Assembly (NCBI RefSeq): GCF_900111935.1
Contig: NZ_FOYN01000003.1
Span: forward strand, 1-64,000
DNA length: 64,000 nt
Direction of reading: 5' to 3'
Source: Halorubrum sodomense
GTDB taxonomy: Archaea > Halobacteriota > Halobacteria > Halobacteriales > Haloferacaceae
Part shown: piece by piece, positions 1 through 64,000 of the stretch
Position numbering within the stretch: the stretch's first letter is position 1
Layout: every line of letters starts with the position of its first letter
Notes under the pieces: model-generated
Seen by the model: only the letters and a program-made list of their open reading frames with translations
What the model was told of the DNA's origin: nothing
Database searches by the model: none
Made by a program: the position numbers and the translations under genes

Positions 1-41
1 CGGCGGCGGCCGCGATCGACCTCGCGGCGGAACTAGACTGA
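1..41 (+). CDS. 3' end of an unknown upstream gene (partial)
   Basis: Reading from base 3, the first bases encode a short Ala/Asp/Leu-rich tail (AAAAIDLAAELD) that ends at a TGA at 39-41, 27 bases before the next gene. The composition fits the C-terminus of an acidic haloarchaeal protein, but only 12 codons are visible, so neither family nor function can be given. The other two frames give an Arg-rich peptide or stay open, which is less protein-like here. The call is an inference from composition only. Confidence 0.3.
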   Translation, partial: AAAAIDLAAELD

Positions 42-68
42 CGGACACGAGCCGACTACACACCACAC

Positions 69-1268
69 ATGAGCGACGGATACGACTTCTCGGAGCGGAT
101 CGGACGCGTAGAGCCCAGCGCGACGCTGGCGATATCGAACCTCGCGGCGGAGAAGGAGGCGGAAGGCGCGGACATCGTCGACCTCTCCGTCGGCGAGCCG
201 GACTTCGACACCCCGGAGAACGTCGTCGCGGCCGGCAAGGACGCCCTCGACGCGGGCCACACGGGGTACACCTCTTCGAACGGTGTCCCCGAACTCAAGG
301 CGGCCATCGCGGAGAAGCTCCGCGGCAACGGCGTCGACGCCGACGCCGACGAGGTGATCGTCACGCCCGGCGGCAAGCAGGCCCTCTACGAGACGTTCCA
401 GACGCTGATCGACGGGGGTGACGGGTCACACCCGTCACCCAGTGGGACGTCGTCCCACGCCGGCGACGAGGTCGTCCTGCTGGACCCGGCGTGGGTCTCC
501 TACGAGGCGATGGCGAAGCTCGCGGGCGCCGACCTCTCGCGTGTTGACCTCGCCCCGCACGGCTTCCAGCTGGAGCCCGCGCTCGACGACCTCGCGGAGA
601 CCGTCTCCGACGACACCGAACTGCTCGTCGTCAACTCCCCGTCGAACCCCACGGGCGCGGTGTTCTCGGAGGCCGCCTTGGAGGGCGTCCGCGACCTCGC
701 CGTGGAGCACGACGTCGCCGTGATCGCCGACGAAATCTACGAGCGGATCGTCTACGACGCCGAGCACGTCTCGCTCGCGAGCCTCGACGGGATGGCCGAC
801 CGCACGGTGACGGTCAACGGCTTCTCGAAGGCGTACTCGATGACCGGCTGGCGGCTCGGCTACCTCCACGCCACCGACGAGTTCGTCGACGAGGCCGGCA
901 AGCTCCACTCCCACTCCGTCTCCTGCGCGACGAACTTCGTCCAGCGCGCGGGGATCGAGGCCCTCGAAAACACCGAGGAGTCGGTCGAGGAGATGCGCGC
1001 GGCGTTCGAGTCCCGCCGCGATCTCCTCGTCGACCTGTTCGACGAACACGGCGTCGACGTCGACGTGGGCGACGGCGCCTTCTACATGATGATCCCGGTG
1101 GCGGACGACGACCAGGCGTGGTGCGAGGCGGCGATCGAGGAGGCCGCGGTCGCGTGTGTCCCCGGCAGCGCGTTCAACGCCCCCGGCTACGCGCGGATCT
1201 CCTACGCCGCGAGCGAGGAACGGCTGCGCGAGGCGGTTGACCGCCTCGTCGCGAACGACCTGCTGTAG
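69..1268 (+). CDS. Pyridoxal-phosphate aminotransferase, class I/II (aspartate-type)
   Basis: A fold-type I aminotransferase of 399 residues that moves an amino group between an amino acid and a 2-oxo acid in the cytoplasm. The PLP-binding lysine is K254 in FSKAYSMTGWR. NSPSNPTG, the ADEIYE motif with the pyridine-binding Asp, and the C-terminal arginine region (GYARISYA) are all present. Length is slightly above the usual 370-385 residues because of about 15 extra Gly/Ser/His-rich residues at positions 117-131 (bases 417-461). These sit between TLID and GDEVVLLDPAW, where relatives run straight on; at DNA level the insert is two short palindromes (see findings). The frame stays open, so the enzyme may still work if the insert is a surface loop. 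Substrate is not decided by sequence; aspartate/2-oxoglutarate is the usual assignment. Confidence 0.92.
   Translation: MSDGYDFSERIGRVEPSATLAISNLAAEKEAEGADIVDLSVGEPDFDTPENVVAAGKDALDAGHTGYTSSNGVPELKAAIAEKLRGNGVDADADEVIVTPGGKQALYETFQTLIDGGDGSHPSPSGTSSHAGDEVVLLDPAWVSYEAMAKLAGADLSRVDLAPHGFQLEPALDDLAETVSDDTELLVVNSPSNPTGAVFSEAALEGVRDLAVEHDVAVIADEIYERIVYDAEHVSLASLDGMADRTVTVNGFSKAYSMTGWRLGYLHATDEFVDEAGKLHSHSVSCATNFVQRAGIEALENTEESVEEMRAAFESRRDLLVDLFDEHGVDVDVGDGAFYMMIPVADDDQAWCEAAIEEAAVACVPGSAFNAPGYARISYAASEERLREAVDRLVANDLL
416..458. repeat. Two adjacent hairpin-forming palindromes inside the aminotransferase gene
   Basis: Palindrome 1 has 11-base arms at 416-426 (gggtgacgggt) and 430-440 with a 3-base loop. 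Palindrome 2 follows after one base, with 7-base arms at 442-448 (gtgggac) and 452-458 and a 3-base loop. Both pairings are perfect. Together they make up almost exactly the extra in-frame segment of the aminotransferase. Read directly from the sequence; the idea that they arrived as an insertion is inference. Confidence 0.85.
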
Positions 1269-1370
1269 GTCGCCGATTCGGCGGAGACGGTCCCGAATCC
1301 GACGGGTCAGGCGGTCCCATCCGCCGCCAACGTTTTCTGTCAGCTCTGAGAATTTCGGACGGGTGACACC

Positions 1371-1889
1371 ATGTACCAGACGATCCTCTACCCGACGGAC
1401 GGGAGCGAGGGGGCCGAGGCCGTCGTCGACCACGTCCGAGAGCTCGCGGCCGCGTTCGACGCGACCGTTCACGTCCTCCACGTGGTCGACGCGCGAAGCG
1501 CCAGCTACGGACTGAGCGGCGCCTTCCTGACGAAGGAGGGATCGGGCGTGCGGGCCGACCCGGCGCCCGGCGACGGCAGCGGCATGGTCGGTGAAGGGAC
1601 CGACGCGGAGGCGACGCGGTCGGCGCTCGTCGAGCACGGCGAGGAGATCGTCGAGGCGACGGCCGCGTCGCTCCGCGACGGCGAGGCGTCGCCGGAGACG
1701 GTCACCGCCGTCGAGACGGGAACGCCGCACTCGGCCATCCTGGAGTACGCGAGCGCGAACGACGTCGACCTCGTGGTGATGGGGACCCACGGGCGGACCG
1801 GCGTCGAGCGGTACCTGCTCGGCAGCGTCGCGGAGAAGGTGGTGCGGCTGTCGGACGTTCCGGTGACGACCGTGCGGGCGGACGCGTGA
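1371..1889 (+). CDS. Universal stress protein, UspA family
   Basis: Single Usp domain, 172 residues, cytoplasmic. It begins with the family strand MYQTILYPTDGS and ends with the nucleotide-binding signature GTHGRTGVERYLLGS (G-2x-G-9x-G-S), so it belongs to the ATP-binding branch. A Gly/Asp-rich segment at about residues 45-80 is longer than in most relatives and probably forms a flexible loop. Usp proteins act as adenine-nucleotide-sensing stress factors; the specific partner is unknown. It stands alone, about 100 bases after the aminotransferase, with its own ATG preceded by ggtgacacc. The family call is firm, the role is not. Confidence 0.9.
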   Translation: MYQTILYPTDGSEGAEAVVDHVRELAAAFDATVHVLHVVDARSASYGLSGAFLTKEGSGVRADPAPGDGSGMVGEGTDAEATRSALVEHGEEIVEATAASLRDGEASPETVTAVETGTPHSAILEYASANDVDLVVMGTHGRTGVERYLLGSVAEKVVRLSDVPVTTVRADA

Positions 1890-1981
1890 GGGCGCGGAGC
1901 CGAACGGTAGCGAGTCGACGTGCGACCGCGGAACCGCGCGCGGGCCGACGGTTTTTCGGGCTCCCCCTGCCACCCACACCC

Positions 1982-2410
1982 GTGAGCGACCCGGAGCGAA
2001 CGCCGATCGGAGACGACGCTCGCGAGGCCCTCCTCGACCGCGTGAACAGCCCGAGCGCGACCGTCGGCGCGAGCGTCCCCGACGAGGTCGAGATCCACGG
2101 GGAGACGGTCGACCTGTCCGCGTTCATCGTCGAGAGCCGGAAGGTCGACGCCGTTCCGCCCGCGCTCGACCGCAAGGTGACGGCGGCGCGCGAGTCCCTC
2201 CGAGCGGAGCGGGAGCGACGGGTCGAGCGGCTGGAAACCGAGGACATCGACCGGGAGACCGGCGAGACACTCGTCGAGGAGGCGATCGGCATCGACCGCG
2301 CGCTGAACGCCTTGGAGGGGATCCGCCGCCCCGGCTTCGCCGACGAACACCACGCCGACACCCTCGCCGGCCACGAGCGTTGGCTCGCGTTCGTCGATCA
2401 GGTGCGGTGA
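1982..2410 (+). CDS. DUF5788 family haloarchaeal protein
   Basis: A 142-residue acidic protein read from a GTG at 1982; the frame is open further upstream, but that part (from 1886) is Arg-rich and unlike the rest. The T-rich stretch ggtttttcgggctcc about 30 bases before the GTG would serve as a promoter box for a leaderless start. Recognisable features are a charged helical middle (RESLRAERERRVERLETEDI) and a C-terminal helix with GHERWLAFVDQVR. The family is, from memory, DUF5788, found across haloarchaea and without known function. No membrane segment, signal or metal motif is visible. Confidence 0.7.
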   Translation: MSDPERTPIGDDAREALLDRVNSPSATVGASVPDEVEIHGETVDLSAFIVESRKVDAVPPALDRKVTAARESLRAERERRVERLETEDIDRETGETLVEEAIGIDRALNALEGIRRPGFADEHHADTLAGHERWLAFVDQVR

Positions 2411-2526
2411 CTCGCCGTCCCGCTGGTCGGTTCGGGCGACGGTCCCGCCCGCGGCGCGGCCGACCGCTCCGGGTCGCCGGCCCCCTTCCGAAACCCTTAC
2501 TCGCCGCCCGCGTGGTACGTTCGAGT

Positions 2527-2835
2527 ATGAGCGACACCGCAGCGTCGGACGACGGCGAGGACGCGACCGCCGTCGACGCCGAGGAGGTCAGACACGTCGC
2601 CGACCTCGCGCGGGTGCGGCTCGCCGACGACGAGGTCGACGAGTTCGCGGCGCAGTTCGGCGACATCTTGGAGTACTTCGAGGCGCTCGACGAGGTCCCC
2701 GAGGTCGAGCGCGAGGAGGAGCTCGTCAACGTGATGCGCCCGGACGAGGTCGAGTCGGGGCTCTCCCAGGAGGAGGCGCTCGCGAACGCCGAGGAGACGG
2801 AGGACGGCTTCTTCGTCGGGCCGAAGGTGTCGTAG
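2527..2835 (+). CDS. gatC: Asp-tRNA(Asn)/Glu-tRNA(Gln) amidotransferase subunit C
   Basis: A 102-residue GatC, the small belt-like subunit that holds GatA and GatB together in the tRNA-dependent amidotransferase, which converts mischarged Glu-tRNA(Gln) or Asp-tRNA(Asn). The diagnostic start of the domain is VRHVADLARVRLADDEV, followed by the helix around FGDILEYFEALDEV and the C-terminal extended tail with MRPDEVESGLSQEEALANA and FFVGPKVS. The first 20 residues are a haloarchaeal acidic extension. Start ATG 2527 lies about 25 bases after a promoter-like aacccttac. Its TAG stop directly abuts the ATG of gatA, so the two are one operon. GatB is not in this window. Confidence 0.95.
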   Translation: MSDTAASDDGEDATAVDAEEVRHVADLARVRLADDEVDEFAAQFGDILEYFEALDEVPEVEREEELVNVMRPDEVESGLSQEEALANAEETEDGFFVGPKVS

Positions 2836-4140
2836 ATGGCGGCCGACCTCAACGCCTTCGTCACGGAGGAGACGATCGAGGGCGACGCGGACGCCGACGG
2901 CCCGCTCGCGGACGCGACCGTCGCGGTGAAGGACAACATCTCCACCGAGGGGATCCGGACGACCTGCGGCTCGGAGATGCTGGCCGACTACGTGCCGCCC
3001 TACTCCGCGACCGTCGTCGACCGACTGACCGGCGCGGGCGCGACGATCGTCGGGAAGACGAACATGGACGAGTTCGGGATGGGGACGACGACGGAGACCT
3101 CCGCGTTCGGTCCCACCAGAAATCCGGTCGACACCGACCGCGTCCCGGGCGGCTCCTCCGGGGGGTCCGCGGCCGCGGTCGCGGCGGGCGAGGCCGACGT
3201 GGCGCTCGGCTCCGACACCGGCGGCTCGGTGCGCTGTCCGGCCGCGTTCTGCGGCGTCGTCGGGATCAAGCCCACCTACGGGCTCGTCTCCCGGTACGGA
3301 CTGATCGCGTACGCGAACTCCCTCGAACAGATCGGCCCGATAGCGGGCACCGTCGAGGAGGCGGCCGCCGCGCTCGACGTCATCGCCGGCGACGACCCGA
3401 ACGACGGGACGACGCGCGACTTGAGCGAGGTCGACGGCGCCGACCCCGATGCGAGCTACGCCGCGGCCGCCGACGGCGACGTGGCGGGGCTGACGGTCGG
3501 GGTCCCCGCGGAGCTGTTCGACGGCGCCGACGAGCGCGTCGTCGAGACGGTCGAGACCGCGATCGACGACCTGGAGGCGCGGGGCGCGGAGACGACCGAC
3601 ATCTCGCTGCCATCCGTCGAGCACGCGGTCCAGGCGTACTACGTCATCGCGATGGCGGAGGCCTCCTCGAACCTCGCGCGCTTCGACGGGGTCCGGTACG
3701 GCCGCCGCAGCGACGCCGACGGCAACTGGAACGAGTCGTTCGCGGAGACGCGCGAGGAGGGGTTCGGCGCGGAGGTCAAACGCCGGATCCTGCTCGGCAC
3801 GTACGCGCTCTCGGCCGGCTACCACGACAAGTACTACGAGAAGGCGCAGGACGCACGCGCGTGGGTCCGGCGGGACTTCGAGGACGCCTTCGAGGACGTC
3901 GACGTCATCGCTTCCCCGACGATGCCGGTCCTCCCGTTCGAGCTCGGCGAGAGCCTCGACGACCCGCTGCGGATGTACCTCGCGGACGCGAACACGACGC
4001 CGGTGAACCTCGCGAACCTCCCGGCGATCTCCGTGCCCGCCGGCGAGGCCGATGGGCTCCCGGTCGGGCTCCAGCTCGTCGGGCCGAAGTTCGGCGAGGA
4101 GACGATCGTTCGCGCCGCGAGCGCGGTCGAAAAGCGATGA
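2836..4140 (+). CDS. gatA: Asp-tRNA(Asn)/Glu-tRNA(Gln) amidotransferase subunit A
   Basis: Amidase-signature enzyme, 434 residues, that hydrolyses glutamine and passes ammonia to GatB for transamidation of mischarged tRNA. The Ser-cisSer-Lys triad can be placed: the lysine in VAVKDNIS, the serines in the Gly/Ser-rich signature GGSSGGSAAAVAAGEADVAL and in GSDTGGSVRCPAAFCG. The C-terminal part has the usual LPAISVPAG and GLPVGLQLVGPKFGE blocks. It follows gatC with no gap and overlaps the next gene by four bases (ATGA at 4137), which indicates translational coupling. Archaea need this route (with GatB) for Asn-tRNA, because many lack AsnRS. Confidence 0.97.
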   Translation: MAADLNAFVTEETIEGDADADGPLADATVAVKDNISTEGIRTTCGSEMLADYVPPYSATVVDRLTGAGATIVGKTNMDEFGMGTTTETSAFGPTRNPVDTDRVPGGSSGGSAAAVAAGEADVALGSDTGGSVRCPAAFCGVVGIKPTYGLVSRYGLIAYANSLEQIGPIAGTVEEAAAALDVIAGDDPNDGTTRDLSEVDGADPDASYAAAADGDVAGLTVGVPAELFDGADERVVETVETAIDDLEARGAETTDISLPSVEHAVQAYYVIAMAEASSNLARFDGVRYGRRSDADGNWNESFAETREEGFGAEVKRRILLGTYALSAGYHDKYYEKAQDARAWVRRDFEDAFEDVDVIASPTMPVLPFELGESLDDPLRMYLADANTTPVNLANLPAISVPAGEADGLPVGLQLVGPKFGEETIVRAASAVEKR

Positions 4141-4643
4141 GCCTCACGGACGAGGAACGCGGTCGGCTCGCGGACGTGGTCCGCCTCCAGCCGACGAAAA
4201 ACGGCGAGCTCCGGGACGCCTGGGAGATGGAGAGCGGCAGCGAGGTCCACGGCTACCTCGAGGACCACCTGAAGGAGTACTACTACCGGGACGACGACAG
4301 CCTGATCCGCGCGACGGCGGAGGCGAACGACCTCGTCGACGTCGAGCCCGGGATCGAGCCCGACGCGGTCGCCCGCGGCGCCGTCCCGGAGACGATCCGG
4401 GTTCCGGAGCTGGAAGCGCGGGTCGTCGACGTGCTCGCCGGGCCCGACGAGCGCTCGCAGTCGGTCGTCAGCGTACTCAACGCCGTCCGCGAGGCGTTCG
4501 ACGGCGACCCCGAGGTGGACGCGGTGCGGCGCGCGCTCCGTAGCCTCGAACGCAAGAACGTCGTCGAGATCGTCTACCGCACCGTCCCGACGTTCCGGCT
4601 GGCGGTCGACCGCGACGAGATAACGGTCGAGATCGAAGAGTAG
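4137..4643 (+). CDS. DUF5797 family haloarchaeal protein
   Basis: A 168-residue acidic protein. The start is the ATG that overlaps the gatA stop (ATGA), and the protein reads MSLTDEERGRLADVVRLQPTK. The N-terminal part looks like a small winged-helix type domain (RLQPTKNGELRDAWEMESGSEVHGYLEDHLKEYYYRDDDSLIR), and a C-terminal repeat of helical character ends with a strand pair (KNVVEIVYRT, FRLAVDRDEITVEIEE). From memory it matches DUF5797, a haloarchaeal family without known function. Coupling to gatCA suggests co-expression with tRNA amidation but does not establish a role in it. Confidence 0.75.
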   Translation: MSLTDEERGRLADVVRLQPTKNGELRDAWEMESGSEVHGYLEDHLKEYYYRDDDSLIRATAEANDLVDVEPGIEPDAVARGAVPETIRVPELEARVVDVLAGPDERSQSVVSVLNAVREAFDGDPEVDAVRRALRSLERKNVVEIVYRTVPTFRLAVDRDEITVEIEE

Positions 4644-4729
4644 GCGGCGCGGCGCGCTCGACGCGTCGGCGTCGTCGTCGGTCCGCCCCGCCGATACGAC
4701 TTTGTACCGCGACTGACACCCTGCTACCG

Positions 4730-5176
4730 ATGGCCGACGACGAGACCCTCCGCGAGCGGTTCCGCCGCAACGCGAGCGGCATCGCCGCCACGACGGTGAC
4801 GGGCGCGTGGCTGGCGGCGATGTTCCTCAACGTCGAGTGGTGGCTCCCGCTGATGCTGTTCGGGTACATCGTGATCGTCCCTATCGTTTCCATGTTGTTC
4901 GACGAGGAGGAGGCGGAGTCCGTCCACGTCGAGTCGGGGTCGGGCTCGGTCCGCGTCGAGCGCGGCGAGGCGGCGGAGCGCGAAGAGGCGACCGGCGACA
5001 CCGCGGACGCCTTGGAGCGGCTGCGGACCCGCTACGCGAACGGCGACCTCACGGACGAGCAGTTCGAGCGGAAGGTGGATCGGCTGTTGGAGACCGAGAC
5101 GCCCGAGGACGCGGCCGAGTGGGCCGAGCGCAACCGGTCCGCAGACCGGGAGCGTGACGCCGAGTACGATCGGTAA
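4730..5176 (+). CDS. Small membrane protein with C-terminal SHOCT domain
   Basis: A 148-residue protein. Residues 18-60 make a tight two-helix membrane hairpin (around TVTGAWLAAMFLNVEWWLPL and FGYIVIVPIVSMLF), followed by a very acidic linker and then a SHOCT motif, LERLRTRYANGDLTDEQFERKVDRLLE, at about residues 100-126. SHOCT domains are short oligomerisation or peptide-contact modules that often end membrane proteins. The arrangement is common in haloarchaea; the function is unknown. ATG at 4730 is preceded by tttgtacc, a plausible box for a short-leader transcript. A second gene of the same design is at 44748. Confidence 0.8.
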   Translation: MADDETLRERFRRNASGIAATTVTGAWLAAMFLNVEWWLPLMLFGYIVIVPIVSMLFDEEEAESVHVESGSGSVRVERGEAAEREEATGDTADALERLRTRYANGDLTDEQFERKVDRLLETETPEDAAEWAERNRSADRERDAEYDR

Positions 5177-5195
5177 CGCGTCAATCGGTAACGCG
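5169..5195. repeat. 12-base direct repeat at the end of the SHOCT gene
   Basis: The 12-mer atcggtaacgcg occurs at 5169-5180 and again at 5184-5195, so the unit repeats with a period of 15 bases across the stop codon. It is a local duplication by appearance. A 15-base period would keep frame if it slipped; no function can be shown. Confidence 0.6.
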
Positions 5196-5257
5196 CCGGT
5201 CTCCCGCCGGCGCGGCCGAACCTCAAGCTTCAATGCGCGCGACCGACTCGACCGCGT

Positions 5258-5503
5258 ATGAGCGACCACGAACTCCGGAAGGAGGCGCACGACCTCGATG
5301 TCACCGTCTGGGTCGGGAAGCACGGCATCGACTCGGTCGTCGACGAGACGGCCGACCAGCTCGACGACCGGAAGCTGGTGAAGGTGAAGTTCCTCCGGGC
5401 GGCCCGCGGCGGGACCTCGACCGACGAACTCGCCGACGAACTCGCGGAGGCGGTCGACGCCGACCTGATCGAGACGCGCGGGAACACGGCGGTGCTCCAC
5501 TGA
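5258..5503 (+). CDS. YhbY/CRM-type RNA-binding protein
   Basis: An 81-residue protein that is essentially one CRM (YhbY) domain, a ribosome-assembly-linked RNA-binding fold resembling the C-terminal part of IF3. The start ELRKEAHDLDVTVWVGKHGI carries the exposed GxxG-type loop (GKHG). The remaining strands DRKLVKVKFL and helix TSTDELADELAEAV lead to the last strand TRGNTAVLH. Length is normal for the stand-alone family (80-100). Bacterial YhbY binds pre-50S particles; a similar role in archaea is inferred. Its TGA overlaps the ATG of the MscS gene by one base (TGATG), so the two are co-transcribed. Confidence 0.9.
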   Translation: MSDHELRKEAHDLDVTVWVGKHGIDSVVDETADQLDDRKLVKVKFLRAARGGTSTDELADELAEAVDADLIETRGNTAVLH

Positions 5504-6396
5504 TGGACGCCGCCGCGGGAGCGCTCGGCCCCCTCGCGGTCTCGGGGACGCTCCGACCGTTCCTCGGCCCGCTGACCGGAATCGTCGTCGACGCCTCGAT
5601 ATTCGTCACCGTCGTCGCCGCGACGTACGTCCTCTACAAGGCGGTCATCGCACCGCTCGTCCGGCGTGTCTTCGACAGACAGGGGCTCGACGAGCACGCC
5701 CGGCGCCCGCTCCAGAAGATCGTGGCGTTCGTCTCGCTGTTCGCCGGCGTCACGGTCGCGTTCGGCGCCGCGGGCTATCAGGGGTTCCTGCGCTCGCTGG
5801 CGACCATCGCCGCCGCGGCGACGCTCGCGATCGGCTTCGCGCTTCAGGACGTGATCAAGAACTTCGTCGCCGGCGTGTTCATCTACACGGACAAGCCGTT
5901 CCGCATCGGCGACTGGATCGAATGGCAGGGGAACTCCGGGGTCGTCGAGGACATCTCCTTCCGGGTCACCCGCGTGCGGACGTTCGACAACGAACTGCTC
6001 ACGGTGCCGAACAACGTGCTCACCGGCAACGTGGTGAAGAACCCCGTCGCGAAGAAGTCGCTCCGGCTGAAGTTCGTCTTCGGGATCGACTACGAGGACG
6101 ACGTCGAACGCGCGAGCGAGATCATCGTCGAGGAGGCCGAACGGAGCGACGCGATCCTCGCGGAGCCGGCGCCGTCGGTCCGACTGACCGAACTCGCAGA
6201 CTCGTACGTCGGGCTTCAGGCGCGGATCTGGATCGACGACCCCTCGCGGTCGGACTTCGTGAAGGCGCGCGCGGAGTTCGTGAAGGCCGTCAAAGCGCGG
6301 TTCGACGAGGCAGGTATCACGATTCCGTTCCCCCAGCGCACCGTCTCGGGGCGGGACGGAGACGCCGATCCGGCCGCGTTCGGCGGCGAGGCCTGA
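5503..6396 (+). CDS. Small-conductance mechanosensitive ion channel, MscS family
   Basis: A 297-residue channel that opens under membrane tension to release osmolytes at hypo-osmotic shock. About 30 residues precede TM1 (IVVDASIFVTVVAATYVLYKAVI); TM2 follows (KIVAFVSLFAGVTVAFGAAG); TM3 is the pore helix with the Ala/Gly pattern (LATIAAAATLAIGFALQDV) leading into NFVAGVFIYTDKPFRIGDWIEW, the hallmark start of the beta domain. The cytoplasmic vestibule part continues with VRTFDNELLTVPNN. Start was set at the ATG overlapping the yhbY-like stop; the frame extends upstream, but that segment is Arg-rich shadow sequence. Downstream lie potassium-uptake genes, so the neighbourhood is osmotic in theme. 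Confidence 0.95.
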   Translation: MDAAAGALGPLAVSGTLRPFLGPLTGIVVDASIFVTVVAATYVLYKAVIAPLVRRVFDRQGLDEHARRPLQKIVAFVSLFAGVTVAFGAAGYQGFLRSLATIAAAATLAIGFALQDVIKNFVAGVFIYTDKPFRIGDWIEWQGNSGVVEDISFRVTRVRTFDNELLTVPNNVLTGNVVKNPVAKKSLRLKFVFGIDYEDDVERASEIIVEEAERSDAILAEPAPSVRLTELADSYVGLQARIWIDDPSRSDFVKARAEFVKAVKARFDEAGITIPFPQRTVSGRDGDADPAAFGGEA

Positions 6397-6482
6397 AGCG
6401 GACCCCGCGTTCGGTGACACGGCGGTTCTCCGAGACGGTTCGGATAGTAACCCACTAGTGGGTTCGCGTGGTCGATCGGTCC

Positions 6483-7820
6483 ATGTACGTGGTCGTCATC
6501 GGGGCCGGCGAGGTCGGGACGAGCATCGCCGCGAGTCTCGCGTCGGACCACGAGGTCGTCGTCGTGGACGTCGATCCGGCCAGGGCGGAACAGCTCAAGT
6601 ACGAACTCGACGTGCTCACTATCGCCGGCGACGGCACGTCCTCGGAGATCCAGTCGGCCGCCGATATCGACCGCGCGGACATGGTCATCGCGTGTACCGA
6701 CGACGACCAGACGAACCTCGTCGCCTGCGGCACCGCGAAGACCCTCGGTGACGGGTTCACGATCGCCCGCGTGAAGAGCACCGACTTCCTCCGCACGTGG
6801 CAGGGGAACGAGGGGGCGTTCGGCGTCGACTTCATGGTGTGTACGGACCTGTTGACCGCGGAGAACATCGTCCGCGTCATCGGGCTTCCGGCGGCGATCG
6901 ACGTCGACCCGTTCGCGGGCGGGCTCGTCCAGATGGCGGAGTTCGAGATCGGGGAGGGGAGTCCCGTCGCGGGACAGACCGTCTCCGAGGCCGACCGGTT
7001 CGAGTCGCTCACGTTCGTCGGTCTGTTCCGCGACGGCGAGATGGTCATCCCGCGCGGGGACACCGACATCGCCGTCGGCGACCGCGCGGTAGTGATCGGC
7101 AGCCCCGAGAGCGTCCAGTCGTTCGCGACCGACGTCGCGCCCGCGACGACTCCCGACCACGCCGACGAGATCGTCGTCGTCGGCGGCAGCGAGATCGGCT
7201 ACCAGACCGCTCGGCTGCTCGAGGAGCGCGACTTCGAGCCGCGGCTCATCGAGCGCGACGCCGACCGCGCGCGGTGGCTCGCGGAGAACCTCCCAAACAC
7301 CGTCGTGATGGAGCACGACGCCACCGACACGGAGTTCCTCTCCCGCGAGCACGTCGACGAGGCCGACATCGTCGTCACCGCGCTCCGCTCCGACGAGAAG
7401 AACCTCCTCATCTCCGTGCTCGCCAAGCGCCTCGGCGTCGACCGGGTGATCGCCGTCGTGGACAGCCCGGACTACGTCACCGTCTTCGAGGAGATCGGGA
7501 TCGACATCGCGATCAACCCCCGCACCGTGACGGCGGAGGAGATCACGCGGTTCACCTACGAGAGCGTCGCGGAGAACATCGCGGTGCTGGAGAACGACCA
7601 GGCGGAGGTCCTCGAACTCGAACTCACCGAGGGGTGCGGGCTCGTCGGCCGGCCCATCTCGGAGATCGTCGCCGACACCGACGTGCGGTTCGTCGTCGGC
7701 GCGATCACGCGCGGCCGCGAACTCGTCACGCCGCGGGGAGACACCGTGCTCCGAGCGGGCGACCACGTCATCCTCTTCGTGGAGTCCGACGCCGTGAGTG
7801 CCGTCACCTCGATGGCGTGA
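6483..7820 (+). CDS. trkA: Trk potassium uptake regulator TrkA (two RCK units)
   Basis: The full-length TrkA of 445 residues is a cytoplasmic NAD(H)/nucleotide-binding ring subunit that gates TrkH. It contains two RCK-N/RCK-C units: the first Rossmann motif is VVIGAGEVGTSIA at residues 4-16, the second VVVGGSEIGYQTA near residue 235. Each is followed by an RCK-C lobe (FEIGEGSPVAGQTV; LELTEGCGLVGRPI). The start ATG at 6483 is preferred to the upstream GTG at 6468 because the Rossmann strand begins right after it. The TrkH gene starts 7 bases after its stop, so the pair is an operon. A shorter one-unit TrkA is encoded at 11699. Confidence 0.96.
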   Translation: MYVVVIGAGEVGTSIAASLASDHEVVVVDVDPARAEQLKYELDVLTIAGDGTSSEIQSAADIDRADMVIACTDDDQTNLVACGTAKTLGDGFTIARVKSTDFLRTWQGNEGAFGVDFMVCTDLLTAENIVRVIGLPAAIDVDPFAGGLVQMAEFEIGEGSPVAGQTVSEADRFESLTFVGLFRDGEMVIPRGDTDIAVGDRAVVIGSPESVQSFATDVAPATTPDHADEIVVVGGSEIGYQTARLLEERDFEPRLIERDADRARWLAENLPNTVVMEHDATDTEFLSREHVDEADIVVTALRSDEKNLLISVLAKRLGVDRVIAVVDSPDYVTVFEEIGIDIAINPRTVTAEEITRFTYESVAENIAVLENDQAEVLELELTEGCGLVGRPISEIVADTDVRFVVGAITRGRELVTPRGDTVLRAGDHVILFVESDAVSAVTSMA

Positions 7821-7827
7821 GCGGGCC

Positions 7828-9330
7828 GTGAACGCCACGATCCGCGTCGGCTGGCGGTCGAGCGTGGGGCTCACCGGTGACGTCCTCGCCGCGCTTCCCG
7901 TTCCTCTGGCGTTCCCGCTGCTGGTCGCTCTCTACTACGACGAATCGCCGGTCCCGTTCCTCGCGGCGATCGCCGTCTCGATCGCGGTCGGCGCGGCGTT
8001 CCGGTCGGTGCGGGACCCGGCGGAGGACCTCGGGCCCCGAGAGGCGTTCCTCGCGGTGGCGATGATCTGGTTCCTCGTCGCCGCGGTGGGTGCGATCCCG
8101 TTCGCCGTCGCGGGCGTCGGCACGGTCGCGCATCCGGTGAACGCCATGTTCGAGTCGATGAGCGGGCTGACGACGACCGGCGCGACGGTGTTGCGCGACT
8201 TCTCGCTCCACTCGCGGTCCGTGCTGATGTGGCGGCAGGTCATCCAGTGGCTCGGCGGGCTCGGCATCCTGATTCTGGCGACCGCGGTCCTCTCCGAGAT
8301 CGGGGTCGGTGGGGCACAGCTGATGGAGTCGGAGTCGCAGACCCAGGACGTCAACAAGCTCACGCCGAAGATCTCGCGGACAGCGCAGCTGATCTGGGGG
8401 ATCTACTTCGGGCTCACCGGGCTCGCGGTCGCCGTCTACTTCCTGCTCGGGCTCGCGGTCGACCCGCAGATGGGCCTGTACAACGCGGTCGCGCACGCGT
8501 TCACCTCGGTCGCGACCGCCGGGTTCTCGCCGGAACCGCAGAGCGTCGGCGCGTTCCACCCGCTCATCCAGTGGGCGGTCGTCCCGTTCATGGTGATCGG
8601 CTCGACGAGCTTCGTGCTCATCTACTTCGCGATCAACGGGGAGCCGATGCGCCTCCTGAAGAACGAGGAGTTCCACTTCTACCTCGGCGCGATGGGGACG
8701 CTCGCGTCGGTCGTCGCCCTCGGTCTGTTCCTCGATCCGGGCGCCACCTTCGGCGTCGAGGGGACGATACGCCACGCCGTCTTCAACGTCGCTTCGATCG
8801 TGACGACGACGGGGTACGCGAGCACCGACTACGTGGAGTGGGCGCCCGCGGCGAAGCACGTGCTGTTCATGGGGATGTTCGTCGGCGGGATGGTCGGGTC
8901 GACCACCTGTTCGATCAAGTCGCTCCGGTGGCTGGTCGCGCTGAAGTCGTTCAAGCGGAACCTGTTCACCGCCGTCCACCCGGAGGCGGTGCGGCCGGTT
9001 CGGATCTCGGGGAAGCCGGTCGACGAGGGCGCGATCCGCGACATCTACGCGTACCTCCTCCTCAGCATCGTGATCTTCTTCCTGCTCACCGTCGTCATCG
9101 TCGTCGACGCCGAACGGGCGGACCTCCGAGTGGACGAGTTCGAGGCGCTCGGCGCCGCGGCGACGACGTTCCTCAACATCGGTCCCGCGTTCGGCGACGC
9201 CGGCCCGTACGGGACGTTCGCGACGTTCCCGATGACGACGCGGGCCGTGATGATCGTCCTGATGTGGATCGGCCGGATCGAGATCGTCCCCGTGCTGGTG
9301 CTGTTCACGAAGGCGTTCTGGACCTCGTGA
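7828..9330 (+). CDS. trkH: TrkH-type potassium channel subunit (copy 1)
   Basis: Membrane pore subunit, 500 residues, with four membrane-pore-membrane repeats. Filter glycines are visible in SGLTTTGATV, SVATAGFSP, SIVTTTGYAS and FLNIGPAFG. Start was set at GTG 7828 (VNATIRVGWRSS), 7 bases behind trkA, rather than the in-frame GTG at 7798 inside trkA. One feature is unusual: the loop that normally reads GGxxGSTGGGIK after the third pore segment is GGMVGSTTCSIK here, so two glycines are replaced (see findings). This suggests altered gating or conductance, not loss of the pore. It is co-transcribed with trkA and separated from the next trkH by a tandem repeat. Confidence 0.95.
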   Translation: MNATIRVGWRSSVGLTGDVLAALPVPLAFPLLVALYYDESPVPFLAAIAVSIAVGAAFRSVRDPAEDLGPREAFLAVAMIWFLVAAVGAIPFAVAGVGTVAHPVNAMFESMSGLTTTGATVLRDFSLHSRSVLMWRQVIQWLGGLGILILATAVLSEIGVGGAQLMESESQTQDVNKLTPKISRTAQLIWGIYFGLTGLAVAVYFLLGLAVDPQMGLYNAVAHAFTSVATAGFSPEPQSVGAFHPLIQWAVVPFMVIGSTSFVLIYFAINGEPMRLLKNEEFHFYLGAMGTLASVVALGLFLDPGATFGVEGTIRHAVFNVASIVTTTGYASTDYVEWAPAAKHVLFMGMFVGGMVGSTTCSIKSLRWLVALKSFKRNLFTAVHPEAVRPVRISGKPVDEGAIRDIYAYLLLSIVIFFLLTVVIVVDAERADLRVDEFEALGAAATTFLNIGPAFGDAGPYGTFATFPMTTRAVMIVLMWIGRIEIVPVLVLFTKAFWTS

Positions 9331-9425
9331 CCCGTTTTCTCTCCCAGTCGTCGTCCGTTTTCTCTCCCAGTCGTCGTCCCGTTTTCTCTCCCAGTCGTCG
9401 TCCCGTTTTCTCTCCCAGTCGTCGT
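9331..9425. repeat. Four tandem copies of a 24-base pyrimidine-rich unit
   Basis: Copies lie at 9331-9354, 9355-9377 (one C shorter), 9378-9401 and 9402-9425, directly after the TGA of the first trkH. The core of each is gttttctctcccagtcgtcg. Every copy carries a T4 plus pyrimidine run on the plus strand, the kind of signal at which archaeal RNA polymerase terminates. The array may therefore be a multiplied terminator; that reading is inference. No spacers separate the copies, so it is not a CRISPR array. Confidence 0.92.
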
Positions 9426-9479
9426 CCCTTCGACAGTTTAATACAGCGAACGGGCAACTCCCATATCGATCGGATACCT

Positions 9480-11048
9480 ATGTCTTGGGGCGTCAACTGG
9501 AAGGCGAGCGTGGGGCTTCTCGGGGTCGGAATCAAGTACCTCGCCGTCACCCTGCTGGTTCCGCTGATCGTCGCGGTCGCGTACGGCGAGGACATCTGGG
9601 TGTTCCTGGTGTCGATGGCGCTCGTCGCGGCGCTCGGGTTCGCGGTCGAGCGGGTCGATCCCGACCCGGACCTCGGCCCCCGCGAGGCGCTGCTGTTCGT
9701 CTCGCTCGCGTGGCTCGCGGCGGCGGTGATCGGTACCATCCCGTACCTGCTTGCGGGCTACGGCACGGCGTCGACGATCGGGCTCCAGACCGGGTCGCTC
9801 GGTGCGTTCACCGAGTCGATCGTTAACGCCCTCTTCGAGTCGATGAGCGGGTTCACGACGACGGGCGCGACGGTGCTGGGCGAGATCAGCACGGACCAGC
9901 ACTCCCACGCCGTGCTGATGTGGCGCCAGCTCACCCAGTGGCTCGGCGGGATGGGGATCATCGTCCTGATGATCGCCATCCTCCCGGAGGTCGCGGTCAA
10001 CGGCGCGCAGCTGATGGACTCGGAGGCGCCGGGCCCGGAGCTCCAGAAGCTCACGCCGAAGATCGCGGAGACGGCGCGCGCGCTCTGGCTGATCTACTTC
10101 GGGTTCACCGTGCTGATGATCGCGGTCCTGTACGGGCTCCACCTCGTCGGGATGGCGCCGAAGATGAACCTGTTCAACGCGATCGCCCACGGGTTCACTG
10201 CCCTGCCGACCGGCGGGTTCTCGCCGAAGGCCGACAGCATCGCGGCGTTCTCGGCGGTCGTCCAGTGGGTCTTCATCCCGTTCATGCTCGTCGCCGGCGT
10301 CAACTTCGCGCTGTTCTGGCACGTGTTGCGCGGCGAGGTCGAGGTGATGCTCGAGAACGCCGAGTTCCGCGCGTACGCCGGCGCCGTCGCGGTCGTGACC
10401 GCCGTCCTCGCGGTGCTGCTGTTCCGCGGCGCGGCGCCGACCATCGAACTCGGCGGTGCGACGCAGGGGGTCGCGGAGAACTCGCTCCGGCAGGCCGCGT
10501 TCCAAGTCAGTTCGCTGTTGAACTCCACCGGGTACGCCACCGCCGACTTCGCGCAGTGGGACACCGACGCCCAGATTCTGCTCATGTTCGCGATGTTCAT
10601 CGGCGGCTCCGCCGGGTCGACCGGTGGAGGGGTCAAGATCGTCCGCTGGCTCGTCGTCGGCAAGGCGATCCGGCGGGAGCTTTTCACCTCGGCACACCCC
10701 GACGTGGTCCAGCCGATCCGGCTCAGCGGAAACATCGTCGACGAGGACGCGATCCGCGGCATCATGGCGTTCACCGTTCTGTACTTCGTGCTGTTCGGCG
10801 TCTCGGCGGTGTTCCTCTCGCTCGACGCCGCGCGGATCGGGGTCCAGCTGACGATGCTGGAATCGACGAGCGCGTCGCTCGCGACCATCGGGAACATCGG
10901 CCCGGGGTTCGGTCGGGTCGGGCCGTTCGGGAGCTACCTCTTCTTCCCCGACACGTCGAAGCTGCTGATGGTCTTCCTGATGTGGGTCGGTCGGCTGGAG
11001 ATCGTCCCGGTGCTCGCGGTGTTCATCTCGGCGGTCGACAGTCGGTGA
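9480..11048 (+). CDS. trkH: TrkH-type potassium channel subunit (copy 2)
   Basis: A 522-residue TrkH starting at ATG 9480 (MSWGVNWKASVGLLGVG). A promoter-like gtttaatac lies about 40 bases upstream, behind the tandem repeat. Filter segments are SGFTTTGATV, TALPTGGFSP, SLLNSTGYAT and ATIGNIGPGFG, and the loop motif is the canonical GGSAGSTGGGVK. The four-repeat topology and the end GRLEIVPVLAVF agree with copy 1, but overall sequence differs enough to mark an old duplication, not a recent one. The long open frame upstream (from 8229) in this reading frame is Arg-rich and overlaps copy 1, so it is not part of the gene. It probably uses one of the two TrkA proteins as partner. Confidence 0.95.
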   Translation: MSWGVNWKASVGLLGVGIKYLAVTLLVPLIVAVAYGEDIWVFLVSMALVAALGFAVERVDPDPDLGPREALLFVSLAWLAAAVIGTIPYLLAGYGTASTIGLQTGSLGAFTESIVNALFESMSGFTTTGATVLGEISTDQHSHAVLMWRQLTQWLGGMGIIVLMIAILPEVAVNGAQLMDSEAPGPELQKLTPKIAETARALWLIYFGFTVLMIAVLYGLHLVGMAPKMNLFNAIAHGFTALPTGGFSPKADSIAAFSAVVQWVFIPFMLVAGVNFALFWHVLRGEVEVMLENAEFRAYAGAVAVVTAVLAVLLFRGAAPTIELGGATQGVAENSLRQAAFQVSSLLNSTGYATADFAQWDTDAQILLMFAMFIGGSAGSTGGGVKIVRWLVVGKAIRRELFTSAHPDVVQPIRLSGNIVDEDAIRGIMAFTVLYFVLFGVSAVFLSLDAARIGVQLTMLESTSASLATIGNIGPGFGRVGPFGSYLFFPDTSKLLMVFLMWVGRLEIVPVLAVFISAVDSR

Positions 11049-11109
11049 CGGCGCCGGTCGTCCTCGGGAAACCGCCTTTCGACCGGTCGCACGGGCGATA
11101 CCGACGCGG

Positions 11110-11129
11110 GCTCTCCGAACGTGGAGAGC
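11110..11129. promoter_or_regulatory. Inverted repeat just upstream of the promoter of the Usp gene
   Basis: The arms gctctcc (11110-11116) and ggagagc (11123-11129) pair perfectly around a 6-base centre. A TATA-like ttcttaacc follows at 11134-11142, and the ATG lies at 11165. The position directly upstream of the TATA region is where haloarchaeal activators often bind; a short hairpin is the alternative. Binding is inferred. Confidence 0.4.
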
Positions 11130-11164
11130 GTATCTTCTTAACCGACGGGAATAGTGATCGTCGT

Positions 11165-11605
11165 ATGACGGACACCGACGACACCGACGGTCAGGACCTG
11201 CTCGGACACGTGCTCCTCCCCGTCGCACACGAGGAAGACGCGCTGGCGACGGCTCGGGCGCTCGAACCGTACGCTCCGAGACGAGTGACGGCGCTTCACG
11301 TCGTCGAGAAGGGCGGTGGCGTTCCGGACAAAACGCCCGTCGAGCAGTCCGAGGAACTGGCCGCCGAGTCGTACGCCGCCGTTCGCCGCGTGTTCCCCGC
11401 CGCCGACGAACACACCGCGTACGATCACGACGTTGTCGACGCGATCTTCGACGCCGCCGAGGCGGTCGACGCGAGCGCGGTCGCCTACCGCTCGCGCGGC
11501 GGGAACCGACTCATGCAGTTCCTCTCCGGCGATGTATCGCTGAAGCTGGTGACGAACGCGCCGCTTCCCGTCGTCGCGCTCCCGGTAGTGGACGGGGAGG
11601 ACTGA
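11165..11605 (+). CDS. Universal stress protein-like protein of the Trk island
   Basis: A 146-residue Usp-fold protein (HVLLPVAHEEDALATARALEPY, then RRVTALHVVEKGGG) placed between the second trkH and the second trkA. The C-terminal part keeps the order of the family (DASAVAYRSRGGNRLMQFLSG, then PLPVVALPVV), but the nucleotide motif is degenerate compared with G-2x-G-9x-G-S, so ATP binding is doubtful. Usp domains are often tied to cation transporters, and in bacteria some Usp proteins contact Trk/Kdp systems; a regulatory role on TrkH is inferred from position only. It has its own TATA-like box at 11134. Confidence 0.8.
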   Translation: MTDTDDTDGQDLLGHVLLPVAHEEDALATARALEPYAPRRVTALHVVEKGGGVPDKTPVEQSEELAAESYAAVRRVFPAADEHTAYDHDVVDAIFDAAEAVDASAVAYRSRGGNRLMQFLSGDVSLKLVTNAPLPVVALPVVDGED

Positions 11606-11698
11606 GCGGCGGCCGTTCGACGGGACACCGGCCGGAGATCACCGGCCGCCTCCGCCAAGCGGTAGGCTTTCAGTCGTCGATCCTGAAGCCCCCTTCAT

Positions 11699-12382
11699 AT
11701 GTATCTGATCGTCGTGGGCGCCGGCGACATCGGTACCCCGCTCGTCGACCTCGCGACCGCCGGCGGCAACGAGGTCGTCGTCATCGAACGCGACGGGGAG
11801 CGCGCGGAGCGGGCGTCGAGACAGTACGACTGCCTCGTGATCAACGACGACGCGACCTCGAAGGAGACCCTCCAAGACGCCGGTGCCGACCGTGCCGACG
11901 CCCTCATCTCGACGACCGATCAGGACGCGACGAACATCATGGTCTGTCTCCTCGCTCAGGAGCTTTCGGTCCCGAACATCGTTTCCGTCGTCCACAACCC
12001 AGAGCACATGAACGTGTTCGAGCAGATCGGCGTCAACACGATGCAGAACCCGCAGAGCCTGATCGCGGAGTACCTCTATCGAGCCGTGAGCCGGCCGTCG
12101 GTCGTCGACTTCATGCACATCGGCGAGGAGGCCGAGGTGTTCGAGATCAGCGTCGGTCCGGACGCGCCGATCGCCGGCAAGACGCTTCGGGAGGCGGACG
12201 AGGCGGACCTCATCGGGGGACAGACGCTGATCGTCGCGATCGAGCGGGACGGCGAGGGGAAGCCGATAACGCCGCGCGGGGGCACCCGTATCGAGGCGGA
12301 CGACCTGCTCACGGTGTACTCGGGTGAGGGCGTGACCCCCGAACTGACCGACGTGTTCGGCCACACCGGGGACGGCGAGTGA
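11699..12382 (+). CDS. trkA: TrkA-type regulator with a single RCK unit
   Basis: A 227-residue protein with one RCK-N domain (MYLIVVGAGDIGTPLVDLA) and one RCK-C domain (VFEISVGPDAPIAGKTLREA at about 143-162). It is half the size of the TrkA at 6483 and must assemble as a homo-oligomer to give a ring. The NAD-binding GxGxxG and the acidic end of the second strand (VVVIERD) are intact. The stop is one base before the ATG of the third trkH, so this TrkA is most likely the dedicated regulator of that channel. Confidence 0.95.
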   Translation: MYLIVVGAGDIGTPLVDLATAGGNEVVVIERDGERAERASRQYDCLVINDDATSKETLQDAGADRADALISTTDQDATNIMVCLLAQELSVPNIVSVVHNPEHMNVFEQIGVNTMQNPQSLIAEYLYRAVSRPSVVDFMHIGEEAEVFEISVGPDAPIAGKTLREADEADLIGGQTLIVAIERDGEGKPITPRGGTRIEADDLLTVYSGEGVTPELTDVFGHTGDGE

Positions 12383-12383
12383 G

Positions 12384-14078
12384 ATGACCGACCGATCCGA
12401 CGGGCTCCTCTCGGCCGATCTGGGGATCATCGCGCGGGACATCGGCTCGCTGCTCCTCATGGAAGCCGGGTTGATGAGTTTCTCCGTGGCCGTCGCGCTC
12501 GGTTTCGGGGAGTTTCACGCCGCGCTCGGGTTCCTGATCGCCGGCGGCGTGACGGCCGCGATCGGCGGCTTCGCGAACCGGCGGTTCGCCGACGCGCCGA
12601 ATCCGAGGATGAAACACGGCATGGTCATCGCCGCCGGTGGATGGCTCACCGTCGCGGCCTTCGGGGCGCTCCCGTTGTTCCTCGCGGCGTGGCTGACGCC
12701 GCCGGCCGTCATGGACTCGTTCGTTCCCGCCGCGGCGGACGCGGCCTCGTGGGAGCCGATCGCGGTCGGGGGGACCACGACCGTTTCGAGCCTCGCCTAC
12801 TTCCGCGACCCGCTCCACGCCCTCTTCGAGAGCATGAGCGGGTGGACCGGGAGCGGTCTGACGATGGCGATACACGAGCCGTCGCTGCCGCGGGCGGTGC
12901 AGTGGTGGCGGTCGTTCATCCAGTGGGTCGGCGGCGTCGGCGTTATCGTCCTCACCGTCTCCATCCTCTCACGGCCGGGTAGCGGGAGTTACGCGCTCTA
13001 CCAGAGCGAGGCCCGCGAGGAGAAGATCCACCCGAGCGTCGTCTCGACGGTCCGGACCGTCTGGAAGCTGGTCGTCGGCTACACGCTGTTGGCCTTCGCG
13101 ACCCTGTTCGCCGCGGTCCGGGCGAGCGAGAGCGCGTACGCCGAGTCACTCTCGGTCGGTGAGACCGCGTGGCAGGCGCTCAACCACGCGATGACCGGGC
13201 TCACGACGGGCGGATTCTCCGTCACGGACAACTCGATCGCGACGTACAACTCCGCGCTCGTCGAGGCCGCCCTGCTGCCGATCATGGTCCTCGGGGCGAT
13301 CGCGTTTCCAGTCCACTACGTCGTGTTGCGGGATCGGCGGGTTCGCGAACTGGTCGACGACCTCCAGACGCGGTGGCTGTTGCTCCTGTTCGGGGCCGGC
13401 ATCGCGGTTCTCTCGATCCAGAACGTCCTTTCCGTGCCGGCGACCGCCGGCGCGTTCTCGACGGGGTCGTTCCTCCCGGTCTCCGCGCTCTCCCTGGACG
13501 CGGCCCAGACCGACGCGATCCGGGATTCGACGTTCCAGTGGGTCAGCGCTCTGAGCTGTACCGGGTTTCAGTCGGCGCCGATCGGCCGGTGGGTCGCCGG
13601 CGCGAAGGTGCTCGTCGTCGGCGCGATGGTGCTCGGCGGCGCCGCCGGGTCCACCGTCGGCGGTATCAAAATCGTTCGCGGGTACACGGTCGCACGCGGG
13701 ATCGTCTGGCAGTTCTCTCGCGTGTTCCTCCCGAAGAACGCGGTCGTCACCGCGCGCATCGGCGACCGAACGCTTGACCGGGAGACGATGGAGCGGGAGT
13801 TCGGCGAGGCCGCCATCGTCACGCTCCTGTGGCTTCTCGCCCTCGCTGTCGGGAGTCTCGTCCTCGTCAACGTCGCCGGCCCCGAGTTCACCTACGCCGA
13901 CGCGCTGTTCGAGGTCGCCAGCGCGCAGGGGAACGTCGGCCTTTCGACGGGGATCACCGGCCCCTCGATGCCGCCGCTGGCGGAGGGAATGTTCCTCTTC
14001 AACATGTGGATCGGGCGGCTGGAGATCATCCCGGTGCTGGTGTTCCTTCGGGCCGGGATTTGGGGACTGAACCCGTAG
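12384..14078 (+). CDS. trkH: TrkH-type potassium channel subunit (copy 3)
   Basis: The longest of the three TrkH proteins, 564 residues. Filter segments differ from copies 1 and 2: SGWTGSGLTMA, TGLTTGGFSVT, SALSCTGFQSA and ASAQGNVGLSTG. The first two keep the key glycine; the last has NVG in place of NIGP. The gating-loop motif reads GGAAGSTVGGIK. A segment of about 40 extra residues (around VMDSFVPAAADAASWEPIAVGG) is placed before the first pore loop, on the outside by topology. This is a separate TrkH subfamily and pairs with the single-RCK TrkA immediately upstream. Cation selectivity (K versus Na) cannot be settled by eye. Confidence 0.95.
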   Translation: MTDRSDGLLSADLGIIARDIGSLLLMEAGLMSFSVAVALGFGEFHAALGFLIAGGVTAAIGGFANRRFADAPNPRMKHGMVIAAGGWLTVAAFGALPLFLAAWLTPPAVMDSFVPAAADAASWEPIAVGGTTTVSSLAYFRDPLHALFESMSGWTGSGLTMAIHEPSLPRAVQWWRSFIQWVGGVGVIVLTVSILSRPGSGSYALYQSEAREEKIHPSVVSTVRTVWKLVVGYTLLAFATLFAAVRASESAYAESLSVGETAWQALNHAMTGLTTGGFSVTDNSIATYNSALVEAALLPIMVLGAIAFPVHYVVLRDRRVRELVDDLQTRWLLLLFGAGIAVLSIQNVLSVPATAGAFSTGSFLPVSALSLDAAQTDAIRDSTFQWVSALSCTGFQSAPIGRWVAGAKVLVVGAMVLGGAAGSTVGGIKIVRGYTVARGIVWQFSRVFLPKNAVVTARIGDRTLDRETMEREFGEAAIVTLLWLLALAVGSLVLVNVAGPEFTYADALFEVASAQGNVGLSTGITGPSMPPLAEGMFLFNMWIGRLEIIPVLVFLRAGIWGLNP

Positions 14079-14123
14079 CTGGTCCCGGTGAGTCGACGGG
14101 TCCCCGGTGCCCTCTCGCCCCGG

Positions 14124-14477
14124 TCACTCCGCTTCTCGCATCCGTCCCATGAACGACCAGTGAACCTCGTGGCTCCCGTCGGGCTGCGGCTCCTCGGTGA
14201 CGTGATAGAGGTACGGACCGTGCGGGCAGTCGTCGCAGCCGTCCGCACAGCGGAACTGCTTTACCACTTCCGTGTGCCCCTCGTGTTCGGTGACGCGGAG
14301 GATGTCCTCGTTGTCCTCCGCCTCGACCGGCAGTTCCGCCTCTCCGTGATAGTGGAGCAGCTCCTGCGCGTGAACGATCGCTTTGCGGAGCTCTTCTGGC
14401 GAACGATCGGTCAACGCGTCTACCAGTTCCGGGGAGAGCCCTTCCGGCGGCGTTGGGCGTTCCGAGGATTCGGTCAT
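14124..14477 (-). CDS. Conserved haloarchaeal protein with Cys-rich HGPYLY motif
   Basis: A 117-residue acidic protein starting MTESSERPTPPEGLSPE. The N-terminal half has a helix pair typical of small regulators (ELVDALTDRSPEELRKAIVHAQELLHYH). The C-terminal half holds the cluster CADGCDDCPHGPYLYHV, which could bind a metal with three Cys and one His. The HGPY-Y pattern is reminiscent of DUF6788-type proteins; that link is a recollection. It is transcribed divergently from the mutase gene, with its own TATA-like tataat at 14501-14506. The function is unknown. Confidence 0.75.
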   Translation of the reverse strand: MTESSERPTPPEGLSPELVDALTDRSPEELRKAIVHAQELLHYHGEAELPVEAEDNEDILRVTEHEGHTEVVKQFRCADGCDDCPHGPYLYHVTEEPQPDGSHEVHWSFMGRMREAE

Positions 14478-14500
14478 GGGCGGAGATTGATCCCAGACCC

Positions 14501-14506
14501 ATATAA
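14501..14506 (-). promoter_or_regulatory. TATA-like box for the Cys-rich protein gene
   Basis: An AT-rich element (atataatcga on the plus strand) lies 24-29 bases before the ATG at 14477, in an otherwise GC-rich stretch. The spacing predicts a leaderless mRNA. Confidence 0.5.
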
Positions 14507-14572
14507 TCGATCCGCGGGGCGTCGGAACCCGATGAAGTCGGCCCGCCGCGCCCTTCCAGAATATAATGAATA

Positions 14573-14578
14573 TTTATA
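14573..14578 (+). promoter_or_regulatory. TATA box of the methylmalonyl-CoA mutase gene
   Basis: tttata within gaatatttatacg, centred about 27 bases before the ATG at 14603, gives a leaderless transcript in typical haloarchaeal fashion. The stretch 14560-14580 is one of the most AT-rich in the first 20 kb. Confidence 0.65.
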
Positions 14579-14602
14579 CGCGACCGGCCGGTAACGGGCG
14601 AT

Positions 14603-16303
<1,701 letters not shown>

Positions 16304-16320
16304 CCGAGCGAAAACGAGGG

Positions 16321-16330
16321 GGAAAAAACG
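16321..16330 (-). terminator. T-tract terminator of the small minus-strand gene
   Basis: On the minus strand a run of six T (A6 at 16323-16328 on the plus strand) follows the stop at 16344 by about 15 bases. Oligo-T runs like this terminate archaeal transcription. It sits in the 40-base gap between two convergent genes. Confidence 0.55.
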
Positions 16331-16343
16331 GACCGACCGGGCG

Positions 16344-16580
16344 TTACGCCGGGTCGACAGACCGAGCGGACTCCGCGCACCATGCGCTGCCCCGACGGCC
16401 CGCTCGCCGGAGGTCGAGCTCGACGACCGAGCCGGCGTCGAGCGACGACAGCTCGGCCTCCACGTCCGGGTCGTCGTACTCGACGACGTACAGCGTCTCG
16501 TTGCGCGGGTGTTCACGGAGCGTGATCGCCCCGTGGTCGTTACACGCGTCGACGACCGTGTACTTGCCAGTGCGGTCCAT
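16344..16580 (-). CDS. Small conserved haloarchaeal protein
   Basis: A 78-residue protein read from the ATG at 16580 (MDRTGKYTVVDACNDHGAIT); the open frame continues upstream, but that part overlaps the start of the next gene and looks unlike protein. The core is a small beta-rich unit with LREHPRNETLYVVEYDDPDVEA and a DAGSVVELDLRRAGRRGSAW end. No motif for catalysis or metal binding is seen. It lies convergent to the mutase gene and divergent from the pantothenate gene. The function is unknown. Confidence 0.65.
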   Translation of the reverse strand: MDRTGKYTVVDACNDHGAITLREHPRNETLYVVEYDDPDVEAELSSLDAGSVVELDLRRAGRRGSAWCAESARSVDPA

Positions 16581-16692
16581 CCCGCGTTGAGCTACGATAT
16601 GGTCCGTGTTAACAGTTGTGCGCACCTGCGTGCGGACCGCACGCGCCGACCGCGAACGGTCCATTTTAATCGACCCGTCGCCTCGCTCGGGT

Positions 16693-17478
16693 ATGACGGA
16701 GACGGAGGTCCCCGAGGACCACCCGCGGCACGCGTCGCTCGTGACGCGCCACCGGATCGAGGCGGGCGTCGAGAAGGGGATCACCTCGAAACAGGGACTG
16801 ATCGCGGAGGGGCGCGGCGAGGCGTTCGACTACCTCCTCGGCGAACGCACGCTCCCGAGCGCCGACGACGCCGCGCGCGCCGCGGCCGCGACCCTCCTGC
16901 TCGCCGACCGCCCCGTGATCTCGGTGAACGGGAACGTCGCGGCGCTCGCGCCTGGCGAGACGGTCGAGCTGGCCGAGGCGGTCGGCGCCGACCTCGAGGT
17001 GAACCTGTTCAACCACACCGACGAGCGCGTCCGCCGGATCGCAGACCACCTCCGCGAGCACGGCGCCGACGACGTGAAGGGGCTCGCCGGTGACGGCGAG
17101 ATCCCGGGCCTCGAGCACGCTCGCGGCGTCGTCGACGCCGACGGGATCGAAGCGGCCGACGTCGTCGTGGTGCCCTTGGAGGACGGCGACCGCGCCGCCG
17201 CGCTCGACGCGATGGGAAAGACGGAGATCGTGATCGACCTGAACCCCGGGAGCCGCTCGCCGCGGACGGCGGACGTGCCGATCGTCGACAACCTCCTGCG
17301 CGCGGTGCCAAACGTGACGGCGCACGCGCGGGACCTCGCGGACGCGTCGCCGGCGGAACTGGAGCGGATCGCCGCTGAGTTCGACGCCGACGCAGCGCTC
17401 GACGCGGCCGAGACGGCGATCCGCGGGGGGTCGTTCGCGGACGAGGCACCGAGCGACGGCGGCGCGGGTCCGGCGTAG
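16693..17478 (+). CDS. 4-phosphopantoate--beta-alanine ligase (archaeal phosphopantothenate synthetase)
   Basis: A 261-residue enzyme of archaeal CoA biosynthesis that joins 4-phosphopantoate and beta-alanine with ATP, replacing the bacterial PanC/CoaA route. The diagnostic N-terminus is HPRHASLVTRHRIEAGVEKG followed by GLIAEGRGEAFDYLLGE. The nucleotide/substrate loops include PVISVNGNVAAL, LEVNLFNHTDER, GKTEIVIDLNPGSRSPRTA and IVDNLLRAVPNV. A short Gly/Ser tail is added at the end. ATG 16693 is preceded by ttttaatcg about 26 bases upstream. The next CoA enzyme of the pathway, CoaBC, is encoded 2.3 kb downstream on the same strand. Confidence 0.93.
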   Translation: MTETEVPEDHPRHASLVTRHRIEAGVEKGITSKQGLIAEGRGEAFDYLLGERTLPSADDAARAAAATLLLADRPVISVNGNVAALAPGETVELAEAVGADLEVNLFNHTDERVRRIADHLREHGADDVKGLAGDGEIPGLEHARGVVDADGIEAADVVVVPLEDGDRAAALDAMGKTEIVIDLNPGSRSPRTADVPIVDNLLRAVPNVTAHARDLADASPAELERIAAEFDADAALDAAETAIRGGSFADEAPSDGGAGPA

Positions 17479-17533
17479 CCCCGTCGCGGCCCCCGCCGGA
17501 AGGCAAAAGCCTCCGCCGCCCGTATCGACGCAC

Positions 17534-19236
<1,703 letters not shown>

Positions 19237-19259
19237 ATAGCAGTTTCCGACTCCGTCGT

Positions 19260-19740
19260 TCATTTATAAGCAACCGGCGGTAGCCGCTCCGAAGACGCCG
19301 CCAAATCCCGGCCACTCGCTTATAAATCGATGACTGCGGACCGACAGCGAACACCTCCAAAGCCCCAGCCGGGAGGCGGGCGCACGCTCGCTGTGCTCCT
19401 CAGTCGCTCGCTTCGCTCGCTCCTTGCGGTGCTTACGTCGTCATCAGAACGCTTCGCGTTCTGATTGGCTCACGAGAGCTTCGCTCTCGTGAACGCTTGC
19501 GCCCGCCTCCCGGCAGCGTGGCGCTACGCGCCACGGGCAACCGGCGGCGGAGCCGCCGGTGACTGCCCCTTTGAGTCCCGCCCCGCACAGCACCGCAACC
19601 GCGCCTCACGCCTCCCCAGCCTCGTCAGTCGCTTCCGCTTCGCTCCAGCGACTGACTCCCTCGCGCGTGCTCCTCGCGGCCGCCTCCGGCGGCCACTCGG
19701 AGGCACGCGCCGCCGCACCGCTCGGTTATAAATAACTCCC
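19260..19740. repeat. Structured intergenic element: nested hairpins between two TATA-like boxes
   Basis: This gene-free stretch of about 480 bases is packed with perfect stem-loops. An outer pair of 17-base arms (gccgggaggcgggcgca at 19368-19384; complement at 19498-19514) encloses two 10-bp hairpins with a ttc loop (19443-19465, 19470-19492). Downstream are hairpins with 8-bp (19517-19535), 9-bp (19540-19560), 9-bp (19625-19655) and 7-bp stems (19678-19694). Near-identical boxes ctcgcttataaat (19315) and ctcggttataaat (19721) flank it as 13-base direct repeats with one mismatch. No credible ORF lies inside. It could be a non-autonomous mobile repeat, or the template of a folded RNA driven by the first TATA box. 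It resembles repeats I associate with Halorubrum intergenic regions, from memory only. Confidence 0.75.
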
Positions 19741-19789
19741 GGCGCACCGCGTCGCGATCGGTCACTCGGGTCCGCTCCGCAACGACACC

Positions 19790-19795
19790 TTATAA
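19790..19795 (+). promoter_or_regulatory. TATA box of coaBC
   Basis: ttataa within caccttataagcc, 28 bases before the ATG at 19823; a leaderless start is predicted. It lies outside the structured element, about 50 bases after its right end. Confidence 0.65.
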
Positions 19796-19822
19796 GCCGT
19801 CGCGGGCGGAACGGACTCGGTA

Positions 19823-20977
19823 ATGCTGGACGGGGTCAACGTCGCGCTCGGCGTCTCGGGGAGCATCGCGGCGGTGAAGGTCGTCGAACTTGCCCACGAA
19901 CTGCGCCGGTACGGCGCGAGCGTCCGCGCCGTCATGTCCCCGGCGGCGACGAACATCGTCCACCCGTGGGCGGTCGACTTCGCGACCGACGAGCCGACGG
20001 TCACCGAGATCACCGGGAGCGTGGAACACGTCGAGCTTTGCGGCCGCGAGGGGTGGGCCGACGTGCTCCTCTTGGCTCCGGCGACCGCGAACACCGCGGG
20101 GAAGGTCGCGGCCGCGGTCGACGACACGCCCGTGACGACCTGCGCGACGACGGCGCTGGGCGCGGACCTGCCGGTCGTGATGGCGCCCGCGATGCACGAG
20201 CCGATGTACGACCACCCGGGCGTCCTCGACGCGCTCGACTGCCTGGAGTCGTGGGGCGTCCGCTTCGCGGACCCCCGGATCGAGGAGGGGAAGGCGAAGA
20301 TAGCGGCCGAGGACGATATCGTGACGGAGGTCGCGCGAGCGACGACCCCGCAGAGCCTCGCCGGGACGCACGTCGTCGTCACCGCGGGCGCGACGAAGGA
20401 GCGGATCGACCCGATCCGTATCCTGACGAACCGCGCGTCGGGGAAGACCGGCCGGGCGGTCGCTCGGGCGCTCTACGTCCGCGGCGCGCGGGTGACGCTC
20501 GTCCACGACGGGCCCGACGTCCCGTACGCCGACGCGGTCGCCGTCGAGACGGCCGACGAGATGATCGACGCCTGCCGGCGGACGGCCGCGACCGCCGACG
20601 CGCTGATCTCGGCGGCCGCCATCTCGGATTTCACCGCGGACGCAGTCGACCAGAAGATCCGATCCGGGTCGCCGCTGTCGGTCGATCTCCGGCCGACGCC
20701 GAAGCTCATCGACTCGGTCCGCGAGGCGTACCCCGACCTCCCCATCGTCGGGTTCAAGGCCGAGACCTCGGGCGACGACGCGGCGATGGTGTCCGAGGCC
20801 GAGCGGATCCGCGACCGCGTCGGCCTCTCCTTCGTCGTCGCCAACGACGCGAGCGTGATGGGCGGCGACGAGACGCGCGCGCTCCTCGTCGGCCGGACCG
20901 ACCCCGACGAGTACGTCGGCGACAAGGACGGCCTCGGCGGGCGCGTGGCCGACGAACTCGCCGACGTACTCGGGTAA
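19823..20977 (+). CDS. coaBC: Bifunctional phosphopantothenoylcysteine decarboxylase / phosphopantothenate-cysteine ligase
   Basis: A 384-residue two-domain CoA enzyme. The N-terminal flavoprotein domain (CoaC, residues 1-175) starts with VNVALGVSGSIAAVKVVELA and contains PATANTAGKVAAAVDDTP and the substrate loop PAMHEPMYDHP. The C-terminal CoaB domain (185-384) has the nucleotide-binding start VVTAGATKERIDPIRILTNRASGKTG and the late block GFKAETSGDD, followed by VVANDASVMGGDE. It joins cysteine to 4-phosphopantothenate and decarboxylates the product. Together with the pantoate-beta-alanine ligase at 16693, it places two consecutive CoA steps in this region. Confidence 0.95.
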   Translation: MLDGVNVALGVSGSIAAVKVVELAHELRRYGASVRAVMSPAATNIVHPWAVDFATDEPTVTEITGSVEHVELCGREGWADVLLLAPATANTAGKVAAAVDDTPVTTCATTALGADLPVVMAPAMHEPMYDHPGVLDALDCLESWGVRFADPRIEEGKAKIAAEDDIVTEVARATTPQSLAGTHVVVTAGATKERIDPIRILTNRASGKTGRAVARALYVRGARVTLVHDGPDVPYADAVAVETADEMIDACRRTAATADALISAAAISDFTADAVDQKIRSGSPLSVDLRPTPKLIDSVREAYPDLPIVGFKAETSGDDAAMVSEAERIRDRVGLSFVVANDASVMGGDETRALLVGRTDPDEYVGDKDGLGGRVADELADVLG

Positions 20978-21085
20978 TTCGGGGCCTCGACCGAGGTATA
21001 GCGAAATAGTTTTGGGCGTCCCATCGCTTGAACTCGGTGGATAGTCTCGTCGTTTTCGCGCGAAGACGCGAGAGATGGTTCACAC

Positions 21086-22159
21086 ATGTCAGACACAGAC
21101 GCCCACCGCATACTCGTTCCCGTCGGCGACTCGGACACGCTCCGAGACACGGTCTCGTACGCCGTCGAGCGGGCGAGTGCGGCGGCACCGAACCGACCGG
21201 TCGAGTTCCACTTCGTCGTCGCGGCGGAGACGCAGTCGGTCGACCCGGACGCGCCCGAGGAGCTCGGCTCAGCGCGCGAACAGTTAGAGCGCGTCGCCCT
21301 CTGGGTCGAGGAGGACGCGGACTCCGCCGACGGCGCGACCGACGCGGCCGACGGCCCGCCGGACCGGTTCACCGTCGTCACCGACGTCGTCGGCACCGAC
21401 CGGTACCTGTTCAGTCCGGGCGACTACGCCGACGCGCTCCTCGAGTACGCGGCCGAGACGGGGATCGACCGGATCGTCGTCGACCCGGAGTACAACCCCG
21501 CCGGCACCGCGTCGATGCTGCGGTCGATGTCGGTGGAGCTGGCCCGCGGCGACGTGCCGGTCGAGACGGCTCCGGACGACCGGCCGGCCCAGGGCGCGGT
21601 GCTCGCGCGCGCGGCGTCGCTGTCGAAGTACCTCTCCGTGTTCGTCGTCTCGTACCTGTTTTACATGTCGCTGAGCGCGTGGAAGCCGCTCGACTTCCTG
21701 ACCGGCTTCGTGACGGCTTCGATCGTGTCCGTCGTCCTCGCGCCGGTCGTCGCGAACCGGTCGGCGCCGCTGGGGCTGACACTCCGGCGGCTCGCCCGCC
21801 TGGCGGTGTACGCCCCGTACCTCGTCAAGGAGATCGCGGTCGCGAACCTCCAGGTGGCGTACGTCGTCCTCCACCCCGACATGCCGATCGACCCGGAGGT
21901 CGTTCAGTTCCGGGCAGCGGTGTGGGGCGACGGGGCGGTGACGACGCTCGCGAACAGCATCACGCTCACGCCCGGGACCCTGACCGTCAACGTCTCCGAG
22001 CGCTCGTTCGACATTCACTCGCTGACCGCCGACTCCCGCGAGGACCTCTTCGACGGCGGGTTAGAGCGCGCGGTCCGGTTCGTCTTCTACGGTCGCGCGT
22101 CGGCGCGGATACCGACGCCGCGCGAGCGCGACGACGCCGGGGAGGGCCGGGATGGTTGA
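21086..22159 (+). CDS. mnhE: Usp-MnhE fusion: universal stress domain joined to antiporter subunit E
   Basis: A 357-residue protein that opens the Mrp operon. Residues 1-165 form a Usp-like Rossmann domain (HRILVPVGDSDTLRDTVSYAVERA; IDRIVVDPEYNPAGTASMLRSM) with an acidic insert. Residues 175-345 are the MnhE domain: hydrophobic KYLSVFVVSYLFYMSLSAWK, then a second helix pair, then the signature VYAPYLVKEIAVANLQVAYVVLHP and LANSITLTPGTLTVNV. Bacterial MrpE is about 160 residues and lacks the Usp part, so the fusion probably lets stress or nucleotide signals reach the antiporter from the cytoplasm (inference). The ATG of mnhF overlaps its end by 8 bases. Confidence 0.92.
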   Translation: MSDTDAHRILVPVGDSDTLRDTVSYAVERASAAAPNRPVEFHFVVAAETQSVDPDAPEELGSAREQLERVALWVEEDADSADGATDAADGPPDRFTVVTDVVGTDRYLFSPGDYADALLEYAAETGIDRIVVDPEYNPAGTASMLRSMSVELARGDVPVETAPDDRPAQGAVLARAASLSKYLSVFVVSYLFYMSLSAWKPLDFLTGFVTASIVSVVLAPVVANRSAPLGLTLRRLARLAVYAPYLVKEIAVANLQVAYVVLHPDMPIDPEVVQFRAAVWGDGAVTTLANSITLTPGTLTVNVSERSFDIHSLTADSREDLFDGGLERAVRFVFYGRASARIPTPRERDDAGEGRDG

Positions 22160-22427
22160 GTTCGAGACGGCGCTTCTGGCCATCGCTGCGGCCTTCGTGC
22201 TCTTCGCGGTCGTCGCGCTGTACCGGGTGTACGCCGGGCCGACGAACCATGACCGCGTCATCGCGGTGAACGTCGCCGGGACGAACACCGTCATCGCCAT
22301 CACGCTCGTCGCGGCGGCGTACCAGGAGTCGACGTTCCTCGACGTGGCGCTCGTGTACGCCCTGTTGAACTTCCTGCTGTCGATAGCGTTCTCGAAGTTC
22401 AACGTCGAACGCGGGGGTGTGCTGTGA
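22152..22427 (+). CDS. mnhF: Mrp-type cation/proton antiporter subunit F
   Basis: A 91-residue membrane protein with three helices. The family motif is YRVYAGPTNHDRVIAVNVAG at about residues 25-44 (RxxxGPxxxDRVxAxN), followed by NTVIAITLVAAAY and a last helix ending in the charged FSKFNVERGGVL. Length is normal (MrpF 85-95). It overlaps mnhE at its start and mnhG by four bases (GTGA). Confidence 0.93.
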   Translation: MVEFETALLAIAAAFVLFAVVALYRVYAGPTNHDRVIAVNVAGTNTVIAITLVAAAYQESTFLDVALVYALLNFLLSIAFSKFNVERGGVL

Positions 22428-22738
22428 CGCCGGCCGAGTGGGGCATCGTCGCCCTCGCGCTCGCGGGCGCCTTCTTCGGCGGCGTCGCGGCGGTCGGCCT
22501 CGTCCGGCTCCCGGACGTCTACACCCGGTCGCACGCGGCCTCGAAGAGCGACACGCTGGGGGCCATCCTCACGGTCGCCGCGGCCGCGCTCGCGCTCCAG
22601 TCCGGACTCTCGACGGCAAAGTCGGTGTTCCTCCTGTTGTTCATGTTCATCACGAACCCGACGGCGGCACACGCCGTCGCCCGCGCCGCACAGGACCAGG
22701 GAATCGAACCGTGGACCGCCGACGAGGGGGACGACTGA
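22424..22738 (+). CDS. mnhG: Mrp-type cation/proton antiporter subunit G
   Basis: A 104-residue protein with three membrane helices, starting at the GTG that overlaps the mnhF stop. The MnhG signature is AVGLVRLPDVYTRSHAASKSDTLGAILTV near residues 25-53 (GxxRLPDxxxRxHAxxKxxTLG), followed by LFMFITNPTAAHAVARAAQ. It belongs to the same overlapping operon. Confidence 0.94.
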   Translation: MTPAEWGIVALALAGAFFGGVAAVGLVRLPDVYTRSHAASKSDTLGAILTVAAAALALQSGLSTAKSVFLLLFMFITNPTAAHAVARAAQDQGIEPWTADEGDD

Positions 22739-23277
22739 TGCCGATCACGCTCGTCGAGGCCGCGCTGCTGACGTTCGTCCTCGGCTGCGCCCTCGGTGCG
22801 GCCCTGCTTGAGGACACGCTGGCGGCGGTGATGGCCTTCGCGGCGTACAGCCTAGGCGTCTCGGTGCTCTGGCTCGTGCTTCAGGCCCCGGACGTCGGCC
22901 TCACCGAGGCGGCGGTCGGCGCCGGCATCATGACCGTGCTGTTCCTCTTGGCGCTGTCGAACACCGTCTCGCCGGACGCGGACCGGCTGTTCGAGCCGAT
23001 CCGCTGGCGGACGGTGGCGCTGGTCGGCGGGTTCGTCCTGCTGATCGGCGCCACGGTCCCCGCGCTGCCGGCCATCGGCGACCCGAACTCGCCGGTCGTC
23101 GCCGGCGAGGTGAGCCAGTACTACCTGGCGAACGCGTACGCCGAGACGGAGGTCAGAAACGCCGTGACGGCTGTGTTGGCGGCCTACCGAGGCTTCGACA
23201 CGCTCGGCGAGGGCGTGGTCGTCTTCTCCGCGGTGGTCGTCACGCTGTCCGTCCTCCGCCGCGAGGTGGTGGCATGA
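22738..23277 (+). CDS. DUF4040 / MnhA C-terminal-type antiporter subunit (MbhD-MbhE like)
   Basis: A 179-residue membrane protein with about five helices, corresponding to the C-terminal part that in bacteria is fused to MrpA. The DUF4040 block is AAVMAFAAYSLGVSVLWLVLQAPDVGLTEAAVGAGIMTVLFLLALSNT; QAPDVGLTEAAVG is the hallmark (in complex I this aligns with NuoJ/ND6). The second half (SQYYLANAYAETEVRNAVTAVLAAYRGFDTLGEGVVVFSA) matches MbhE, with FDTLGE conserved. It starts at the ATG overlapping the mnhG stop (TGATG). The N-terminal NuoL-like part of MrpA is not attached; the MnhD-type proteins downstream supply that fold. Confidence 0.9.
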   Translation: MPITLVEAALLTFVLGCALGAALLEDTLAAVMAFAAYSLGVSVLWLVLQAPDVGLTEAAVGAGIMTVLFLLALSNTVSPDADRLFEPIRWRTVALVGGFVLLIGATVPALPAIGDPNSPVVAGEVSQYYLANAYAETEVRNAVTAVLAAYRGFDTLGEGVVVFSAVVVTLSVLRREVVA

Positions 23278-23822
23278 GTACCGACGACGCTGGCCGGAAC
23301 GCCGGCGACGCGGACGGCGCCGCAGGCCCGGACGCCGCCGACTCCCCCGACGCGGACGGCGACGAGGCGGCGCCCGGCCTGTACGTCGAGTCCACGATCA
23401 TCATGACGACCGTCCGGCTCGTCTCCCCGTTCATCCTCACGTTCGCGCTGTTCATCATGTTCCACGGCGCGGATACCCCTGGCGGCGGGTTCCAGGGCGG
23501 CGTCATCGCCGGTTCGGTCGTGATGATGCTCGCGTTCGCCTACGGTATCGACTCGACCCGGCAGTGGCTCGACGGCCGCGTGATCGCGGCGCTGGCCTCC
23601 GGCGGCGTGTACGTCTTCGTCGGGATCGGTCTCGGCGCGATCGCGCTCGGCGGACAGTTCCTCCAGTACGCGGAGTACGAGGCGCTGTTCGGGCACGCGA
23701 TCAAGTACGCGATCGAACTCGTCGAACTCAGCATCGGCGCCATCGTCGCCGCCGTCGCGATCGGGCTCTTCTTCCTGCTCGCGGCCGGCTTCGACCACGC
23801 CATCGAGGAGGACCCGTCATGA
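23274..23822 (+). CDS. mnhB: Mrp-type cation/proton antiporter subunit B
   Basis: A 182-residue MnhB protein. The first 35 residues are an acidic haloarchaeal extension. Then follow STIIMTTVRLVSPFILTFALFIMFHGADTPGGGFQGGVIAGSVVMML, where the phrase HGADTPGGGFQGG is the family signature. Two more helices follow, ending in LFFLLAAGFDHAIEE. Four-base overlaps tie it to genes on both sides (ATGA at 23274 and 23819). Confidence 0.94.
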   Translation: MSTDDAGRNAGDADGAAGPDAADSPDADGDEAAPGLYVESTIIMTTVRLVSPFILTFALFIMFHGADTPGGGFQGGVIAGSVVMMLAFAYGIDSTRQWLDGRVIAALASGGVYVFVGIGLGAIALGGQFLQYAEYEALFGHAIKYAIELVELSIGAIVAAVAIGLFFLLAAGFDHAIEEDPS

Positions 23823-24178
23823 CGCTCGACCTGCTCACGACTCACTACAACTACTACGCGGTCGCCCTGCTGCTCGGAATCGGCCTGTACACCGTCATCG
23901 AGTCGCCGAACCTCGTGAAGAAGGTCATCGGAATGAACGTGTTCCAGACCGGGATATTCCTGTTTTTCATCACGCTCGCGTTCCGCAACGGCGGGAATCC
24001 CCCGGTCATCACCGAGGGCGCCGGCCCGTACGTCAGCCCGCTCCCGCACGTGCTCATCCTGACCGCCATCGTCGTCGGGGTGAGCCTGACGGCGGTGGCG
24101 CTCGCGCTCGTCGTGCGCGTCTACTCGGAGTACGGCACGCTCGACGAAGACACCTTGGAGCAACTCTACCATGATTGA
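23819..24178 (+). CDS. mnhC: Mrp-type cation/proton antiporter subunit C (NuoK-like)
   Basis: A 119-residue, three-helix protein homologous to complex I NuoK. The segments YAVALLLGIGLYTVIESPNLVKKVIGMNVFQTGIFLFFITLA and the PLPHVLILTAIVVGVSLTAVALALVVRVY helix carry the family pattern (N-L-VKKxIG-N; LPxxLxLTAIVxG). It starts at the ATG overlapping the mnhB stop and overlaps the first mnhD by 8 bases. Confidence 0.94.
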   Translation: MTLDLLTTHYNYYAVALLLGIGLYTVIESPNLVKKVIGMNVFQTGIFLFFITLAFRNGGNPPVITEGAGPYVSPLPHVLILTAIVVGVSLTAVALALVVRVYSEYGTLDEDTLEQLYHD

Positions 24179-25652
24179 ACACCTCATCGTCCTGTTGGTC
24201 GTCCTGCCGATCCTCGGCGCCGCGGTCCCGCCGCTGGCCAGCCTGCGTTACGACCGCGTCGGGTGGGCGGTCGCGACGGCGACGACGCTCGGTCACGCCG
24301 CGTTCGCCGCCGCGCTCGCGTGGACCGTCTGGACCGACGGCACCGTGCGGTACGCGGTCGGCGGCTTCGCCGCTCCGTACGGGATCGAACTCGTCGCCGA
24401 CGGGCTGACGATCCTGCTCGTCGCCCTCGTCAGCGCCGTCTCGCTCGGCGTGCTCGCGTACGCCAGACACGCCGGCCCGCACGCGAACACGTTCTACTCG
24501 CAGTTCCTCCTGCTCGTCGCCGGCCTGTCCGGGATGACGGTGACGGGAGACGTGTTCAACCTGTACGTCTTCCTCGAGATCACGGGGCTCGCGGCGTACG
24601 GGCTCGTCGCGAGCGGCCCGGGGGCGCGGTCGGCCGTCGCGGCCCTGAAGTACCTCGTCATCGGGACCATCGGCGCGTCGCTGTACCTGCTCGGCGTCGG
24701 CTACGCGCTCGCCGCCACCGGCACGCTGAACATGGCCGACCTCAGCGTCAAACTCGCCGAGGTCGGCTACGACTCGACGCTCGTCTTGACCGCGTTCGGG
24801 CTGATAGTCGCCGGCCTGACGGTGAAGGTCGCGCTGTTCCCGCTCCACACCTGGCAGCCCGACGCGTACGCCGACTCGCTCGACAGCGTGAGCGCGTTCA
24901 TCTCGGCGCTCGTCTCGACCGTGTCGGCGTACGCGCTCGCTCGCGTGCTGTTCTCGGTGTTCACGGTCGACTTCCTCGAGGCCGTCCCCACCGCGCGTTG
25001 GGCGCTGGTGGGCGTCGCCTGCGTCAGCATCGTCGCCGGGAGCGGCCTCGCGGTCGCGCAGTCCGACGTGCGTCGGATGCTGGCGTACTCGTCGGTGTCG
25101 CAGTTCGGACTCGTCATCGCCGGCTTCGCCATCGCGACGCCGCTGGCCGTCGTCGGCGCGACCGTCCACCTCGTCGGCCACGCGGTGATGAAGGGCGGCC
25201 TCTTCGCCGTCACCGGGATCATCGAGCGCAGGACCGGCGCGACGACGGTCGGCGGCTACGCCGGCATGGGCGGTCGCGTTCCGGTCGCCGCCGGCGTCTT
25301 CACGCTGTTGGCGCTCGCGATGGTCGGGGTCCCGCCCGCCATCGGGTTCGTCGGGAAGTGGTACATCGTCCTCGGCGCCGTCGACGCCGGCGTCTGGCCG
25401 GTGGTCGTCGTCCTCCTGGCGAGCACGCTGTTGACGCTGGCGTACTTCGCTCGGCTCGGCGAGCGACTCTACTTCGCCGAGCCGACGATCACGTCGGGGT
25501 CGACCGCCGCGACCGACGGCGGCGAGAGCGTCTCGACCGGGATGATCGTGACCGTCGTCGTCGCTGCCGTCCTCGCCGTCGCGCTCACGGCCGCAGTGCC
25601 AGTGATCGACCAGCTGATCGACCAGACCGTGTTCGAGTTGATACGCCAATGA
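24171..25652 (+). CDS. mnhD: Mrp-type antiporter subunit D (copy 1; NuoM/NuoN-like proton-conducting subunit)
   Basis: A 493-residue, roughly 14-helix protein. The TM5 glutamate is in YVFLEITGLAAYG, the TM7 lysine in LTVKVALFPLHTWQPDAYAD, and the later lysine in LVGHAVMKGGLF. The TM8 lysine, present in NuoM as ILLKTAAYG, is replaced: here the aligned stretch is ALVSTVSAYAL (see findings). The Q in HTWQPD in place of HTWLPD is also unusual. The protein is one of three MnhD-type proteins in this operon and overlaps the next by four bases. Confidence 0.93.
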   Translation: MIEHLIVLLVVLPILGAAVPPLASLRYDRVGWAVATATTLGHAAFAAALAWTVWTDGTVRYAVGGFAAPYGIELVADGLTILLVALVSAVSLGVLAYARHAGPHANTFYSQFLLLVAGLSGMTVTGDVFNLYVFLEITGLAAYGLVASGPGARSAVAALKYLVIGTIGASLYLLGVGYALAATGTLNMADLSVKLAEVGYDSTLVLTAFGLIVAGLTVKVALFPLHTWQPDAYADSLDSVSAFISALVSTVSAYALARVLFSVFTVDFLEAVPTARWALVGVACVSIVAGSGLAVAQSDVRRMLAYSSVSQFGLVIAGFAIATPLAVVGATVHLVGHAVMKGGLFAVTGIIERRTGATTVGGYAGMGGRVPVAAGVFTLLALAMVGVPPAIGFVGKWYIVLGAVDAGVWPVVVVLLASTLLTLAYFARLGERLYFAEPTITSGSTAATDGGESVSTGMIVTVVVAAVLAVALTAAVPVIDQLIDQTVFELIRQ

Positions 25653-27358
25653 CCGACGTCGCCTCCCTTCGACCGTTGTTCGCCGTGCTCGTGTCGGCCG
25701 TGGCCATCCCGATCATCCTCTCGCTGCGGTCGCGGCCGAACGTCCGAGAGGGGGTCACCCTCGCCGTCGCCGCGACGAAGTTCGGCCTCGTGGCGAGCAT
25801 GGTGCCGGGGGTCCTCGCGGGCACCACCTACGTCACGCGGATCGGCGAGTTCGGGAACGGGATCTCGCTCGCGCTCCGCGCGGACCCGCTCGGGATCCTG
25901 TTCGCGCTGCTCGCGAGCCTCCTGTGGATCGTGACGAGCTTCTACTCCATCGGGTACATGCGCGGGCTGAGCGAACACGCGCAGACCCGCTACTTCGCCT
26001 CCTTCGCCGCCAGCCTCGCGTGTGCCGTCGGCGTCGCGTTCGGGGCGAACCTCGTCACCCTGTTCGTCTTCTACGAGCTGCTGACGGTGTCGACGTACCC
26101 GCTCGTCACGCACGACGAGACGGACGAGGCCCGCGCGGCCGGCCGGAAGTACCTCACGTACACCTTCGGCGGCGGCGTCGCCGTCCTCGGCGGGACGGCG
26201 CTCGTCTACGTGCTGACGGGCACTACGGCGTTCACGCCGGGCGGCATCGAGGCGCTCGCGACCGCGGACCCGACGCTGGCGCGGGCGGCGTTCGCCCTCT
26301 TAGCGGGCGGGTTCGGCGTCAAGGCGGCGCTGATGCCCGTCCACTCGTGGCTCCCCGACGCGATGGTCGCGCCGACGCCGGTCTCGGGACTGCTCCACGC
26401 GGTCGCGGTCGTCAAGAGCGGTATCTTCGGCATCGCCCGCGTCGTCCTCGACGTGTTCGGGACGGAGACGATGGCGGAGCTGGGCGTGGCGCTGCCGCTC
26501 GCGGCGGTCGCGGCGATCACGCTCCTGACCGCGAGCGTCATCGCGCTCAGACAGGACAACCTCAAGCGGCGGCTGGCGTACTCGACGATCAGCCAGCTGT
26601 CGTACATCGTCCTCGGGCTCGCGCTGTTGGAGGGCGACGCGCTGATCGGCGGGCTGCTCCACATCCCGGCGCACGCGTTCATGAAGCTCACCCTGTTCTT
26701 CTGCGCGGGCGCGATCCACGTCGAGACGCACACGGACGACATCAGCGACATGGCGGGCATCGGCGACCGGATGCCGCTGACGATGGCGGCGTTCGCCGTC
26801 GCCGCCGCGGGGATGGCCGGGATCCCTCTGGTCGCCGGGTTCGTCAGTAAGTGGTACATCGTCATCGGCGCGCTGCAGGGCGGTGGCCTCGTCTTCGCCG
26901 CCGCGCTGTTGATCTCCGGCGTCCTCAACATCGCGTACTTCTGGCCGGTCGTCTACCAGGCGTACTTCGAGTCGCCCGAGGGGCACGACGAGAAGCCCCT
27001 CCTGTCCGCGCCGCTGGGGGGCCGCAGCGGGCCTCGCGCCGACGGCGGCGGCGAGACCGAGGCGTACGGCGACGCCTCCGCCGCCGAGACCCACGACGAC
27101 GCGCACGGCGCTGAAACCCACGAGGACGGTCACGACGTCGAGAGCCGCGACGACGGTCACCGCGGTCACCACGGCGGGCCGCCGGCGAGCGGCTGGGACG
27201 TCCGCGGGTGGCGCGGCGCCGAGAGCACGTGGTTCATGCTCGGGCCGATCTTGACGGCCGCGAGCCTGTCGGTCCTGCTCGGGGTCGTCCCGCGGACCGC
27301 CGTCTTCCTCAGGATCGTCGAGACCGTCGTCGGCTCGCTCCCGGGGGTGGTGGTCTGA
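25649..27358 (+). CDS. mnhD: Mrp-type antiporter subunit D (copy 2) with His/Asp-rich loop
   Basis: A 569-residue NuoM/NuoL-like subunit with the full set of charged membrane residues: TM5 Glu in LFVFYELLTVSTYPLV, TM7 Lys in FGVKAALMPVHSWLPDAMVAPTP, TM8 Lys in LHAVAVVKSGIFG and the Lys in HAFMKLTLFF. After helix 13 comes a soluble stretch of about 75 residues (roughly 455-525) full of His, Asp and Glu (for example ETHDDAHGAETHEDGHDVE, then GHRGHH), followed by a last helix (WFMLGPILTAASLSVLLGVV). This loop might bind divalent metal or sense pH. It starts at the ATG inside the previous stop (ATGA). Confidence 0.93.
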   Translation: MTDVASLRPLFAVLVSAVAIPIILSLRSRPNVREGVTLAVAATKFGLVASMVPGVLAGTTYVTRIGEFGNGISLALRADPLGILFALLASLLWIVTSFYSIGYMRGLSEHAQTRYFASFAASLACAVGVAFGANLVTLFVFYELLTVSTYPLVTHDETDEARAAGRKYLTYTFGGGVAVLGGTALVYVLTGTTAFTPGGIEALATADPTLARAAFALLAGGFGVKAALMPVHSWLPDAMVAPTPVSGLLHAVAVVKSGIFGIARVVLDVFGTETMAELGVALPLAAVAAITLLTASVIALRQDNLKRRLAYSTISQLSYIVLGLALLEGDALIGGLLHIPAHAFMKLTLFFCAGAIHVETHTDDISDMAGIGDRMPLTMAAFAVAAAGMAGIPLVAGFVSKWYIVIGALQGGGLVFAAALLISGVLNIAYFWPVVYQAYFESPEGHDEKPLLSAPLGGRSGPRADGGGETEAYGDASAAETHDDAHGAETHEDGHDVESRDDGHRGHHGGPPASGWDVRGWRGAESTWFMLGPILTAASLSVLLGVVPRTAVFLRIVETVVGSLPGVVV

Positions 27359-29136
27359 TGACGAACGCCCTGACCGCCCTTCCGCCGGGACCGGTGCTGC
27401 TGGCGGTGGCCGTGCTGATCGCGCTGCTGTCCCGGCGGGTCGGCCACGCGCTCGGCGTCGCCGCCTCCGGGGCGGCGGTCGCCTGGGCGTGGACCGTCCC
27501 GGCCGGCGCGCATCTCCAGGCCACGTTCCTCGGCTTCGACGCCGTCCTGCTCAACGTCGACGAGTTCTCGCGGCTGATGGGGCTGATATTCGGGATTATC
27601 GGCGCCGTCGCCGTCCTGTACTCGTACGCGAGCGAGGCCGAGAGCGTTCAGACCGCGTTCGCGTTCTCGTACGTGGCGACGAGCTACGGCGCGGTGTTCG
27701 CGGGTGACTGGCTCACGCTGCTGTTCTTCTGGGAGCTGATGGCCGTCACCAGTACGCTGCTCGTCTGGCACTACCGGGGCGAGGCGGTCCGGGCCGGCTT
27801 CCGCTACGCACTGTTCCACGGGCTCGGCGGCACGCTGCTGATGGCCGCCGTCCTCGGTAACTACGTCGCGAAGGGGACCTTCCTGTTTGCGACCGTTCCC
27901 GGCGGCCCCGAGACCGCGGGGATGGTCGCCGGGCTGCCGGCCGCGCTCGCCGCGGTCGGAATCGGCGTCAACGTCGGGTTCATCGGCCTCCACGCGTGGC
28001 TCCCCGACACCTACCCGCGCCCCCACATCGCCGCCAGCGTCTTCCTCTGCGTGTTCACCACGAAGACCGGCGTCTACGGGATGTACCGGGCGTTCCCCGA
28101 CGGCCACGTCGCCATCGCGTACATGGGCGGCGGGATGGCCGTCTTCGGGGCGACCTTCGCGCTGTTCCAGAACGACATGCGCCGGCTCCTCTCGTACCAC
28201 ATCCAGTCGCAGGTCGGCTACATGATCGCCGGCGTCGGCATCGGGTCGGCGCTGTCTCAGGCCGGCGCGTTCGCCCACGTCTTCAACCACATCCTCTACA
28301 AGGGGCTCCTCTTCATGACGGCCGGCGTCGTCGTCTACCGGACCGGCGAGGAGAACCTGAAGAAGCTCGGCGGCCTCGCCCGCGAGATGCCGCTCACCGC
28401 GGGGGCGTTCGTCGTCGCCGCGCTCTCGATCGCCGGGTTCCCCGGGTTCAACGGCTTCGTCAGCAAGGGGATAATCATCTCCGGAAGCCACTACACGTTC
28501 GGCAAGGGGCCGCTCCCGCTCGGGGGGTTCGGCACGCTGGAGTGGCTGCTCCTGCTCGGCGGAGTCGGGACGTTCATGTCGTTCATCAAGTTCGGCTACT
28601 ACGCGTTCTTCCACGGCGAGTACGACGGCGAGGTCGAGGACGCCAACCGCGGCCAGGCCGCCGCGATGGTGACCGTCGCCGTCCTCTGTGTGGCCTACGG
28701 GATCTTCGACGGCGCGCTGTTCGCGCTGTTGCCCTTCGACGTGACCGACGGCGCCGTGGTCGACCACGTCTACGTGACCTACACCGTCCCCCACGTCATC
28801 GAAGGCGCGCTGCTCGGCGTCCTCGGGCTGATCGGCTTCGCGCTCACGAAGAAGCCGCTCTCGAAGCTCGGGCGCGTCCCCGATGTCGACTCCCTGTACA
28901 ACCCCGCAGTGTTCTACGGGTCCCGCGGGCTCGTCGTCGGCGTCACGGAGCTCTACGCCGCCGTCGACCGCGCCGCGGTCGGCTTCGCCCGGCTGACGAT
29001 CCGGACCGTCACCGAACCGCAGGCGGCGGTCCGGCGAGTCGGCGGCGACGTCGACATCAAGTCCGGCATCGGGCGCAGCGTGCTGGTCTTGACGGTGGCG
29101 GTCGGCGTCGCGCTGTTCGCGGTCTTCCTGCTCTGA
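27358..29136 (+). CDS. mnhD: Mrp-type antiporter subunit D (copy 3)
   Basis: A 592-residue antiporter-like membrane subunit closing the operon. The TM5 Glu is in LLFFWELMAVTSTLLVWH. The TM7 lysine position reads IGVNVGFIGLHAWLPDTYPRPH, with Asn where NuoM has Lys. The TM8 Lys is kept (VFTTKTGVYGMYR), as is the later one in NHILYKGLLFMTAG. The C-terminal 100 residues add a helix and a charged segment (EPQAAVRRVGGDVDIKSGIG) before a final helix. Start ATG overlaps the previous TGA by one base. In anaerobe-type Mbh/Mrp sets this is the MbhH-like member (family knowledge; exact class not decided). Confidence 0.92.
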   Translation: MTNALTALPPGPVLLAVAVLIALLSRRVGHALGVAASGAAVAWAWTVPAGAHLQATFLGFDAVLLNVDEFSRLMGLIFGIIGAVAVLYSYASEAESVQTAFAFSYVATSYGAVFAGDWLTLLFFWELMAVTSTLLVWHYRGEAVRAGFRYALFHGLGGTLLMAAVLGNYVAKGTFLFATVPGGPETAGMVAGLPAALAAVGIGVNVGFIGLHAWLPDTYPRPHIAASVFLCVFTTKTGVYGMYRAFPDGHVAIAYMGGGMAVFGATFALFQNDMRRLLSYHIQSQVGYMIAGVGIGSALSQAGAFAHVFNHILYKGLLFMTAGVVVYRTGEENLKKLGGLAREMPLTAGAFVVAALSIAGFPGFNGFVSKGIIISGSHYTFGKGPLPLGGFGTLEWLLLLGGVGTFMSFIKFGYYAFFHGEYDGEVEDANRGQAAAMVTVAVLCVAYGIFDGALFALLPFDVTDGAVVDHVYVTYTVPHVIEGALLGVLGLIGFALTKKPLSKLGRVPDVDSLYNPAVFYGSRGLVVGVTELYAAVDRAAVGFARLTIRTVTEPQAAVRRVGGDVDIKSGIGRSVLVLTVAVGVALFAVFLL

Positions 29137-29286
29137 GCGGTTCCGGGCCGCCCGCTCCGGGCGTCTCACCGACCGGTCGTTCGGCTCGGTGTTCGGCGTC
29201 GATATCCCGGCGACGGTGCGGCCGGAGGAAAGCGAGAACGGGAGTCGGAACGCGGTACGGACCTGTCGAAAACGTGTGTCTCGACG

Positions 29287-29640
29287 TCAGTACTCCTCGT
29301 ACGCGAGGTTCATCATCCACTGCGAGAAGGCGTCGGCCTGCGGGTCGACCTCCTCCTCGCCGATGAACGGCGAGAGCATGTCGTCGGCCATGAGCAGCGA
29401 GAAGTCCAGGTCGCGCGGCGCGGGCTCTAGGTAGTAGGTGTTGTGGCCGTCGTAGACGGTGTCCACACGCTGGATGAGTCCCGACTCCTCCAACGCCTCG
29501 GCGATGCGGCTCCCCTTCCGCGACGAGACGTCGAGTTCCTTCCAGAAGTCGCTCTGGTGGATGCCGCCGGTCTCGCGGATGAGTTCGAGGCCGGCCCGCT
29601 CGTCCGCCGACAGGTCGGACTCGATTTCGGACACGCTCAT
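29287..29640 (-). CDS. Winged helix-turn-helix regulator
   Basis: A 117-residue protein. Residues 10-60 form a winged helix (LSADERAGLELIRETGGIHQSDFWKELDVSSRKGSRIAEALEESGLIQRV), with the recognition helix at SSRKGSRIAEAL. The C-terminal part has an aromatic turn (YDGHNTYYLEPAPRDLDFSLLMADDMLSPFIGEEEVDPQ) conserved in a haloarchaeal group. No sensor domain is recognised. It lies convergent to the antiporter operon (150-base gap), so a regulatory link to it is possible but not shown. Confidence 0.8.
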   Translation of the reverse strand: MSVSEIESDLSADERAGLELIRETGGIHQSDFWKELDVSSRKGSRIAEALEESGLIQRVDTVYDGHNTYYLEPAPRDLDFSLLMADDMLSPFIGEEEVDPQADAFSQWMMNLAYEEY

Positions 29641-29712
29641 ACTCTCTCACGCCTCCCGAATCGCTTAAAACTGGCTTTCCGGTCGCACGTCTCGCGCCGC
29701 GCGGCCGTCGTC

Positions 29713-30597
29713 TTACCGGCGAGTGAACGCGAACTCTCCGCGAGCCGGATCGACCGTCACGACCCCGACGCCGCGGAAGCCGAGGTTGAGCAGGTGCGGT
29801 CGACCGTCTGCCGCCTCGCCGGCGTCGTATCCGAACTCGTGCGAGTGGCCGCTGAACGCGGCGAACACGTCGTGGTCCCGAACCGCGAGGGCGAGCGCGA
29901 TCGACCCGGTGTGGAGGTGCTCCCGGTCCGTCTCGCGCTCACCGACCGCGTGGTGGCGGTCGAACGACGCGCCGAACGGCGGTTGGTGGGTCGCGAGCAG
30001 CGCGTCGGAGCGACCGCGCAGGCGCTCCGACAGCCGCTCGTACGTCGCCTCGATCGCCTCGACGCCCCGGTGGAACGCGGCCGCCTCGTCGTCCGCGATC
30101 CCCAGCGACGCCGCGGCCTCCCGGACGGACGCGGACCCGCTGACGACGCGGTGACACGCGTCGAGCAGGTCCTCGGCGATCCGGTCGGCTTCGTAGCGGC
30201 GGTCCTCGCGGGGGACCGACCGGGGGTCGAGCGCGTCGAACTCGGTCTGCGGAAGCGGCGGGGTGAGCGACCGGCGCTCGCAGCCCCAGCCGACGACGGC
30301 GAGGTCCCCGAGCGTCCGGGCGCTCAGGTGTCCCGCGGTGGCGCCGTCGACGGGGTCGACCACCCCCTCCGGCATCGGGGCGGGGTCGTGGTTCCCCGGC
30401 ACGTAGACGACCGGAACGTCCGGGGCGAGCCGCTCGACGAACCGACGCGCCAGGTCGGCGTCGTCGTCGCCCGCGCGGTGCGTGAGGTCGCCGACGATCA
30501 AGGCGGCGTCGACGCCCTCGGGCGGCGACACCGCGTCGAGGTCGTAGTCGCTGGCCGCGGGCTTCAGGTGGAGGTCGCCGCAGACGAGGAGCCGCAT
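29713..30597 (-). CDS. Metallophosphoesterase (calcineurin-like)
   Basis: A 294-residue protein read from ATG 30597 (MRLLVCGDLHLKP); nine codons upstream remain open but precede the first metal motif awkwardly. The order of metal motifs is complete: GDLHLKP (D8, H10), LIVGDLTHR, VPGNHDPAP, LLATHQPPFG and FSGHSHEFG, indicating a two-metal centre. The middle carries an extra helical segment with VFHRGVEAIEATYERL-type sequence, unlike the smallest family members. The substrate (phosphomonoester, diester or nucleotide) cannot be named. The neighbouring NRDE gene, on the same strand, starts 95 bases upstream of this one. Confidence 0.88.
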   Translation of the reverse strand: MRLLVCGDLHLKPAASDYDLDAVSPPEGVDAALIVGDLTHRAGDDDADLARRFVERLAPDVPVVYVPGNHDPAPMPEGVVDPVDGATAGHLSARTLGDLAVVGWGCERRSLTPPLPQTEFDALDPRSVPREDRRYEADRIAEDLLDACHRVVSGSASVREAAASLGIADDEAAAFHRGVEAIEATYERLSERLRGRSDALLATHQPPFGASFDRHHAVGERETDREHLHTGSIALALAVRDHDVFAAFSGHSHEFGYDAGEAADGRPHLLNLGFRGVGVVTVDPARGEFAFTRR

Positions 30598-30691
30598 CGT
30601 CTCGGCGTTCGCGTCCGGAGTCAAAACGTCCCGGGAGGCACGGTACCGCGGCGCACGGCGGACCGACCGGGACGCGACCGCGTCCGACCCG

Positions 30692-31471
30692 TTAGGTCCC
30701 GCCGTCCGCGAAGTCGGCGGGGAGCCGCACCGGTTCCGCGGGCGTCTCGCAGGGGGGGCCGTCGGCGTACGCCATCTCGGGGCCCGAGCCGGTCCGGATC
30801 CGGGTGAACGACCGGGTTCCGAAGGCGTCGCCGTGGAGGCAGGCGCCGTACTCGTGGTCCGCGAGGACGCCGCTCGCGCGGTCGAGCCACGACGACCCCG
30901 ACTCGCCCGGTTCCGGGACGAGCGCGGCCGCGATCCGTCTGGCGCTGTCGGCGCGCTCCTCGCCGAACTCCCGTCGCCGCCGGGGGACCGCGAACCGCTC
31001 CGCCCCGTTGACCACGCCGCCGACGTTGCCGACGACGTGGACGCCCGGGTCGAGTCGGGTCACGGCGAGGCCGCCGTCGTACGTCAGGAGGAACGCCGCT
31101 CGACCGTCGGCCAGCACGAGGTTGAAGCCGTCGTACGCGCGCTCGTCGAGCTCGTTCTCGACCGTTCGGACCGCGTCCTCCGCGTCGGCGGCCGTCAGGC
31201 AGTCGCGGACGAGCAGCCCCCGCGAGCGCTCGCCCTCGCCGTCGGCGTCGAGCCACCGGTTCGTGACGGCGACGACGAGTCCGCTCTCGGAGACGCCGAT
31301 CCACGTGCCGCCGGCCTCCGCGTCGCGCGGAGCGACGTATCGGACTCCGTCGCCGTCGGCCGTTCGGAGCGCCGGCGGTTCGCTCGGGCGGTCGAGCGCC
31401 TCGTCGCGGGTGGCCGCGAGCGCGACGGGGGCGTCGCCGAACGCCCGCCACGCGAGGGTCAGGGTACACAC
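30692..31471 (-). CDS. NRDE family protein (Ntn-hydrolase-like)
   Basis: A 259-residue member of the NRDE (transport and Golgi organisation 2-like) family. The GTG start at 31471 puts Cys at position 2 (VCTLTLAWRAF), as expected for an N-terminal-nucleophile fold once the initiator residue is removed. The family name motif is present as ATRDEALDRPSEPP, followed by YVAPRDAEAGGTWIGVSESGLVVAVTNRW. The C-terminal RSFTRIRTGSGPEMAYADGPPCETPAEPV is typical. The reaction is unknown. It is transcribed divergently from glucose dehydrogenase, with 105 bases between the starts. Confidence 0.85.
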   Translation of the reverse strand: MCTLTLAWRAFGDAPVALAATRDEALDRPSEPPALRTADGDGVRYVAPRDAEAGGTWIGVSESGLVVAVTNRWLDADGEGERSRGLLVRDCLTAADAEDAVRTVENELDERAYDGFNLVLADGRAAFLLTYDGGLAVTRLDPGVHVVGNVGGVVNGAERFAVPRRRREFGEERADSARRIAAALVPEPGESGSSWLDRASGVLADHEYGACLHGDAFGTRSFTRIRTGSGPEMAYADGPPCETPAEPVRLPADFADGGT

Positions 31472-31537
31472 GCCCGAAGACACGCCCGAGCGACTGAAAA
31501 CTCCACGGGGAATCCGCCGCACGTGTTTACTCGTAAT

Positions 31538-31551
31538 AAAAGAAATCTTTT
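31538..31551. promoter_or_regulatory. AT-rich palindrome in the promoter of glucose dehydrogenase
   Basis: The arms aaaaga and tctttt (31538-31543, 31546-31551) enclose a 2-base centre, in the short divergent region between the NRDE gene and gdh. It sits 26-39 bases before the gdh ATG at 31577, overlapping the expected TATA/BRE. It may be the TATA element itself or a regulator site such as one for GfcR, whose gene is next to gdh. Confidence 0.5.
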
Positions 31552-31576
31552 GGTGACTGGCCGCTTTGGTCCAGAC

Positions 31577-32647
31577 ATGAACGCGATTGCCGTCTACGAG
31601 GGAGCCGACGAACCGGTCGTGACAGCGAAGCCGCGACCGGAGCCCGCGCCCGGCGAGGCGCTGGTTCGGACCCTGCGGGTCGGCGTGGACGGGACCGACC
31701 ACGAGGTCATCGCCGGCGGCCACGGCGGCGCGCCCGCGGGCGAGGACCACCTCGTGCTCGGCCACGAGGCCGTCGGCGTGGTCGAGGACCCGAACGACAC
31801 GCCGTTCGAGGCCGGCGACGTCGTCGTCCCGACGGTTCGACGGCCGCCGAACGGCGCCAACGAGTACTTCGCGCGCGGCGAGCCAGACATGGCGCCGGAC
31901 GGCGAGTACCACGAGCGCGGCATCGTCGGCGCGCACGGGTTCATGGCGGAGTACTTCACCAGCCCGGCGGAGTTCCTCGTCGAGATCCCGCCGGCGCTCG
32001 CGGAGTGGGGGTTCCTCGTCGAGCCGATCTCGATCGCGGAGAAGGCGATCGAGCACGCGTACGCCAGCCGGTCGGCGTTCAGCTGGGAGCCCGAGTCGGC
32101 GCTCGTGTTGGGGAACGGGTCGCTCGGCCTCCTGACGGTCGCGACCCTCGACGAGGAGTTCGACCGGATCTACTGTCTCGGACGGCGCGACCGCCCCGAC
32201 CCGACGATCGACATCATCGAGTCGCTGGGGGCGACGTACGTGAACTCGAACAGGACCTCGGTCCCCGAGGTCCCCGAGGCGTACGAGCCGATGGACTTCG
32301 TCTTCGAGGCGACCGGCTACGCGCCCCACGCCTTCGAGACGATCGAGGCGCTCGCGCCAAACGGCGTCGGCGCGCTCCTCGGCGTCCCCGGCGACTGGGA
32401 GTTCGAGATCGACGGCGGCCGGCTCCACCGCGAGTTCGTCCTCCACAACAAGGCGCTCGTCGGCAGCGTCAACTCCGGCTACGGCCACTTCGAGTCGGCG
32501 GTCGAGTCGCTTGCGGGGCTCTCAGAGGCGTTCTTGGGCGATCTCGTGACCGGCGTCCACGGCCTCGACGAGTTCGAGGCCGCGTTCGCGGATGACGACA
32601 CGACTATTAAAACGGCGGTCGAATTTGCCGCGTATGAAGAACGTTGA
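31577..32647 (+). CDS. gdh: Glucose 1-dehydrogenase (NAD(P)+, zinc MDR family)
   Basis: A 356-residue medium-chain dehydrogenase that oxidises glucose to gluconolactone, the first step of the haloarchaeal semiphosphorylative Entner-Doudoroff route. Zinc ligands match the Haloferax enzyme: D38 in RVGVDGTDHEV (Asp in place of Cys) and H63-E64 in LGHEAVGVVED. The Rossmann motif appears as ALVLGNGSLGLLTVATL. The length is the same as the characterised enzyme. The gene overlaps gfcR by 14 bases at its end. Alternative substrates such as other aldoses are possible. Confidence 0.94.
   Translation: MNAIAVYEGADEPVVTAKPRPEPAPGEALVRTLRVGVDGTDHEVIAGGHGGAPAGEDHLVLGHEAVGVVEDPNDTPFEAGDVVVPTVRRPPNGANEYFARGEPDMAPDGEYHERGIVGAHGFMAEYFTSPAEFLVEIPPALAEWGFLVEPISIAEKAIEHAYASRSAFSWEPESALVLGNGSLGLLTVATLDEEFDRIYCLGRRDRPDPTIDIIESLGATYVNSNRTSVPEVPEAYEPMDFVFEATGYAPHAFETIEALAPNGVGALLGVPGDWEFEIDGGRLHREFVLHNKALVGSVNSGYGHFESAVESLAGLSEAFLGDLVTGVHGLDEFEAAFADDDTTIKTAVEFAAYEER
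32605..32612 (+). promoter_or_regulatory. TATA-like box for gfcR inside the end of gdh
   Basis: tattaaaa within gdh coding sequence, about 26 bases before the gfcR ATG at 32634. The spacing predicts a leaderless gfcR transcript independent of gdh. Confidence 0.55.
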
Positions 32648-33269
32648 CGACCTCATCGACAGCGCGGCCGAGCTCGCGGAACACGGCCTCTCGAAGGGCG
32701 AAATCGCCGACGAACTGAACGTCTCCCGCGAGACGGCGAGCTGGCTGGTCGAGCGCGGCGGCGGCTCGGACGCCGTCGAGGCGGGCGACGGGGCGACCGC
32801 GTCCGCCGACATCCACGTCGACTGGTCGGCGCTCGGCCGCGACTCGACCCGTCTCGGCTACGCGGCGAGCGCGATGGCGGACCTCTTGGCCAAGCAGGGC
32901 GAGGAGGTCGATCTCACCGTCGGTATCGAGAAGGCGGGCGCGCCGCTCGCGACCGCGGTCGCGGACCGGCTCGACACCGATCTCGGCACGTACGCGCCCG
33001 CGAAACACCAGTGGGACGAGGGGGATATCGACGAACAGGGCGGCGGCTTCTCGCGGAACTTCGCCGCCATCCGGAACCGCGACTGCTACGTCGTCGACGA
33101 CATCATCACGTCGGGGACGACGATGCGGGAGTCGATCGACGCGATCCGCGAACAGGGCGGCGAGCCGGCCGCGTGCGTGGTGTTGGTCGACAAGCGGGGA
33201 TACGACGAGATCGACGACGTGCCGGTGTACTCGCTCGTCGACGTCGTCCGCGTCGACCGTGAGGAGTAG
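32634..33269 (+). CDS. gfcR: GfcR-type transcriptional regulator (HTH + phosphoribosyltransferase-like domain)
   Basis: A 211-residue protein with an N-terminal helix-turn-helix (residues 1-45, GLSKGEIADELNVSRETASWLV) and a PRTase-like domain (60-211) carrying the PRPP loop VVDDIITSGTTM at 153-164. It was formerly annotated as an orotate phosphoribosyltransferase-like protein; in Haloferax the orthologue GfcR controls genes of sugar degradation. Its position overlapping gdh supports that. The ligand is probably a phosphoribosyl or sugar-phosphate compound (inference). Confidence 0.92.
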   Translation: MKNVDDLIDSAAELAEHGLSKGEIADELNVSRETASWLVERGGGSDAVEAGDGATASADIHVDWSALGRDSTRLGYAASAMADLLAKQGEEVDLTVGIEKAGAPLATAVADRLDTDLGTYAPAKHQWDEGDIDEQGGGFSRNFAAIRNRDCYVVDDIITSGTTMRESIDAIREQGGEPAACVVLVDKRGYDEIDDVPVYSLVDVVRVDREE

Positions 33270-33360
33270 GCGGCGCGCCGCCCGCGCGCCCGACGGTCGG
33301 TCGTCTCGCCGCCCGTCGGCGTGCGGAACCCATTTGCCTCGCCGCCGCGTACCCGACGCC

Positions 33361-33705
33361 ATGACGTTCAGTCCCGAGACCGACGCCGACTCCGAGGAGA
33401 TCGACGAGCGCGTCGAGACGACGATCGCCGACAACGACGTGGTGCTGTTCATGAAGGGCAACCGCCTGATGCCGCAGTGCGGCTACTCGAAGCGCGCGGT
33501 CGAACTGATCTCCCAGCACGTCGAGGAGTTCGAGACGGTCGACGTGCTGCCTGCGCTGCCGCAGTACCGCGAGGCGCTCGAATCGCGCAGCGGTTGGGAG
33601 ACGATCCCGCAGACGTTCGTCGACGGCGAGTTCGTCGGCGGTAGCGACGTGCTCACCGAACTCGAAGAGCGCGGCGAGCTCGCGGCCGAGCTCGGCGCCG
33701 AGTGA
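33361..33705 (+). CDS. Monothiol glutaredoxin family protein
   Basis: A 114-residue thioredoxin-fold protein. The active site is PQCGYSKRA with a single cysteine, C40, in CGYS (a monothiol type close to CGFS). The cis-proline strand is TIPQTFVDGEFVGGSDVLTEL, and the Lys in LFMKGNRLMPQC is where CGFS glutaredoxins bind glutathione or a Fe-S cluster. Haloarchaea use gamma-glutamylcysteine in place of glutathione, so a role in Fe-S transfer or thiol redox is inferred. It sits about 90 bases after gfcR. Confidence 0.92.
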   Translation: MTFSPETDADSEEIDERVETTIADNDVVLFMKGNRLMPQCGYSKRAVELISQHVEEFETVDVLPALPQYREALESRSGWETIPQTFVDGEFVGGSDVLTELEERGELAAELGAE

Positions 33706-33769
33706 GGCGTCGATCTAGACACTTCGAAGGGCAGTCCATATAAACCCACGGTGCGTAGAACGGGTAGAC

Positions 33770-33786
33770 GCAGCGGCCGCCGCTGC
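33770..33786 (+). other. GC-rich hairpin in the leader of the next gene
   Basis: The 7-base arms gcagcgg and ccgctgc (33770-33776, 33780-33786) pair around a 3-base loop. A TATA-like catataaacc lies about 30 bases further upstream, so the hairpin would fall in a leader of about 60 bases, longer than most here. A role in translation or mRNA stability is conceivable. Confidence 0.4.
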
Positions 33787-33827
33787 CGCCGCGACCACCG
33801 GTTCGACCCCACCGCATTCCACAAACA

Positions 33828-34397
33828 ATGACAGGCCGCGTGTTCCGACTTCATTCGACGCTCGAACTGCCACTCGAAGACGTAGAGACGTACTTCGACG
33901 AAGATCCCGATCTGCCGCCGGAGATCGACGACATCGACATCACGCGTCGAAACAACACACTCATCATCAAGGCCCTGTCCGACGACGAGTCGATCAGCAA
34001 GTACACCCCCACCGCCCAGCTGAAGGCGTCGGTCACCGAGACCCGCGTCTGGGAGGAGGAACCGCCCCGCGCCGGCGGCCCCCAGTGGATGGACGACGAG
34101 GAGGAGGAGATCCCGTCCGAGCTCGTCGAGTTCGCCTGCTTCAAGGGCGACCGCGAGACCGTCCTCCAGAACTCCGCGCTCCAGTACCCGATGTTCCGGG
34201 TGCTTCGGAAGATCGCGACGCTCTCCGAGAAGGGGACGCTGACCGCGATCACCGAGGAGGACGGCGAGCTCGAGGCGACGCGGATCGTCGAGGGCGAGCC
34301 CCGCCCCGCCAGCATCGAGGTCGTCGAGAGCCCGCAGGGCGCCGGCGAGGGCGGCGGCGGCGTCAACTGGCGCGACAACGAGTTCATCTCGGACTGA
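33828..34397 (+). CDS. Conserved haloarchaeal acidic protein
   Basis: A 189-residue protein, start MTGRVFRLHSTLELPLEDVETYF. The N-terminal part looks like an alternating alpha/beta unit (IDDIDITRRNNTLIIKALSDDESISKYTPTAQLKASVTETRV). The centre is acidic (MDDEEEEIPSELVEFACFKGDRETVLQNSALQYPMFRVL), and the end is Gly-rich (GAGEGGGGVNWRDNEFISD). No enzymatic motif is seen. Orthologues occur throughout haloarchaea, by recollection, without function. The promoter and a hairpin-bearing leader precede it. Confidence 0.75.
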   Translation: MTGRVFRLHSTLELPLEDVETYFDEDPDLPPEIDDIDITRRNNTLIIKALSDDESISKYTPTAQLKASVTETRVWEEEPPRAGGPQWMDDEEEEIPSELVEFACFKGDRETVLQNSALQYPMFRVLRKIATLSEKGTLTAITEEDGELEATRIVEGEPRPASIEVVESPQGAGEGGGGVNWRDNEFISD

Positions 34398-34482
34398 GAC
34401 GGCGGGACTCCCCCAGCACCGCGGTGGGCGCCTCGACCGCCCGACCGCCGACGCTTTATCCGCGCGACTCTCTCCCCCTGTC

Positions 34483-35196
34483 ATGAGCAACTGGGTGAGC
34501 CTCTTCTCCGGCGGCAAGGACTCCTCGTGGGCGCTGTACCGCGCGTTGGAGGAGGGCCTCGACGTCTCGCGGCTGTTGACCGTCCACCCCGCCGGCGACT
34601 CGTACATGTACCACACGCCGGCGACGGAACTCGCCTCGCTCGCGGCCGAAAGCGTCGGGATCGACCTCGTGGAGGTGTCGCCCGACGACTTCGGCGCGGA
34701 CGACGTCGACGACGCGGGCGCACAGGGGGACGCCGAGTTGGAGCCGATGGAGGCGGCGCTCCGCGATATCGCCGCCGCGGACGCCGTCGACCTCGCGGGC
34801 GTCACCGCGGGGGCGGTCGAGAGCGAGTTCCAGACGAACCGGATCCGGGCGATGTGCGACCGCCTCGGGATCGACCTGTTCGCGCCGCTCTGGCAGCGGG
34901 ACCCGGTCGAACTGGCGGAAGCGATGTTCGACGCCGGCTTCGAGATCCGAATCGTTCAGGTGGCGGCCTACGGGCTCGACGAGTCCTGGCTCGGGCGGCG
35001 CTTCGACGCGGCCGCGCTCGACGACCTGCTCGCGCTCCGCGAGGAGTACGGGGTCCACCAGCTGGGCGAGGGCGGCGAGTTCGAGACGTACGTCGTGGAC
35101 GGCCCGCACATGGACCGCCGCATCGACCTGACGTACGACGCGGTGTGGGAGGGGGACCGCGGGCACGTCGAGATCCGGGACGCGCGGCTGGAGTAG
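34483..35196 (+). CDS. Diphthine--ammonia ligase (Dph6)
   Basis: A 237-residue PP-loop ATPase that amidates diphthine on elongation factor 2, the last step of diphthamide formation. The PP-loop is SLFSGGKDSSWALYRAL at residues 7-23; later blocks are PLWQRDPVELAEAMFDAGFEI, DESWLGRRFD and QLGEGGEFETYVVDGPHM, all typical of the MJ0570/DUF71 family. Archaeal length is normal (220-240). Dph2, the first enzyme of the pathway, is encoded 8.4 kb away at 43625. Confidence 0.93.
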   Translation: MSNWVSLFSGGKDSSWALYRALEEGLDVSRLLTVHPAGDSYMYHTPATELASLAAESVGIDLVEVSPDDFGADDVDDAGAQGDAELEPMEAALRDIAAADAVDLAGVTAGAVESEFQTNRIRAMCDRLGIDLFAPLWQRDPVELAEAMFDAGFEIRIVQVAAYGLDESWLGRRFDAAALDDLLALREEYGVHQLGEGGEFETYVVDGPHMDRRIDLTYDAVWEGDRGHVEIRDARLE

Positions 35197-35228
35197 GTGG
35201 GGTCGTTTCTCGGGGCCGACTCCGCTCG

Positions 35229-36482
35229 CTACGGCCAGCTCCCGGCCTGGTCGTAGGCGTCCACGATCCGACCGATACCGACGACGTACGCCGCGGTGCG
35301 GAGGGTGTGGACCGCGTTCGACTCGTAGGTGTCGACGAGCGTGTCGAACGCGTCCGTGATCACGCGTTCGAGCTCCTCGTTGACGCGCTCCTCGGTCCAA
35401 CTGAACCGCTGTCGGTTCTGAACCCACTCGAAGTAGGAGACGGTGACGCCGCCGGCGTTCGCGAGGATGTCGGGGACGACGTACGCGTCGCGGTCGGCCA
35501 GTACGTCGTCGGCGTCGGGGGTGAGCGGCCCGTTTGCCGCCTCGACGATCAGGTCGGCGCGCACGTCCCTCGCGAGGTCGCCGTCGACCGCGTTCTCCAG
35601 CGCCGCCGGAACGAGGCAGTCGACGTCGAGCGTGAGCAGCTCGTCGTTGGTGATCCGCTCCGTTCCGGGGTACTCGACCACCGAGCCGGTCTCGGCCTTG
35701 TGCGCCTTCACCTCTCGGGGGTCGAACCCGTCGGGGTCGTGGATTCCGCCGGAGGAGTCGGAGACCGCGACCACGTCGGCGCCGAGGTCGTCGAGCAGCG
35801 CGGCGGCGATCGACCCGGCGTTGCCGTATCCCTGAACGGCGACCGTCGCGCCCGCGAGGTCGCGGTCGAGCCAGTCGAACGCCTCGCGGGCCGACAGCGC
35901 GACCGAGCGCCCGGTCGCCTCGACCCGGCCCTCGCTGCCGCCGGAGTCGAGCGCCTTCCCCGTGATGACGCCGGGCGCCGTGGTGTTCTCTAAGGTCTCG
36001 TAGGTGTCTTTGATCCAGTTCATCTCCCGCTGGCCGGTGTTGACGTCCGGCGCGGGGATGTCGCGGTCCTCGCCGATCAGCGGGCGCAGTTCGGTCGCGA
36101 ACGCGCGCGTGAGCCGCTCCAGTTCGCGCTCGGAGTAGTCGGCCGGGTCGATCGCGATGCCGCCCTTGCCGCCCCCGTACGGGACGTCGACGACGGCGCA
36201 CTTGTACGCCATCCACCCGGACAGCGCCTTCACCTCGTCGCGGGTCACGCCCGGGTGATAGCGGATCCCGCCCTTGTACGGGCCGCGGTCGCCGTTGAAC
36301 TGCGACCGATACGCGCGCACGGTCTCCAGCGAGCCGTCGTCGCGCTCGAAGGTCAGGTTCGTCTCAAGCACTCGTTCCGGGTTCTTCAGCCGCTCGATGA
36401 CGCCCGGGTCGGCGTCGACGACCGCCGCGGCGTCGTCGACCTGTTCCCGCAGACTCTCGAACGGGTTCGCCTCCGAAGACAT
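35229..36482 (-). CDS. Glutamate dehydrogenase (Glu/Leu/Phe/Val family)
   Basis: A 417-residue dehydrogenase that interconverts glutamate and 2-oxoglutarate plus ammonia. Start is the ATG at 36482 ([25 protein letters not shown]). The catalytic region is [18 protein letters not shown], followed by [23 protein letters not shown]; the nucleotide-binding turn is [17 protein letters not shown]. The C-terminal helix has [15 protein letters not shown]. Coenzyme cannot be decided by eye. The protein feeds glutamate metabolism and sits upstream of a CitE-like lyase on the same strand. Confidence 0.96.
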
Positions 36483-36553
36483 ACTCTCACGTGCTGGGGG
36501 CCGGAGGTTAATTGTGACGGACGACCCGGAGAGTTCCGCGTCGGGCGCCGACG

Positions 36554-37435
36554 CTATCGGTCGGCGTCGGGCGCCCGGTCGAGGATCCGCTCCGCCTGCG
36601 CGATCAGCGGCGCGTCGATCATCTCGCCGTCGACTTGGAAGACGGCCCGGCCCTCCCGCTCCGCCTCGTCGCGCGCGTCGAGGACGGCTTCGGCCCACTC
36701 GACGTCCGCCGGATCCGGCGTGAACGCCTCGGTGATCGGCTCCACCTGCGCCGGGTGGATCGCGAGCTTGCCGTCGTAGCCGAGCCGCCGCGCGAACGCC
36801 GCGTCCTCGCGAAGCCCCGAATCGTCCGAGAAGTCGGTGTACACCGTGTCGATGGCGTCGATCCCGGCCGCGCTCGCGGCGACGACGACGTGCTCTCGGG
36901 CGTACAGCACCTCGGTCCCCTCGTCGGTCCGGGTCGCGCCCACGTCGGCCGCGAGGTCCTCGGCGCCGAAGACGAGCGCGTCGGTCGCGTCCGCGGCCGC
37001 GATCGACTGCGCCGAGAGGACGCCCGCAGCGGTCTCGACGAGCGCGAACACGGCCGGGTCGCGCCCGCGTTCGGCACACAGCGCGGCGACGCTTTCGACG
37101 CGGTCGGCGGTCTCGACCTTCGGGAGCATCACGGCGTCGAGGCGGACCTCGTCGGTTCCCTCCTTCGGCCGGTCCCCGTCCTCGCCGCCTCCCCCCAACA
37201 CGCCGTCGAGGTCGGCCGCCGGCGACTCGGCGGTCAGCCGGACGCACACCTCCGCGTCCGGGTCGAAATCGGGGTCCGCGAGGACCTCGCCGACCGCCGC
37301 CCTCGCCTCGTCCTTCCGGCCGGGCGCGACGGCGTCCTCGAGGTCGAAACAGATCACGTCGGCGCCGGCTCCGGGTGCCTTCCGCATGAGCCCGGGGCTG
37401 TCGCCGGGCGAGAACAGCAGGCTTCGGCGTGGCAT
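36554..37435 (-). CDS. CitE-like CoA-ester lyase (HpcH/HpaI aldolase family)
   Basis: A 293-residue TIM-barrel lyase. Family blocks: [18 protein letters not shown] at the start, then [63 protein letters not shown], and [16 protein letters not shown]. The metal ligands Glu and Asp (in VETAAG and in AEDLAADVG) are present. Known substrates are malyl-CoA, beta-methylmalyl-CoA and citramalyl-CoA; sequence alone does not choose. It is divergent from a MaoC hydratase and follows glutamate dehydrogenase. That combination fits C5/C4 CoA metabolism as in the methylaspartate cycle (inference). Confidence 0.92.
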
Positions 37436-37522
37436 GTGCGGGGATGCGCGGGCGGGCGGCTAAAGTCCGCCGGCCGCGCCGAGAGCGGTACCGATTTCAC
37501 GCCGCCGGCCGAGCGAGGCGGC

Positions 37523-38011
37523 ATGCCCGGACTGTACTACGAGGAGTTCGAAGTCGGCGAGAGGATCGACCACGCGAAGCGACGAACGATAAGCGAAGCG
37601 GACAACCAGCGCTTCTGCGACATGACGATGAACCAGCAGCCGCTCCACCTCGACGCCGACTTCGCCGGCGGGACGGAGTTCGGCGAGCGACTGGTGAACG
37701 GGCTGTACACGATGTCGCTCGCGGTCGGGATCTCGATCCCGGAGACGACCGACGGCACCATCGTCGCGAACCTCTCGTACGACGACGTCGAACACCCGAA
37801 CCCGGTGTTCCACGGGGACACGATCCGAGCGCGCTCGACCGTCACCGACAAGCGGGAGACGAGCGACGGCGAACGCGGCGTCGTCACCATGCGCGTGGAG
37901 GCGTTCAGGCTCGTCGACGGCGACGACGACGTCCTCGTCTGCGAGTTCGAGCGAACGGTGCTCTCCGAGAAGCGGCCGGACGGTGACGGGAACGCCGACG
38001 CGACATCGTAG
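37523..38011 (+). CDS. MaoC-like (hot-dog fold) acyl-CoA hydratase
   Basis: A 162-residue single hot-dog domain. The start ATG 37523 gives MPGLYYEEFEVGERIDH. The hydratase 2 motif is found at the MNQQPLHLDADFAGGTEFGERLVNG stretch: the D/H pair of the (R)-hydratase site is here NQQPLHLD. Further on PVFHGDTIRARSTVTDKRE is typical. It is shorter than the two-domain mesaconyl-CoA hydratase, so it may act as a dimer. Head-to-head with the CitE-like lyase (about 90 bases between starts), they probably work on the same substrate line. Confidence 0.9.
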   Translation: MPGLYYEEFEVGERIDHAKRRTISEADNQRFCDMTMNQQPLHLDADFAGGTEFGERLVNGLYTMSLAVGISIPETTDGTIVANLSYDDVEHPNPVFHGDTIRARSTVTDKRETSDGERGVVTMRVEAFRLVDGDDDVLVCEFERTVLSEKRPDGDGNADATS

Positions 38012-38023
38012 CTACCGCTTCCG

Positions 38024-38602
38024 TCAGTCGTCCTCCTCGGCCAACAGCAGCCCGAGGTAGGAGGTTCGGACCTGGTCGGCGGCGTCGAGGCCGAGCCGGT
38101 CGAGCGCCTCGACCGCCGCCTCGCGCGTCGCGTCGACCTCGCCTTCCGCCTCGACTTCCCGCTCGATCTCGACGTACTCGTCGAGCCCGGCGACCGCGTC
38201 GAGCGTCACCGTGAAGCCGTCGTACGACCAGAGCTCGCGGCGCTTCTCGACGGTCGCGGCCGGTTCGAAGCCGAGCCCGGAGAGGACCGCCGCGAGCGCC
38301 TCGCCGTCGTCGACGCCCGTCTCGTGTTCGGCGCGCGTCTTCGAGGCCTCCTCGAGGAGCGGTCCCTTGTAGGTGACCGTCGCCGCCGCGTCGGGCTCGC
38401 CCTCCGACGACCTCTCGCCGTCCGCCAACGGCGTCTCGCGCCGGATCCGGAGCGCCTCGTCGGTCGCAGCGAACTCACGGTGAGGGGCGTCGTAGTAGGT
38501 GTCTCGCTGTCGCCGGGCGTCGACGCGCTCGGCGCCGACCTCGCGGAGCCGCTCCCGCGTCGCGTCTAGGCCGGCCGGAACTTTGATCTCGACCTCGTAC
38601 AT
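38024..38602 (-). CDS. CYTH domain protein (class IV adenylate cyclase/thiamine triphosphatase-like)
   Basis: A 192-residue CYTH (triphosphate tunnel) protein. The ExExK signature is at the very start (MYEVEIKV, with E3, E5, K7), which fixes the start at 38602 and not nine codons further up. Other ligands lie in YDAPHREFAATDEALRIRRE, TVTYKGPLLEEASKTRAE and WSYDGFTVTLDAVAGLDEYVEIERE. The group may make cyclic AMP or hydrolyse a triphosphate; archaeal members are unassigned. Convergent with the MaoC gene, 12 bases apart. Confidence 0.9.
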   Translation of the reverse strand: MYEVEIKVPAGLDATRERLREVGAERVDARRQRDTYYDAPHREFAATDEALRIRRETPLADGERSSEGEPDAAATVTYKGPLLEEASKTRAEHETGVDDGEALAAVLSGLGFEPAATVEKRRELWSYDGFTVTLDAVAGLDEYVEIEREVEAEGEVDATREAAVEALDRLGLDAADQVRTSYLGLLLAEEDD

Positions 38603-38775
38603 GCCCGGAGATGCGGACGGGGCGTTCATAAGGAACGCGGGAGGGCGCGCCCCGGGTGACGAACCGGCGGACAGCGCGCCGATGCGTCAGCGGCCGAACT
38701 GCCGCCGTCCCCCGCTCGTCGGGTGGCATCGGGCCGAACCGTGCTTCTTAAGGGTGTAACAGGAGACCTTCAGGT

Positions 38776-39735
38776 ATGAGCGATCAGGAGCAAGCGGACG
38801 CGGCCGACGAGGCCGAAGGGACCGAGACCGACGCCGAGGGCCTCGAGAGCCGAGCGGACACCGACGCCGACGGACTCGAGGACGGCGACTTCGTCCGCGT
38901 CGCGTACACGATCCGGACGGCCGACGACGGCCGCGTCATCGACACGACCGACGAGGAGACGGCCGAAGACGCCGAAATCGATGTCGACGAGTACGACTTC
39001 GAGCCGCGGATCATCGCGCTCGGCGCCGGCCACGTGTTCTCCTCCGTCGAGGAGGCGTTCCTCGGCGCGTCCGTCGGCGATGAGGGAACGGTCGACGTGC
39101 CCGCCGAGGACGCCTTCGGCGCGTACGACCCCGACGAGGTCGAAACGGTCAAGGCCGACAAGATCCCCGAAGAGGACCGCTACCCCGGCGCACAGATCCA
39201 GATCGACAACCGCCAGGGCCACCTCGAGACGATCATCGGCGGCCGCGCCCGAGTCGACTTCAACCACCCGCTGGCCGGCGAGGACCTCGAGTACGAGTAC
39301 GAGATCTTGGCCCGGATCGACGACCGCGAGGAGCAGGCCGCCGGTATGCTTGGGATGTACCTTCAGGAGGCGCCCGAGGTCCGCATCGAGACGGTCACCG
39401 AAGAGGAGGAGACCGTCACCGAGGACGACGACGGCGAAGAGACCGTCGAGACCGAGGCGGTCGAGAAGGACGTCCTCTACGTCACCGCGACCCAGGCGAT
39501 GCAGATGAACCAGCAGTGGATGTTCCAGAAACAGCAGATCGCACAGGACCTCATGGACCGCCTCGACCTCGACCGCGTGGTCATCGAGGAGGTCATCGAG
39601 GGCGGCGGTATGGGCGGTCTCGGCGGTATGATGGGCGGCATGGGCGGCGGCGCCGGCGACGTCGACATCGAGGAGGCCCTCGAAGACGTCGACGTCGACG
39701 CCGACGAGATCGTCGACGAGATCGACGAAGAGTAG
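38776..39735 (+). CDS. FKBP-type peptidyl-prolyl isomerase with insert-in-flap domain and GGM-rich tail
   Basis: A 319-residue SlyD-like isomerase/chaperone. The N-terminal 35 residues are acidic. The FKBP core runs from FVRVAYTIRTADDGRVIDTT to about residue 190, with the flap insert between EEAFLGASVGDEGTVDVPAEDAFGAYDPDEVE and ARVDFNHPLAGEDLEYEYEI. An extra C-terminal domain (about 195-270) holds an acidic hinge and QAMQMNQQWMFQKQQIAQDLMDRLDL. Residues 276-295 are a GGM-type repeat like chaperonin tails, followed by a highly acidic end. A leaderless start is supported by gcttcttaagg upstream. The tail is unusual (see findings). Confidence 0.93.
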   Translation: MSDQEQADAADEAEGTETDAEGLESRADTDADGLEDGDFVRVAYTIRTADDGRVIDTTDEETAEDAEIDVDEYDFEPRIIALGAGHVFSSVEEAFLGASVGDEGTVDVPAEDAFGAYDPDEVETVKADKIPEEDRYPGAQIQIDNRQGHLETIIGGRARVDFNHPLAGEDLEYEYEILARIDDREEQAAGMLGMYLQEAPEVRIETVTEEEETVTEDDDGEETVETEAVEKDVLYVTATQAMQMNQQWMFQKQQIAQDLMDRLDLDRVVIEEVIEGGGMGGLGGMMGGMGGGAGDVDIEEALEDVDVDADEIVDEIDEE

Positions 39736-39843
39736 CCGACGCCGCTTTTACCGGCCCGCGGTTCGACCGTTTTTCGCTCCGCCGAGCGACCGCTCCGGCC
39801 GCCGAACGAATCGCTTTTGCCCGCCAGCGCGTCCACACCGAGT

Positions 39844-40104
39844 ATGGAGATCGAACGGGCACGCGAGGACGCGCTCGTCGCCGGAGTCGCCGGCGTGACG
39901 ACGATTGCGATCGCGCTGCTGTCGAGTTTCACCGGCGTCGTCTCGGTCGCGACGCTCCCGACGCTGGCGCCGCTCGCCGTGTACGCGGTGTACCTCTTCT
40001 CGCGGAAAGGCGGGCCGTACGGGACCGTCGACACCGCGCGGAACTGGGCGGTCGCGGCGGCCGGCGTCGGCGCGCTCGTCCTGCTCGCGTCGGCCGCGCT
40101 GTGA
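39844..40104 (+). CDS. Small membrane protein, three helices
   Basis: An 86-residue protein, ATG 39844. Hydrophobic segments are at about 11-32 (LVAGVAGVTTIAIALLSSFTGV), 36-53 (VATLPTLAPLAVYAVYLF) and 66-86 (NWAVAAAGVGALVLLASAAL), with the loop SRKGGPYGTVDTAR between the last two. No known family. Convergent with the RecA-like gene, 25 bases apart. Confidence 0.7.
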   Translation: MEIERAREDALVAGVAGVTTIAIALLSSFTGVVSVATLPTLAPLAVYAVYLFSRKGGPYGTVDTARNWAVAAAGVGALVLLASAAL

Positions 40105-40129
40105 GGCACGGGACCGAAGGACGGCCGAG

Positions 40130-40870
40130 TCAGGCGATATCGCGGCTCGTGTCGACGGCGACCTCGTCCGTGAGCTTCAGCTTCAGGGGCTCTTCGAGGG
40201 CGGCGCCCCCCCGGAACTTGGGGACGATGAGCCGGTTCGCGATCTCGGTACCGGTGACGGTGGTCCGGAGGTCGAACACGATGTCCGCGACCTGCTCCGT
40301 CACCCGCCTCGTTCGCGGGTCCTCGCCGCCGCGGAGCGCGTGGAGCAGCGCGAGGCCGCCGGCGTCGTCGACGCGGTCTCGTATCCCGTCGAGGAACTCG
40401 GCGTACGACGACGGGGACGCGCGCCCCTCTAACGGCTCCACGGAGTCGACGATCAGCGTCCCGCTCTCGGGGAGATCGCCGGTCAACGACAGCGTCTCGT
40501 CGAGGTCGCCGCCGTCGTCCGCGGCCTCGACGGTCGTCTCCTCGTCTCCGTCGAAGCTGAGCGCCGCCTCCACCGCACCGGGTGACCGGACGGTCGTCAG
40601 GTAGCGGCACCGGCGGGCTCGAGCGAACCGGTTCAAGATGAGTTCGGACTGGCTGTCGGGGTCCGCTTTCAGCACGACGACGCTACCGCTCGGGAGTCCG
40701 CCGCCGAACTGTCGGTCCAGTACCGAGATTCCGGTCGGAAGCGTCCCCATACGATCGCTGCCGGCCGTGGAGGCTTGGGTCTGTCGGTGGTCGACCCGCC
40801 GGCCGCTCGCGGCCCCGCGGTCCGTCGTTCCGGAGTCGCCCGCGTCCGCGATCCTCACGCGATCTGCCAC
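40130..40870 (-). CDS. RecA/KaiC-like protein without a working Walker A motif
   Basis: A 246-residue protein from the GTG at 40870; an alternative ATG at 40750 gives MGTLPTGISVLDRQFGGG and would remove a low-complexity 40-residue start. The core matches the RAD55/KaiC family at GISVLDRQFGGGLPSGSVVVLKADPDSQSELILNRF, but the P-loop lacks GK[ST], so nucleotide binding is doubtful. The Walker B-like strand is SGTLIVDSVEPLEG. The GTG start overlaps the ParA stop by 16 bases, so the two are one operon. The function is unknown; a regulatory or partner role to the ParA ATPase is inferred. Confidence 0.8.
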   Translation of the reverse strand: MADRVRIADAGDSGTTDRGAASGRRVDHRQTQASTAGSDRMGTLPTGISVLDRQFGGGLPSGSVVVLKADPDSQSELILNRFARARRCRYLTTVRSPGAVEAALSFDGDEETTVEAADDGGDLDETLSLTGDLPESGTLIVDSVEPLEGRASPSSYAEFLDGIRDRVDDAGGLALLHALRGGEDPRTRRVTEQVADIVFDLRTTVTGTEIANRLIVPKFRGGAALEEPLKLKLTDEVAVDTSRDIA

Positions 40871-41544
40871 CCCGTCGCCGCCGCGGTCTCGGTGAGCCGT
40901 CGGGCGAGGCCGTCGTAGGCGTCCCGCACTTCCCTCTCGGACAGCGGAGCGCCCCCGCCGTCCGGGATCCGCCCGAGGACGGGGCAGTCAAGCAGCGCCG
41001 CCACCCGATCCGGCACGCTCGTCTCGCCGATCACGACCGCCCCGACCGGCGGGCAGTCGAGGCGTCTCGCGATCGCCGCCGTCTTCGCGGCGTCGCGGAG
41101 CGCGGCGCGCCTGAGGGGCGTCGCGATCAGCGCGCGGTCCGCGGCTCGCAGGGGGGCGGCCACGTCCGGCGACGCGCCCGCCGGACAGTCGAGCAACACC
41201 GGCGCGCCCTCGGGTGTCACGCCGTCGAGCGCGTCGAACGTCGCGCGCGCGTCGACGGAGCGCGCGGAGTCGGGAGCCGCGAGGACCGTCGGTTCGGAGC
41301 GGTCGGGGCGGATCGGCTCCGCCTCTCGTACCGCGTCGGCGACGCTCCGCGCGCCCCGCACGTCGGCCGGGGAGCCGGATTCGACCGGATCGGAGTCGGT
41401 CTCCACGGCTAGCCGCGCGAGGTTCGGTAGATCCCAGTCGGCGTCGGCCGCGACGACCGACGCGCCGCGCCGCGAGAGCGCGCGGGCGAGCCCGAGGGTG
41501 GTCGTGGTCTTTCCGCTCCCGCCCTTGCCGCCGGCGACGGCCAT
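40855..41544 (-). CDS. ParA/MinD family P-loop ATPase
   Basis: A 229-residue deviant Walker ATPase. The signature is VAGGKGGSGKTTTTLGLARAL at the N-terminus (Walker A' with two lysines). The switch and Walker B areas are ASVVAADADWDLPNLA and VLLDCPAGASPDVAAPLRAADRALIATPL. The C-terminal part has GAVVIGETSVPDRVAALLDCPVLGRIPDG. Proteins of this group position complexes on membranes or DNA, or serve as metal-insertion ATPases. A TATA-like ttttatat lies 25-33 bases before the start. It is followed by the RecA-like gene. Confidence 0.9.
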   Translation of the reverse strand: MAVAGGKGGSGKTTTTLGLARALSRRGASVVAADADWDLPNLARLAVETDSDPVESGSPADVRGARSVADAVREAEPIRPDRSEPTVLAAPDSARSVDARATFDALDGVTPEGAPVLLDCPAGASPDVAAPLRAADRALIATPLRRAALRDAAKTAAIARRLDCPPVGAVVIGETSVPDRVAALLDCPVLGRIPDGGGAPLSEREVRDAYDGLARRLTETAAATGWQIA

Positions 41545-41568
41545 CACGGCGGGCGTGAGTCGGTATCC

Positions 41569-41577
41569 GATATAAAA
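41569..41577 (-). promoter_or_regulatory. TATA-like box of the ParA gene
   Basis: The plus-strand stretch atataaaaa reads tttttatat on the minus strand, 25-33 bases ahead of the ATG at 41544; a leaderless start is predicted for the ParA/RecA-like operon. Confidence 0.6.
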
Positions 41578-41597
41578 AGTCGGCCGTGAACGGACGG

Positions 41598-41972
41598 TTA
41601 GTCCTGACAGCAGCCGCCGGCCTCACCGCCGAAGTCGACGGCGAGCGGCTCGGAGATGGCCTCGTTGACGGCCTCGAGCGTGTCCTCGAGCTCGTCTTGC
41701 GCGTCGAGGTACTCGCTCATCACCGGCATCGCGTGGAGCTCGTCTTGCGCCTCCTGAACGCGCTGAAGTCCGTCGTTCGTCGCCTGCCCGGTCTGTCGGG
41801 CCTGCATGAACTCCGCGCGCAGCTGCTCGAACTCGTCGATCCGGCTCTGGACTTCCTCGTCGCGCTGGACGGCGGCTCTCGCCTCCTCGAAGCGCTCGTA
41901 CTCCGGGGTTTCGGCGATCCGTTCGCCGAGCTCTCGGCCGAGGTCCTCGATGGAGACCTGTTCGACGCTCAT
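41598..41972 (-). CDS. YlbF family protein with GGCCQD tail
   Basis: A 124-residue helical protein of the YlbF/YmcA type, with heptad-rich stretches (LGRELGERIAETPEYERFEEARAAVQRDEEVQSRIDEFEQLRAEFMQAR). Bacterial relatives (YlbF, YmcA, YaaT) form a 4Fe-4S-bearing complex that affects RNase Y; in B. subtilis the C-terminus of YlbF holds a cysteine ligand. Here the end is GGEAGGCCQD with two adjacent cysteines, consistent with a metal site (inference). The gene is alone on the minus strand, 50 bases upstream of the ParA gene. Confidence 0.88.
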   Translation of the reverse strand: MSVEQVSIEDLGRELGERIAETPEYERFEEARAAVQRDEEVQSRIDEFEQLRAEFMQARQTGQATNDGLQRVQEAQDELHAMPVMSEYLDAQDELEDTLEAVNEAISEPLAVDFGGEAGGCCQD

Positions 41973-42041
41973 GTTCGCACATCGTCGCCGAGCGGTTTGA
42001 ACCTGCCGGAGCCGGGGTTCGGGGTCGCCTTCCGACTCCCG

Positions 42042-42701
42042 TTACGCCACTCGGGACTCGACGAACTCGACGACCGCGTCGAGCTCCTGCGGACCGATAC
42101 CGTGGCCGCCCGGGAAGCTCTCGTCGGTGACGGCGGCGTCGACGGCTTCGAGCCGGTCGACGGCCGCGCTCGTCCGCGAGTCGGGGATCACGCGGTCGCC
42201 GGCGCCGGCGCCGACGAAGACCGGTTTGCCCTCGATCCCGTCCGGGTCGAGGTCCGCGTGCGACTCGGCGAGGTAGCCGTGGAGCGCGACGACCCACGCG
42301 TAGCGGTCGGGGTCTTCGAGGAGGAGCGAGAGGCTCGTGATCGCGCCCTGGCTGAACCCGAGGAGGCCGATCCGGTCGGCGTCGAGCCCGTAGGCGTCGA
42401 CCGCGGCCTCGACGCTCTCGGCGATCAGGTCGAGGCTCCGGCGAAAGTCCTCGGCGTCGGGCTGGCTCGACTCCAGCCCGCCGGCCGAGAGGTCGAGCTC
42501 GTACCACGTGTACCCGCCCTGAAGCGGGTCCGGCGCGCGGAGGCTGACGACGTGGTGGTCGTCGGGCAGTTCGGCGGCGACCGGGAGCAGGTCCTCCTCG
42601 TCGGCGCCGCGGCCGTGGAGGACGAAGACGGCGGGCGCGGGCTCGTCGTCGGCTCCCTCGTCGGGCGCGACGTGAACGTGTTCGAGCGGAATATCGGTCA
42701 T
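42042..42701 (-). CDS. Alpha/beta hydrolase, carboxylesterase/phospholipase type
   Basis: A 219-residue serine esterase. The nucleophile is S117 in GLLGFSQGAITSLSL, the oxyanion region VFVLHGRGADEEDLLPVAAEL, the acid in VFVGAGAGDRVIPDSRT and the histidine in ESFPGGHGIGPQEL. This order and size match the acyl-protein thioesterase/lysophospholipase-like group of haloarchaea. Intracellular: no signal sequence. The native substrate is unknown. Confidence 0.92.
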   Translation of the reverse strand: MTDIPLEHVHVAPDEGADDEPAPAVFVLHGRGADEEDLLPVAAELPDDHHVVSLRAPDPLQGGYTWYELDLSAGGLESSQPDAEDFRRSLDLIAESVEAAVDAYGLDADRIGLLGFSQGAITSLSLLLEDPDRYAWVVALHGYLAESHADLDPDGIEGKPVFVGAGAGDRVIPDSRTSAAVDRLEAVDAAVTDESFPGGHGIGPQELDAVVEFVESRVA

Positions 42702-42829
42702 CGGTCCGCGGTTGGCGAGGGCGGGGGTTAGGTCCGTCGGCCGCGGCAGCGCGTCGTCACGGGGGTCGGCGGGGATACGGTCGAGTCGACGCCGTGAATT
42801 TATAGTTCGATCGCACGAACGGTCCGCGT

Positions 42830-43531
42830 ATGCGTCCCCGCACCCTCCCCCTGCTGGTCGCACTGCTCCTCTCCGTGACCGTCTTGGCCGCCGCGCCGCC
42901 GGTCGACGCGCGCGCGCCGCCGACGCCCGTCTGCGGCGTCTGCGAGCTCGATCGGACGACGCCGGACGGCGACTCCGTGGTCGCCGGCGAGAGCTCGCTC
43001 ACCGTCACACTCCACGGTAACGGGTCGTCGACGTGGGAGGCGCGGGTCCATCTCGCGGCCGGCGGCGACGCGCTCGCGGCGAACGGATCGCTCCGTCGCG
43101 CGGTCGTCACCGACGCGGTGCGCGACGGGATCGCGGACCCGAAGGATGTCGACGCCCGAGTTGACGGCGACGTGCTGGCCGTCGATTACCGCGATCCCAA
43201 CGCCACGGAACGACACCTCGGCGCCGTGGTGTTCACGCCGCTGACGCCCGCGTCTCCGCGGGTTCCGTTCGTCATCGGCGGCGAGGGGTCGCGGTACCTC
43301 GGCGCCGATCGACTCACCGTCCGCGGCGAGCCCGGGTGGGAGGTCCGGGGCGACGCGCCCGGCGGCGGAACCGGAGACGAGTTGGTCTGGTCCCGCGAGG
43401 ACGCCGAGCGCGACGACGCGGAGCGGGTGCCCCTCGACGTCGACCGCGATCCCGTCGCAGTCGAAGCGGGCGCGATGCTGCCCGGCGTTCGGGCGTGGAT
43501 CGCCCGACTGCTCACCGGAAACGGCTTCTGA
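42830..43531 (+). CDS. Exported haloarchaeal protein of unknown function
   Basis: A 233-residue protein with an N-terminal Sec-type signal (MRPRTLPLLVALLLSVTVLAAAPPVDARA). The early Cys pair (PTPVCGVCELD) could bind a metal or form a disulphide. The remainder is a beta-rich acidic domain with SSLTVTLHGNGSSTWEARVHL, and toward the end a shorter helix (GAMLPGVRAWIARLLTGNGF). No anchor is seen beyond that last helix, which may touch the membrane. A TATA-like ttatag lies about 28 bases upstream (42801-42806). The function is unknown. Confidence 0.75.
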   Translation: MRPRTLPLLVALLLSVTVLAAAPPVDARAPPTPVCGVCELDRTTPDGDSVVAGESSLTVTLHGNGSSTWEARVHLAAGGDALAANGSLRRAVVTDAVRDGIADPKDVDARVDGDVLAVDYRDPNATERHLGAVVFTPLTPASPRVPFVIGGEGSRYLGADRLTVRGEPGWEVRGDAPGGGTGDELVWSREDAERDDAERVPLDVDRDPVAVEAGAMLPGVRAWIARLLTGNGF

Positions 43532-43624
43532 GACGGCGGCCGAGCGGCGACGATCACGAACGTCGGGGACGGATCTCGGGGTCGAACGCGCGGTTTAACC
43601 GTCCTGCCGCACAACTCGCCACGT

Positions 43625-44668
43625 ATGAGCGGCTCCACGGAGGGCGACCTCACGAAGACGGGGATGGCCCTGAAGCACGACCGCGAGTGGGACTACGAAC
43701 TCGACCGGATCCTCGAGGCCATCGAGGAGCGCGACGCCTCGAAGGTCGGTCTCCAGTTCCCCGAGGGGCTCAAGCGCCGCGGCCCGAAGGTCGCCGACGA
43801 CCTCCGGGAGGTCGCGCCCGACGACGTCACCTTCATGCTGTCCGGGCAGCCCTGCTACGGCGCCTGCGACCTCGACACGTACCTGATGCGCCGGACCGAC
43901 GTGTTCGTCCACTTCGGCCACACGCCGATGAAGGAGTCCGACAGCATCGTCTACGTTCCCCTGTTCTCGAACGTCGACCCCTTCCCGATCATGGAGGACG
44001 CGCTCGAGGAGGAGCTGACCGCGCCCGAGGAGGACCCCGACGTGGGGCTCGTCACGACGGCCCAGCACATGAACCGGTTCGAGGAGATGACCGACTGGTT
44101 AGAGGAGCGCGGCTACGAGGTCCACACCCGCCGGGGCGACGACCGCCTCACGAAGGAGGGGCAGGTGCTCGGCTGTAACTACGCCTCCGCGGACATCGAC
44201 GCCGAGCAGGTGCTGTACGTCGGCGGCGGGAAGTTCCACCCGGTCGGGCTGGCGATGGAACACCCCGACAAGCGCGTCGTCATCGCGGACCCGGTCAACA
44301 ACGCGGTGTCGGTCGCGGAGCACGACCAGTTCCTCAAGCAGCGCTACGCCGCGGTCCACAAGGCGATGGACGCCGAGAAGTGGGGCGTCATCTTCTGTAC
44401 GAAGATCGGCCAGGGCCGCTGGGAGACGGCCCAAGAGATCGTCGACAACAACGAGAACGCCTACCTGATCACGATGGACGAGGTGACGCCGGACCGCCTG
44501 CGCAACTTCGACATGGACGCGTTCGTCAACACCGGCTGTCCCCGGATCACGACCGACGACGGCCCCCGGTTCCACAAGCCCATGCTGACGCCCGGCGAGT
44601 ACGAGGCCGCAATCGGCGAGAAGCCGCTCGACTCGATCGAGTTCGACACGTTCCACGACACCTGGTAG
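43625..44668 (+). CDS. dph2: Diphthamide synthase Dph2, radical SAM-like 4Fe-4S enzyme
   Basis: A 347-residue enzyme that transfers 3-amino-3-carboxypropyl from SAM to the modifiable histidine of EF-2. The three cluster cysteines are visible in GQPCYGACDLDTYL (one of the pair), LGCNYASADID and NTGCPRITTDDG. The N-terminal LQFPEGLKRRGPKVADDLRE and the HFGHTPM loop are typical. In archaea the protein is a homodimer. It is preceded by a short intergenic gap and stands alone; the last enzyme of the pathway is at 34483. Confidence 0.94.
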   Translation: MSGSTEGDLTKTGMALKHDREWDYELDRILEAIEERDASKVGLQFPEGLKRRGPKVADDLREVAPDDVTFMLSGQPCYGACDLDTYLMRRTDVFVHFGHTPMKESDSIVYVPLFSNVDPFPIMEDALEEELTAPEEDPDVGLVTTAQHMNRFEEMTDWLEERGYEVHTRRGDDRLTKEGQVLGCNYASADIDAEQVLYVGGGKFHPVGLAMEHPDKRVVIADPVNNAVSVAEHDQFLKQRYAAVHKAMDAEKWGVIFCTKIGQGRWETAQEIVDNNENAYLITMDEVTPDRLRNFDMDAFVNTGCPRITTDDGPRFHKPMLTPGEYEAAIGEKPLDSIEFDTFHDTW

Positions 44669-44747
44669 GCCGAAAGCGGAAAGCGTCCCTTTCCGAGTCG
44701 TAACAGCGGTCCGTGGATGTAATCCCGCGTGAGCGTAGACTCGAACC

Positions 44748-45266
44748 ATGGTCTCCCGACACCGGCTCCGTTTCAGCGGGTTTGTGGTGACGGGTATCCT
44801 GATGGTCGGCGCCGGGTTGATCGAACTGTTCGAGGGGCTGTCAGCACTGTCCGGGGGTATCCCGGCAACCGAGGAGTTCCTCCTCGTCGCAATGCTCAGC
44901 GCCGCGGCCGAATGGGTGATCGCCGTTATCGTCCTCGGTCTGTTCGCGGGCCTCTTTCTCGTTGCGACCGCGGCGTCGATCCTCCGAACTGCCTCTATCC
45001 CGCGAGACGACCGACTCGCGTCAGCCGCCCAGTGGCTCGAACGACGGTACCCGGCCCTCGGGACATTCGACGTATCCGAACGGGTTGCGCCGACGACCGA
45101 GGAGCGGAGACAGGAGCTCGAAGAGGAGTACGTCTCAGGAGAGCTGAGCGAGGCGGAGTTCGAGCGCCGGCTCGCACGGCTGATGGACGCCCGGCGAGGA
45201 GCGTTCACGAGCCTCCGGCGACTCGACGGTCGAAGTCGGAGACGGCGCTCGCTGAACGCGGCGTAA
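44748..45266 (+). CDS. Membrane protein with SHOCT domain (second copy)
   Basis: A 172-residue protein with two clear membrane helices (FVVTGILMVGAGLIELFEGL at about 11-30, VIAVIVLGLFAGLFLVATAA at about 63-82), then an amphipathic linker and a SHOCT motif, RRQELEEEYVSGELSEAEFERRLARLMDA, at about 122-150. Same plan as the gene at 4730, but sequence is clearly different. Codon third positions are less GC-biased than in dph2. It lies directly upstream of the HtrA-type protease, with 59 bases between. Confidence 0.8.
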   Translation: MVSRHRLRFSGFVVTGILMVGAGLIELFEGLSALSGGIPATEEFLLVAMLSAAAEWVIAVIVLGLFAGLFLVATAASILRTASIPRDDRLASAAQWLERRYPALGTFDVSERVAPTTEERRQELEEEYVSGELSEAEFERRLARLMDARRGAFTSLRRLDGRSRRRRSLNAA

Positions 45267-45325
45267 ATACGTCGTTCGCGTGGGCACAAAACCTACGGGA
45301 CTCGAAGCCCGACTGAGAACCGAAG

Positions 45326-46417
45326 ATGCCCGAAGAGACCTCCACCCGCCGTCGGTTTCTGAAGGCCGGGAGCGTCACGCTCACGGCAGCGCTTGCGGGC
45401 TGTAGCAACGTCTCGTCGTCCGGCACAGAGCCATCCCAGCCGGAGAACCGACGACCGAACACCACGTCGCAAACCGAGGGCAGCGAGTACACTCGAGTCT
45501 ATCGCGAGACGATCCCGTCGGTCGTGCTGGTCGATACGGGGCGGGGACAGGGGACCGGATTTCTATACGACGACTCACACGTCGTCACGAACGCGCACGT
45601 CGCCGGCACCGCGTCGGAGGCACAGCTCCGGTTCCACGACGGACCGTGGAGTGACGGGACGGTACTGGGAACCGATTTCCACAGCGATCTCGCCGTCATC
45701 TCCGTCGACGAGGTGCCGGAGTCGACGGAGCCGCTGTCGTTCGTGCGAACCAGCCCGGTCATCGGTCAGGAGGTCGTCGCCATCGGGAATCCGTATAACT
45801 TGGACGGAACCGTCACGTCCGGCATCGTCAGCGGTCTCGACCGGCTGATCCCGTCACCGGCAGGGTACCAGATTCCGGACGCGATTCAGACGGACGCTGC
45901 CGTGAACCCCGGGAACAGCGGCGGACCGCTGATGTCACTTGACGGGCGCGTTATCGGTGTCGTAAACTCCAAGCGTGGGGACAACATCGCGTTCGGCATC
46001 TCGGCTGCGCTCACCCGACGCGTCGTTCCCGAACTCATCGAGACGGGCGAATACGAACACGCGTACATGGGCGTGTCGCTACAGAACGTCACGCCGGCGG
46101 TCGCGGAAGCGAACGGGATGAGCGAACCTCGCGGACTGCTAGTCGTCCAGACGGTTCGTGGCGGGCCGGCCGACGGTGTGCTCCGACCGAGCGACATCGA
46201 GTTCGTGAACGGAGTCCGCGTTCCCGTCGGCGGGGACGTTATCCTTGCGATCGGCGGGGAACCGATGCGTTCCTTCGAGGACCTAGCGAGCTACCTGGCA
46301 CTACGGACCCGGCCGGGTGACACGCTCGAAGTGACGGTCCTTCGCGATGGGACGGAGCAGACGATCGAACTCACGCTCGTCTCGCGCCCCGAACAGTCAC
46401 AGTCACCGCTTCGTTGA
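45326..46417 (+). CDS. HtrA/DegP-type serine protease, Tat-exported lipoprotein
   Basis: A 363-residue S1C protease. The N-terminus has a twin-arginine signal with lipobox: TRRRFLKAGSVTLTAALAGC, so it is expected to be exported folded and lipid-anchored. The trypsin-fold domain shows the triad: His in VVTNAHVAGT, Asp in TDFHSDLAVIS, Ser in NPGNSGGPLM. One PDZ domain follows (about 245-345, AYMGVSLQNVTPAVAEANG ... VLRDGTEQTIELTL). It would degrade or refold damaged surface proteins. The stop is 7 bases before the inverted repeat of the transposon-derived element. Confidence 0.94.
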   Translation: MPEETSTRRRFLKAGSVTLTAALAGCSNVSSSGTEPSQPENRRPNTTSQTEGSEYTRVYRETIPSVVLVDTGRGQGTGFLYDDSHVVTNAHVAGTASEAQLRFHDGPWSDGTVLGTDFHSDLAVISVDEVPESTEPLSFVRTSPVIGQEVVAIGNPYNLDGTVTSGIVSGLDRLIPSPAGYQIPDAIQTDAAVNPGNSGGPLMSLDGRVIGVVNSKRGDNIAFGISAALTRRVVPELIETGEYEHAYMGVSLQNVTPAVAEANGMSEPRGLLVVQTVRGGPADGVLRPSDIEFVNGVRVPVGGDVILAIGGEPMRSFEDLASYLALRTRPGDTLEVTVLRDGTEQTIELTLVSRPEQSQSPLR

Positions 46418-46424
46418 CATCCTT

Positions 46425-46449
46425 CCCGCCCTTCACAGTAGTTGCCGAA
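46425..46449. repeat. Left terminal inverted repeat
   Basis: 25 bases, perfectly complementary to 47108-47132. It begins 7 bases after the htrA stop codon. Confidence 0.9.
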
Positions 46450-46459
46450 TCAAATCTCG

Positions 46460-46560
46460 TTCCGTAGTGAACTACCCTACCCTACTCGCTCACGGCTGAC
46501 GCCGTTCGCTCCTTGAGGGTAGGGCTTCCTGTTTCCACGACGCGCTTTACAGACACCGAA
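46460..46560 (-). ncRNA. Possible omega-RNA (reRNA) scaffold remnant at the TnpB 3' end
   Basis: In IS200/IS605-type elements the 3' end of tnpB and the right end are transcribed as a guide RNA. This stretch on the minus strand contains the end of the TnpB-like frame, then the paired arms agggtaggg/ccctaccct with a small inner pairing (cggc-gccg), and it ends near gtagttcac. Its shape and place match such a scaffold. Whether it is transcribed is unknown; with TnpB truncated, it has no matching effector in this window. Confidence 0.35.
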
Positions 46561-47066
46561 CCGGTGTCCGTAGGGAGCGCAGTCTCCACAGGCGTTGATT
46601 CGGAGTATCCCACTCCTACGTCTTCGAGGCCGCGAGAAAGAATGTTCCACGCCGCGTTCGCGTCCCTGTCCGCCTCAAACCCGCAGGCAGGACAGGAGTG
46701 TTCACGGACCCACAGCGGCTTCTCCGTCGAGACGCCGCAGGACGCACACTCCTTGGTCGTCCCTCTCGGGTCGCCATCGAACTGGTCGATGATGGCGTCT
46801 GTAGAGAGATTGCGCAAGTGATACAGCAGCGATTTAGCGAGTGGATTTCGAGCCGTAGCGGTGATATCGACGTGCTCGTCACGATCAAGTTGGAGCGTTT
46901 TCCCACCCGTATTTGCGAACTCCTGATCAAAAGCAATCCGAGAGAGGATTTCTTGGAAATCCTCTCTCGTGTACTTCCCACACGATTTTACGCCGAATTC
47001 GAGTTCTGGAAACAGCACCGTCGACGCAGCACGGCAAACCTGTTTCGCCTCAGTTGTCTGGACCAT
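46482..47066 (-). pseudogene. Chimeric transposase remnant: ISH3-like N-terminus fused to TnpB C-terminus
   Basis: The frame encodes about 194 residues from ATG 47066 (MVQTTEAKQVCRAASTVLFPELEFG); an earlier ATG at 47093 is in frame. The first about 97 residues (through LYHLRNLSTDAIIDQFD) look like the N-terminus of an ISH3-family transposase, without the catalytic part. At about base 46775 it switches to the C-terminus of TnpB: zinc ribbon ECASCGVSTEKPLWVREHSC plus PACG, then DRDANAAWNIL with the last RuvC aspartate. The first two RuvC motifs are missing. Both halves are remnants and the fusion is in frame; enzymatic activity is not expected. Confidence 0.8.
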
Positions 47067-47107
47067 TTGTTGAACAACACAGCCCAGCATCAAGAGCCTC
47101 AGTCAGG

Positions 47108-47132
47108 TTCGGCAACTACTGTGAAGGGCGGG
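47108..47132. repeat. Right terminal inverted repeat
   Basis: 25 bases complementary to 46425-46449. The 167 bases from 47133 to 47299 beyond it hold no gene I can support. Confidence 0.9.
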
Positions 47133-47299
47133 GCCTTCTCCTTGTACTTTCGTAACCGGCACGACCGGCCCGAATCATTGCGGAGCCAGTCCGTCCGGCG
47201 ACGGTCGCTCGAGACCTCGTGATCTCAGACGAACATCAGTCTGAATCGGAGCGATTCACGGAGCTGCTTTTCGGCTCCGGTCTCGATACGGAACGGTCG

Positions 47300-47515
47300 T
47301 CAGGCCTCGCCCGGAGGGTGCCAAAAGAGCCCGTCGGCCACGAGGACTGCGGCTGCGATTGACGCGCCCGTTACGGGTAGCGTATAGTCTCGGGCGAGGA
47401 GCGACCCGACCGCGTACACGGCACAGAACGCGAGCGGGATCGCGAGCAGGATGAGGTCGGCGCGGTCGACCCCGTCGAGACCGGCCGGCCGAGCCGCTCG
47501 GTGCCGCCCGCTCAT
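47300..47515 (-). CDS. Small membrane protein paired with an RHH gene
   Basis: A 71-residue protein with two hydrophobic segments (LILLAIPLAFCAVYAVGSLLA and LPVTGASIAAAVLVADGLFW). Its ATG at 47515 overlaps the stop of the upstream RHH-type gene (ATGA), so the pair is one transcript. No family recognised. Toxin of a toxin-antitoxin pair is one possibility given the arrangement, but nothing in the sequence proves it. Confidence 0.6.
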   Translation of the reverse strand: MSGRHRAARPAGLDGVDRADLILLAIPLAFCAVYAVGSLLARDYTLPVTGASIAAAVLVADGLFWHPPGEA

Positions 47516-47712
47516 TCCATGTACCCCAGGTCTCGAAGCTTCCGTGCGATCTGCTTGGCCTCGGTCTCCGAGATCCCGTCGTCGGCCTCCATCTCCTGGA
47601 CGACGACGTGTTTCACGAACTCCTTGACGGAGCCGAACGGCTCGTCTTCGATGTACGCCTCCACGTCCGCGACGAACTCCTTCCGCAGCGAGATCGTCGT
47701 GTACTCGCTCAT
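47512..47712 (-). CDS. Small ribbon-helix-helix-like protein
   Basis: A 66-residue protein. The start TTISLRKEFVADVEAYIED reads as a ribbon strand plus helix, followed by FGSVKEFVKHVVVQEME, the second helix of an RHH (CopG/Arc-like) fold; a charged tail (ISETEAKQIARKLRDLGYME) follows. Such proteins bind DNA as dimers and often autoregulate. A TATA-like element (gatttatc on the minus strand, plus 47737-47744) and TAATTAC repeats lie upstream (see findings). Confidence 0.7.
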   Translation of the reverse strand: MSEYTTISLRKEFVADVEAYIEDEPFGSVKEFVKHVVVQEMEADDGISETEAKQIARKLRDLGYME

Positions 47713-47746
47713 TGACCGATCCGTCAGGCTCCGGACTGATAAATCT

Positions 47747-47763
47747 TAATTACATCTAATTAC
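47747..47763. promoter_or_regulatory. TAATTAC direct repeats, period 10, upstream of the RHH gene
   Basis: The heptamer taattac occurs at 47747-47753 and 47757-47763, exactly one helical turn apart, immediately upstream of the minus-strand TATA-like element. Such a spacing suits a pair of DNA-binding dimers. Binding by the RHH protein is inferred. Confidence 0.5.
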
Positions 47764-47804
47764 GGGTCGTCGGGGCCCGGCCCCGCCGGATCCTCCGCTC
47801 TTTT

Positions 47805-47818
47805 GGGGACGCGTCCCC
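47805..47818. promoter_or_regulatory. Perfect 14-base palindrome before the MetE-like gene
   Basis: ggggacgcgtcccc reads the same on both strands and ends 13 bases before the ATG at 47831, between the TATA-like ctcttttg region and the start. Operator or leader hairpin. Confidence 0.5.
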
Positions 47819-47830
47819 TCCAGTCGATCG

Positions 47831-48985
47831 ATGACGACGAACGACGCCCGCGTCTCGACCACGCACATCGGTAGCCTGCCGCGACCGCCGGAACTGCTCG
47901 ACCTGCTCACCCGCCGTCAGGACGGCGAGACGGTCGACCCCGACGAGTGGGCGGACACCGTCGCGGCCGCGACCCGCGACGTCGTCGACCGCCAGGTCGA
48001 GACCGGCCTCGATTCGATCAACAACGGCGAGCAGTCTCGCGTCTCGTTCAACTGGTACGTCGCGGACCGGCTCAGCGGCATCGGCGGCGAGCGGGAGACG
48101 GAGCTGTGGGCGGACCTTCAGGAGTTCCCCTCCTACGCCGAGGAGACGTTCAAGACCGACGTGATCGACCTCTCGATGCACCCGGTCGTCACCGAGGCGG
48201 TCGAGTACACCGGTCGCGAGGAGGCGCAGGCGGAGATCGACGGGCTCACCGACGCGCTCGCGGCCGCGGACCGCGACGTCGACGACGCGTTCATGACCGC
48301 GGCGTCCCCGAGCGTCGTCACCGCCACGCACGTCAACGACCACTACGACGGGTACGACGAGTTCCTGTTCGCGGTCGCCGAGGCGATGAAGACGGAGTAC
48401 GAACTCGTCGCGGACGCCGGGCTCACCCTCCAGATCGACGCCCCGGAACTGCTGACGGTCGGTCACACCGCGGCGTACGCGGACGAGCCGCTGGAAGCCG
48501 CGAAGGACGCGACCCGGCTCCACGTCGAGGCGCTCAACGAGGCGCTCGCGGACGTGCCCGCCGAGCAGGTCCGGCTCCACACGTGCTGGGGGAGCTACGA
48601 GGGCCCCCACCACCTCGACACCGACCTCGCGGAGATGCTGCCGCTGATCTACGAGGCCGACATCACCGGACTCAGCGTCGAGCAGGCGAACCCGCGCCAC
48701 CAACACGAGTACCGCGCGTTCGACGAGCATCCCGTTCCGGACGGCTGGACGCTCATCCCCGGCGTCGTCGACGTGAAGACGAACATCGTCGACCATCCCG
48801 AGACGATCGCGGACCGCTTAGAGCGCGTCGCGGACGCGGTCGACGACGGGACCCCCCTCGTCGCCGCGCCCGACTGCGGCTTCGGTACCCAGGCCGGCCT
48901 CGCGATGGTCGATCGGGAGATCGCGTGGGCGAAGCTGGAGGCGCTCGTCGAGGGCGCCGAGATCGCGAACGACCGGCTCGCCTGA
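47831..48985 (+). CDS. Cobalamin-independent methionine synthase-like protein (MetE C-terminal type)
   Basis: A 384-residue TIM-barrel protein, the catalytic half of MetE without the N-terminal half. Start TTHIGSLPRPPELLDLL is typical. Zinc ligands: HTC in VRLHTCWGSYEGPHH, Glu in the QANPRHQHEY area and the late Cys in APDCGFGTQAG. In archaea such short proteins form methionine or methylate a corrinoid protein; which of the two applies here is not decided. A palindrome lies in the promoter region. Confidence 0.9.
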   Translation: MTTNDARVSTTHIGSLPRPPELLDLLTRRQDGETVDPDEWADTVAAATRDVVDRQVETGLDSINNGEQSRVSFNWYVADRLSGIGGERETELWADLQEFPSYAEETFKTDVIDLSMHPVVTEAVEYTGREEAQAEIDGLTDALAAADRDVDDAFMTAASPSVVTATHVNDHYDGYDEFLFAVAEAMKTEYELVADAGLTLQIDAPELLTVGHTAAYADEPLEAAKDATRLHVEALNEALADVPAEQVRLHTCWGSYEGPHHLDTDLAEMLPLIYEADITGLSVEQANPRHQHEYRAFDEHPVPDGWTLIPGVVDVKTNIVDHPETIADRLERVADAVDDGTPLVAAPDCGFGTQAGLAMVDREIAWAKLEALVEGAEIANDRLA

Positions 48986-49005
48986 GCCGACGCGCGCCCG
49001 TCCGG

Positions 49006-49455
49006 TCAGTCCCGGTCGACGACCCGCTCGACGTACTCGACCGCCTCCGCCGGCGACGCCGCCGGCTCCACGCCGTCGATGTCGTGGGTGTCGAGCCCCG
49101 CGACCGGGCGCCCCTGCGCGAGCGCGAGACCGATCTCCGAGAGCGTGCCGCTCGCGCCGTCGACCGCCACGACGGCGTCGCCGTTCATGACGACGAGCGC
49201 GTTGCGCGCGTGGCCCATCCCCGTCGCGATCGGGGTCGTGACGTGCGGGTTCGCGTCCCCGCGGCGGTCGGTCGGCAGGATCCCGATCGTCTCGCCGCCG
49301 GCCGCGCGGGCGCCGCGACAGACCGCTTCCATGACGCCGCCCAGGCCGCCGCAGACGACGGCGTGGCCGCGCTCCGCGAGCCGTTCGCCGAGCGCCTCCG
49401 CGACCGCCGCCGTCTCCGGACCGATCGAACTCCCGCCGATGACGCTGACGCGCAT
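49006..49455 (-). CDS. LOG-like Rossmann protein (TIGR00725 family)
   Basis: A 149-residue protein with the motif VIGGSSIGPETAAVAEALGERLAERGHAVVCGGLGGVMEAVCRGA at the N-terminus; GGLGGVMEAV corresponds to the PGGxGTxxE region of the lysine-decarboxylase-like/LOG superfamily in a modified form. The start ATG at 49455 fits the first strand. Related proteins hydrolyse nucleotide monophosphate derivatives; the reaction here is not known. Convergent to the MetE-like gene. Confidence 0.82.
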   Translation of the reverse strand: MRVSVIGGSSIGPETAAVAEALGERLAERGHAVVCGGLGGVMEAVCRGARAAGGETIGILPTDRRGDANPHVTTPIATGMGHARNALVVMNGDAVVAVDGASGTLSEIGLALAQGRPVAGLDTHDIDGVEPAASPAEAVEYVERVVDRD

Positions 49456-49592
49456 GGCTCGCCTCACGGCGCGCCGACGGTAAAACCGACCGACTGTACC
49501 GCCTGACCGACGGGAGCGGACCGCCTCGCGTCGATTCTCGTCGCTGAGACCGTCACTGAAACCCTTATCCCTGCTCGCCGCGAACGAGGGCT

Positions 49593-50249
49593 ATGACGTA
49601 CGATACCGTCGTGTTCGACAACGACGGTGTCCTCGTGGGCCGCACGCGCTTCGACGTGCTCCGGGACGCGACCCGGAACGCGTTCGAGGAGTGCGGCGTC
49701 GAGGAGCCCGATCCGGACGACGTAGAGCAGATGACCATCGGTGCGACCCCCGGTAGCGTCGGCACGGTCTGTCAGACGTACGACCTCGACCCGGGGTCGT
49801 TTTGGCGCACGCGCGACGACGTGGTGTCGCGGGCCCAACAGCAGGAGGCCCGCGAGGGACGCAAGACCCCGTACGACGACCTCGACGAGCTCCAGGACCT
49901 CGATGTCCAGATGGGGATCGTCTCGTCGAACCAGCAGGCGACCGTCGACTTCCTCGTCGACCACTTCGACGGCTTCGACCGCATGGGCGCCGCGTACGGC
50001 CGCGAACCGACGATTCACTCGCTCCAGCTTCGCAAGCCGAACCCGCACTACATCGAGCAGGCGCTCGGCGACCTCGGCGCGGGGAACGCCTTATTCGTCG
50101 GGGACAACGAGTCCGACGTCCGCGCGGCCGAGAACGCCGGGATCGACTCGGCGTTCATTCGCCGCCCCCACCGCCGCGACTGGGAGCTGAACGTCTGGCC
50201 CACCTGGGAGATAGAGCGGCTCTCCGACCTCCACGACATCGTGGAGTGA
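49593..50249 (+). CDS. HAD family hydrolase
   Basis: A 218-residue haloacid dehalogenase superfamily phosphatase. Motif I is VVFDNDGVLVG (DxD form with the first Asp as FDND, where the second position is Asn), motif II around MGIVSSNQQATVDF, motif III at LRKPNPHY, and motif IV in FVGDNESDVRAAENAGI. The cap is a small helical insert. Phosphoglycolate-phosphatase-like in order, but substrate unknown. It is followed by a helicase gene 127 bases downstream. Confidence 0.88.
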   Translation: MTYDTVVFDNDGVLVGRTRFDVLRDATRNAFEECGVEEPDPDDVEQMTIGATPGSVGTVCQTYDLDPGSFWRTRDDVVSRAQQQEAREGRKTPYDDLDELQDLDVQMGIVSSNQQATVDFLVDHFDGFDRMGAAYGREPTIHSLQLRKPNPHYIEQALGDLGAGNALFVGDNESDVRAAENAGIDSAFIRRPHRRDWELNVWPTWEIERLSDLHDIVE

Positions 50250-50376
50250 GGCCGCCGCGCTCCCCCGTCGCTCGCGTTTCACCAGCGACGCGTCTGCGAC
50301 GCCCGCCGGGGTGCGCCTGCTCGGTCCGCGGTCGCCCGATGAAGCGTTTAAATCGGATGGGGCGTAACTCGCCCTC

Positions 50377-52758
50377 GTGACCGACTCGCCCCCGTGGGCC
50401 GACCTCTTCGGCCATCCCGAACCCTACCCGGAGCAGGCCGACGGTATCGACGCCGCCGTCGACGCCGCCGCGGACGGCGGCTTCCTCGCGCTCGAGGGCG
50501 CCTGCGGGACGGGAAAGACGATGCTCGCGCTCACCGCCGGGCTCGACCGCGTCCGCGATCCGGAGTCCGACTTCGAGCGCGTCTTCGTCCTCACCAGCGT
50601 CAAACAGCAGCTGCGCCAGTTCGAGACGGACCTGCGGACGATAAACGACGACCTCCCGGGCGACTACGACCCCGTCTCCGGGCTCACCCTCGTCGGCAAG
50701 GCGGATGTCTGTCCGTACGCCCGGGAGAACCGGGGCGGGATCGACCGCGAGAACGTGTACGAACGCTGCGAGGGGCTCCGCGAGCGAACCCGGAACCTCG
50801 TCGGGGACGGCGGAGCGACGACGACCTCGAACCTCGTGAGCGAGGCGCGGAGCCAGCAGGTCGGCCTGATGGACTCGGGCGCCGCCACGGGCGCCGGGTC
50901 GGAGAACGGCGCTGACGGGTCCGGCGCCGCCGACTACCTCTCCGTCGACGGCGAGCCGACCCCGTACCGCCCCGACACCGAGGAGTACGACGACGTGGAG
51001 TTCTGCCCCTTTTACGCCGGCTTCCTCGACGACCTCCCGGACGACGGCGACCCCGCGGAGGCGGTCCCGTTCGACGTCACCGAACTCGGCCACGTCGACG
51101 CCGACGAGCTCGTCCGGCTCGCCGCCGGCCACGGCTCCTGTCCCCACTCGATCATGGGCGCGCTCGTGCCGGAGGTCGAGGTCGTCATCGGCAACTACTA
51201 CCACGCGTTCGACCCCGTGACGACGGGGACGTTCACCGGCGCGCTCTTAGACGACTCGACGTTCGTCGTCTGCGACGAGGCGCACATGCTCGAACCGCGC
51301 GTGCGCGACCTCGTGAGCGACGCGGTCGCGGACGCGAGCCTCCGCGACGCCGAGAACGAGCTCACCCGCGTCGTCCAGCCGCTCTCGTTCGAGAGCGCGG
51401 GCGCGGAGTCCGACGACGCCGCCCTCGTCCGCGGCGAACTCGAGGACGCGGACGTGACGATCGAGGAGATCGAGGCGGTGCGGGAGTTCTACGCCGACCT
51501 GCGCGGCGAGCTCGACCGCCGCGTGACCGCGCACCTCGACCGCGAGCGCCCCGACTGGCGGGCGTCGATCCGTGAGCTCGACGATACGGAGATCCCGCTC
51601 CGCGACCCCGAGGAGCCCGGCGAAGACGAGATCACCGCGTGGGCGGACGCGGAGGGGTACGGCGAGCGAGTCTGGGCGCGCGCCGAGCAGGTCGGCGCGG
51701 TCGTCAAGCGCGTCCTCGACTCGCTGGAGGACGAGGACAAACAGCGCGCGGCGCCCGGCGTCGGCCGCACCCTCAACGCCTGGTACCGCGAGGGGCACAC
51801 CGACTTCTTCCGGGCGATCGAGCTCGAACGCACCTTCGACGAGACCGAGCCGCCGGACTCGTGGCGGCGGGCGTACAACGCGCGGCTCGCGCTCCACAAC
51901 TGCCTCCCGAGCGAGCCGATCGGCGATCGCCTCGCGGAGTTCGGCGGCGGCGTCCTCATGAGCGCGACGCTGGAGCCGATGGACCTGTTCCGGGAGGTGA
52001 CCGGGCTCGACCACCTCGCCGAGCGCGGGCGCCCGGTCGTCGAGCGGACCTACGGCCTCTCGTTCCCCGCCGAGAACCGCGCGAGCCTCGCGGTCGACGC
52101 GCCGAAGTTCACCCACCAGAACCGCGGCGCGCCGGGCGAGGAGAACCCGACGCGGCTCGCGCACCTCGACGCGACGGCGGCGGTCGCGCGCCGCGAGGGG
52201 AACGTCCTCGTGGGGACCCCGAGCTACGCGGAGGCGACGTGGATGGCTGAGGCGCTCTCGGAGCGCCTCCAGAAGCCGGTCCTCTTGGACGAGTCATCGG
52301 GCGACCGCGAGACGGAGTCGCTGAAGGACGACTTCTTCGCCGGCGACGGGAAGGTGCTGGTGACGAGTCTCCGCGGAACCCTCACGGAGGGCGTCGACTA
52401 CCGGGGCGACCGGCTCTCGGCGGCCGTCGTCTGCGGCGTCCCGATCATCAACACGGCGCGGCCCCAGACGCGGGCGGTGATCACCGCCTACGACCGCCGG
52501 TTCGAGTCGGGCTTCGAGACGGCGCTCACCGTCCCCGCCGTGCGGAAGGCCCGCCAGGCCGTCGGTCGCGTCATCCGCGGTCCGGACGAGCGCGGCGTCC
52601 GCGTGCTGCTCGACGCCCGTTACGCGCGCGACTCGTGGAACGGCGTTCGAGAGTACCTGCCCGAACACGAGCGCGAGGAGTACCAGCCCGTGAGCCCGGA
52701 CATGCTGGAGGTCGCGCTCGACCGGTTCGAGTCGACGACGCCGGCGGCGAGCGAGTGA
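50377..52758 (+). CDS. XPD/Rad3-type Fe-S DNA helicase
   Basis: A 793-residue SF2 helicase reading from GTG 50377. Walker A GACGTGKT is at residues 41-48; DEAH is at about 300-303 in VVCDEAHML. Between them lie four Fe-S cysteines, at about C112, C131, C210 and C255 (VCPYA, RCEG, FCPFY, SCPHS), as in XPD/DinG/Rad3. The Arch-type region follows. Late motifs include LTEGVDYRGDRLSAAVV and ARQAVGRVIRGPDERG. It acts 5'-3' in DNA repair by family knowledge. A TATA-like gtttaaatc is found about 30 bases upstream. Confidence 0.95.
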   Translation: MTDSPPWADLFGHPEPYPEQADGIDAAVDAAADGGFLALEGACGTGKTMLALTAGLDRVRDPESDFERVFVLTSVKQQLRQFETDLRTINDDLPGDYDPVSGLTLVGKADVCPYARENRGGIDRENVYERCEGLRERTRNLVGDGGATTTSNLVSEARSQQVGLMDSGAATGAGSENGADGSGAADYLSVDGEPTPYRPDTEEYDDVEFCPFYAGFLDDLPDDGDPAEAVPFDVTELGHVDADELVRLAAGHGSCPHSIMGALVPEVEVVIGNYYHAFDPVTTGTFTGALLDDSTFVVCDEAHMLEPRVRDLVSDAVADASLRDAENELTRVVQPLSFESAGAESDDAALVRGELEDADVTIEEIEAVREFYADLRGELDRRVTAHLDRERPDWRASIRELDDTEIPLRDPEEPGEDEITAWADAEGYGERVWARAEQVGAVVKRVLDSLEDEDKQRAAPGVGRTLNAWYREGHTDFFRAIELERTFDETEPPDSWRRAYNARLALHNCLPSEPIGDRLAEFGGGVLMSATLEPMDLFREVTGLDHLAERGRPVVERTYGLSFPAENRASLAVDAPKFTHQNRGAPGEENPTRLAHLDATAAVARREGNVLVGTPSYAEATWMAEALSERLQKPVLLDESSGDRETESLKDDFFAGDGKVLVTSLRGTLTEGVDYRGDRLSAAVVCGVPIINTARPQTRAVITAYDRRFESGFETALTVPAVRKARQAVGRVIRGPDERGVRVLLDARYARDSWNGVREYLPEHEREEYQPVSPDMLEVALDRFESTTPAASE

Positions 52759-52845
52759 CGCGGGCGCGCCGTCCCGAGCGATAACGTCTCGTTATCCGCC
52801 GGTAGGCCGCTCGTAACTATGTCGTCACGGGGGGGTATCTGTGGT

Positions 52846-52998
52846 ATGTCCCCCGTCCACCGGACCGAACGGTACCACCTCGTCTGCCGTGAGTGCCCGC
52901 TTGAACGCCTGTACGACGCCGAGGCCGACGCGGACGCGGTCCGGCGCACCCACGTCGACGAGACCGGGCACCGCGTCGCCGTCGACCGGATCGCGTGA
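52846..52998 (+). CDS. 50-residue zinc-finger-like protein
   Basis: ATG 52846 to TGA 52998 encodes MSPVHRTERYHLVCRECP followed by a charged helix and ending with RRTHVDETGHRVAVDRIA. The C14-x2-C17 and H36-x5-H42 spacing resembles a C2H2 zinc finger, one of the many tiny haloarchaeal zinc-finger proteins. An in-frame ATG at 52819 would add nine residues. Codon bias is strongly haloarchaeal. It lies between the helicase and the M24 gene. Confidence 0.65.
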   Translation: MSPVHRTERYHLVCRECPLERLYDAEADADAVRRTHVDETGHRVAVDRIA

Positions 52999-53022
52999 AG
53001 CGGGCGGTTCCGTGCGACCCGC

Positions 53023-54198
53023 TCAGACGACGTTCGACTCGATGTCGCGCGGGAAGTTGGTGAGCCGCTCCGTCCCCGACTCGGTGATCGCCACCGTGTC
53101 GGAGTGGCGGTAGCCGTACTCGTCGGTGTAGATCCCGGGCTCGATGGTGTACACGTGGCCAGGCGCCATCACGGCGTCGTCGCCGTCGTAGCGCTCGCCC
53201 CAGCCGCGGTCGATGTACGGCGGCTCGTGGGCGCCGAGACCGATGTTGTGGCCGACGTGGTGTTGCGCGAGGTCGGTCACCCCCTGCTCCTCGAAGTACT
53301 CCCAGACGACCGCGTCGACCTCGTCGACCGGAACGCCCGGGCCGAGGGCGTCAATGGCGAGCGTCTGCGCCTCCAGCATGAGCTCGAAGTAGTGCGCCTG
53401 CTCGTCGGAGTAGTCGCCGACGAACATCGTCCGCTCTAACTCCGAGCGGTAGCCGTCGACGTTCGCGCTCGCACCGGTGACCAGCACGTCGCCCTCAGAG
53501 AGCCGCTCGTTCGGGGTGTGTCCGTGGGGGAGCGCGGTCTCCTCGCCGGAGATGTAGCCCGCGTGGACCGGCCCGTCGCCGCGGACGCGGACGCTGTAGG
53601 CGTCACCGAGCGCGTCGAGCATGGCGCGGGAGGCCTCGGTCGACGCGCGCTGCGAGACGGTCGCCGGGTGCGCGCCCGGCTCGGAGAAATCGGCGAGGTA
53701 GCGGTGCCCGAGGTTGGCCCACTTGGCCGACTCGCGGATCAGGTCCACCTCCGCGTCGGACTTCGCCCAGCGCATCCGGTCGACCCACGACTGCGTCTCG
53801 ACGTCGAGGAACTCGGAGAACGCGGGCCCTTCGTACCCCATCACGCCCGGCGGCCCGTCGGCGTCGGCGGCGATCGCGTCGGCGCCGAGGCCGTTCAGCA
53901 TCTCGACGGCGACCGAGACCGGCTCGCCGCCGGGGTAATCGAAGTAGTCGCGGACGGCGTCGATCCGCGGGTTCGGAGAGACGCGTTCGACCTCCAACCG
54001 CGGGACGGTTATCTCGACGCGGTCGGCGGTGACCGCGAGTACGACCGGGCGCTCCGTCTGGATGTGGTGGAAGCCGGTGAGGTACTCTATCGCCGTCGCT
54101 CCGACCCACGTCGCGGCGTCGGCGTCCCTGTCTGCGAGTCGGTCCTGGACCGCTGCGAGCCGGTCCGCGAAGGCCGACTCGGGGAGTCGCGTGGCCAT
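53023..54198 (-). CDS. M24-family (pita-bread fold) protein, creatinase-like
   Basis: A 391-residue protein annotated by habit as Xaa-Pro aminopeptidase. The N-terminal domain (1-160) and the C-terminal pita-bread domain are present, with HHVGHNIGLGAHEPPYIDRG (His) and YTIEPGIYTDEYGYRHSD. However, metal positions are altered: the first Asp of IDAGxx is Gly (VTGASANVDGY), the second Asp is Glu (SELERTMF), and the last Glu is Ser (YRHSDTV). That pattern matches non-metal relatives such as creatinase or ectoine hydrolase, so peptidase activity is doubtful. It sits in a convergent arrangement with the zinc-finger gene. Confidence 0.87.
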   Translation of the reverse strand: MATRLPESAFADRLAAVQDRLADRDADAATWVGATAIEYLTGFHHIQTERPVVLAVTADRVEITVPRLEVERVSPNPRIDAVRDYFDYPGGEPVSVAVEMLNGLGADAIAADADGPPGVMGYEGPAFSEFLDVETQSWVDRMRWAKSDAEVDLIRESAKWANLGHRYLADFSEPGAHPATVSQRASTEASRAMLDALGDAYSVRVRGDGPVHAGYISGEETALPHGHTPNERLSEGDVLVTGASANVDGYRSELERTMFVGDYSDEQAHYFELMLEAQTLAIDALGPGVPVDEVDAVVWEYFEEQGVTDLAQHHVGHNIGLGAHEPPYIDRGWGERYDGDDAVMAPGHVYTIEPGIYTDEYGYRHSDTVAITESGTERLTNFPRDIESNVV

Positions 54199-54270
54199 GG
54201 CTCAGGATACGCGAACGCGGGGATAAACGGTCGGGTAGCGGAACGCCGGAGGCGTTTCGCCCGTCTCGAC

Positions 54271-54882
54271 TCAGTCCTCGCGGCGGGCGAACGCGAGGTT
54301 GCCGGAGACGTTCTTGATGTAGGCGGTCACGGTCTCCCCCTCCTGTGCGCCGGGAACGAAGATGGTGTACTCGCCGCGCTCGGCGACGCCGTCGCCCTTG
54401 CGGCCGGTGCCGACGATTTCGAGCTCGTACGTGGTGCCCGACTCGACGGCCTCCTCCTGCCGCTGGGTGTTCGAGGTGTTCTGCTTCGCCACCGGGCGGA
54501 ACGCCCCGCACGCCTCACAGCGGAGCATCGGCGTCCGGTTCTCGGTCTCCAGCCGGGTGTCGGGGAGGCCGCACTCCGAGCAGGTGACGAACGACTCGAT
54601 GTACGAGTCGATCGCGGCCTGGAAGTCGCGCTCGCGGAAGTTCCCGCTGTAGCGCGCGCGGCCGTCCTCGTACTGGCCCGCGGTACCGAGCTCCTGTTGG
54701 ATCTTCGAGTGGACGTGTTCGGGATCGCGGCTCAGCGCGTCGGCGATCGCGGAGAGGTTCGTCAGACGGGTGAACGCCCCGTCTTTCTGCCACTCTGGGT
54801 CGGGCACCGACAGTCGCTCGTCGGAGCCGCCCAGATCCGGTACCTCATCCATCGCGCGGTCGAGGCTCGATTCGTAATCCAT
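54271..54882 (-). CDS. Translation initiation factor aIF2 subunit beta, with TRAM domain
   Basis: A 203-residue aIF2-beta, part of the trimer that delivers initiator Met-tRNA to the small subunit. The eIF5/eIF2-beta fold is at about 25-110 (TRLTNLSAIADALSRDPEHVHSKIQQELGTAGQYEDGRARYSGNF), then a zinc ribbon CSECGLPDTRL ... LRCEACGAF. A TRAM domain follows (about 145-203, SGTTYELEIVGTGRKGDGVAERGEYTIFVP ... NLAFARRED). The TRAM addition is a haloarchaeal trait. The initiator tRNA gene is 121 bases upstream on the same strand. Confidence 0.95.
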   Translation of the reverse strand: MDYESSLDRAMDEVPDLGGSDERLSVPDPEWQKDGAFTRLTNLSAIADALSRDPEHVHSKIQQELGTAGQYEDGRARYSGNFRERDFQAAIDSYIESFVTCSECGLPDTRLETENRTPMLRCEACGAFRPVAKQNTSNTQRQEEAVESGTTYELEIVGTGRKGDGVAERGEYTIFVPGAQEGETVTAYIKNVSGNLAFARRED

Positions 54883-55003
54883 ACGCGAGGGAACGACAGC
54901 GCGACGGAAATCGCTTCCGGGTTCGGTGGCGGCGGCTCTGGAAGGCGGAGACCGTGTTAGGAAGGTAGCAGTCGGCCGGATGTTGGTCGCCTTCGAAAGA
55001 AAA

Positions 55004-55078
55004 TAGCGGGAGGTAGATTTGAACTACCGATCTCCGGGTTATGAGCCCGGCGGAATCTCCTGGCTATCCCATCCCGCT
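55004..55078 (-). tRNA. Initiator tRNA-Met (anticodon CAU)
   Basis: A 75-base tRNA on the minus strand, with acceptor stem agcggga/tcccgct (55078 to 55072 and 55011 to 55005), discriminator A and no encoded CCA. The anticodon stem is ccggg/cccgg around the loop ctcataa, which carries CAU. Three G-C pairs next to the loop and the A1-U72 pair are the archaeal initiator features. No intron is present, which also fits the initiator rather than the elongator tRNA. A TATA-like cccttaaca lies 25-31 bases upstream (plus 55102-55109). Confidence 0.95.
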
Positions 55079-55101
55079 ATCGTAGCACAATCGCGTGCGA
55101 C

Positions 55102-55109
55102 TGTTAAGG
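55102..55109 (-). promoter_or_regulatory. TATA-like box of the initiator tRNA gene
   Basis: ccttaaca on the minus strand, centred about 27 bases before the tRNA 5' end at 55078. Confidence 0.6.
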
Positions 55110-55184
55110 GTTCTGATCCCGCCGCCGGTATGCGATTCGTCCACGCGTCGGCGGCGGTCGCGGTCTCCCGTGCCGACGTTCGAA

Positions 55185-55424
55185 TCACTCCCCGCTGGCG
55201 CCCTCGTCGCCTCCCGACCGCGCCGCGACAGCCTTGAGCCGGATCCGAAGCGCGAGGACGGCGATGGCACCGAAGCCGACGGTCACGGCGACGTCGGCGG
55301 GATCGCCCGAGAGCGCCCGCTGTGCGGTCAACCCCGCCATCAGCGCGAAGGCGAACGCCACCAGCCCCGCGATCGGAATCACGTACCCCTCGTCGAACGC
55401 CGACCCGCCGGACTCGTCGCTCAT
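55185..55424 (-). CDS. Small membrane protein, two helices
   Basis: A 79-residue protein, ATG at 55424 (MSDESGGSAFDEGYVIPIAGLV). Two hydrophobic helices (YVIPIAGLVAFAFALMAGLTA and DVAVTVGFGAIAVLALRIRLK) are linked by a short RALSGDPA loop, with an acidic N-terminus and a charged C-terminus. No family. Divergent from the acyl-CoA synthetase gene and upstream of the tRNA on the same strand. Confidence 0.7.
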   Translation of the reverse strand: MSDESGGSAFDEGYVIPIAGLVAFAFALMAGLTAQRALSGDPADVAVTVGFGAIAVLALRIRLKAVAARSGGDEGASGE

Positions 55425-55523
55425 TTCTACCTCCTCCGCGGGCGACCGGCAAAAGGGTCCCGCGACAGCCCCTCCCTTGCGTCGGCCGCAAACGATTTTA
55501 CCCATCATCGATAGTGATAGACG

Positions 55524-57140
55524 ATGTACAAGCCGCTGTTGACGACGGACTTTCTGGACCGGGCGCGGCGTCACTACGCCGACGAGGAGGCCGTCCTCGC
55601 CGTCGACGGGACGCGATACACGTACGCGGAGCTCGGTGAGCGCGCGGACCGCTTCTCGGCCGCGCTTCAGGAGCGCGGGATCGAGAAGGGCGACCGGGTC
55701 GCGGTGCTGGACCCGAACACGCATTACCACCTGGAGGCCGCCTACGGCGCGATGCAGCTCGGTGCGGTTCACACGCCGCTGAACTACCGGCTCACGCCGG
55801 ACGACTTCTCGTACATGCTCTCGGACGCGGGCGTCGACGCCATCTACGCCGACGCCGAGTACGCCCCGAACGTCGAGGCGATCCGCGACGAGGTGCCGAC
55901 CGAGACGTTCCTCACGAACGACGCGGACGCGGTCGCGGGCGACTGGGAGTCGTTCGACGCCGCGCTCGACGACGCGGACCCAGACGCCTACGAGCGCCCG
56001 GAGATGGACGAGGACGAGGTTATCACGATCAACTACACCTCCGGGACGACGGGCGACCCGAAGGGCGTCTGCCGGACCCACCGCGCCGAGACGCTCCACG
56101 CGTACCTGATCTCGATCCACCAGGAGATCACCGACGACGACGTGTACCTCTGGACGCTGCCGATGTTCCACGTCAACGGGTGGGGACACATCTACGCGAT
56201 CACGGGGGCGGGGGCCCGGCACGTCTGTACCCGCGGGGTCGACGTCGCGGAGACGTTCGACAGGATCCGCGGCGAGGACGTGTCGTACTTCTGTGCGGCG
56301 CCGACCGTCCTCAACATGCTCGGCGATCACCACGCCGAACACGGGGGCGAAACGACCGGCGACAACGACGTGCGGGTCGCCACCGCGGGTGCGGCGCCGC
56401 CGGAGGCGACGATCCGCACCGTCGAAGAAGAGTTCGGCTGGGACCTCAAACACGTGTACGGCGCGACCGAGACGGGGCCGCTGATCACCACCTCCGACGC
56501 GAAGCGCCACTACGAGGCGGGCGCGGACGACCGCTTCGCGGTGAAGAAGACGCAGGGGATCGGCTACCTCGGCACGGACGTGCGCGTCGTCGACGAGACC
56601 GGCGAGGACGTGGCCGCCGACGGCGAGACGATCGGCGAGATCGTCGTCCGCGGCAACCAGGTGATGGACCGCTACTGGAACAAGCCGGAGGCCACCGAAC
56701 AGGCGTTCTCGGAGCGGTTAGCGGGGTACTACCACATGGGCGACCTGGCCGTCGTCGACGAGGACGGGTTCGTCTCGATCCAGGACCGCAAGAAGGACAT
56801 CATCATCTCCGGCGGGGAGAACATCTCCTCGATCGAACTGGAGGACACCCTCTTCGAACACGACGCCGTCTCCGACGCCGCGGTCATCCCCGCCCCTGAC
56901 GAGCGCTGGGGCGAGACGCCGAAGGCGTTCGTCGTCCCCGAGAGCGGCGACCCGGACGACGCGGGCGCGACGCCCGAGGAGCTGAAGACGTTCGTCCGCG
57001 ACCGCGTCGCGGACTACAAGACGCCCGGCGAGGTGGAGTTCGTCGCGGAGCTCCCGACGACCGCCACCGGGAAGATCCAGAAGTACGAGCTGCGCGAGCG
57101 CGAGTGGGACGAGGAGGAGCGGATGGTCGGCGAGGGGTAG
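55524..57140 (+). CDS. Acyl-CoA synthetase, AMP-forming (ANL superfamily)
   Basis: A 538-residue adenylate-forming enzyme that activates a carboxylic acid with ATP and CoA. P-loop-like TINYTSGTTGDPKGVCRTH is near residue 170, the adenine region VYGATETGPLIT follows, then YHMGDLAVVDEDGFVSIQDR, KDIIISGGENISS, and the catalytic lysine in TTATGKIQKYELRE. Chain length preference cannot be read off the sequence; the medium/long-chain group is the closest by pattern. A TATA-like gattttacc is about 30 bases upstream. Confidence 0.94.
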   Translation: MYKPLLTTDFLDRARRHYADEEAVLAVDGTRYTYAELGERADRFSAALQERGIEKGDRVAVLDPNTHYHLEAAYGAMQLGAVHTPLNYRLTPDDFSYMLSDAGVDAIYADAEYAPNVEAIRDEVPTETFLTNDADAVAGDWESFDAALDDADPDAYERPEMDEDEVITINYTSGTTGDPKGVCRTHRAETLHAYLISIHQEITDDDVYLWTLPMFHVNGWGHIYAITGAGARHVCTRGVDVAETFDRIRGEDVSYFCAAPTVLNMLGDHHAEHGGETTGDNDVRVATAGAAPPEATIRTVEEEFGWDLKHVYGATETGPLITTSDAKRHYEAGADDRFAVKKTQGIGYLGTDVRVVDETGEDVAADGETIGEIVVRGNQVMDRYWNKPEATEQAFSERLAGYYHMGDLAVVDEDGFVSIQDRKKDIIISGGENISSIELEDTLFEHDAVSDAAVIPAPDERWGETPKAFVVPESGDPDDAGATPEELKTFVRDRVADYKTPGEVEFVAELPTTATGKIQKYELREREWDEEERMVGEG

Positions 57141-57176
57141 CGGCGCTTCGCGCCGTCGCGGCGCGTTCGGAACCGG

Positions 57177-57539
57177 TCAGGCCTCGCCGTCGTCGGTTTC
57201 GGCTGCGTCGTCCGCCTCGACGCCCTCGTTCCCTTCGCTGCCGGCGTCGCTCAGGCGGTCCGTGTCGATGCTGACCCCCGGCGGCGTCACCACGAGGAAG
57301 CCGCGGAAGTGTATCAGCTCGCCGTCCATGTCCTTCACGTCGCGCGCGAAGGGGGCGGCGAGCTCGTTGAGGTCGCCCTCGATCGACAGCACCAGCGTGT
57401 TCCCGTAGTCGACGCTGCGGACCCACTCCTCCGGGTCGGTCGTGCCGTCCAAGACGCCGAGAACGACGTCGCCGGCCGACGCGAACGCCTCGTCCATCTT
57501 CGCCTCGGCGTCCCGCAGGTCGAGGTCCCAGTCGCTCAT
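57177..57539 (-). CDS. DUF5779-like haloarchaeal protein
   Basis: A 120-residue protein (MSDWDLDLRDAEAKMDEAFASAGDVVLGVLDGTTD). The core is an alpha/beta unit with VLGVLDGTTDPEEWV, NTLVLSIEGDLNELAAPFARDVKDM and LIHFRGFLVVTPPGVSIDTDRL. The acidic tail is low complexity. It corresponds, from memory, to DUF5779, with no known function. Convergent with the synthetase gene. Confidence 0.7.
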   Translation of the reverse strand: MSDWDLDLRDAEAKMDEAFASAGDVVLGVLDGTTDPEEWVRSVDYGNTLVLSIEGDLNELAAPFARDVKDMDGELIHFRGFLVVTPPGVSIDTDRLSDAGSEGNEGVEADDAAETDDGEA

Positions 57540-57670
57540 ACGAGGGGGTCGACGGGCGGCGGCAAAAGGGTTCGGGAGCGACGCCGTCGCCGGCGCGCCG
57601 GTCGGCGCCTCCGTCGATCCGGTCGTCGGTTCACGGTGCGGTTAAGTGCGTTCCCGACCGATCGCCGGAC

Positions 57671-58357
57671 ATGGAACGCACGCGGCGGTCCCTGCTCGCG
57701 GCCGGAGCGACGGTCGGCGTCGTCGGCGTCGCCGGCTGTCTCGGCGGGGGAGGCGGAAGCGGAACCAACCTGGACCTGAGCGGCGTCGAGCTCGACACCG
57801 GCGAGTACGACTGCGACCTGACGGAGCCGTCGGACCCGGAGCTCGACTACCGGCCGACCCTCGGTGACCCCGAGTCGGACGTGGTCGTTCGGGCGTTCGA
57901 GGACTTCACCTGCGGGCACTGCGCGAGCTACAAGCTCAATCACTTCCCGACGATCCGCGCGGAGTACATCGACCCCGGCGCGATCCGGTACGAACACTGG
58001 GACTTCCCGCTCCCGGTCAACGAGCGCTGGGCGGTCCCGGTCGCCAGCGCGGCCCGCGGCGTCGGCGCCCGCAACGGCGACGAGGCGTTCTTCGAGTTCG
58101 CCACGGCCGCCTACGAGTCGCAGGGGAGCTACAGCGGCGAGGCGATCGGTGCCGCCGCGGAGGCCGCAGGCGCGGACCCCTGTGCGGCGATGTCGGACGC
58201 GCGGTACGCGGCGTACGGGGAGGCGTCGGCGGACGACAAGTCCGAGGGCCTGTCGATGGGCGTTCAGGGGACGCCGACCATCTTCGTGAACGGGAGCCCC
58301 GTCGAGGGCGGCTACGGCGCCGAGACGATCGCGGCGGCGATCGAATCCGAGCTCTGA
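57671..58357 (+). CDS. DsbA-like thioredoxin-fold lipoprotein
   Basis: A 228-residue protein with a twin-arginine lipoprotein signal (RTRRSLLAAGATVGVVGVAGCLG) and a Gly/Ser linker. The DsbA/thioredoxin domain has the active site FEDFTCGHCASYKL (CGHC) and the cis-Pro loop VQGTPTIFVNGSPVEGG. An extra Cys pair (YDCDL and DPCAAM) is present. It probably acts in disulphide formation or isomerisation at the outer face. It is immediately followed, in the same direction, by an MFS transporter gene. Confidence 0.92.
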   Translation: MERTRRSLLAAGATVGVVGVAGCLGGGGGSGTNLDLSGVELDTGEYDCDLTEPSDPELDYRPTLGDPESDVVVRAFEDFTCGHCASYKLNHFPTIRAEYIDPGAIRYEHWDFPLPVNERWAVPVASAARGVGARNGDEAFFEFATAAYESQGSYSGEAIGAAAEAAGADPCAAMSDARYAAYGEASADDKSEGLSMGVQGTPTIFVNGSPVEGGYGAETIAAAIESEL

Positions 58358-58448
58358 GACGCGGCGAACGTGGTCGCGACCGGCGCGGGCCCGGGTGGAT
58401 CGTCCCGGAGCGTCGATCTTTTGCCCGTTCGGCGCGTTTTATAAGTAG

Positions 58449-59813
58449 ATGAGCGACGCCGACCGCTCCACCGAAACCGACGCCTCCGGCGGCGACCGCC
58501 CGGTGGCCGTCGCCGATCCGGTCGACGTCGAGGCGCCCGACGCGACTGCGGACGCCGACGCGGGTGGAGACCCCGACCCCGACGCCGCCGCGCGCCGCCG
58601 GCTCGGCGCGGTCGTGCTCTCGGTGCTGATCTCGCAGGTCCTCCTCTACCCCGGTGTGCCCGACCTCGTCGTCGCGCTCGGCGCGCCCGCCGGCATCGAC
58701 GCCGGCATGTGGTTCCTCGTCGCCGAGTTCGGCGCGTTCGTGACGTTCGCGGTCGTCTGGGGCGCGCTCTCGGACGCGCTCGGGCGCCGGATCCCCCTGA
58801 TCGTCGCCGGCGCGCTCGGCGGCGCGGGCTCGTACGTCGCGCTCGCGTCGCTGCCGGGGTTCGGCCTCGGTTTCGAAGCCGCGCTCCTGGTCAGGGTCGT
58901 CGGCGGCGCGCTCACCATCGGCGCGTTCTCGCTCTCGATCACGCTGCTGATGGACCTGCGCGGTGGTAACGGCCGCAACATGGGGGCCGCGGGGCTCGCG
59001 ATCGGGCTCGGCGCCGCGGTCGGCTCGGTCGTCGGCGGATCCCTCGCGGCCCTCGGCGCGCTGTACCCGGTGTACGCCGGCGCGGTCGTGCTGGCCGCCG
59101 CGGGGCTGCTCGCGGCGACCGTCGACGACCGGGCGGCGACGCCCTCGACGGAATCGGGAGCCAATCCCGAGGCGACCGACGGCGTCGGCTTCCGCGACGT
59201 GCTCGCCCGCGCCCGGACGACGCCGGGGCTCCTCGTCCCGCTCGCGTTCGGCTTCGTCGACCGGCTGACGGCGGGCTTCTTCGCGCTGGTCGGCGTCTAC
59301 TACTTCCAGGACCCGGCGACGTTCGGGCTGTCGGCGGCCGGCGCGGGCGCGACCCTCGCCCTCTTTTTCGTCCCGTTCGCGCTGCTCCAGTCGCCGTTCG
59401 GCGCGCTCTCGGACCGGATCGGCCGCTTCCTCCCCGTGGTCGCGGGCTCCCTCGCCTACGGCGTCGTCACCATCGGCGTCGGCGTCGCGCCGGCGTACCC
59501 GGTCGCGGCCGGGCTGATGGTGTTGGTGGGGGTCTGCGGCGCGCTGATGGCGCCGGCGACGATGGCGCTCGTCACCGACCTCGTCGAGCCGGAGGTCCGC
59601 GGCGCGGCGATGGGCCTCTTCAACGTGTTCGGCTCGCTCGGCTTCCTGACCGGCTTCCTCATCGGCGGGAGCGCCACGGACGCGTTCGGCTACACGCCGG
59701 CGTTCCTCGCGGTCGGCGGGCTGGAGCTGGCCATCGCGATCGCGCTCCTGCCGGCGGTCCGGTCCATCTCGCCCGGCACGGGGGTGCTCGGCCGGCTCGG
59801 CGCGAGGGGATGA
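58449..59813 (+). CDS. Major facilitator superfamily transporter
   Basis: A 454-residue, 12-helix transporter. The first 50 residues are an acidic, disordered extension. Family signature: WGALSDALGRRIPLIVAGALGG between helices 2 and 3 (GxxxDxxGRR) and FGALSDRIGRFLPVVAGSLAYG in the second half. The hydrophobic segments alternate with the pattern of drug/sugar exporters, but the substrate cannot be named. A TATA-like ttttataag only 4-12 bases before the ATG is too close to act for this start; a cttttg 27 bases upstream is a better candidate. Confidence 0.9.
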   Translation: MSDADRSTETDASGGDRPVAVADPVDVEAPDATADADAGGDPDPDAAARRRLGAVVLSVLISQVLLYPGVPDLVVALGAPAGIDAGMWFLVAEFGAFVTFAVVWGALSDALGRRIPLIVAGALGGAGSYVALASLPGFGLGFEAALLVRVVGGALTIGAFSLSITLLMDLRGGNGRNMGAAGLAIGLGAAVGSVVGGSLAALGALYPVYAGAVVLAAAGLLAATVDDRAATPSTESGANPEATDGVGFRDVLARARTTPGLLVPLAFGFVDRLTAGFFALVGVYYFQDPATFGLSAAGAGATLALFFVPFALLQSPFGALSDRIGRFLPVVAGSLAYGVVTIGVGVAPAYPVAAGLMVLVGVCGALMAPATMALVTDLVEPEVRGAAMGLFNVFGSLGFLTGFLIGGSATDAFGYTPAFLAVGGLELAIAIALLPAVRSISPGTGVLGRLGARG

Positions 59814-59899
59814 GCGATCGGCGGGCGACGGTAGCGCGCCTTCCCCCCGCCCCGAGCCGAGTCCTTTTAATCGGCGCGTCACCTGCGTTCCCGTAACCG

Positions 59900-60673
59900 A
59901 TGGACCTCCTCGTCGTCGGCGCCGGTGAGATCGGGCGCTGGGTTGCCGACACCGTCTCGGCCGACGCCGCGCCGGTCGACGCGAGCGTCGCGTTCGCCGA
60001 CCGCGACCCGACCGTCGCGGCCGACGCCGCGGCGGGGCGCGACGCCCGAACGGTCGACGCGGACGGGGACTCAGTCCACGACGCGGTCTGCCTCGCGGTG
60101 CCGATGTCGGCGGTGCCCGCGGCGGTCGAGGCGTACGCGCCGCGCGCGGAGGAGGCGATCGTCGACGTCTCCGGCGAGATGACCGACGCGCTCGCCGCGA
60201 TGCGCAAGCACGCCTCGGACCTCGAACGGGGGAGCTACCACCCGCTGTTCGCACCCCCTCGGGTCCCCGGAAACGTCGCGGCCGTCGTCGACGAGGGCGG
60301 CCCGGCGGTGGAGTCCCTCTCGGCGGCCATCGAGGCCGGCGGCAACGACGTGTTCGAGACGACCGCCGCCGAGCACGACGAAGCGATGGAGACGGTCCAG
60401 GCGGGCGCGCACGCCGCGGTGCTCGCGTGGCGGCTCGCCGCGGAGCCGGTCCGCGAGGAGTTCCACACCCCGGTATCGGCCGCGCTCGACGACGTCGCGG
60501 ACACGGTCACCGAGGGGTCGCCCGGGGTGTACGCGGAGATTCAACGCGCCTTCGACGGCGCCGAGGACGTGGCCGACGCGGCGGCCGACATCGCCGCGGC
60601 GGACGACGAGGCGTTCGCCGCCCTGTACGAGCGCGCCCGCGGCGACCGCGAGGGGCGAGACCGGCTGGAGTGA
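59900..60673 (+). CDS. tyrA: Prephenate dehydrogenase
   Basis: A 257-residue NAD(P)-dependent dehydrogenase of tyrosine biosynthesis, giving 4-hydroxyphenylpyruvate. N-terminal Rossmann: LLVVGAGEIGRWVADTVSA, then the loop VCLAVPMSAVPAAVEAYAP and EAIVDVSGEMTDAL. The substrate area is YHPLFAPPRVPG. The C-terminal helical domain follows (ETTAAEHDEAMETVQAGAHAAVLAWRLA). The gene precedes a methyltransferase gene with 26 bases between. Confidence 0.9.
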   Translation: MDLLVVGAGEIGRWVADTVSADAAPVDASVAFADRDPTVAADAAAGRDARTVDADGDSVHDAVCLAVPMSAVPAAVEAYAPRAEEAIVDVSGEMTDALAAMRKHASDLERGSYHPLFAPPRVPGNVAAVVDEGGPAVESLSAAIEAGGNDVFETTAAEHDEAMETVQAGAHAAVLAWRLAAEPVREEFHTPVSAALDDVADTVTEGSPGVYAEIQRAFDGAEDVADAAADIAAADDEAFAALYERARGDREGRDRLE

Positions 60674-60699
60674 GCCGACGCGAAGCGGACGAGACACCA

Positions 60700-62163
60700 A
60701 TGATCGACAGAACCGCGGTCCGGAACAACGCGAACTACCTGCGCAACGTCAGACCGATCGACCCCGAGGAGATCGCCGAGTACGTCGAGGGGACCCCGCA
60801 CCCGGCGGTCGTCCGCGAGACGCTCCGCGAGGAGGCGTTCGACCTCCGGCTCCGCGAGCGCGAGGACGGCGCCTTCGTCCCCGTCGAGGAGGCGCCCGTC
60901 GACCCGTCGGGCTGGGCGCCCGAGGCCCTGCCGGAGGCGTACTCGTTCGCCTTAGAGGACCTGCTGGTCCGCGAGTACGGCGCGAACTGGCACCGCGACG
61001 ACTCCGGCGACGAACTCCGCGAGCGCGTCCGCCGGATGAAGACCGACTACCTCTACGAGAACGAGGTCGAGTACGACCGCGTCGCGGCGCTCGGCTACGC
61101 GATCTACCACCTCCCCGCCTACTACGCGACGGTCGGGTACGTCCTCGACGACCTGACCGAGAACGGCCTGCTCGACCGGACGCTCCGCGTCCTCGACGTG
61201 GGCGCGGGCGTCGGGGGGCCCGCGCTCGGCCTCCACGACTACCTCCCGGACGACGCCGTCGTCGAGTACCACGCCGTCGAGCCGAGCGCGGCCACCGAGG
61301 TCCTCGACCGGATGCTGGAAGAGACCGGCCGCAACTTCCGGACGACGGTCCACGAGACGACCGCGGAGGCGTTCCTCGGGATCGACGAGGGCGAGGAACC
61401 CTCCTCAGCGACGGACGACCCCTTCGACCTCGTCATCTTCGGCAACGTCCTCTCGGAGCTCGCCGACCCGGTCGCGGTCGCGGAGGCCGCCCTCGACGCG
61501 CTCGCCCCCGACGGGAGCCTCGTCGCGTTCGCGCCGGCCGACCGGAACACTGCGACCGGGCTCCGCCGGATCGAACGCGCGCTCGTCGCCGGCGACGACG
61601 GCGGCTACCCCGGTAACGACGCCGAGATCTACTCGCCGGCGCTTCGGCTGTGGCCCGACGCGATCCCGACCGATCCGGGCTGGTCGTTCGACGTCGCGCC
61701 CGATCTGGAGGTCCCGCCGTTCCAGCGCCGGCTCGACGAGGCGGCCGCGCGCGGCGAGACGGACGAGCCGGGCGAGTTCGTCAACGTCGACGTCCAGTTC
61801 GCCTACTCGATCCTCCGCCGCGACGGGAAGCGGCGCGTCGACGTCGAGGCGAGCGCCGAGCGGTGCGCGCGCATGGCCGAGTCGGAGCGTCACGTCACCG
61901 ACCGGGTGAACCTGCTCGCGGTGAAGCTGAGCCACGACTTAAGCGAGGGGGACAACGCCCTCTACCGCGTCGGCGACGGCTCGCAGGCGACGGACCACTA
62001 CTTCGTCTGTACCCGGGAGACGGCGCTGAACCGCGACCTCCGCGAGGCCGGCTACGGGTCGGTCGTCTTCGTCGAGAACGGGCTCGTCCTCTGGAACGAG
62101 GACGAGGGGGCGTACAACGTCGTCGTCGACGACGAGACGGTCGTCGACCTGGTCGCGCCCTGA
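60700..62163 (+). CDS. Rsm22-like class I SAM methyltransferase
   Basis: A 487-residue protein with SAM-binding motif VLDVGAGVGGPALGLHDYL at about residue 165, motif II LVIFGNVLSELADPVAVAEA, and the long C-terminal part with VNVDVQFAYSILRRDGKRR and HYFVCTRETALNRDLREAG. Rsm22 family members are linked to the small ribosomal subunit; only two cysteines are seen here, so the Fe-S site of mitochondrial Rsm22 is absent. Start ATG 60700 is 26 bases after tyrA, in the same direction. Confidence 0.85.
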   Translation: MIDRTAVRNNANYLRNVRPIDPEEIAEYVEGTPHPAVVRETLREEAFDLRLREREDGAFVPVEEAPVDPSGWAPEALPEAYSFALEDLLVREYGANWHRDDSGDELRERVRRMKTDYLYENEVEYDRVAALGYAIYHLPAYYATVGYVLDDLTENGLLDRTLRVLDVGAGVGGPALGLHDYLPDDAVVEYHAVEPSAATEVLDRMLEETGRNFRTTVHETTAEAFLGIDEGEEPSSATDDPFDLVIFGNVLSELADPVAVAEAALDALAPDGSLVAFAPADRNTATGLRRIERALVAGDDGGYPGNDAEIYSPALRLWPDAIPTDPGWSFDVAPDLEVPPFQRRLDEAAARGETDEPGEFVNVDVQFAYSILRRDGKRRVDVEASAERCARMAESERHVTDRVNLLAVKLSHDLSEGDNALYRVGDGSQATDHYFVCTRETALNRDLREAGYGSVVFVENGLVLWNEDEGAYNVVVDDETVVDLVAP

Positions 62164-62196
62164 CCGGCCGGAACCTCCTCCGGCGGTCACCCCGAC

Positions 62197-62958
62197 TCAG
62201 TCGCCGGCCACCGGCTCGATCAGGTCCGGCGCGTCGACGCTCGGCGAGTTCACCCGCGTCGACACCGGGTGCGCGGTCATCTCGTCGCTCGGGTAGGGGT
62301 CGAGCAGCGTGGCCGCCTCGTCCGGATCGCCCCGGAGCCACGTCTCCTCCTCGCCGGCGTCGGGATCTAAGATCACCGCCATCCGGTGGTGAAGGTCCGC
62401 GACGATGTCGTTCGGCTCGGTGGTCACGATCGAGAACGTCTCGACCACGTCCGAGTCGTCGTCGGCTCCGTCGTCTCCGTCGCCTCCGTCCCCGCTCCCG
62501 CCGCCGAACGCGCCGAGGCCGGTCTGGGTCGTCTCCGGTGTCGGCGGCTCCCAGCGCTCGTAGATCCCGGCCATCGCGAACGGACGGTCGTCCTCGAAGG
62601 CGACCCGGTAGGGGGTCTTGCCGGAGGCGTTGCTGTCCCCGTCGGAGCCACTCCCGCCGACCCACTCGTAGAAGCCGTCGGCGGGGACGAGACAGCGCCG
62701 GCGCTCGAAGGCGTCGGCGAAGCTCCGCTTCTCGCGGACTGTCTCCGCGCGGGCGTTGATGAGGTCGAACGACTCGCCGGCCCACGAGGGCGTCAGTCCC
62801 CACTCCATCCGGGTCGCCTCCGACGGGGTCTCGTCGGTGATCACCGGCAGCGACTGCCCCGGGGCGCAGTTGTAGCTCGGTTCGCGGTCGCCGAAGTCGG
62901 CGTCGAACCGGGCCTCGAGGTCGTCGGTCGGGGTGAAGAGCGTGTAGCGGCCGCACAT
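62197..62958 (-). CDS. SRAP domain protein (YedK/HMCES family)
   Basis: A 253-residue protein that crosslinks to abasic DNA through Cys2 (MCGRYTLFTPTDDL). Catalytic partners are NARAET with Asn, the Glu in VPADGFYEWV, and His in ADLHHRMAVIL. The start codon is fixed by the required Cys2 at 62958. Two Gly/Ser/Asp-rich insertions (after FYEWV and after LGAFGGG) are longer than in bacterial YedK. It is transcribed in the same direction as the GDPD gene upstream, 26 bases apart. Confidence 0.94.
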   Translation of the reverse strand: MCGRYTLFTPTDDLEARFDADFGDREPSYNCAPGQSLPVITDETPSEATRMEWGLTPSWAGESFDLINARAETVREKRSFADAFERRRCLVPADGFYEWVGGSGSDGDSNASGKTPYRVAFEDDRPFAMAGIYERWEPPTPETTQTGLGAFGGGSGDGGDGDDGADDDSDVVETFSIVTTEPNDIVADLHHRMAVILDPDAGEEETWLRGDPDEAATLLDPYPSDEMTAHPVSTRVNSPSVDAPDLIEPVAGD

Positions 62959-62984
62959 GTCTCTCGCGTTCGTTCGGGAGGCAC

Positions 62985-63737
62985 TTAACTCCGCGACGGG
63001 AGGCCGTCCGACAGGTCCCAGCGGTCGGCGATGATCCCGTCGACCCCGGCCGCGAGCAGCCGCTCCGCGTCCTCGCGGTCGGCGGCGGTCCACGCGTTCA
63101 CCGCGAGGCCGGCCCCGTGCGCCGTCTCGACGAACCCCGGCTCGGTCGCGAGGTCGATCGGGGGGTGGACCGCGACGCACCCGAGGTCCGTCGCCGCGTC
63201 GACCGCGCGCTCCGGCGGTCCGTCCGCGACGAGCAGCGCGCGGTCCGTCGTCGGATCGCGGTCCCGCAGCGCCGCCAGCGCCTCGGCGTGAAACGACGAG
63301 AACAGCACGTCGGTGGCCGCCCGTCGAGCGGCGTCGAGCGCGTCGCTCGCGATGCCCGGCTGCTTGAGTTCGACGTTGACGAGGAGGTCGTCGGGCGCGG
63401 CGTCGAACACTCCTTCGAGCCGCGGGATCGGCTCGGCCGAGTCGAGAACCGTCAGATCGCGGAGCTCCTCCCAGTCCGCGTCCGCGACCCGGCCGGACGC
63501 GTCGGTCAGTCGGTCGAGCTTCGCGTCGTGGACGACGACGAGTTCGCCGCTCGCGCACCGGCGCACGTCGACCTCGACGGCGTCGACGTGCGGCGCCGCG
63601 CGCTCGACGGCCGCGACCGTGTTCTCCGGGTGCCGGCCGGCGCAGCCGCGGTGGCCGATCAGGGTGACGTCGGTCGGGTCCGTCGGGTCGGTCTCGGCGT
63701 CCGCGTCCGTTCCCAGTCCGTTCGCGCCGTCGGTCAC
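62985..63737 (-). CDS. Glycerophosphodiester phosphodiesterase
   Basis: A 250-residue TIM-barrel enzyme releasing glycerol-3-phosphate from glycerophosphodiesters. Motifs: LIGHRGCAGRHPENTVAAVERA (His, Glu), VEVDVRRCASGELVVVHDAKLDRL (metal Glu/Asp and second His). The end AVNAWTAADREDAERLLAAGVDGIIADRW is typical. Start GTG 63737 is the best of several; the frame continues upstream but that part is Arg-rich. In haloarchaea it may serve lipid turnover. Confidence 0.9.
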   Translation of the reverse strand: MTDGANGLGTDADAETDPTDPTDVTLIGHRGCAGRHPENTVAAVERAAPHVDAVEVDVRRCASGELVVVHDAKLDRLTDASGRVADADWEELRDLTVLDSAEPIPRLEGVFDAAPDDLLVNVELKQPGIASDALDAARRAATDVLFSSFHAEALAALRDRDPTTDRALLVADGPPERAVDAATDLGCVAVHPPIDLATEPGFVETAHGAGLAVNAWTAADREDAERLLAAGVDGIIADRWDLSDGLPSRS

Positions 63738-63834
63738 GTGCCGCTCTTCGACTCGGACCGTGTTAGCTCTTCGTCGTCCCGGTCGCGCGGCCGCTCCCGT
63801 CGGCTTTTTAGTCGCGCGGCGCTCCGGGACCGAC

Positions 63835-64000
63835 ATGCGTATCGAGAACAGCTTCATCCCCGTCGAGGGGGTGGGCGAGACGACCGAACGACGCCTCTGG
63901 GAGGGAGGAGTCACGACGTGGGACGAGTTCGATCCCGCGGTCGACGTCGCGGGCGTTGGCGCGACGACGGCGGACCGGATCGAGTCGTTCATCGCGGAGG
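63835..64000 (+). CDS. N-terminus of an RNase-H-like domain protein (cut by window end)
   Basis: The frame from ATG 63835 gives MRIENSFIPVEGVGETTERR then LWEGGVTTWDEFD and runs off the window. The start is characteristic of haloarchaeal ribonuclease H-like domain proteins in which a helix-hairpin-helix-like segment (VAGVGATTADRIESFIAE) precedes the nuclease. A box ggctttttagtc about 25-30 bases upstream suits a leaderless start. Identification rests on 55 residues. Confidence 0.65.
   Translation, partial: MRIENSFIPVEGVGETTERRLWEGGVTTWDEFDPAVDVAGVGATTADRIESFIAE

Follow-up and report, generated by a model that had tools for sequence, protein, structure and literature searches.

In the 64,000-nt window (the whole stretch of DNA that was analysed), a gene-free, hairpin-rich element occupies 19257-19733, flanked by a gene that ends at 19236 and by coaBC, which starts at 19823. 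A codon-usage gene finder placed nothing between 19236 and 19823, and the mechanical ORFs in this interval are unsupported; this agrees with an earlier model-made description drawn from the letters alone (hereafter the sequence-only reading), which had called the region free of genes. The structure that it listed is also there: a couple of perfect 10-bp hairpins, each with a 3-nt loop, enclosed by the arm pair at 19443-19465 and 19470-19492, additional ones on the right-hand side at 19517-19535 (8 bp), 19540-19560 (9 bp), 19624-19656 and 19663-19710, and near-identical TATA-like flanking boxes CTCGCTTATAAAT and CTCGGTTATAAAT (12 of 13 positions). The enclosing arm pair is present and slightly longer than the 17 bases reported, comprising 20 nt on each side with 95% complementarity (19368-19387 and 19495-19514). 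Absent from that account were a second TATA unit at ~19257-19313, a structure on the purine strand at 19402-19424, where no Watson-Crick inverted repeat can be discerned by eye, and the family-wide nature of the element. The features are as follows, with the + strand referred to below as top and the - strand as bottom.

19257-19313, + strand: distal, degenerate 57-bp TATA unit, with TTATAA at 19264-19269
19314-19371, + strand: proximal TATA unit, ending in CCAAAGCCCCAGCCG; its TATAA starts 36 bp before CCAAAG
19358-19362, - strand: arm 1 of the basal helix P1 (CAAAG on the + strand), pairing with 19569-19573 with compensatory changes
19368-19384, - strand: arm 1 of the variable stem P2 (the 17-base arm of the sequence-only reading), differing in sequence between copies with complementarity kept
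19402-19424, - strand: GA-zipper hairpin, bottom strand 5' AG-GA-GC-GA-GC-(GAA)-GC-GA-GC-GA-CT
19425-19442, - strand: conserved internal segment (TGCGGTGCTTACGTCGTC on the + strand), its columns hardly vary among 52 sequences of about a dozen genera
19440-19495, no strand assigned: nested two-hairpin module (CAGAACGC/GCGTTCTG and CACGAGAGC/GCTCTCGTG), separately mobile
19498-19514, - strand: arm 2 of P2, complementary to arm 1
19515-19564, no strand assigned: a further two-hairpin module (GTGGCGC.. and ACCGGCGGC..), inserted at the foot of P2 in some copies and missing from others
19565-19579, - strand: conserved box GCCCCTTTGAGTCCC, containing arm 2 of P1 (19569-19573)
19604-19624, - strand: conserved box CCTCACGCCTCCCCAGCCTCG, with related boxes in Halobaculum and Haloarcula
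19624-19656, - strand: hairpin H3, 10 bp with a 13-nt loop, bottom-strand cap GGA-GC-GAA-GC-GGA
19663-19710, - strand: terminal stem H4, GCGCGTGC/GCACGCGC, with an inner hairpin at 19677-19693
19726-19733, + strand: right-hand TATA box, beyond the CACCGC end of the element

This element belongs to a high-copy family of intergenic repeats that occurs across the haloarchaeal class and preserves its fold through changes of sequence. When up to two mismatches are allowed, box GCCCCTTTGAGTCCC has 102 matches in the same genome (56 forward and 46 reverse) versus 2 for its reversed control, the core amounts to ~100 intergenic copies in 3.03 Mb, and BLASTN with the stretch returned at least 87 matches in this genome (40 of the 228 candidates scored). 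The sequence-only reading had associated similar stretches with Halorubrum intergenic regions, a link borne out by these copies and by those in 22 of the 22 congeners first searched; the family was found in all Halorubrum genomes searched. Among the matches listed for an exact 19-mer in genome contigs nearly all were Halorubrum and one was Halobellus, and no match was obtained in viral contigs (exact 17-mer) or phage records (blastn). The core composed of P1, P2 and the interior also occurs on plasmids of Halorussus, Halobaculum, Haloarcula, Haloprofundus, Halorientalis, Haloplanus, Halomarina, Natrinema and Halobacterium. A covariance model built from 52 cores detected it in 123 of 145 Halobacteria genomes, representing 50 of 58 genera, and in 0 of 53 non-halobacterial genomes of the phylum sample; as many as 115 copies were counted in one genome from another family. 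Rfam 15, searched at gathering and relaxed thresholds, gave nothing above threshold (best E 1.3, unrelated families), and no description of haloarchaeal REP-like repeats or of these sequence strings was found in the open-access literature searched. The family is apparently undescribed. The HF1-type intergenic repeats of haloviruses (PMC7230728), considered as a possible match, are AT-rich promoters and unrelated.

The anatomy of the family was deduced from 168 distinct copies collected for the analysis of spacing and 199 for the analysis of interiors. Read along the top strand, the 5' part begins with between one and four units in tandem, mostly 57 bp long and each with a TATA-like box, followed by P1 (CAAAG/CTTTG), a C-rich internal loop, P2 and the interior, and the 3' part consists of GCCCCTTTGAGTCCC, a linker, CCTCACGCCTCCCCAGCCTCG, H3, H4 and, in many copies, another TATA box. 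The core measures ~120 nt and the whole element about 300-480 nt; in Halorubrum the core is followed by a second module with two additional hairpins. The tandem upstream units are spaced at 57 bp in 78 of 107 cases, the rest being mostly 51, 54 or 60 (168 copies). TATAA lies 36 bp (or 33 or 39 bp) before CCAAAG in 86 of the 93 copies that have it, against a background of 3 of 596 for TATAA in 60-bp stretches, and at the other end it starts 7-10 bp past the CACCGC terminus in 71 of the 96 copies that have one there. The sequence-only reading had offered, as one of two options, a non-autonomous mobile repeat with flanking duplications; since the TATA boxes keep constant distances at the ends of the copies, they look like parts of the element rather than the duplication left by one insertion. 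The tandem-unit lengths (51, 54, 57, 60) mostly differ by multiples of three, with the bottom strand open in one frame, a pattern for which CGGCGG slippage could be an alternative source.

The stems covary very strongly. In the alignment of 52 sequences 95.8% of cells are paired versus 75.5% after shuffling and 34-49% after sliding, double-sided changes number 254 versus 67 in shuffled data, and the covariation score is 0.459 versus 0.120. P1 is CAAAG/CTTTG in Halorubrum and elsewhere GAAAG/CTTTC in 100 and GGAAG/CTTCC in 29 copies, while the P2 arms, ~13 bp and nearly perfect, are different in each copy. The sequence-only reading had counted a lone, unconserved and untranscribed copy with stems that do not covary as the outcome that would speak against it; the copy search in this and related genomes returned a multi-copy family, and with covariation this strong its view of a structured element stands. 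Covariation alone, however, is no proof of an RNA. The segment at 19425-19442 is conserved across haloarchaeal families.

The apical part of the interior was at one stage considered unpaired, a view dropped after the bottom strand was folded. On the top strand it appears as direct repeats CTCGCTTCGCTCG, and on the bottom strand as Watson-Crick dinucleotides alternating with blocks of tandem GA/GA mismatches, mostly capped by the GNA triloops GAA, GGA, GCA or GTA. GNA loops with GC closing pairs form exceptionally stable DNA mini-hairpins. The block score of this GA-zipper is 4.2 in Halorubrum (1.2 shuffled, 1.0 on the top strand) and 3.0 in other genera (1.0 shuffled, 0.95 on the top strand), and its Watson-Crick blocks covary among GC/GC, AC/GT, GG/CC, AG/CT and GT/AC. 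By analogy with known nucleic-acid structures, the GA pairs would be of the sheared type. Runs of CTCGCTTCGCTCG within these repeats can accordingly be read as GA-zipper hairpins of the opposite strand.

The wobble bias, the folding energy and the GA-zipper all suggest that it is the bottom, purine-rich strand that folds. Wobbles in P2, read on the top strand, comprise 39 A-C versus 13 G-T in Halorubrum (binomial p = 4e-4), 29 versus 8 in other genera (p = 8e-4) and 26 versus 11 when counted by unique context (p = 0.02). Because the copies share ancestry and exchange sequence, any p-value that treats them as independent is too small. Top-strand A-C pairs read as G-T on the bottom strand, so the bias marks the latter; since G-T is tolerated better than A-C in DNA and RNA alike, it fixes the strand and not the molecule. 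The bottom strand folds better than the top in 48 of 52 sequences, and for 19350-19715 folded as DNA the z-score versus dinucleotide shuffles is -9.4 for the bottom and -8.4 for the top strand, a stability of the element that 0 of 100 shuffles match. The other option of the sequence-only reading, a + strand RNA starting from the TATA box at 19320, fits the fixed distance of 36 bp between TATA and CCAAAG, which would put a start ~10 nt before P1. It is unsupported by these data and, in our judgement, hardly credible: the strand that it uses folds worse in those 48 sequences, lacks the GA-zipper and carries A-C rather than G-T wobbles, and several features described below favour a DNA hairpin.

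As to whether the bottom strand acts as DNA or as RNA, we favour DNA, although not decisively. A family of putative structured non-coding RNAs transcribed from the bottom strand, in which P1, P2 and the GA-zipper would be RNA helices and the conserved segment a binding site, would account for the strong covariation with compensatory pairs, for the strand-specific wobble bias and for the conserved unpaired residues that families have in common; tandem GA pairs and GNNA caps are known from RNA as well. A structured RNA would likewise show loop and box residues shared between families and a fold specific to one strand, which counts against the DNA reading. We nevertheless regard such an RNA as rather unlikely, though the most serious competitor. 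Wobble pairs are rare, at ~2% in P2 and <1% in H3/H4; the tRNA control for this value is weak, with 5 tRNAs qualifying and 4 G-T among 60 pairs. The triloops of nested hairpins are found as both reverse complements (TTC 47 and GAA 35, TCC 27 and GGA 24, TAC 18 and GTA 9), no GNRA is present among the GNNA tetraloop caps listed, the right-hand TATA is too near H4 for a full-length bottom-strand transcript, and there is no Rfam match. The interior is inverted as a block in 8 of 199 copies. The low wobble frequency, the two orientations of the loops, the inverted interiors and the lack of a gene-orientation bias (see below) together favour a hairpin acting at the DNA level, similar to those of REP or PATE elements. 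In eight copies (L027, L045, L129, L142, L150, L163, L170 and L250) the whole core interior is inverted with the orientation of the outer boxes kept.

Copies occur preferentially at convergent gene ends. Among the 175 copies with both neighbours called, 73 lie between convergent genes versus 105 of 645 ordinary gene pairs (OR 3.7, p = 1e-11), and divergent pairs are avoided. No preference is seen relative to co-directional flanking genes (>> 47 vs << 35, p = 0.22). Enrichment at convergent and depletion at divergent sites would suit a transcription-termination or 3' UTR stability element of the flanking mRNAs, yet the two gene orientations are about equally common while the structure is on one strand only, and no T-tract follows the hairpins; we consider this explanation highly improbable.

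Copies are gained and lost between species. The intergenic region of coaBC contains the element in this genome and in G007, G017, G006, G004 and G001, and other genomes lack it there. Of three further syntenic sites, G043 has all filled and G017 two, and G000, G007 and G039 have none; at one of the three, decayed remnants are left in G021 and G041. The same sites are thus filled in some species and empty in others, with boundaries blurred by divergence. No target-site duplication was recognised at the three syntenic sites, whose borders are unalignable, the best candidate for a clean empty site (L206 versus L051) held an extra gene besides, and the element ends show no convincing terminal inverted repeats. 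The mobile option of the sequence-only reading fits the gain and loss between species, but neither a target-site duplication nor a cognate transposase was found. Interiors are often quite different between copies at orthologous sites, which indicates exchange among copies or repeated insertion. A separate observation concerns the 3' module (the CTCCCCAGCCTCG box with its hairpins), which stands alone and in the opposite orientation upstream of coaBC at L061, L065 and L067, where the full element is absent.

Smaller modules are nested within the larger element. The two-hairpin module with hairpins at 19443-19492 occurs at 11 places in the genome, all of them at core elements, and is found alone within IS6-like transposase pseudogenes on plasmids of Natrinema and Haloferax. 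The carriers are transposase-like pseudogenes on plasmids of Natrinema zhouii (L207) and Haloferax mediterranei (pHME132, L208), and in a comparison of two such sequences one is uninterrupted (GGGCGTC|GCCGTCC) and the other has ~56 bp inserted. The second module (19515-19564) is present or absent among copies, in either orientation.

With respect to a transposase, no Y1 enzyme (PF01797) was found in this genome, whereas 5 of 14 control genomes were positive, and its 8 tnpB genes are not accompanied by a Y1 tnpA. An IS605/tnpB origin was tried and rejected, as none of the core, box and module motifs lies within 1.5 kb of any of the 8 tnpB genes. Membership in the PATE group is for these reasons not claimed, and the comparison is limited to a hairpin that works like those of REP or PATE elements. 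A selfish or neutral non-autonomous mobile element of the PATE or MITE type, devoid of host function and with stems kept only by hairpin-templated correction and gene conversion, would explain the high copy number with gain and loss between species, the inverted interiors, the TATA-like ends on both sides and the smaller nested modules, the last being comparable to Haloquadratum PATEs attacked by SMR-A (PMC3119063). We find it improbable: neither a clean empty site with a target-site duplication nor a matching transposase came to light, families share conserved unpaired segments, and in other genera the arms are unique to each copy, unlike those of recently spread elements.

Comparison with known systems yields partial likenesses. 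REP/BIME sequences likewise form intergenic hairpins in high copy number, located for the most part at 3' ends and in the gaps of convergent gene pairs and often as inverted pairs, the last an arrangement seen here in other haloarchaeal genera; the definition as a multi-copy extragenic imperfect palindrome applies to the ~100 intergenic copies. However, a REP unit is short (20-40 nt) with near-identical copies, whereas the core here is ~120 nt with copy-specific arms, and no REP-associated tyrosine transposase (RAYT/Y1) is encoded in this genome. The inverted arrangement consists of cores tail to tail ~25 bp apart in several other genera, with arms that differ between the halves; such pairs with unrelated stem arms were noted in G119, G045, G157 and G107 (loci L322, L333 and L317). 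In integron attC sites only the folded bottom strand matters, and conserved outer boxes surround a copy-specific stem. The present element likewise has a favoured bottom strand, conserved outer boxes and a copy-specific stem, but it is scattered singly in both orientations rather than arrayed with cassettes. It differs from a MITE in having no convincing terminal inverted repeats and no recognised target-site duplication. The PATEs of Haloquadratum (PMC3119063) share the non-coding nature, the lack of terminal inverted repeats, near-terminal palindromes and invasion by smaller repeats. Their palindromes match the ends of IS605-type transposons, unlike here, where 0 of 8 tnpB loci carry the element, and homogeneous PATE copies are >90% identical (PMC3119063), in contrast to copies of the haloarchaeal hairpin family. 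Like SMR-A of Haloquadratum (PMC3119063), the nested two-hairpin modules enter the palindromes of a larger repeat without an obvious target-site duplication, but SMR-A is ~110 bp with inverted terminal repeats and the module here is a ~56-bp double hairpin.

Our preferred reading, to which we give roughly even confidence, is that of a class-wide repeat whose bottom-strand hairpin most likely acts at the DNA level and is recognised by a protein. The family, its distribution, covariation, strand bias, preferred positions, gain and loss and nested modules are established by the data, whereas DNA as the acting molecule, recognition by a protein, repair of the arms and gene conversion are what we infer. 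Against this reading count the arms unique to each copy, for which simple proliferation gives no explanation, as well as the negative searches for a target-site duplication, for a Y1 transposase in this genome and for the element at the ends of its tnpB genes. The form under selection would be the folded bottom strand, comprising P1, a short internal loop, the long copy-specific P2, the conserved segment and the apical GA-zipper. In single-stranded or supercoiled DNA, notably between convergent genes, the bottom strand may fold into this very stable hairpin, which would be recognised by a DNA-binding or DNA-processing protein in a manner comparable to REP/BIME and IS605-type or PATE hairpins. 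Arm complementarity would be kept by selection and by hairpin-templated repair, interiors would be exchanged among copies through gene conversion, and small two-hairpin modules would insert into the loops. A more far-reaching version, in which the family constitutes a class-wide single-stranded DNA hairpin system with its own motif, the GA-zipper, recognised by a host protein and serving a chromosome-scale or transfer function, is put forward only tentatively and as rather unlikely.

With ~100 copies per genome in most Halobacteria, the family represents a large unexplained component of haloarchaeal intergenic DNA, and the covariance model now allows its annotation. It also provides a test case for distinguishing folded single-strand DNA from a very high-copy RNA in archaeal chromosomes. 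On several plasmids (L210, L253-L257 and L259) a single core lies ~0.5 kb upstream of an RPA/Ssb-like gene annotated as 'DNA-binding protein', where it could be a single-strand promoter or initiation site. The interval between this core and the gene is a long structured stretch that is similar in several of the plasmids, and most plasmids with a core near the RPA/Ssb-like gene are typed MPF_T.
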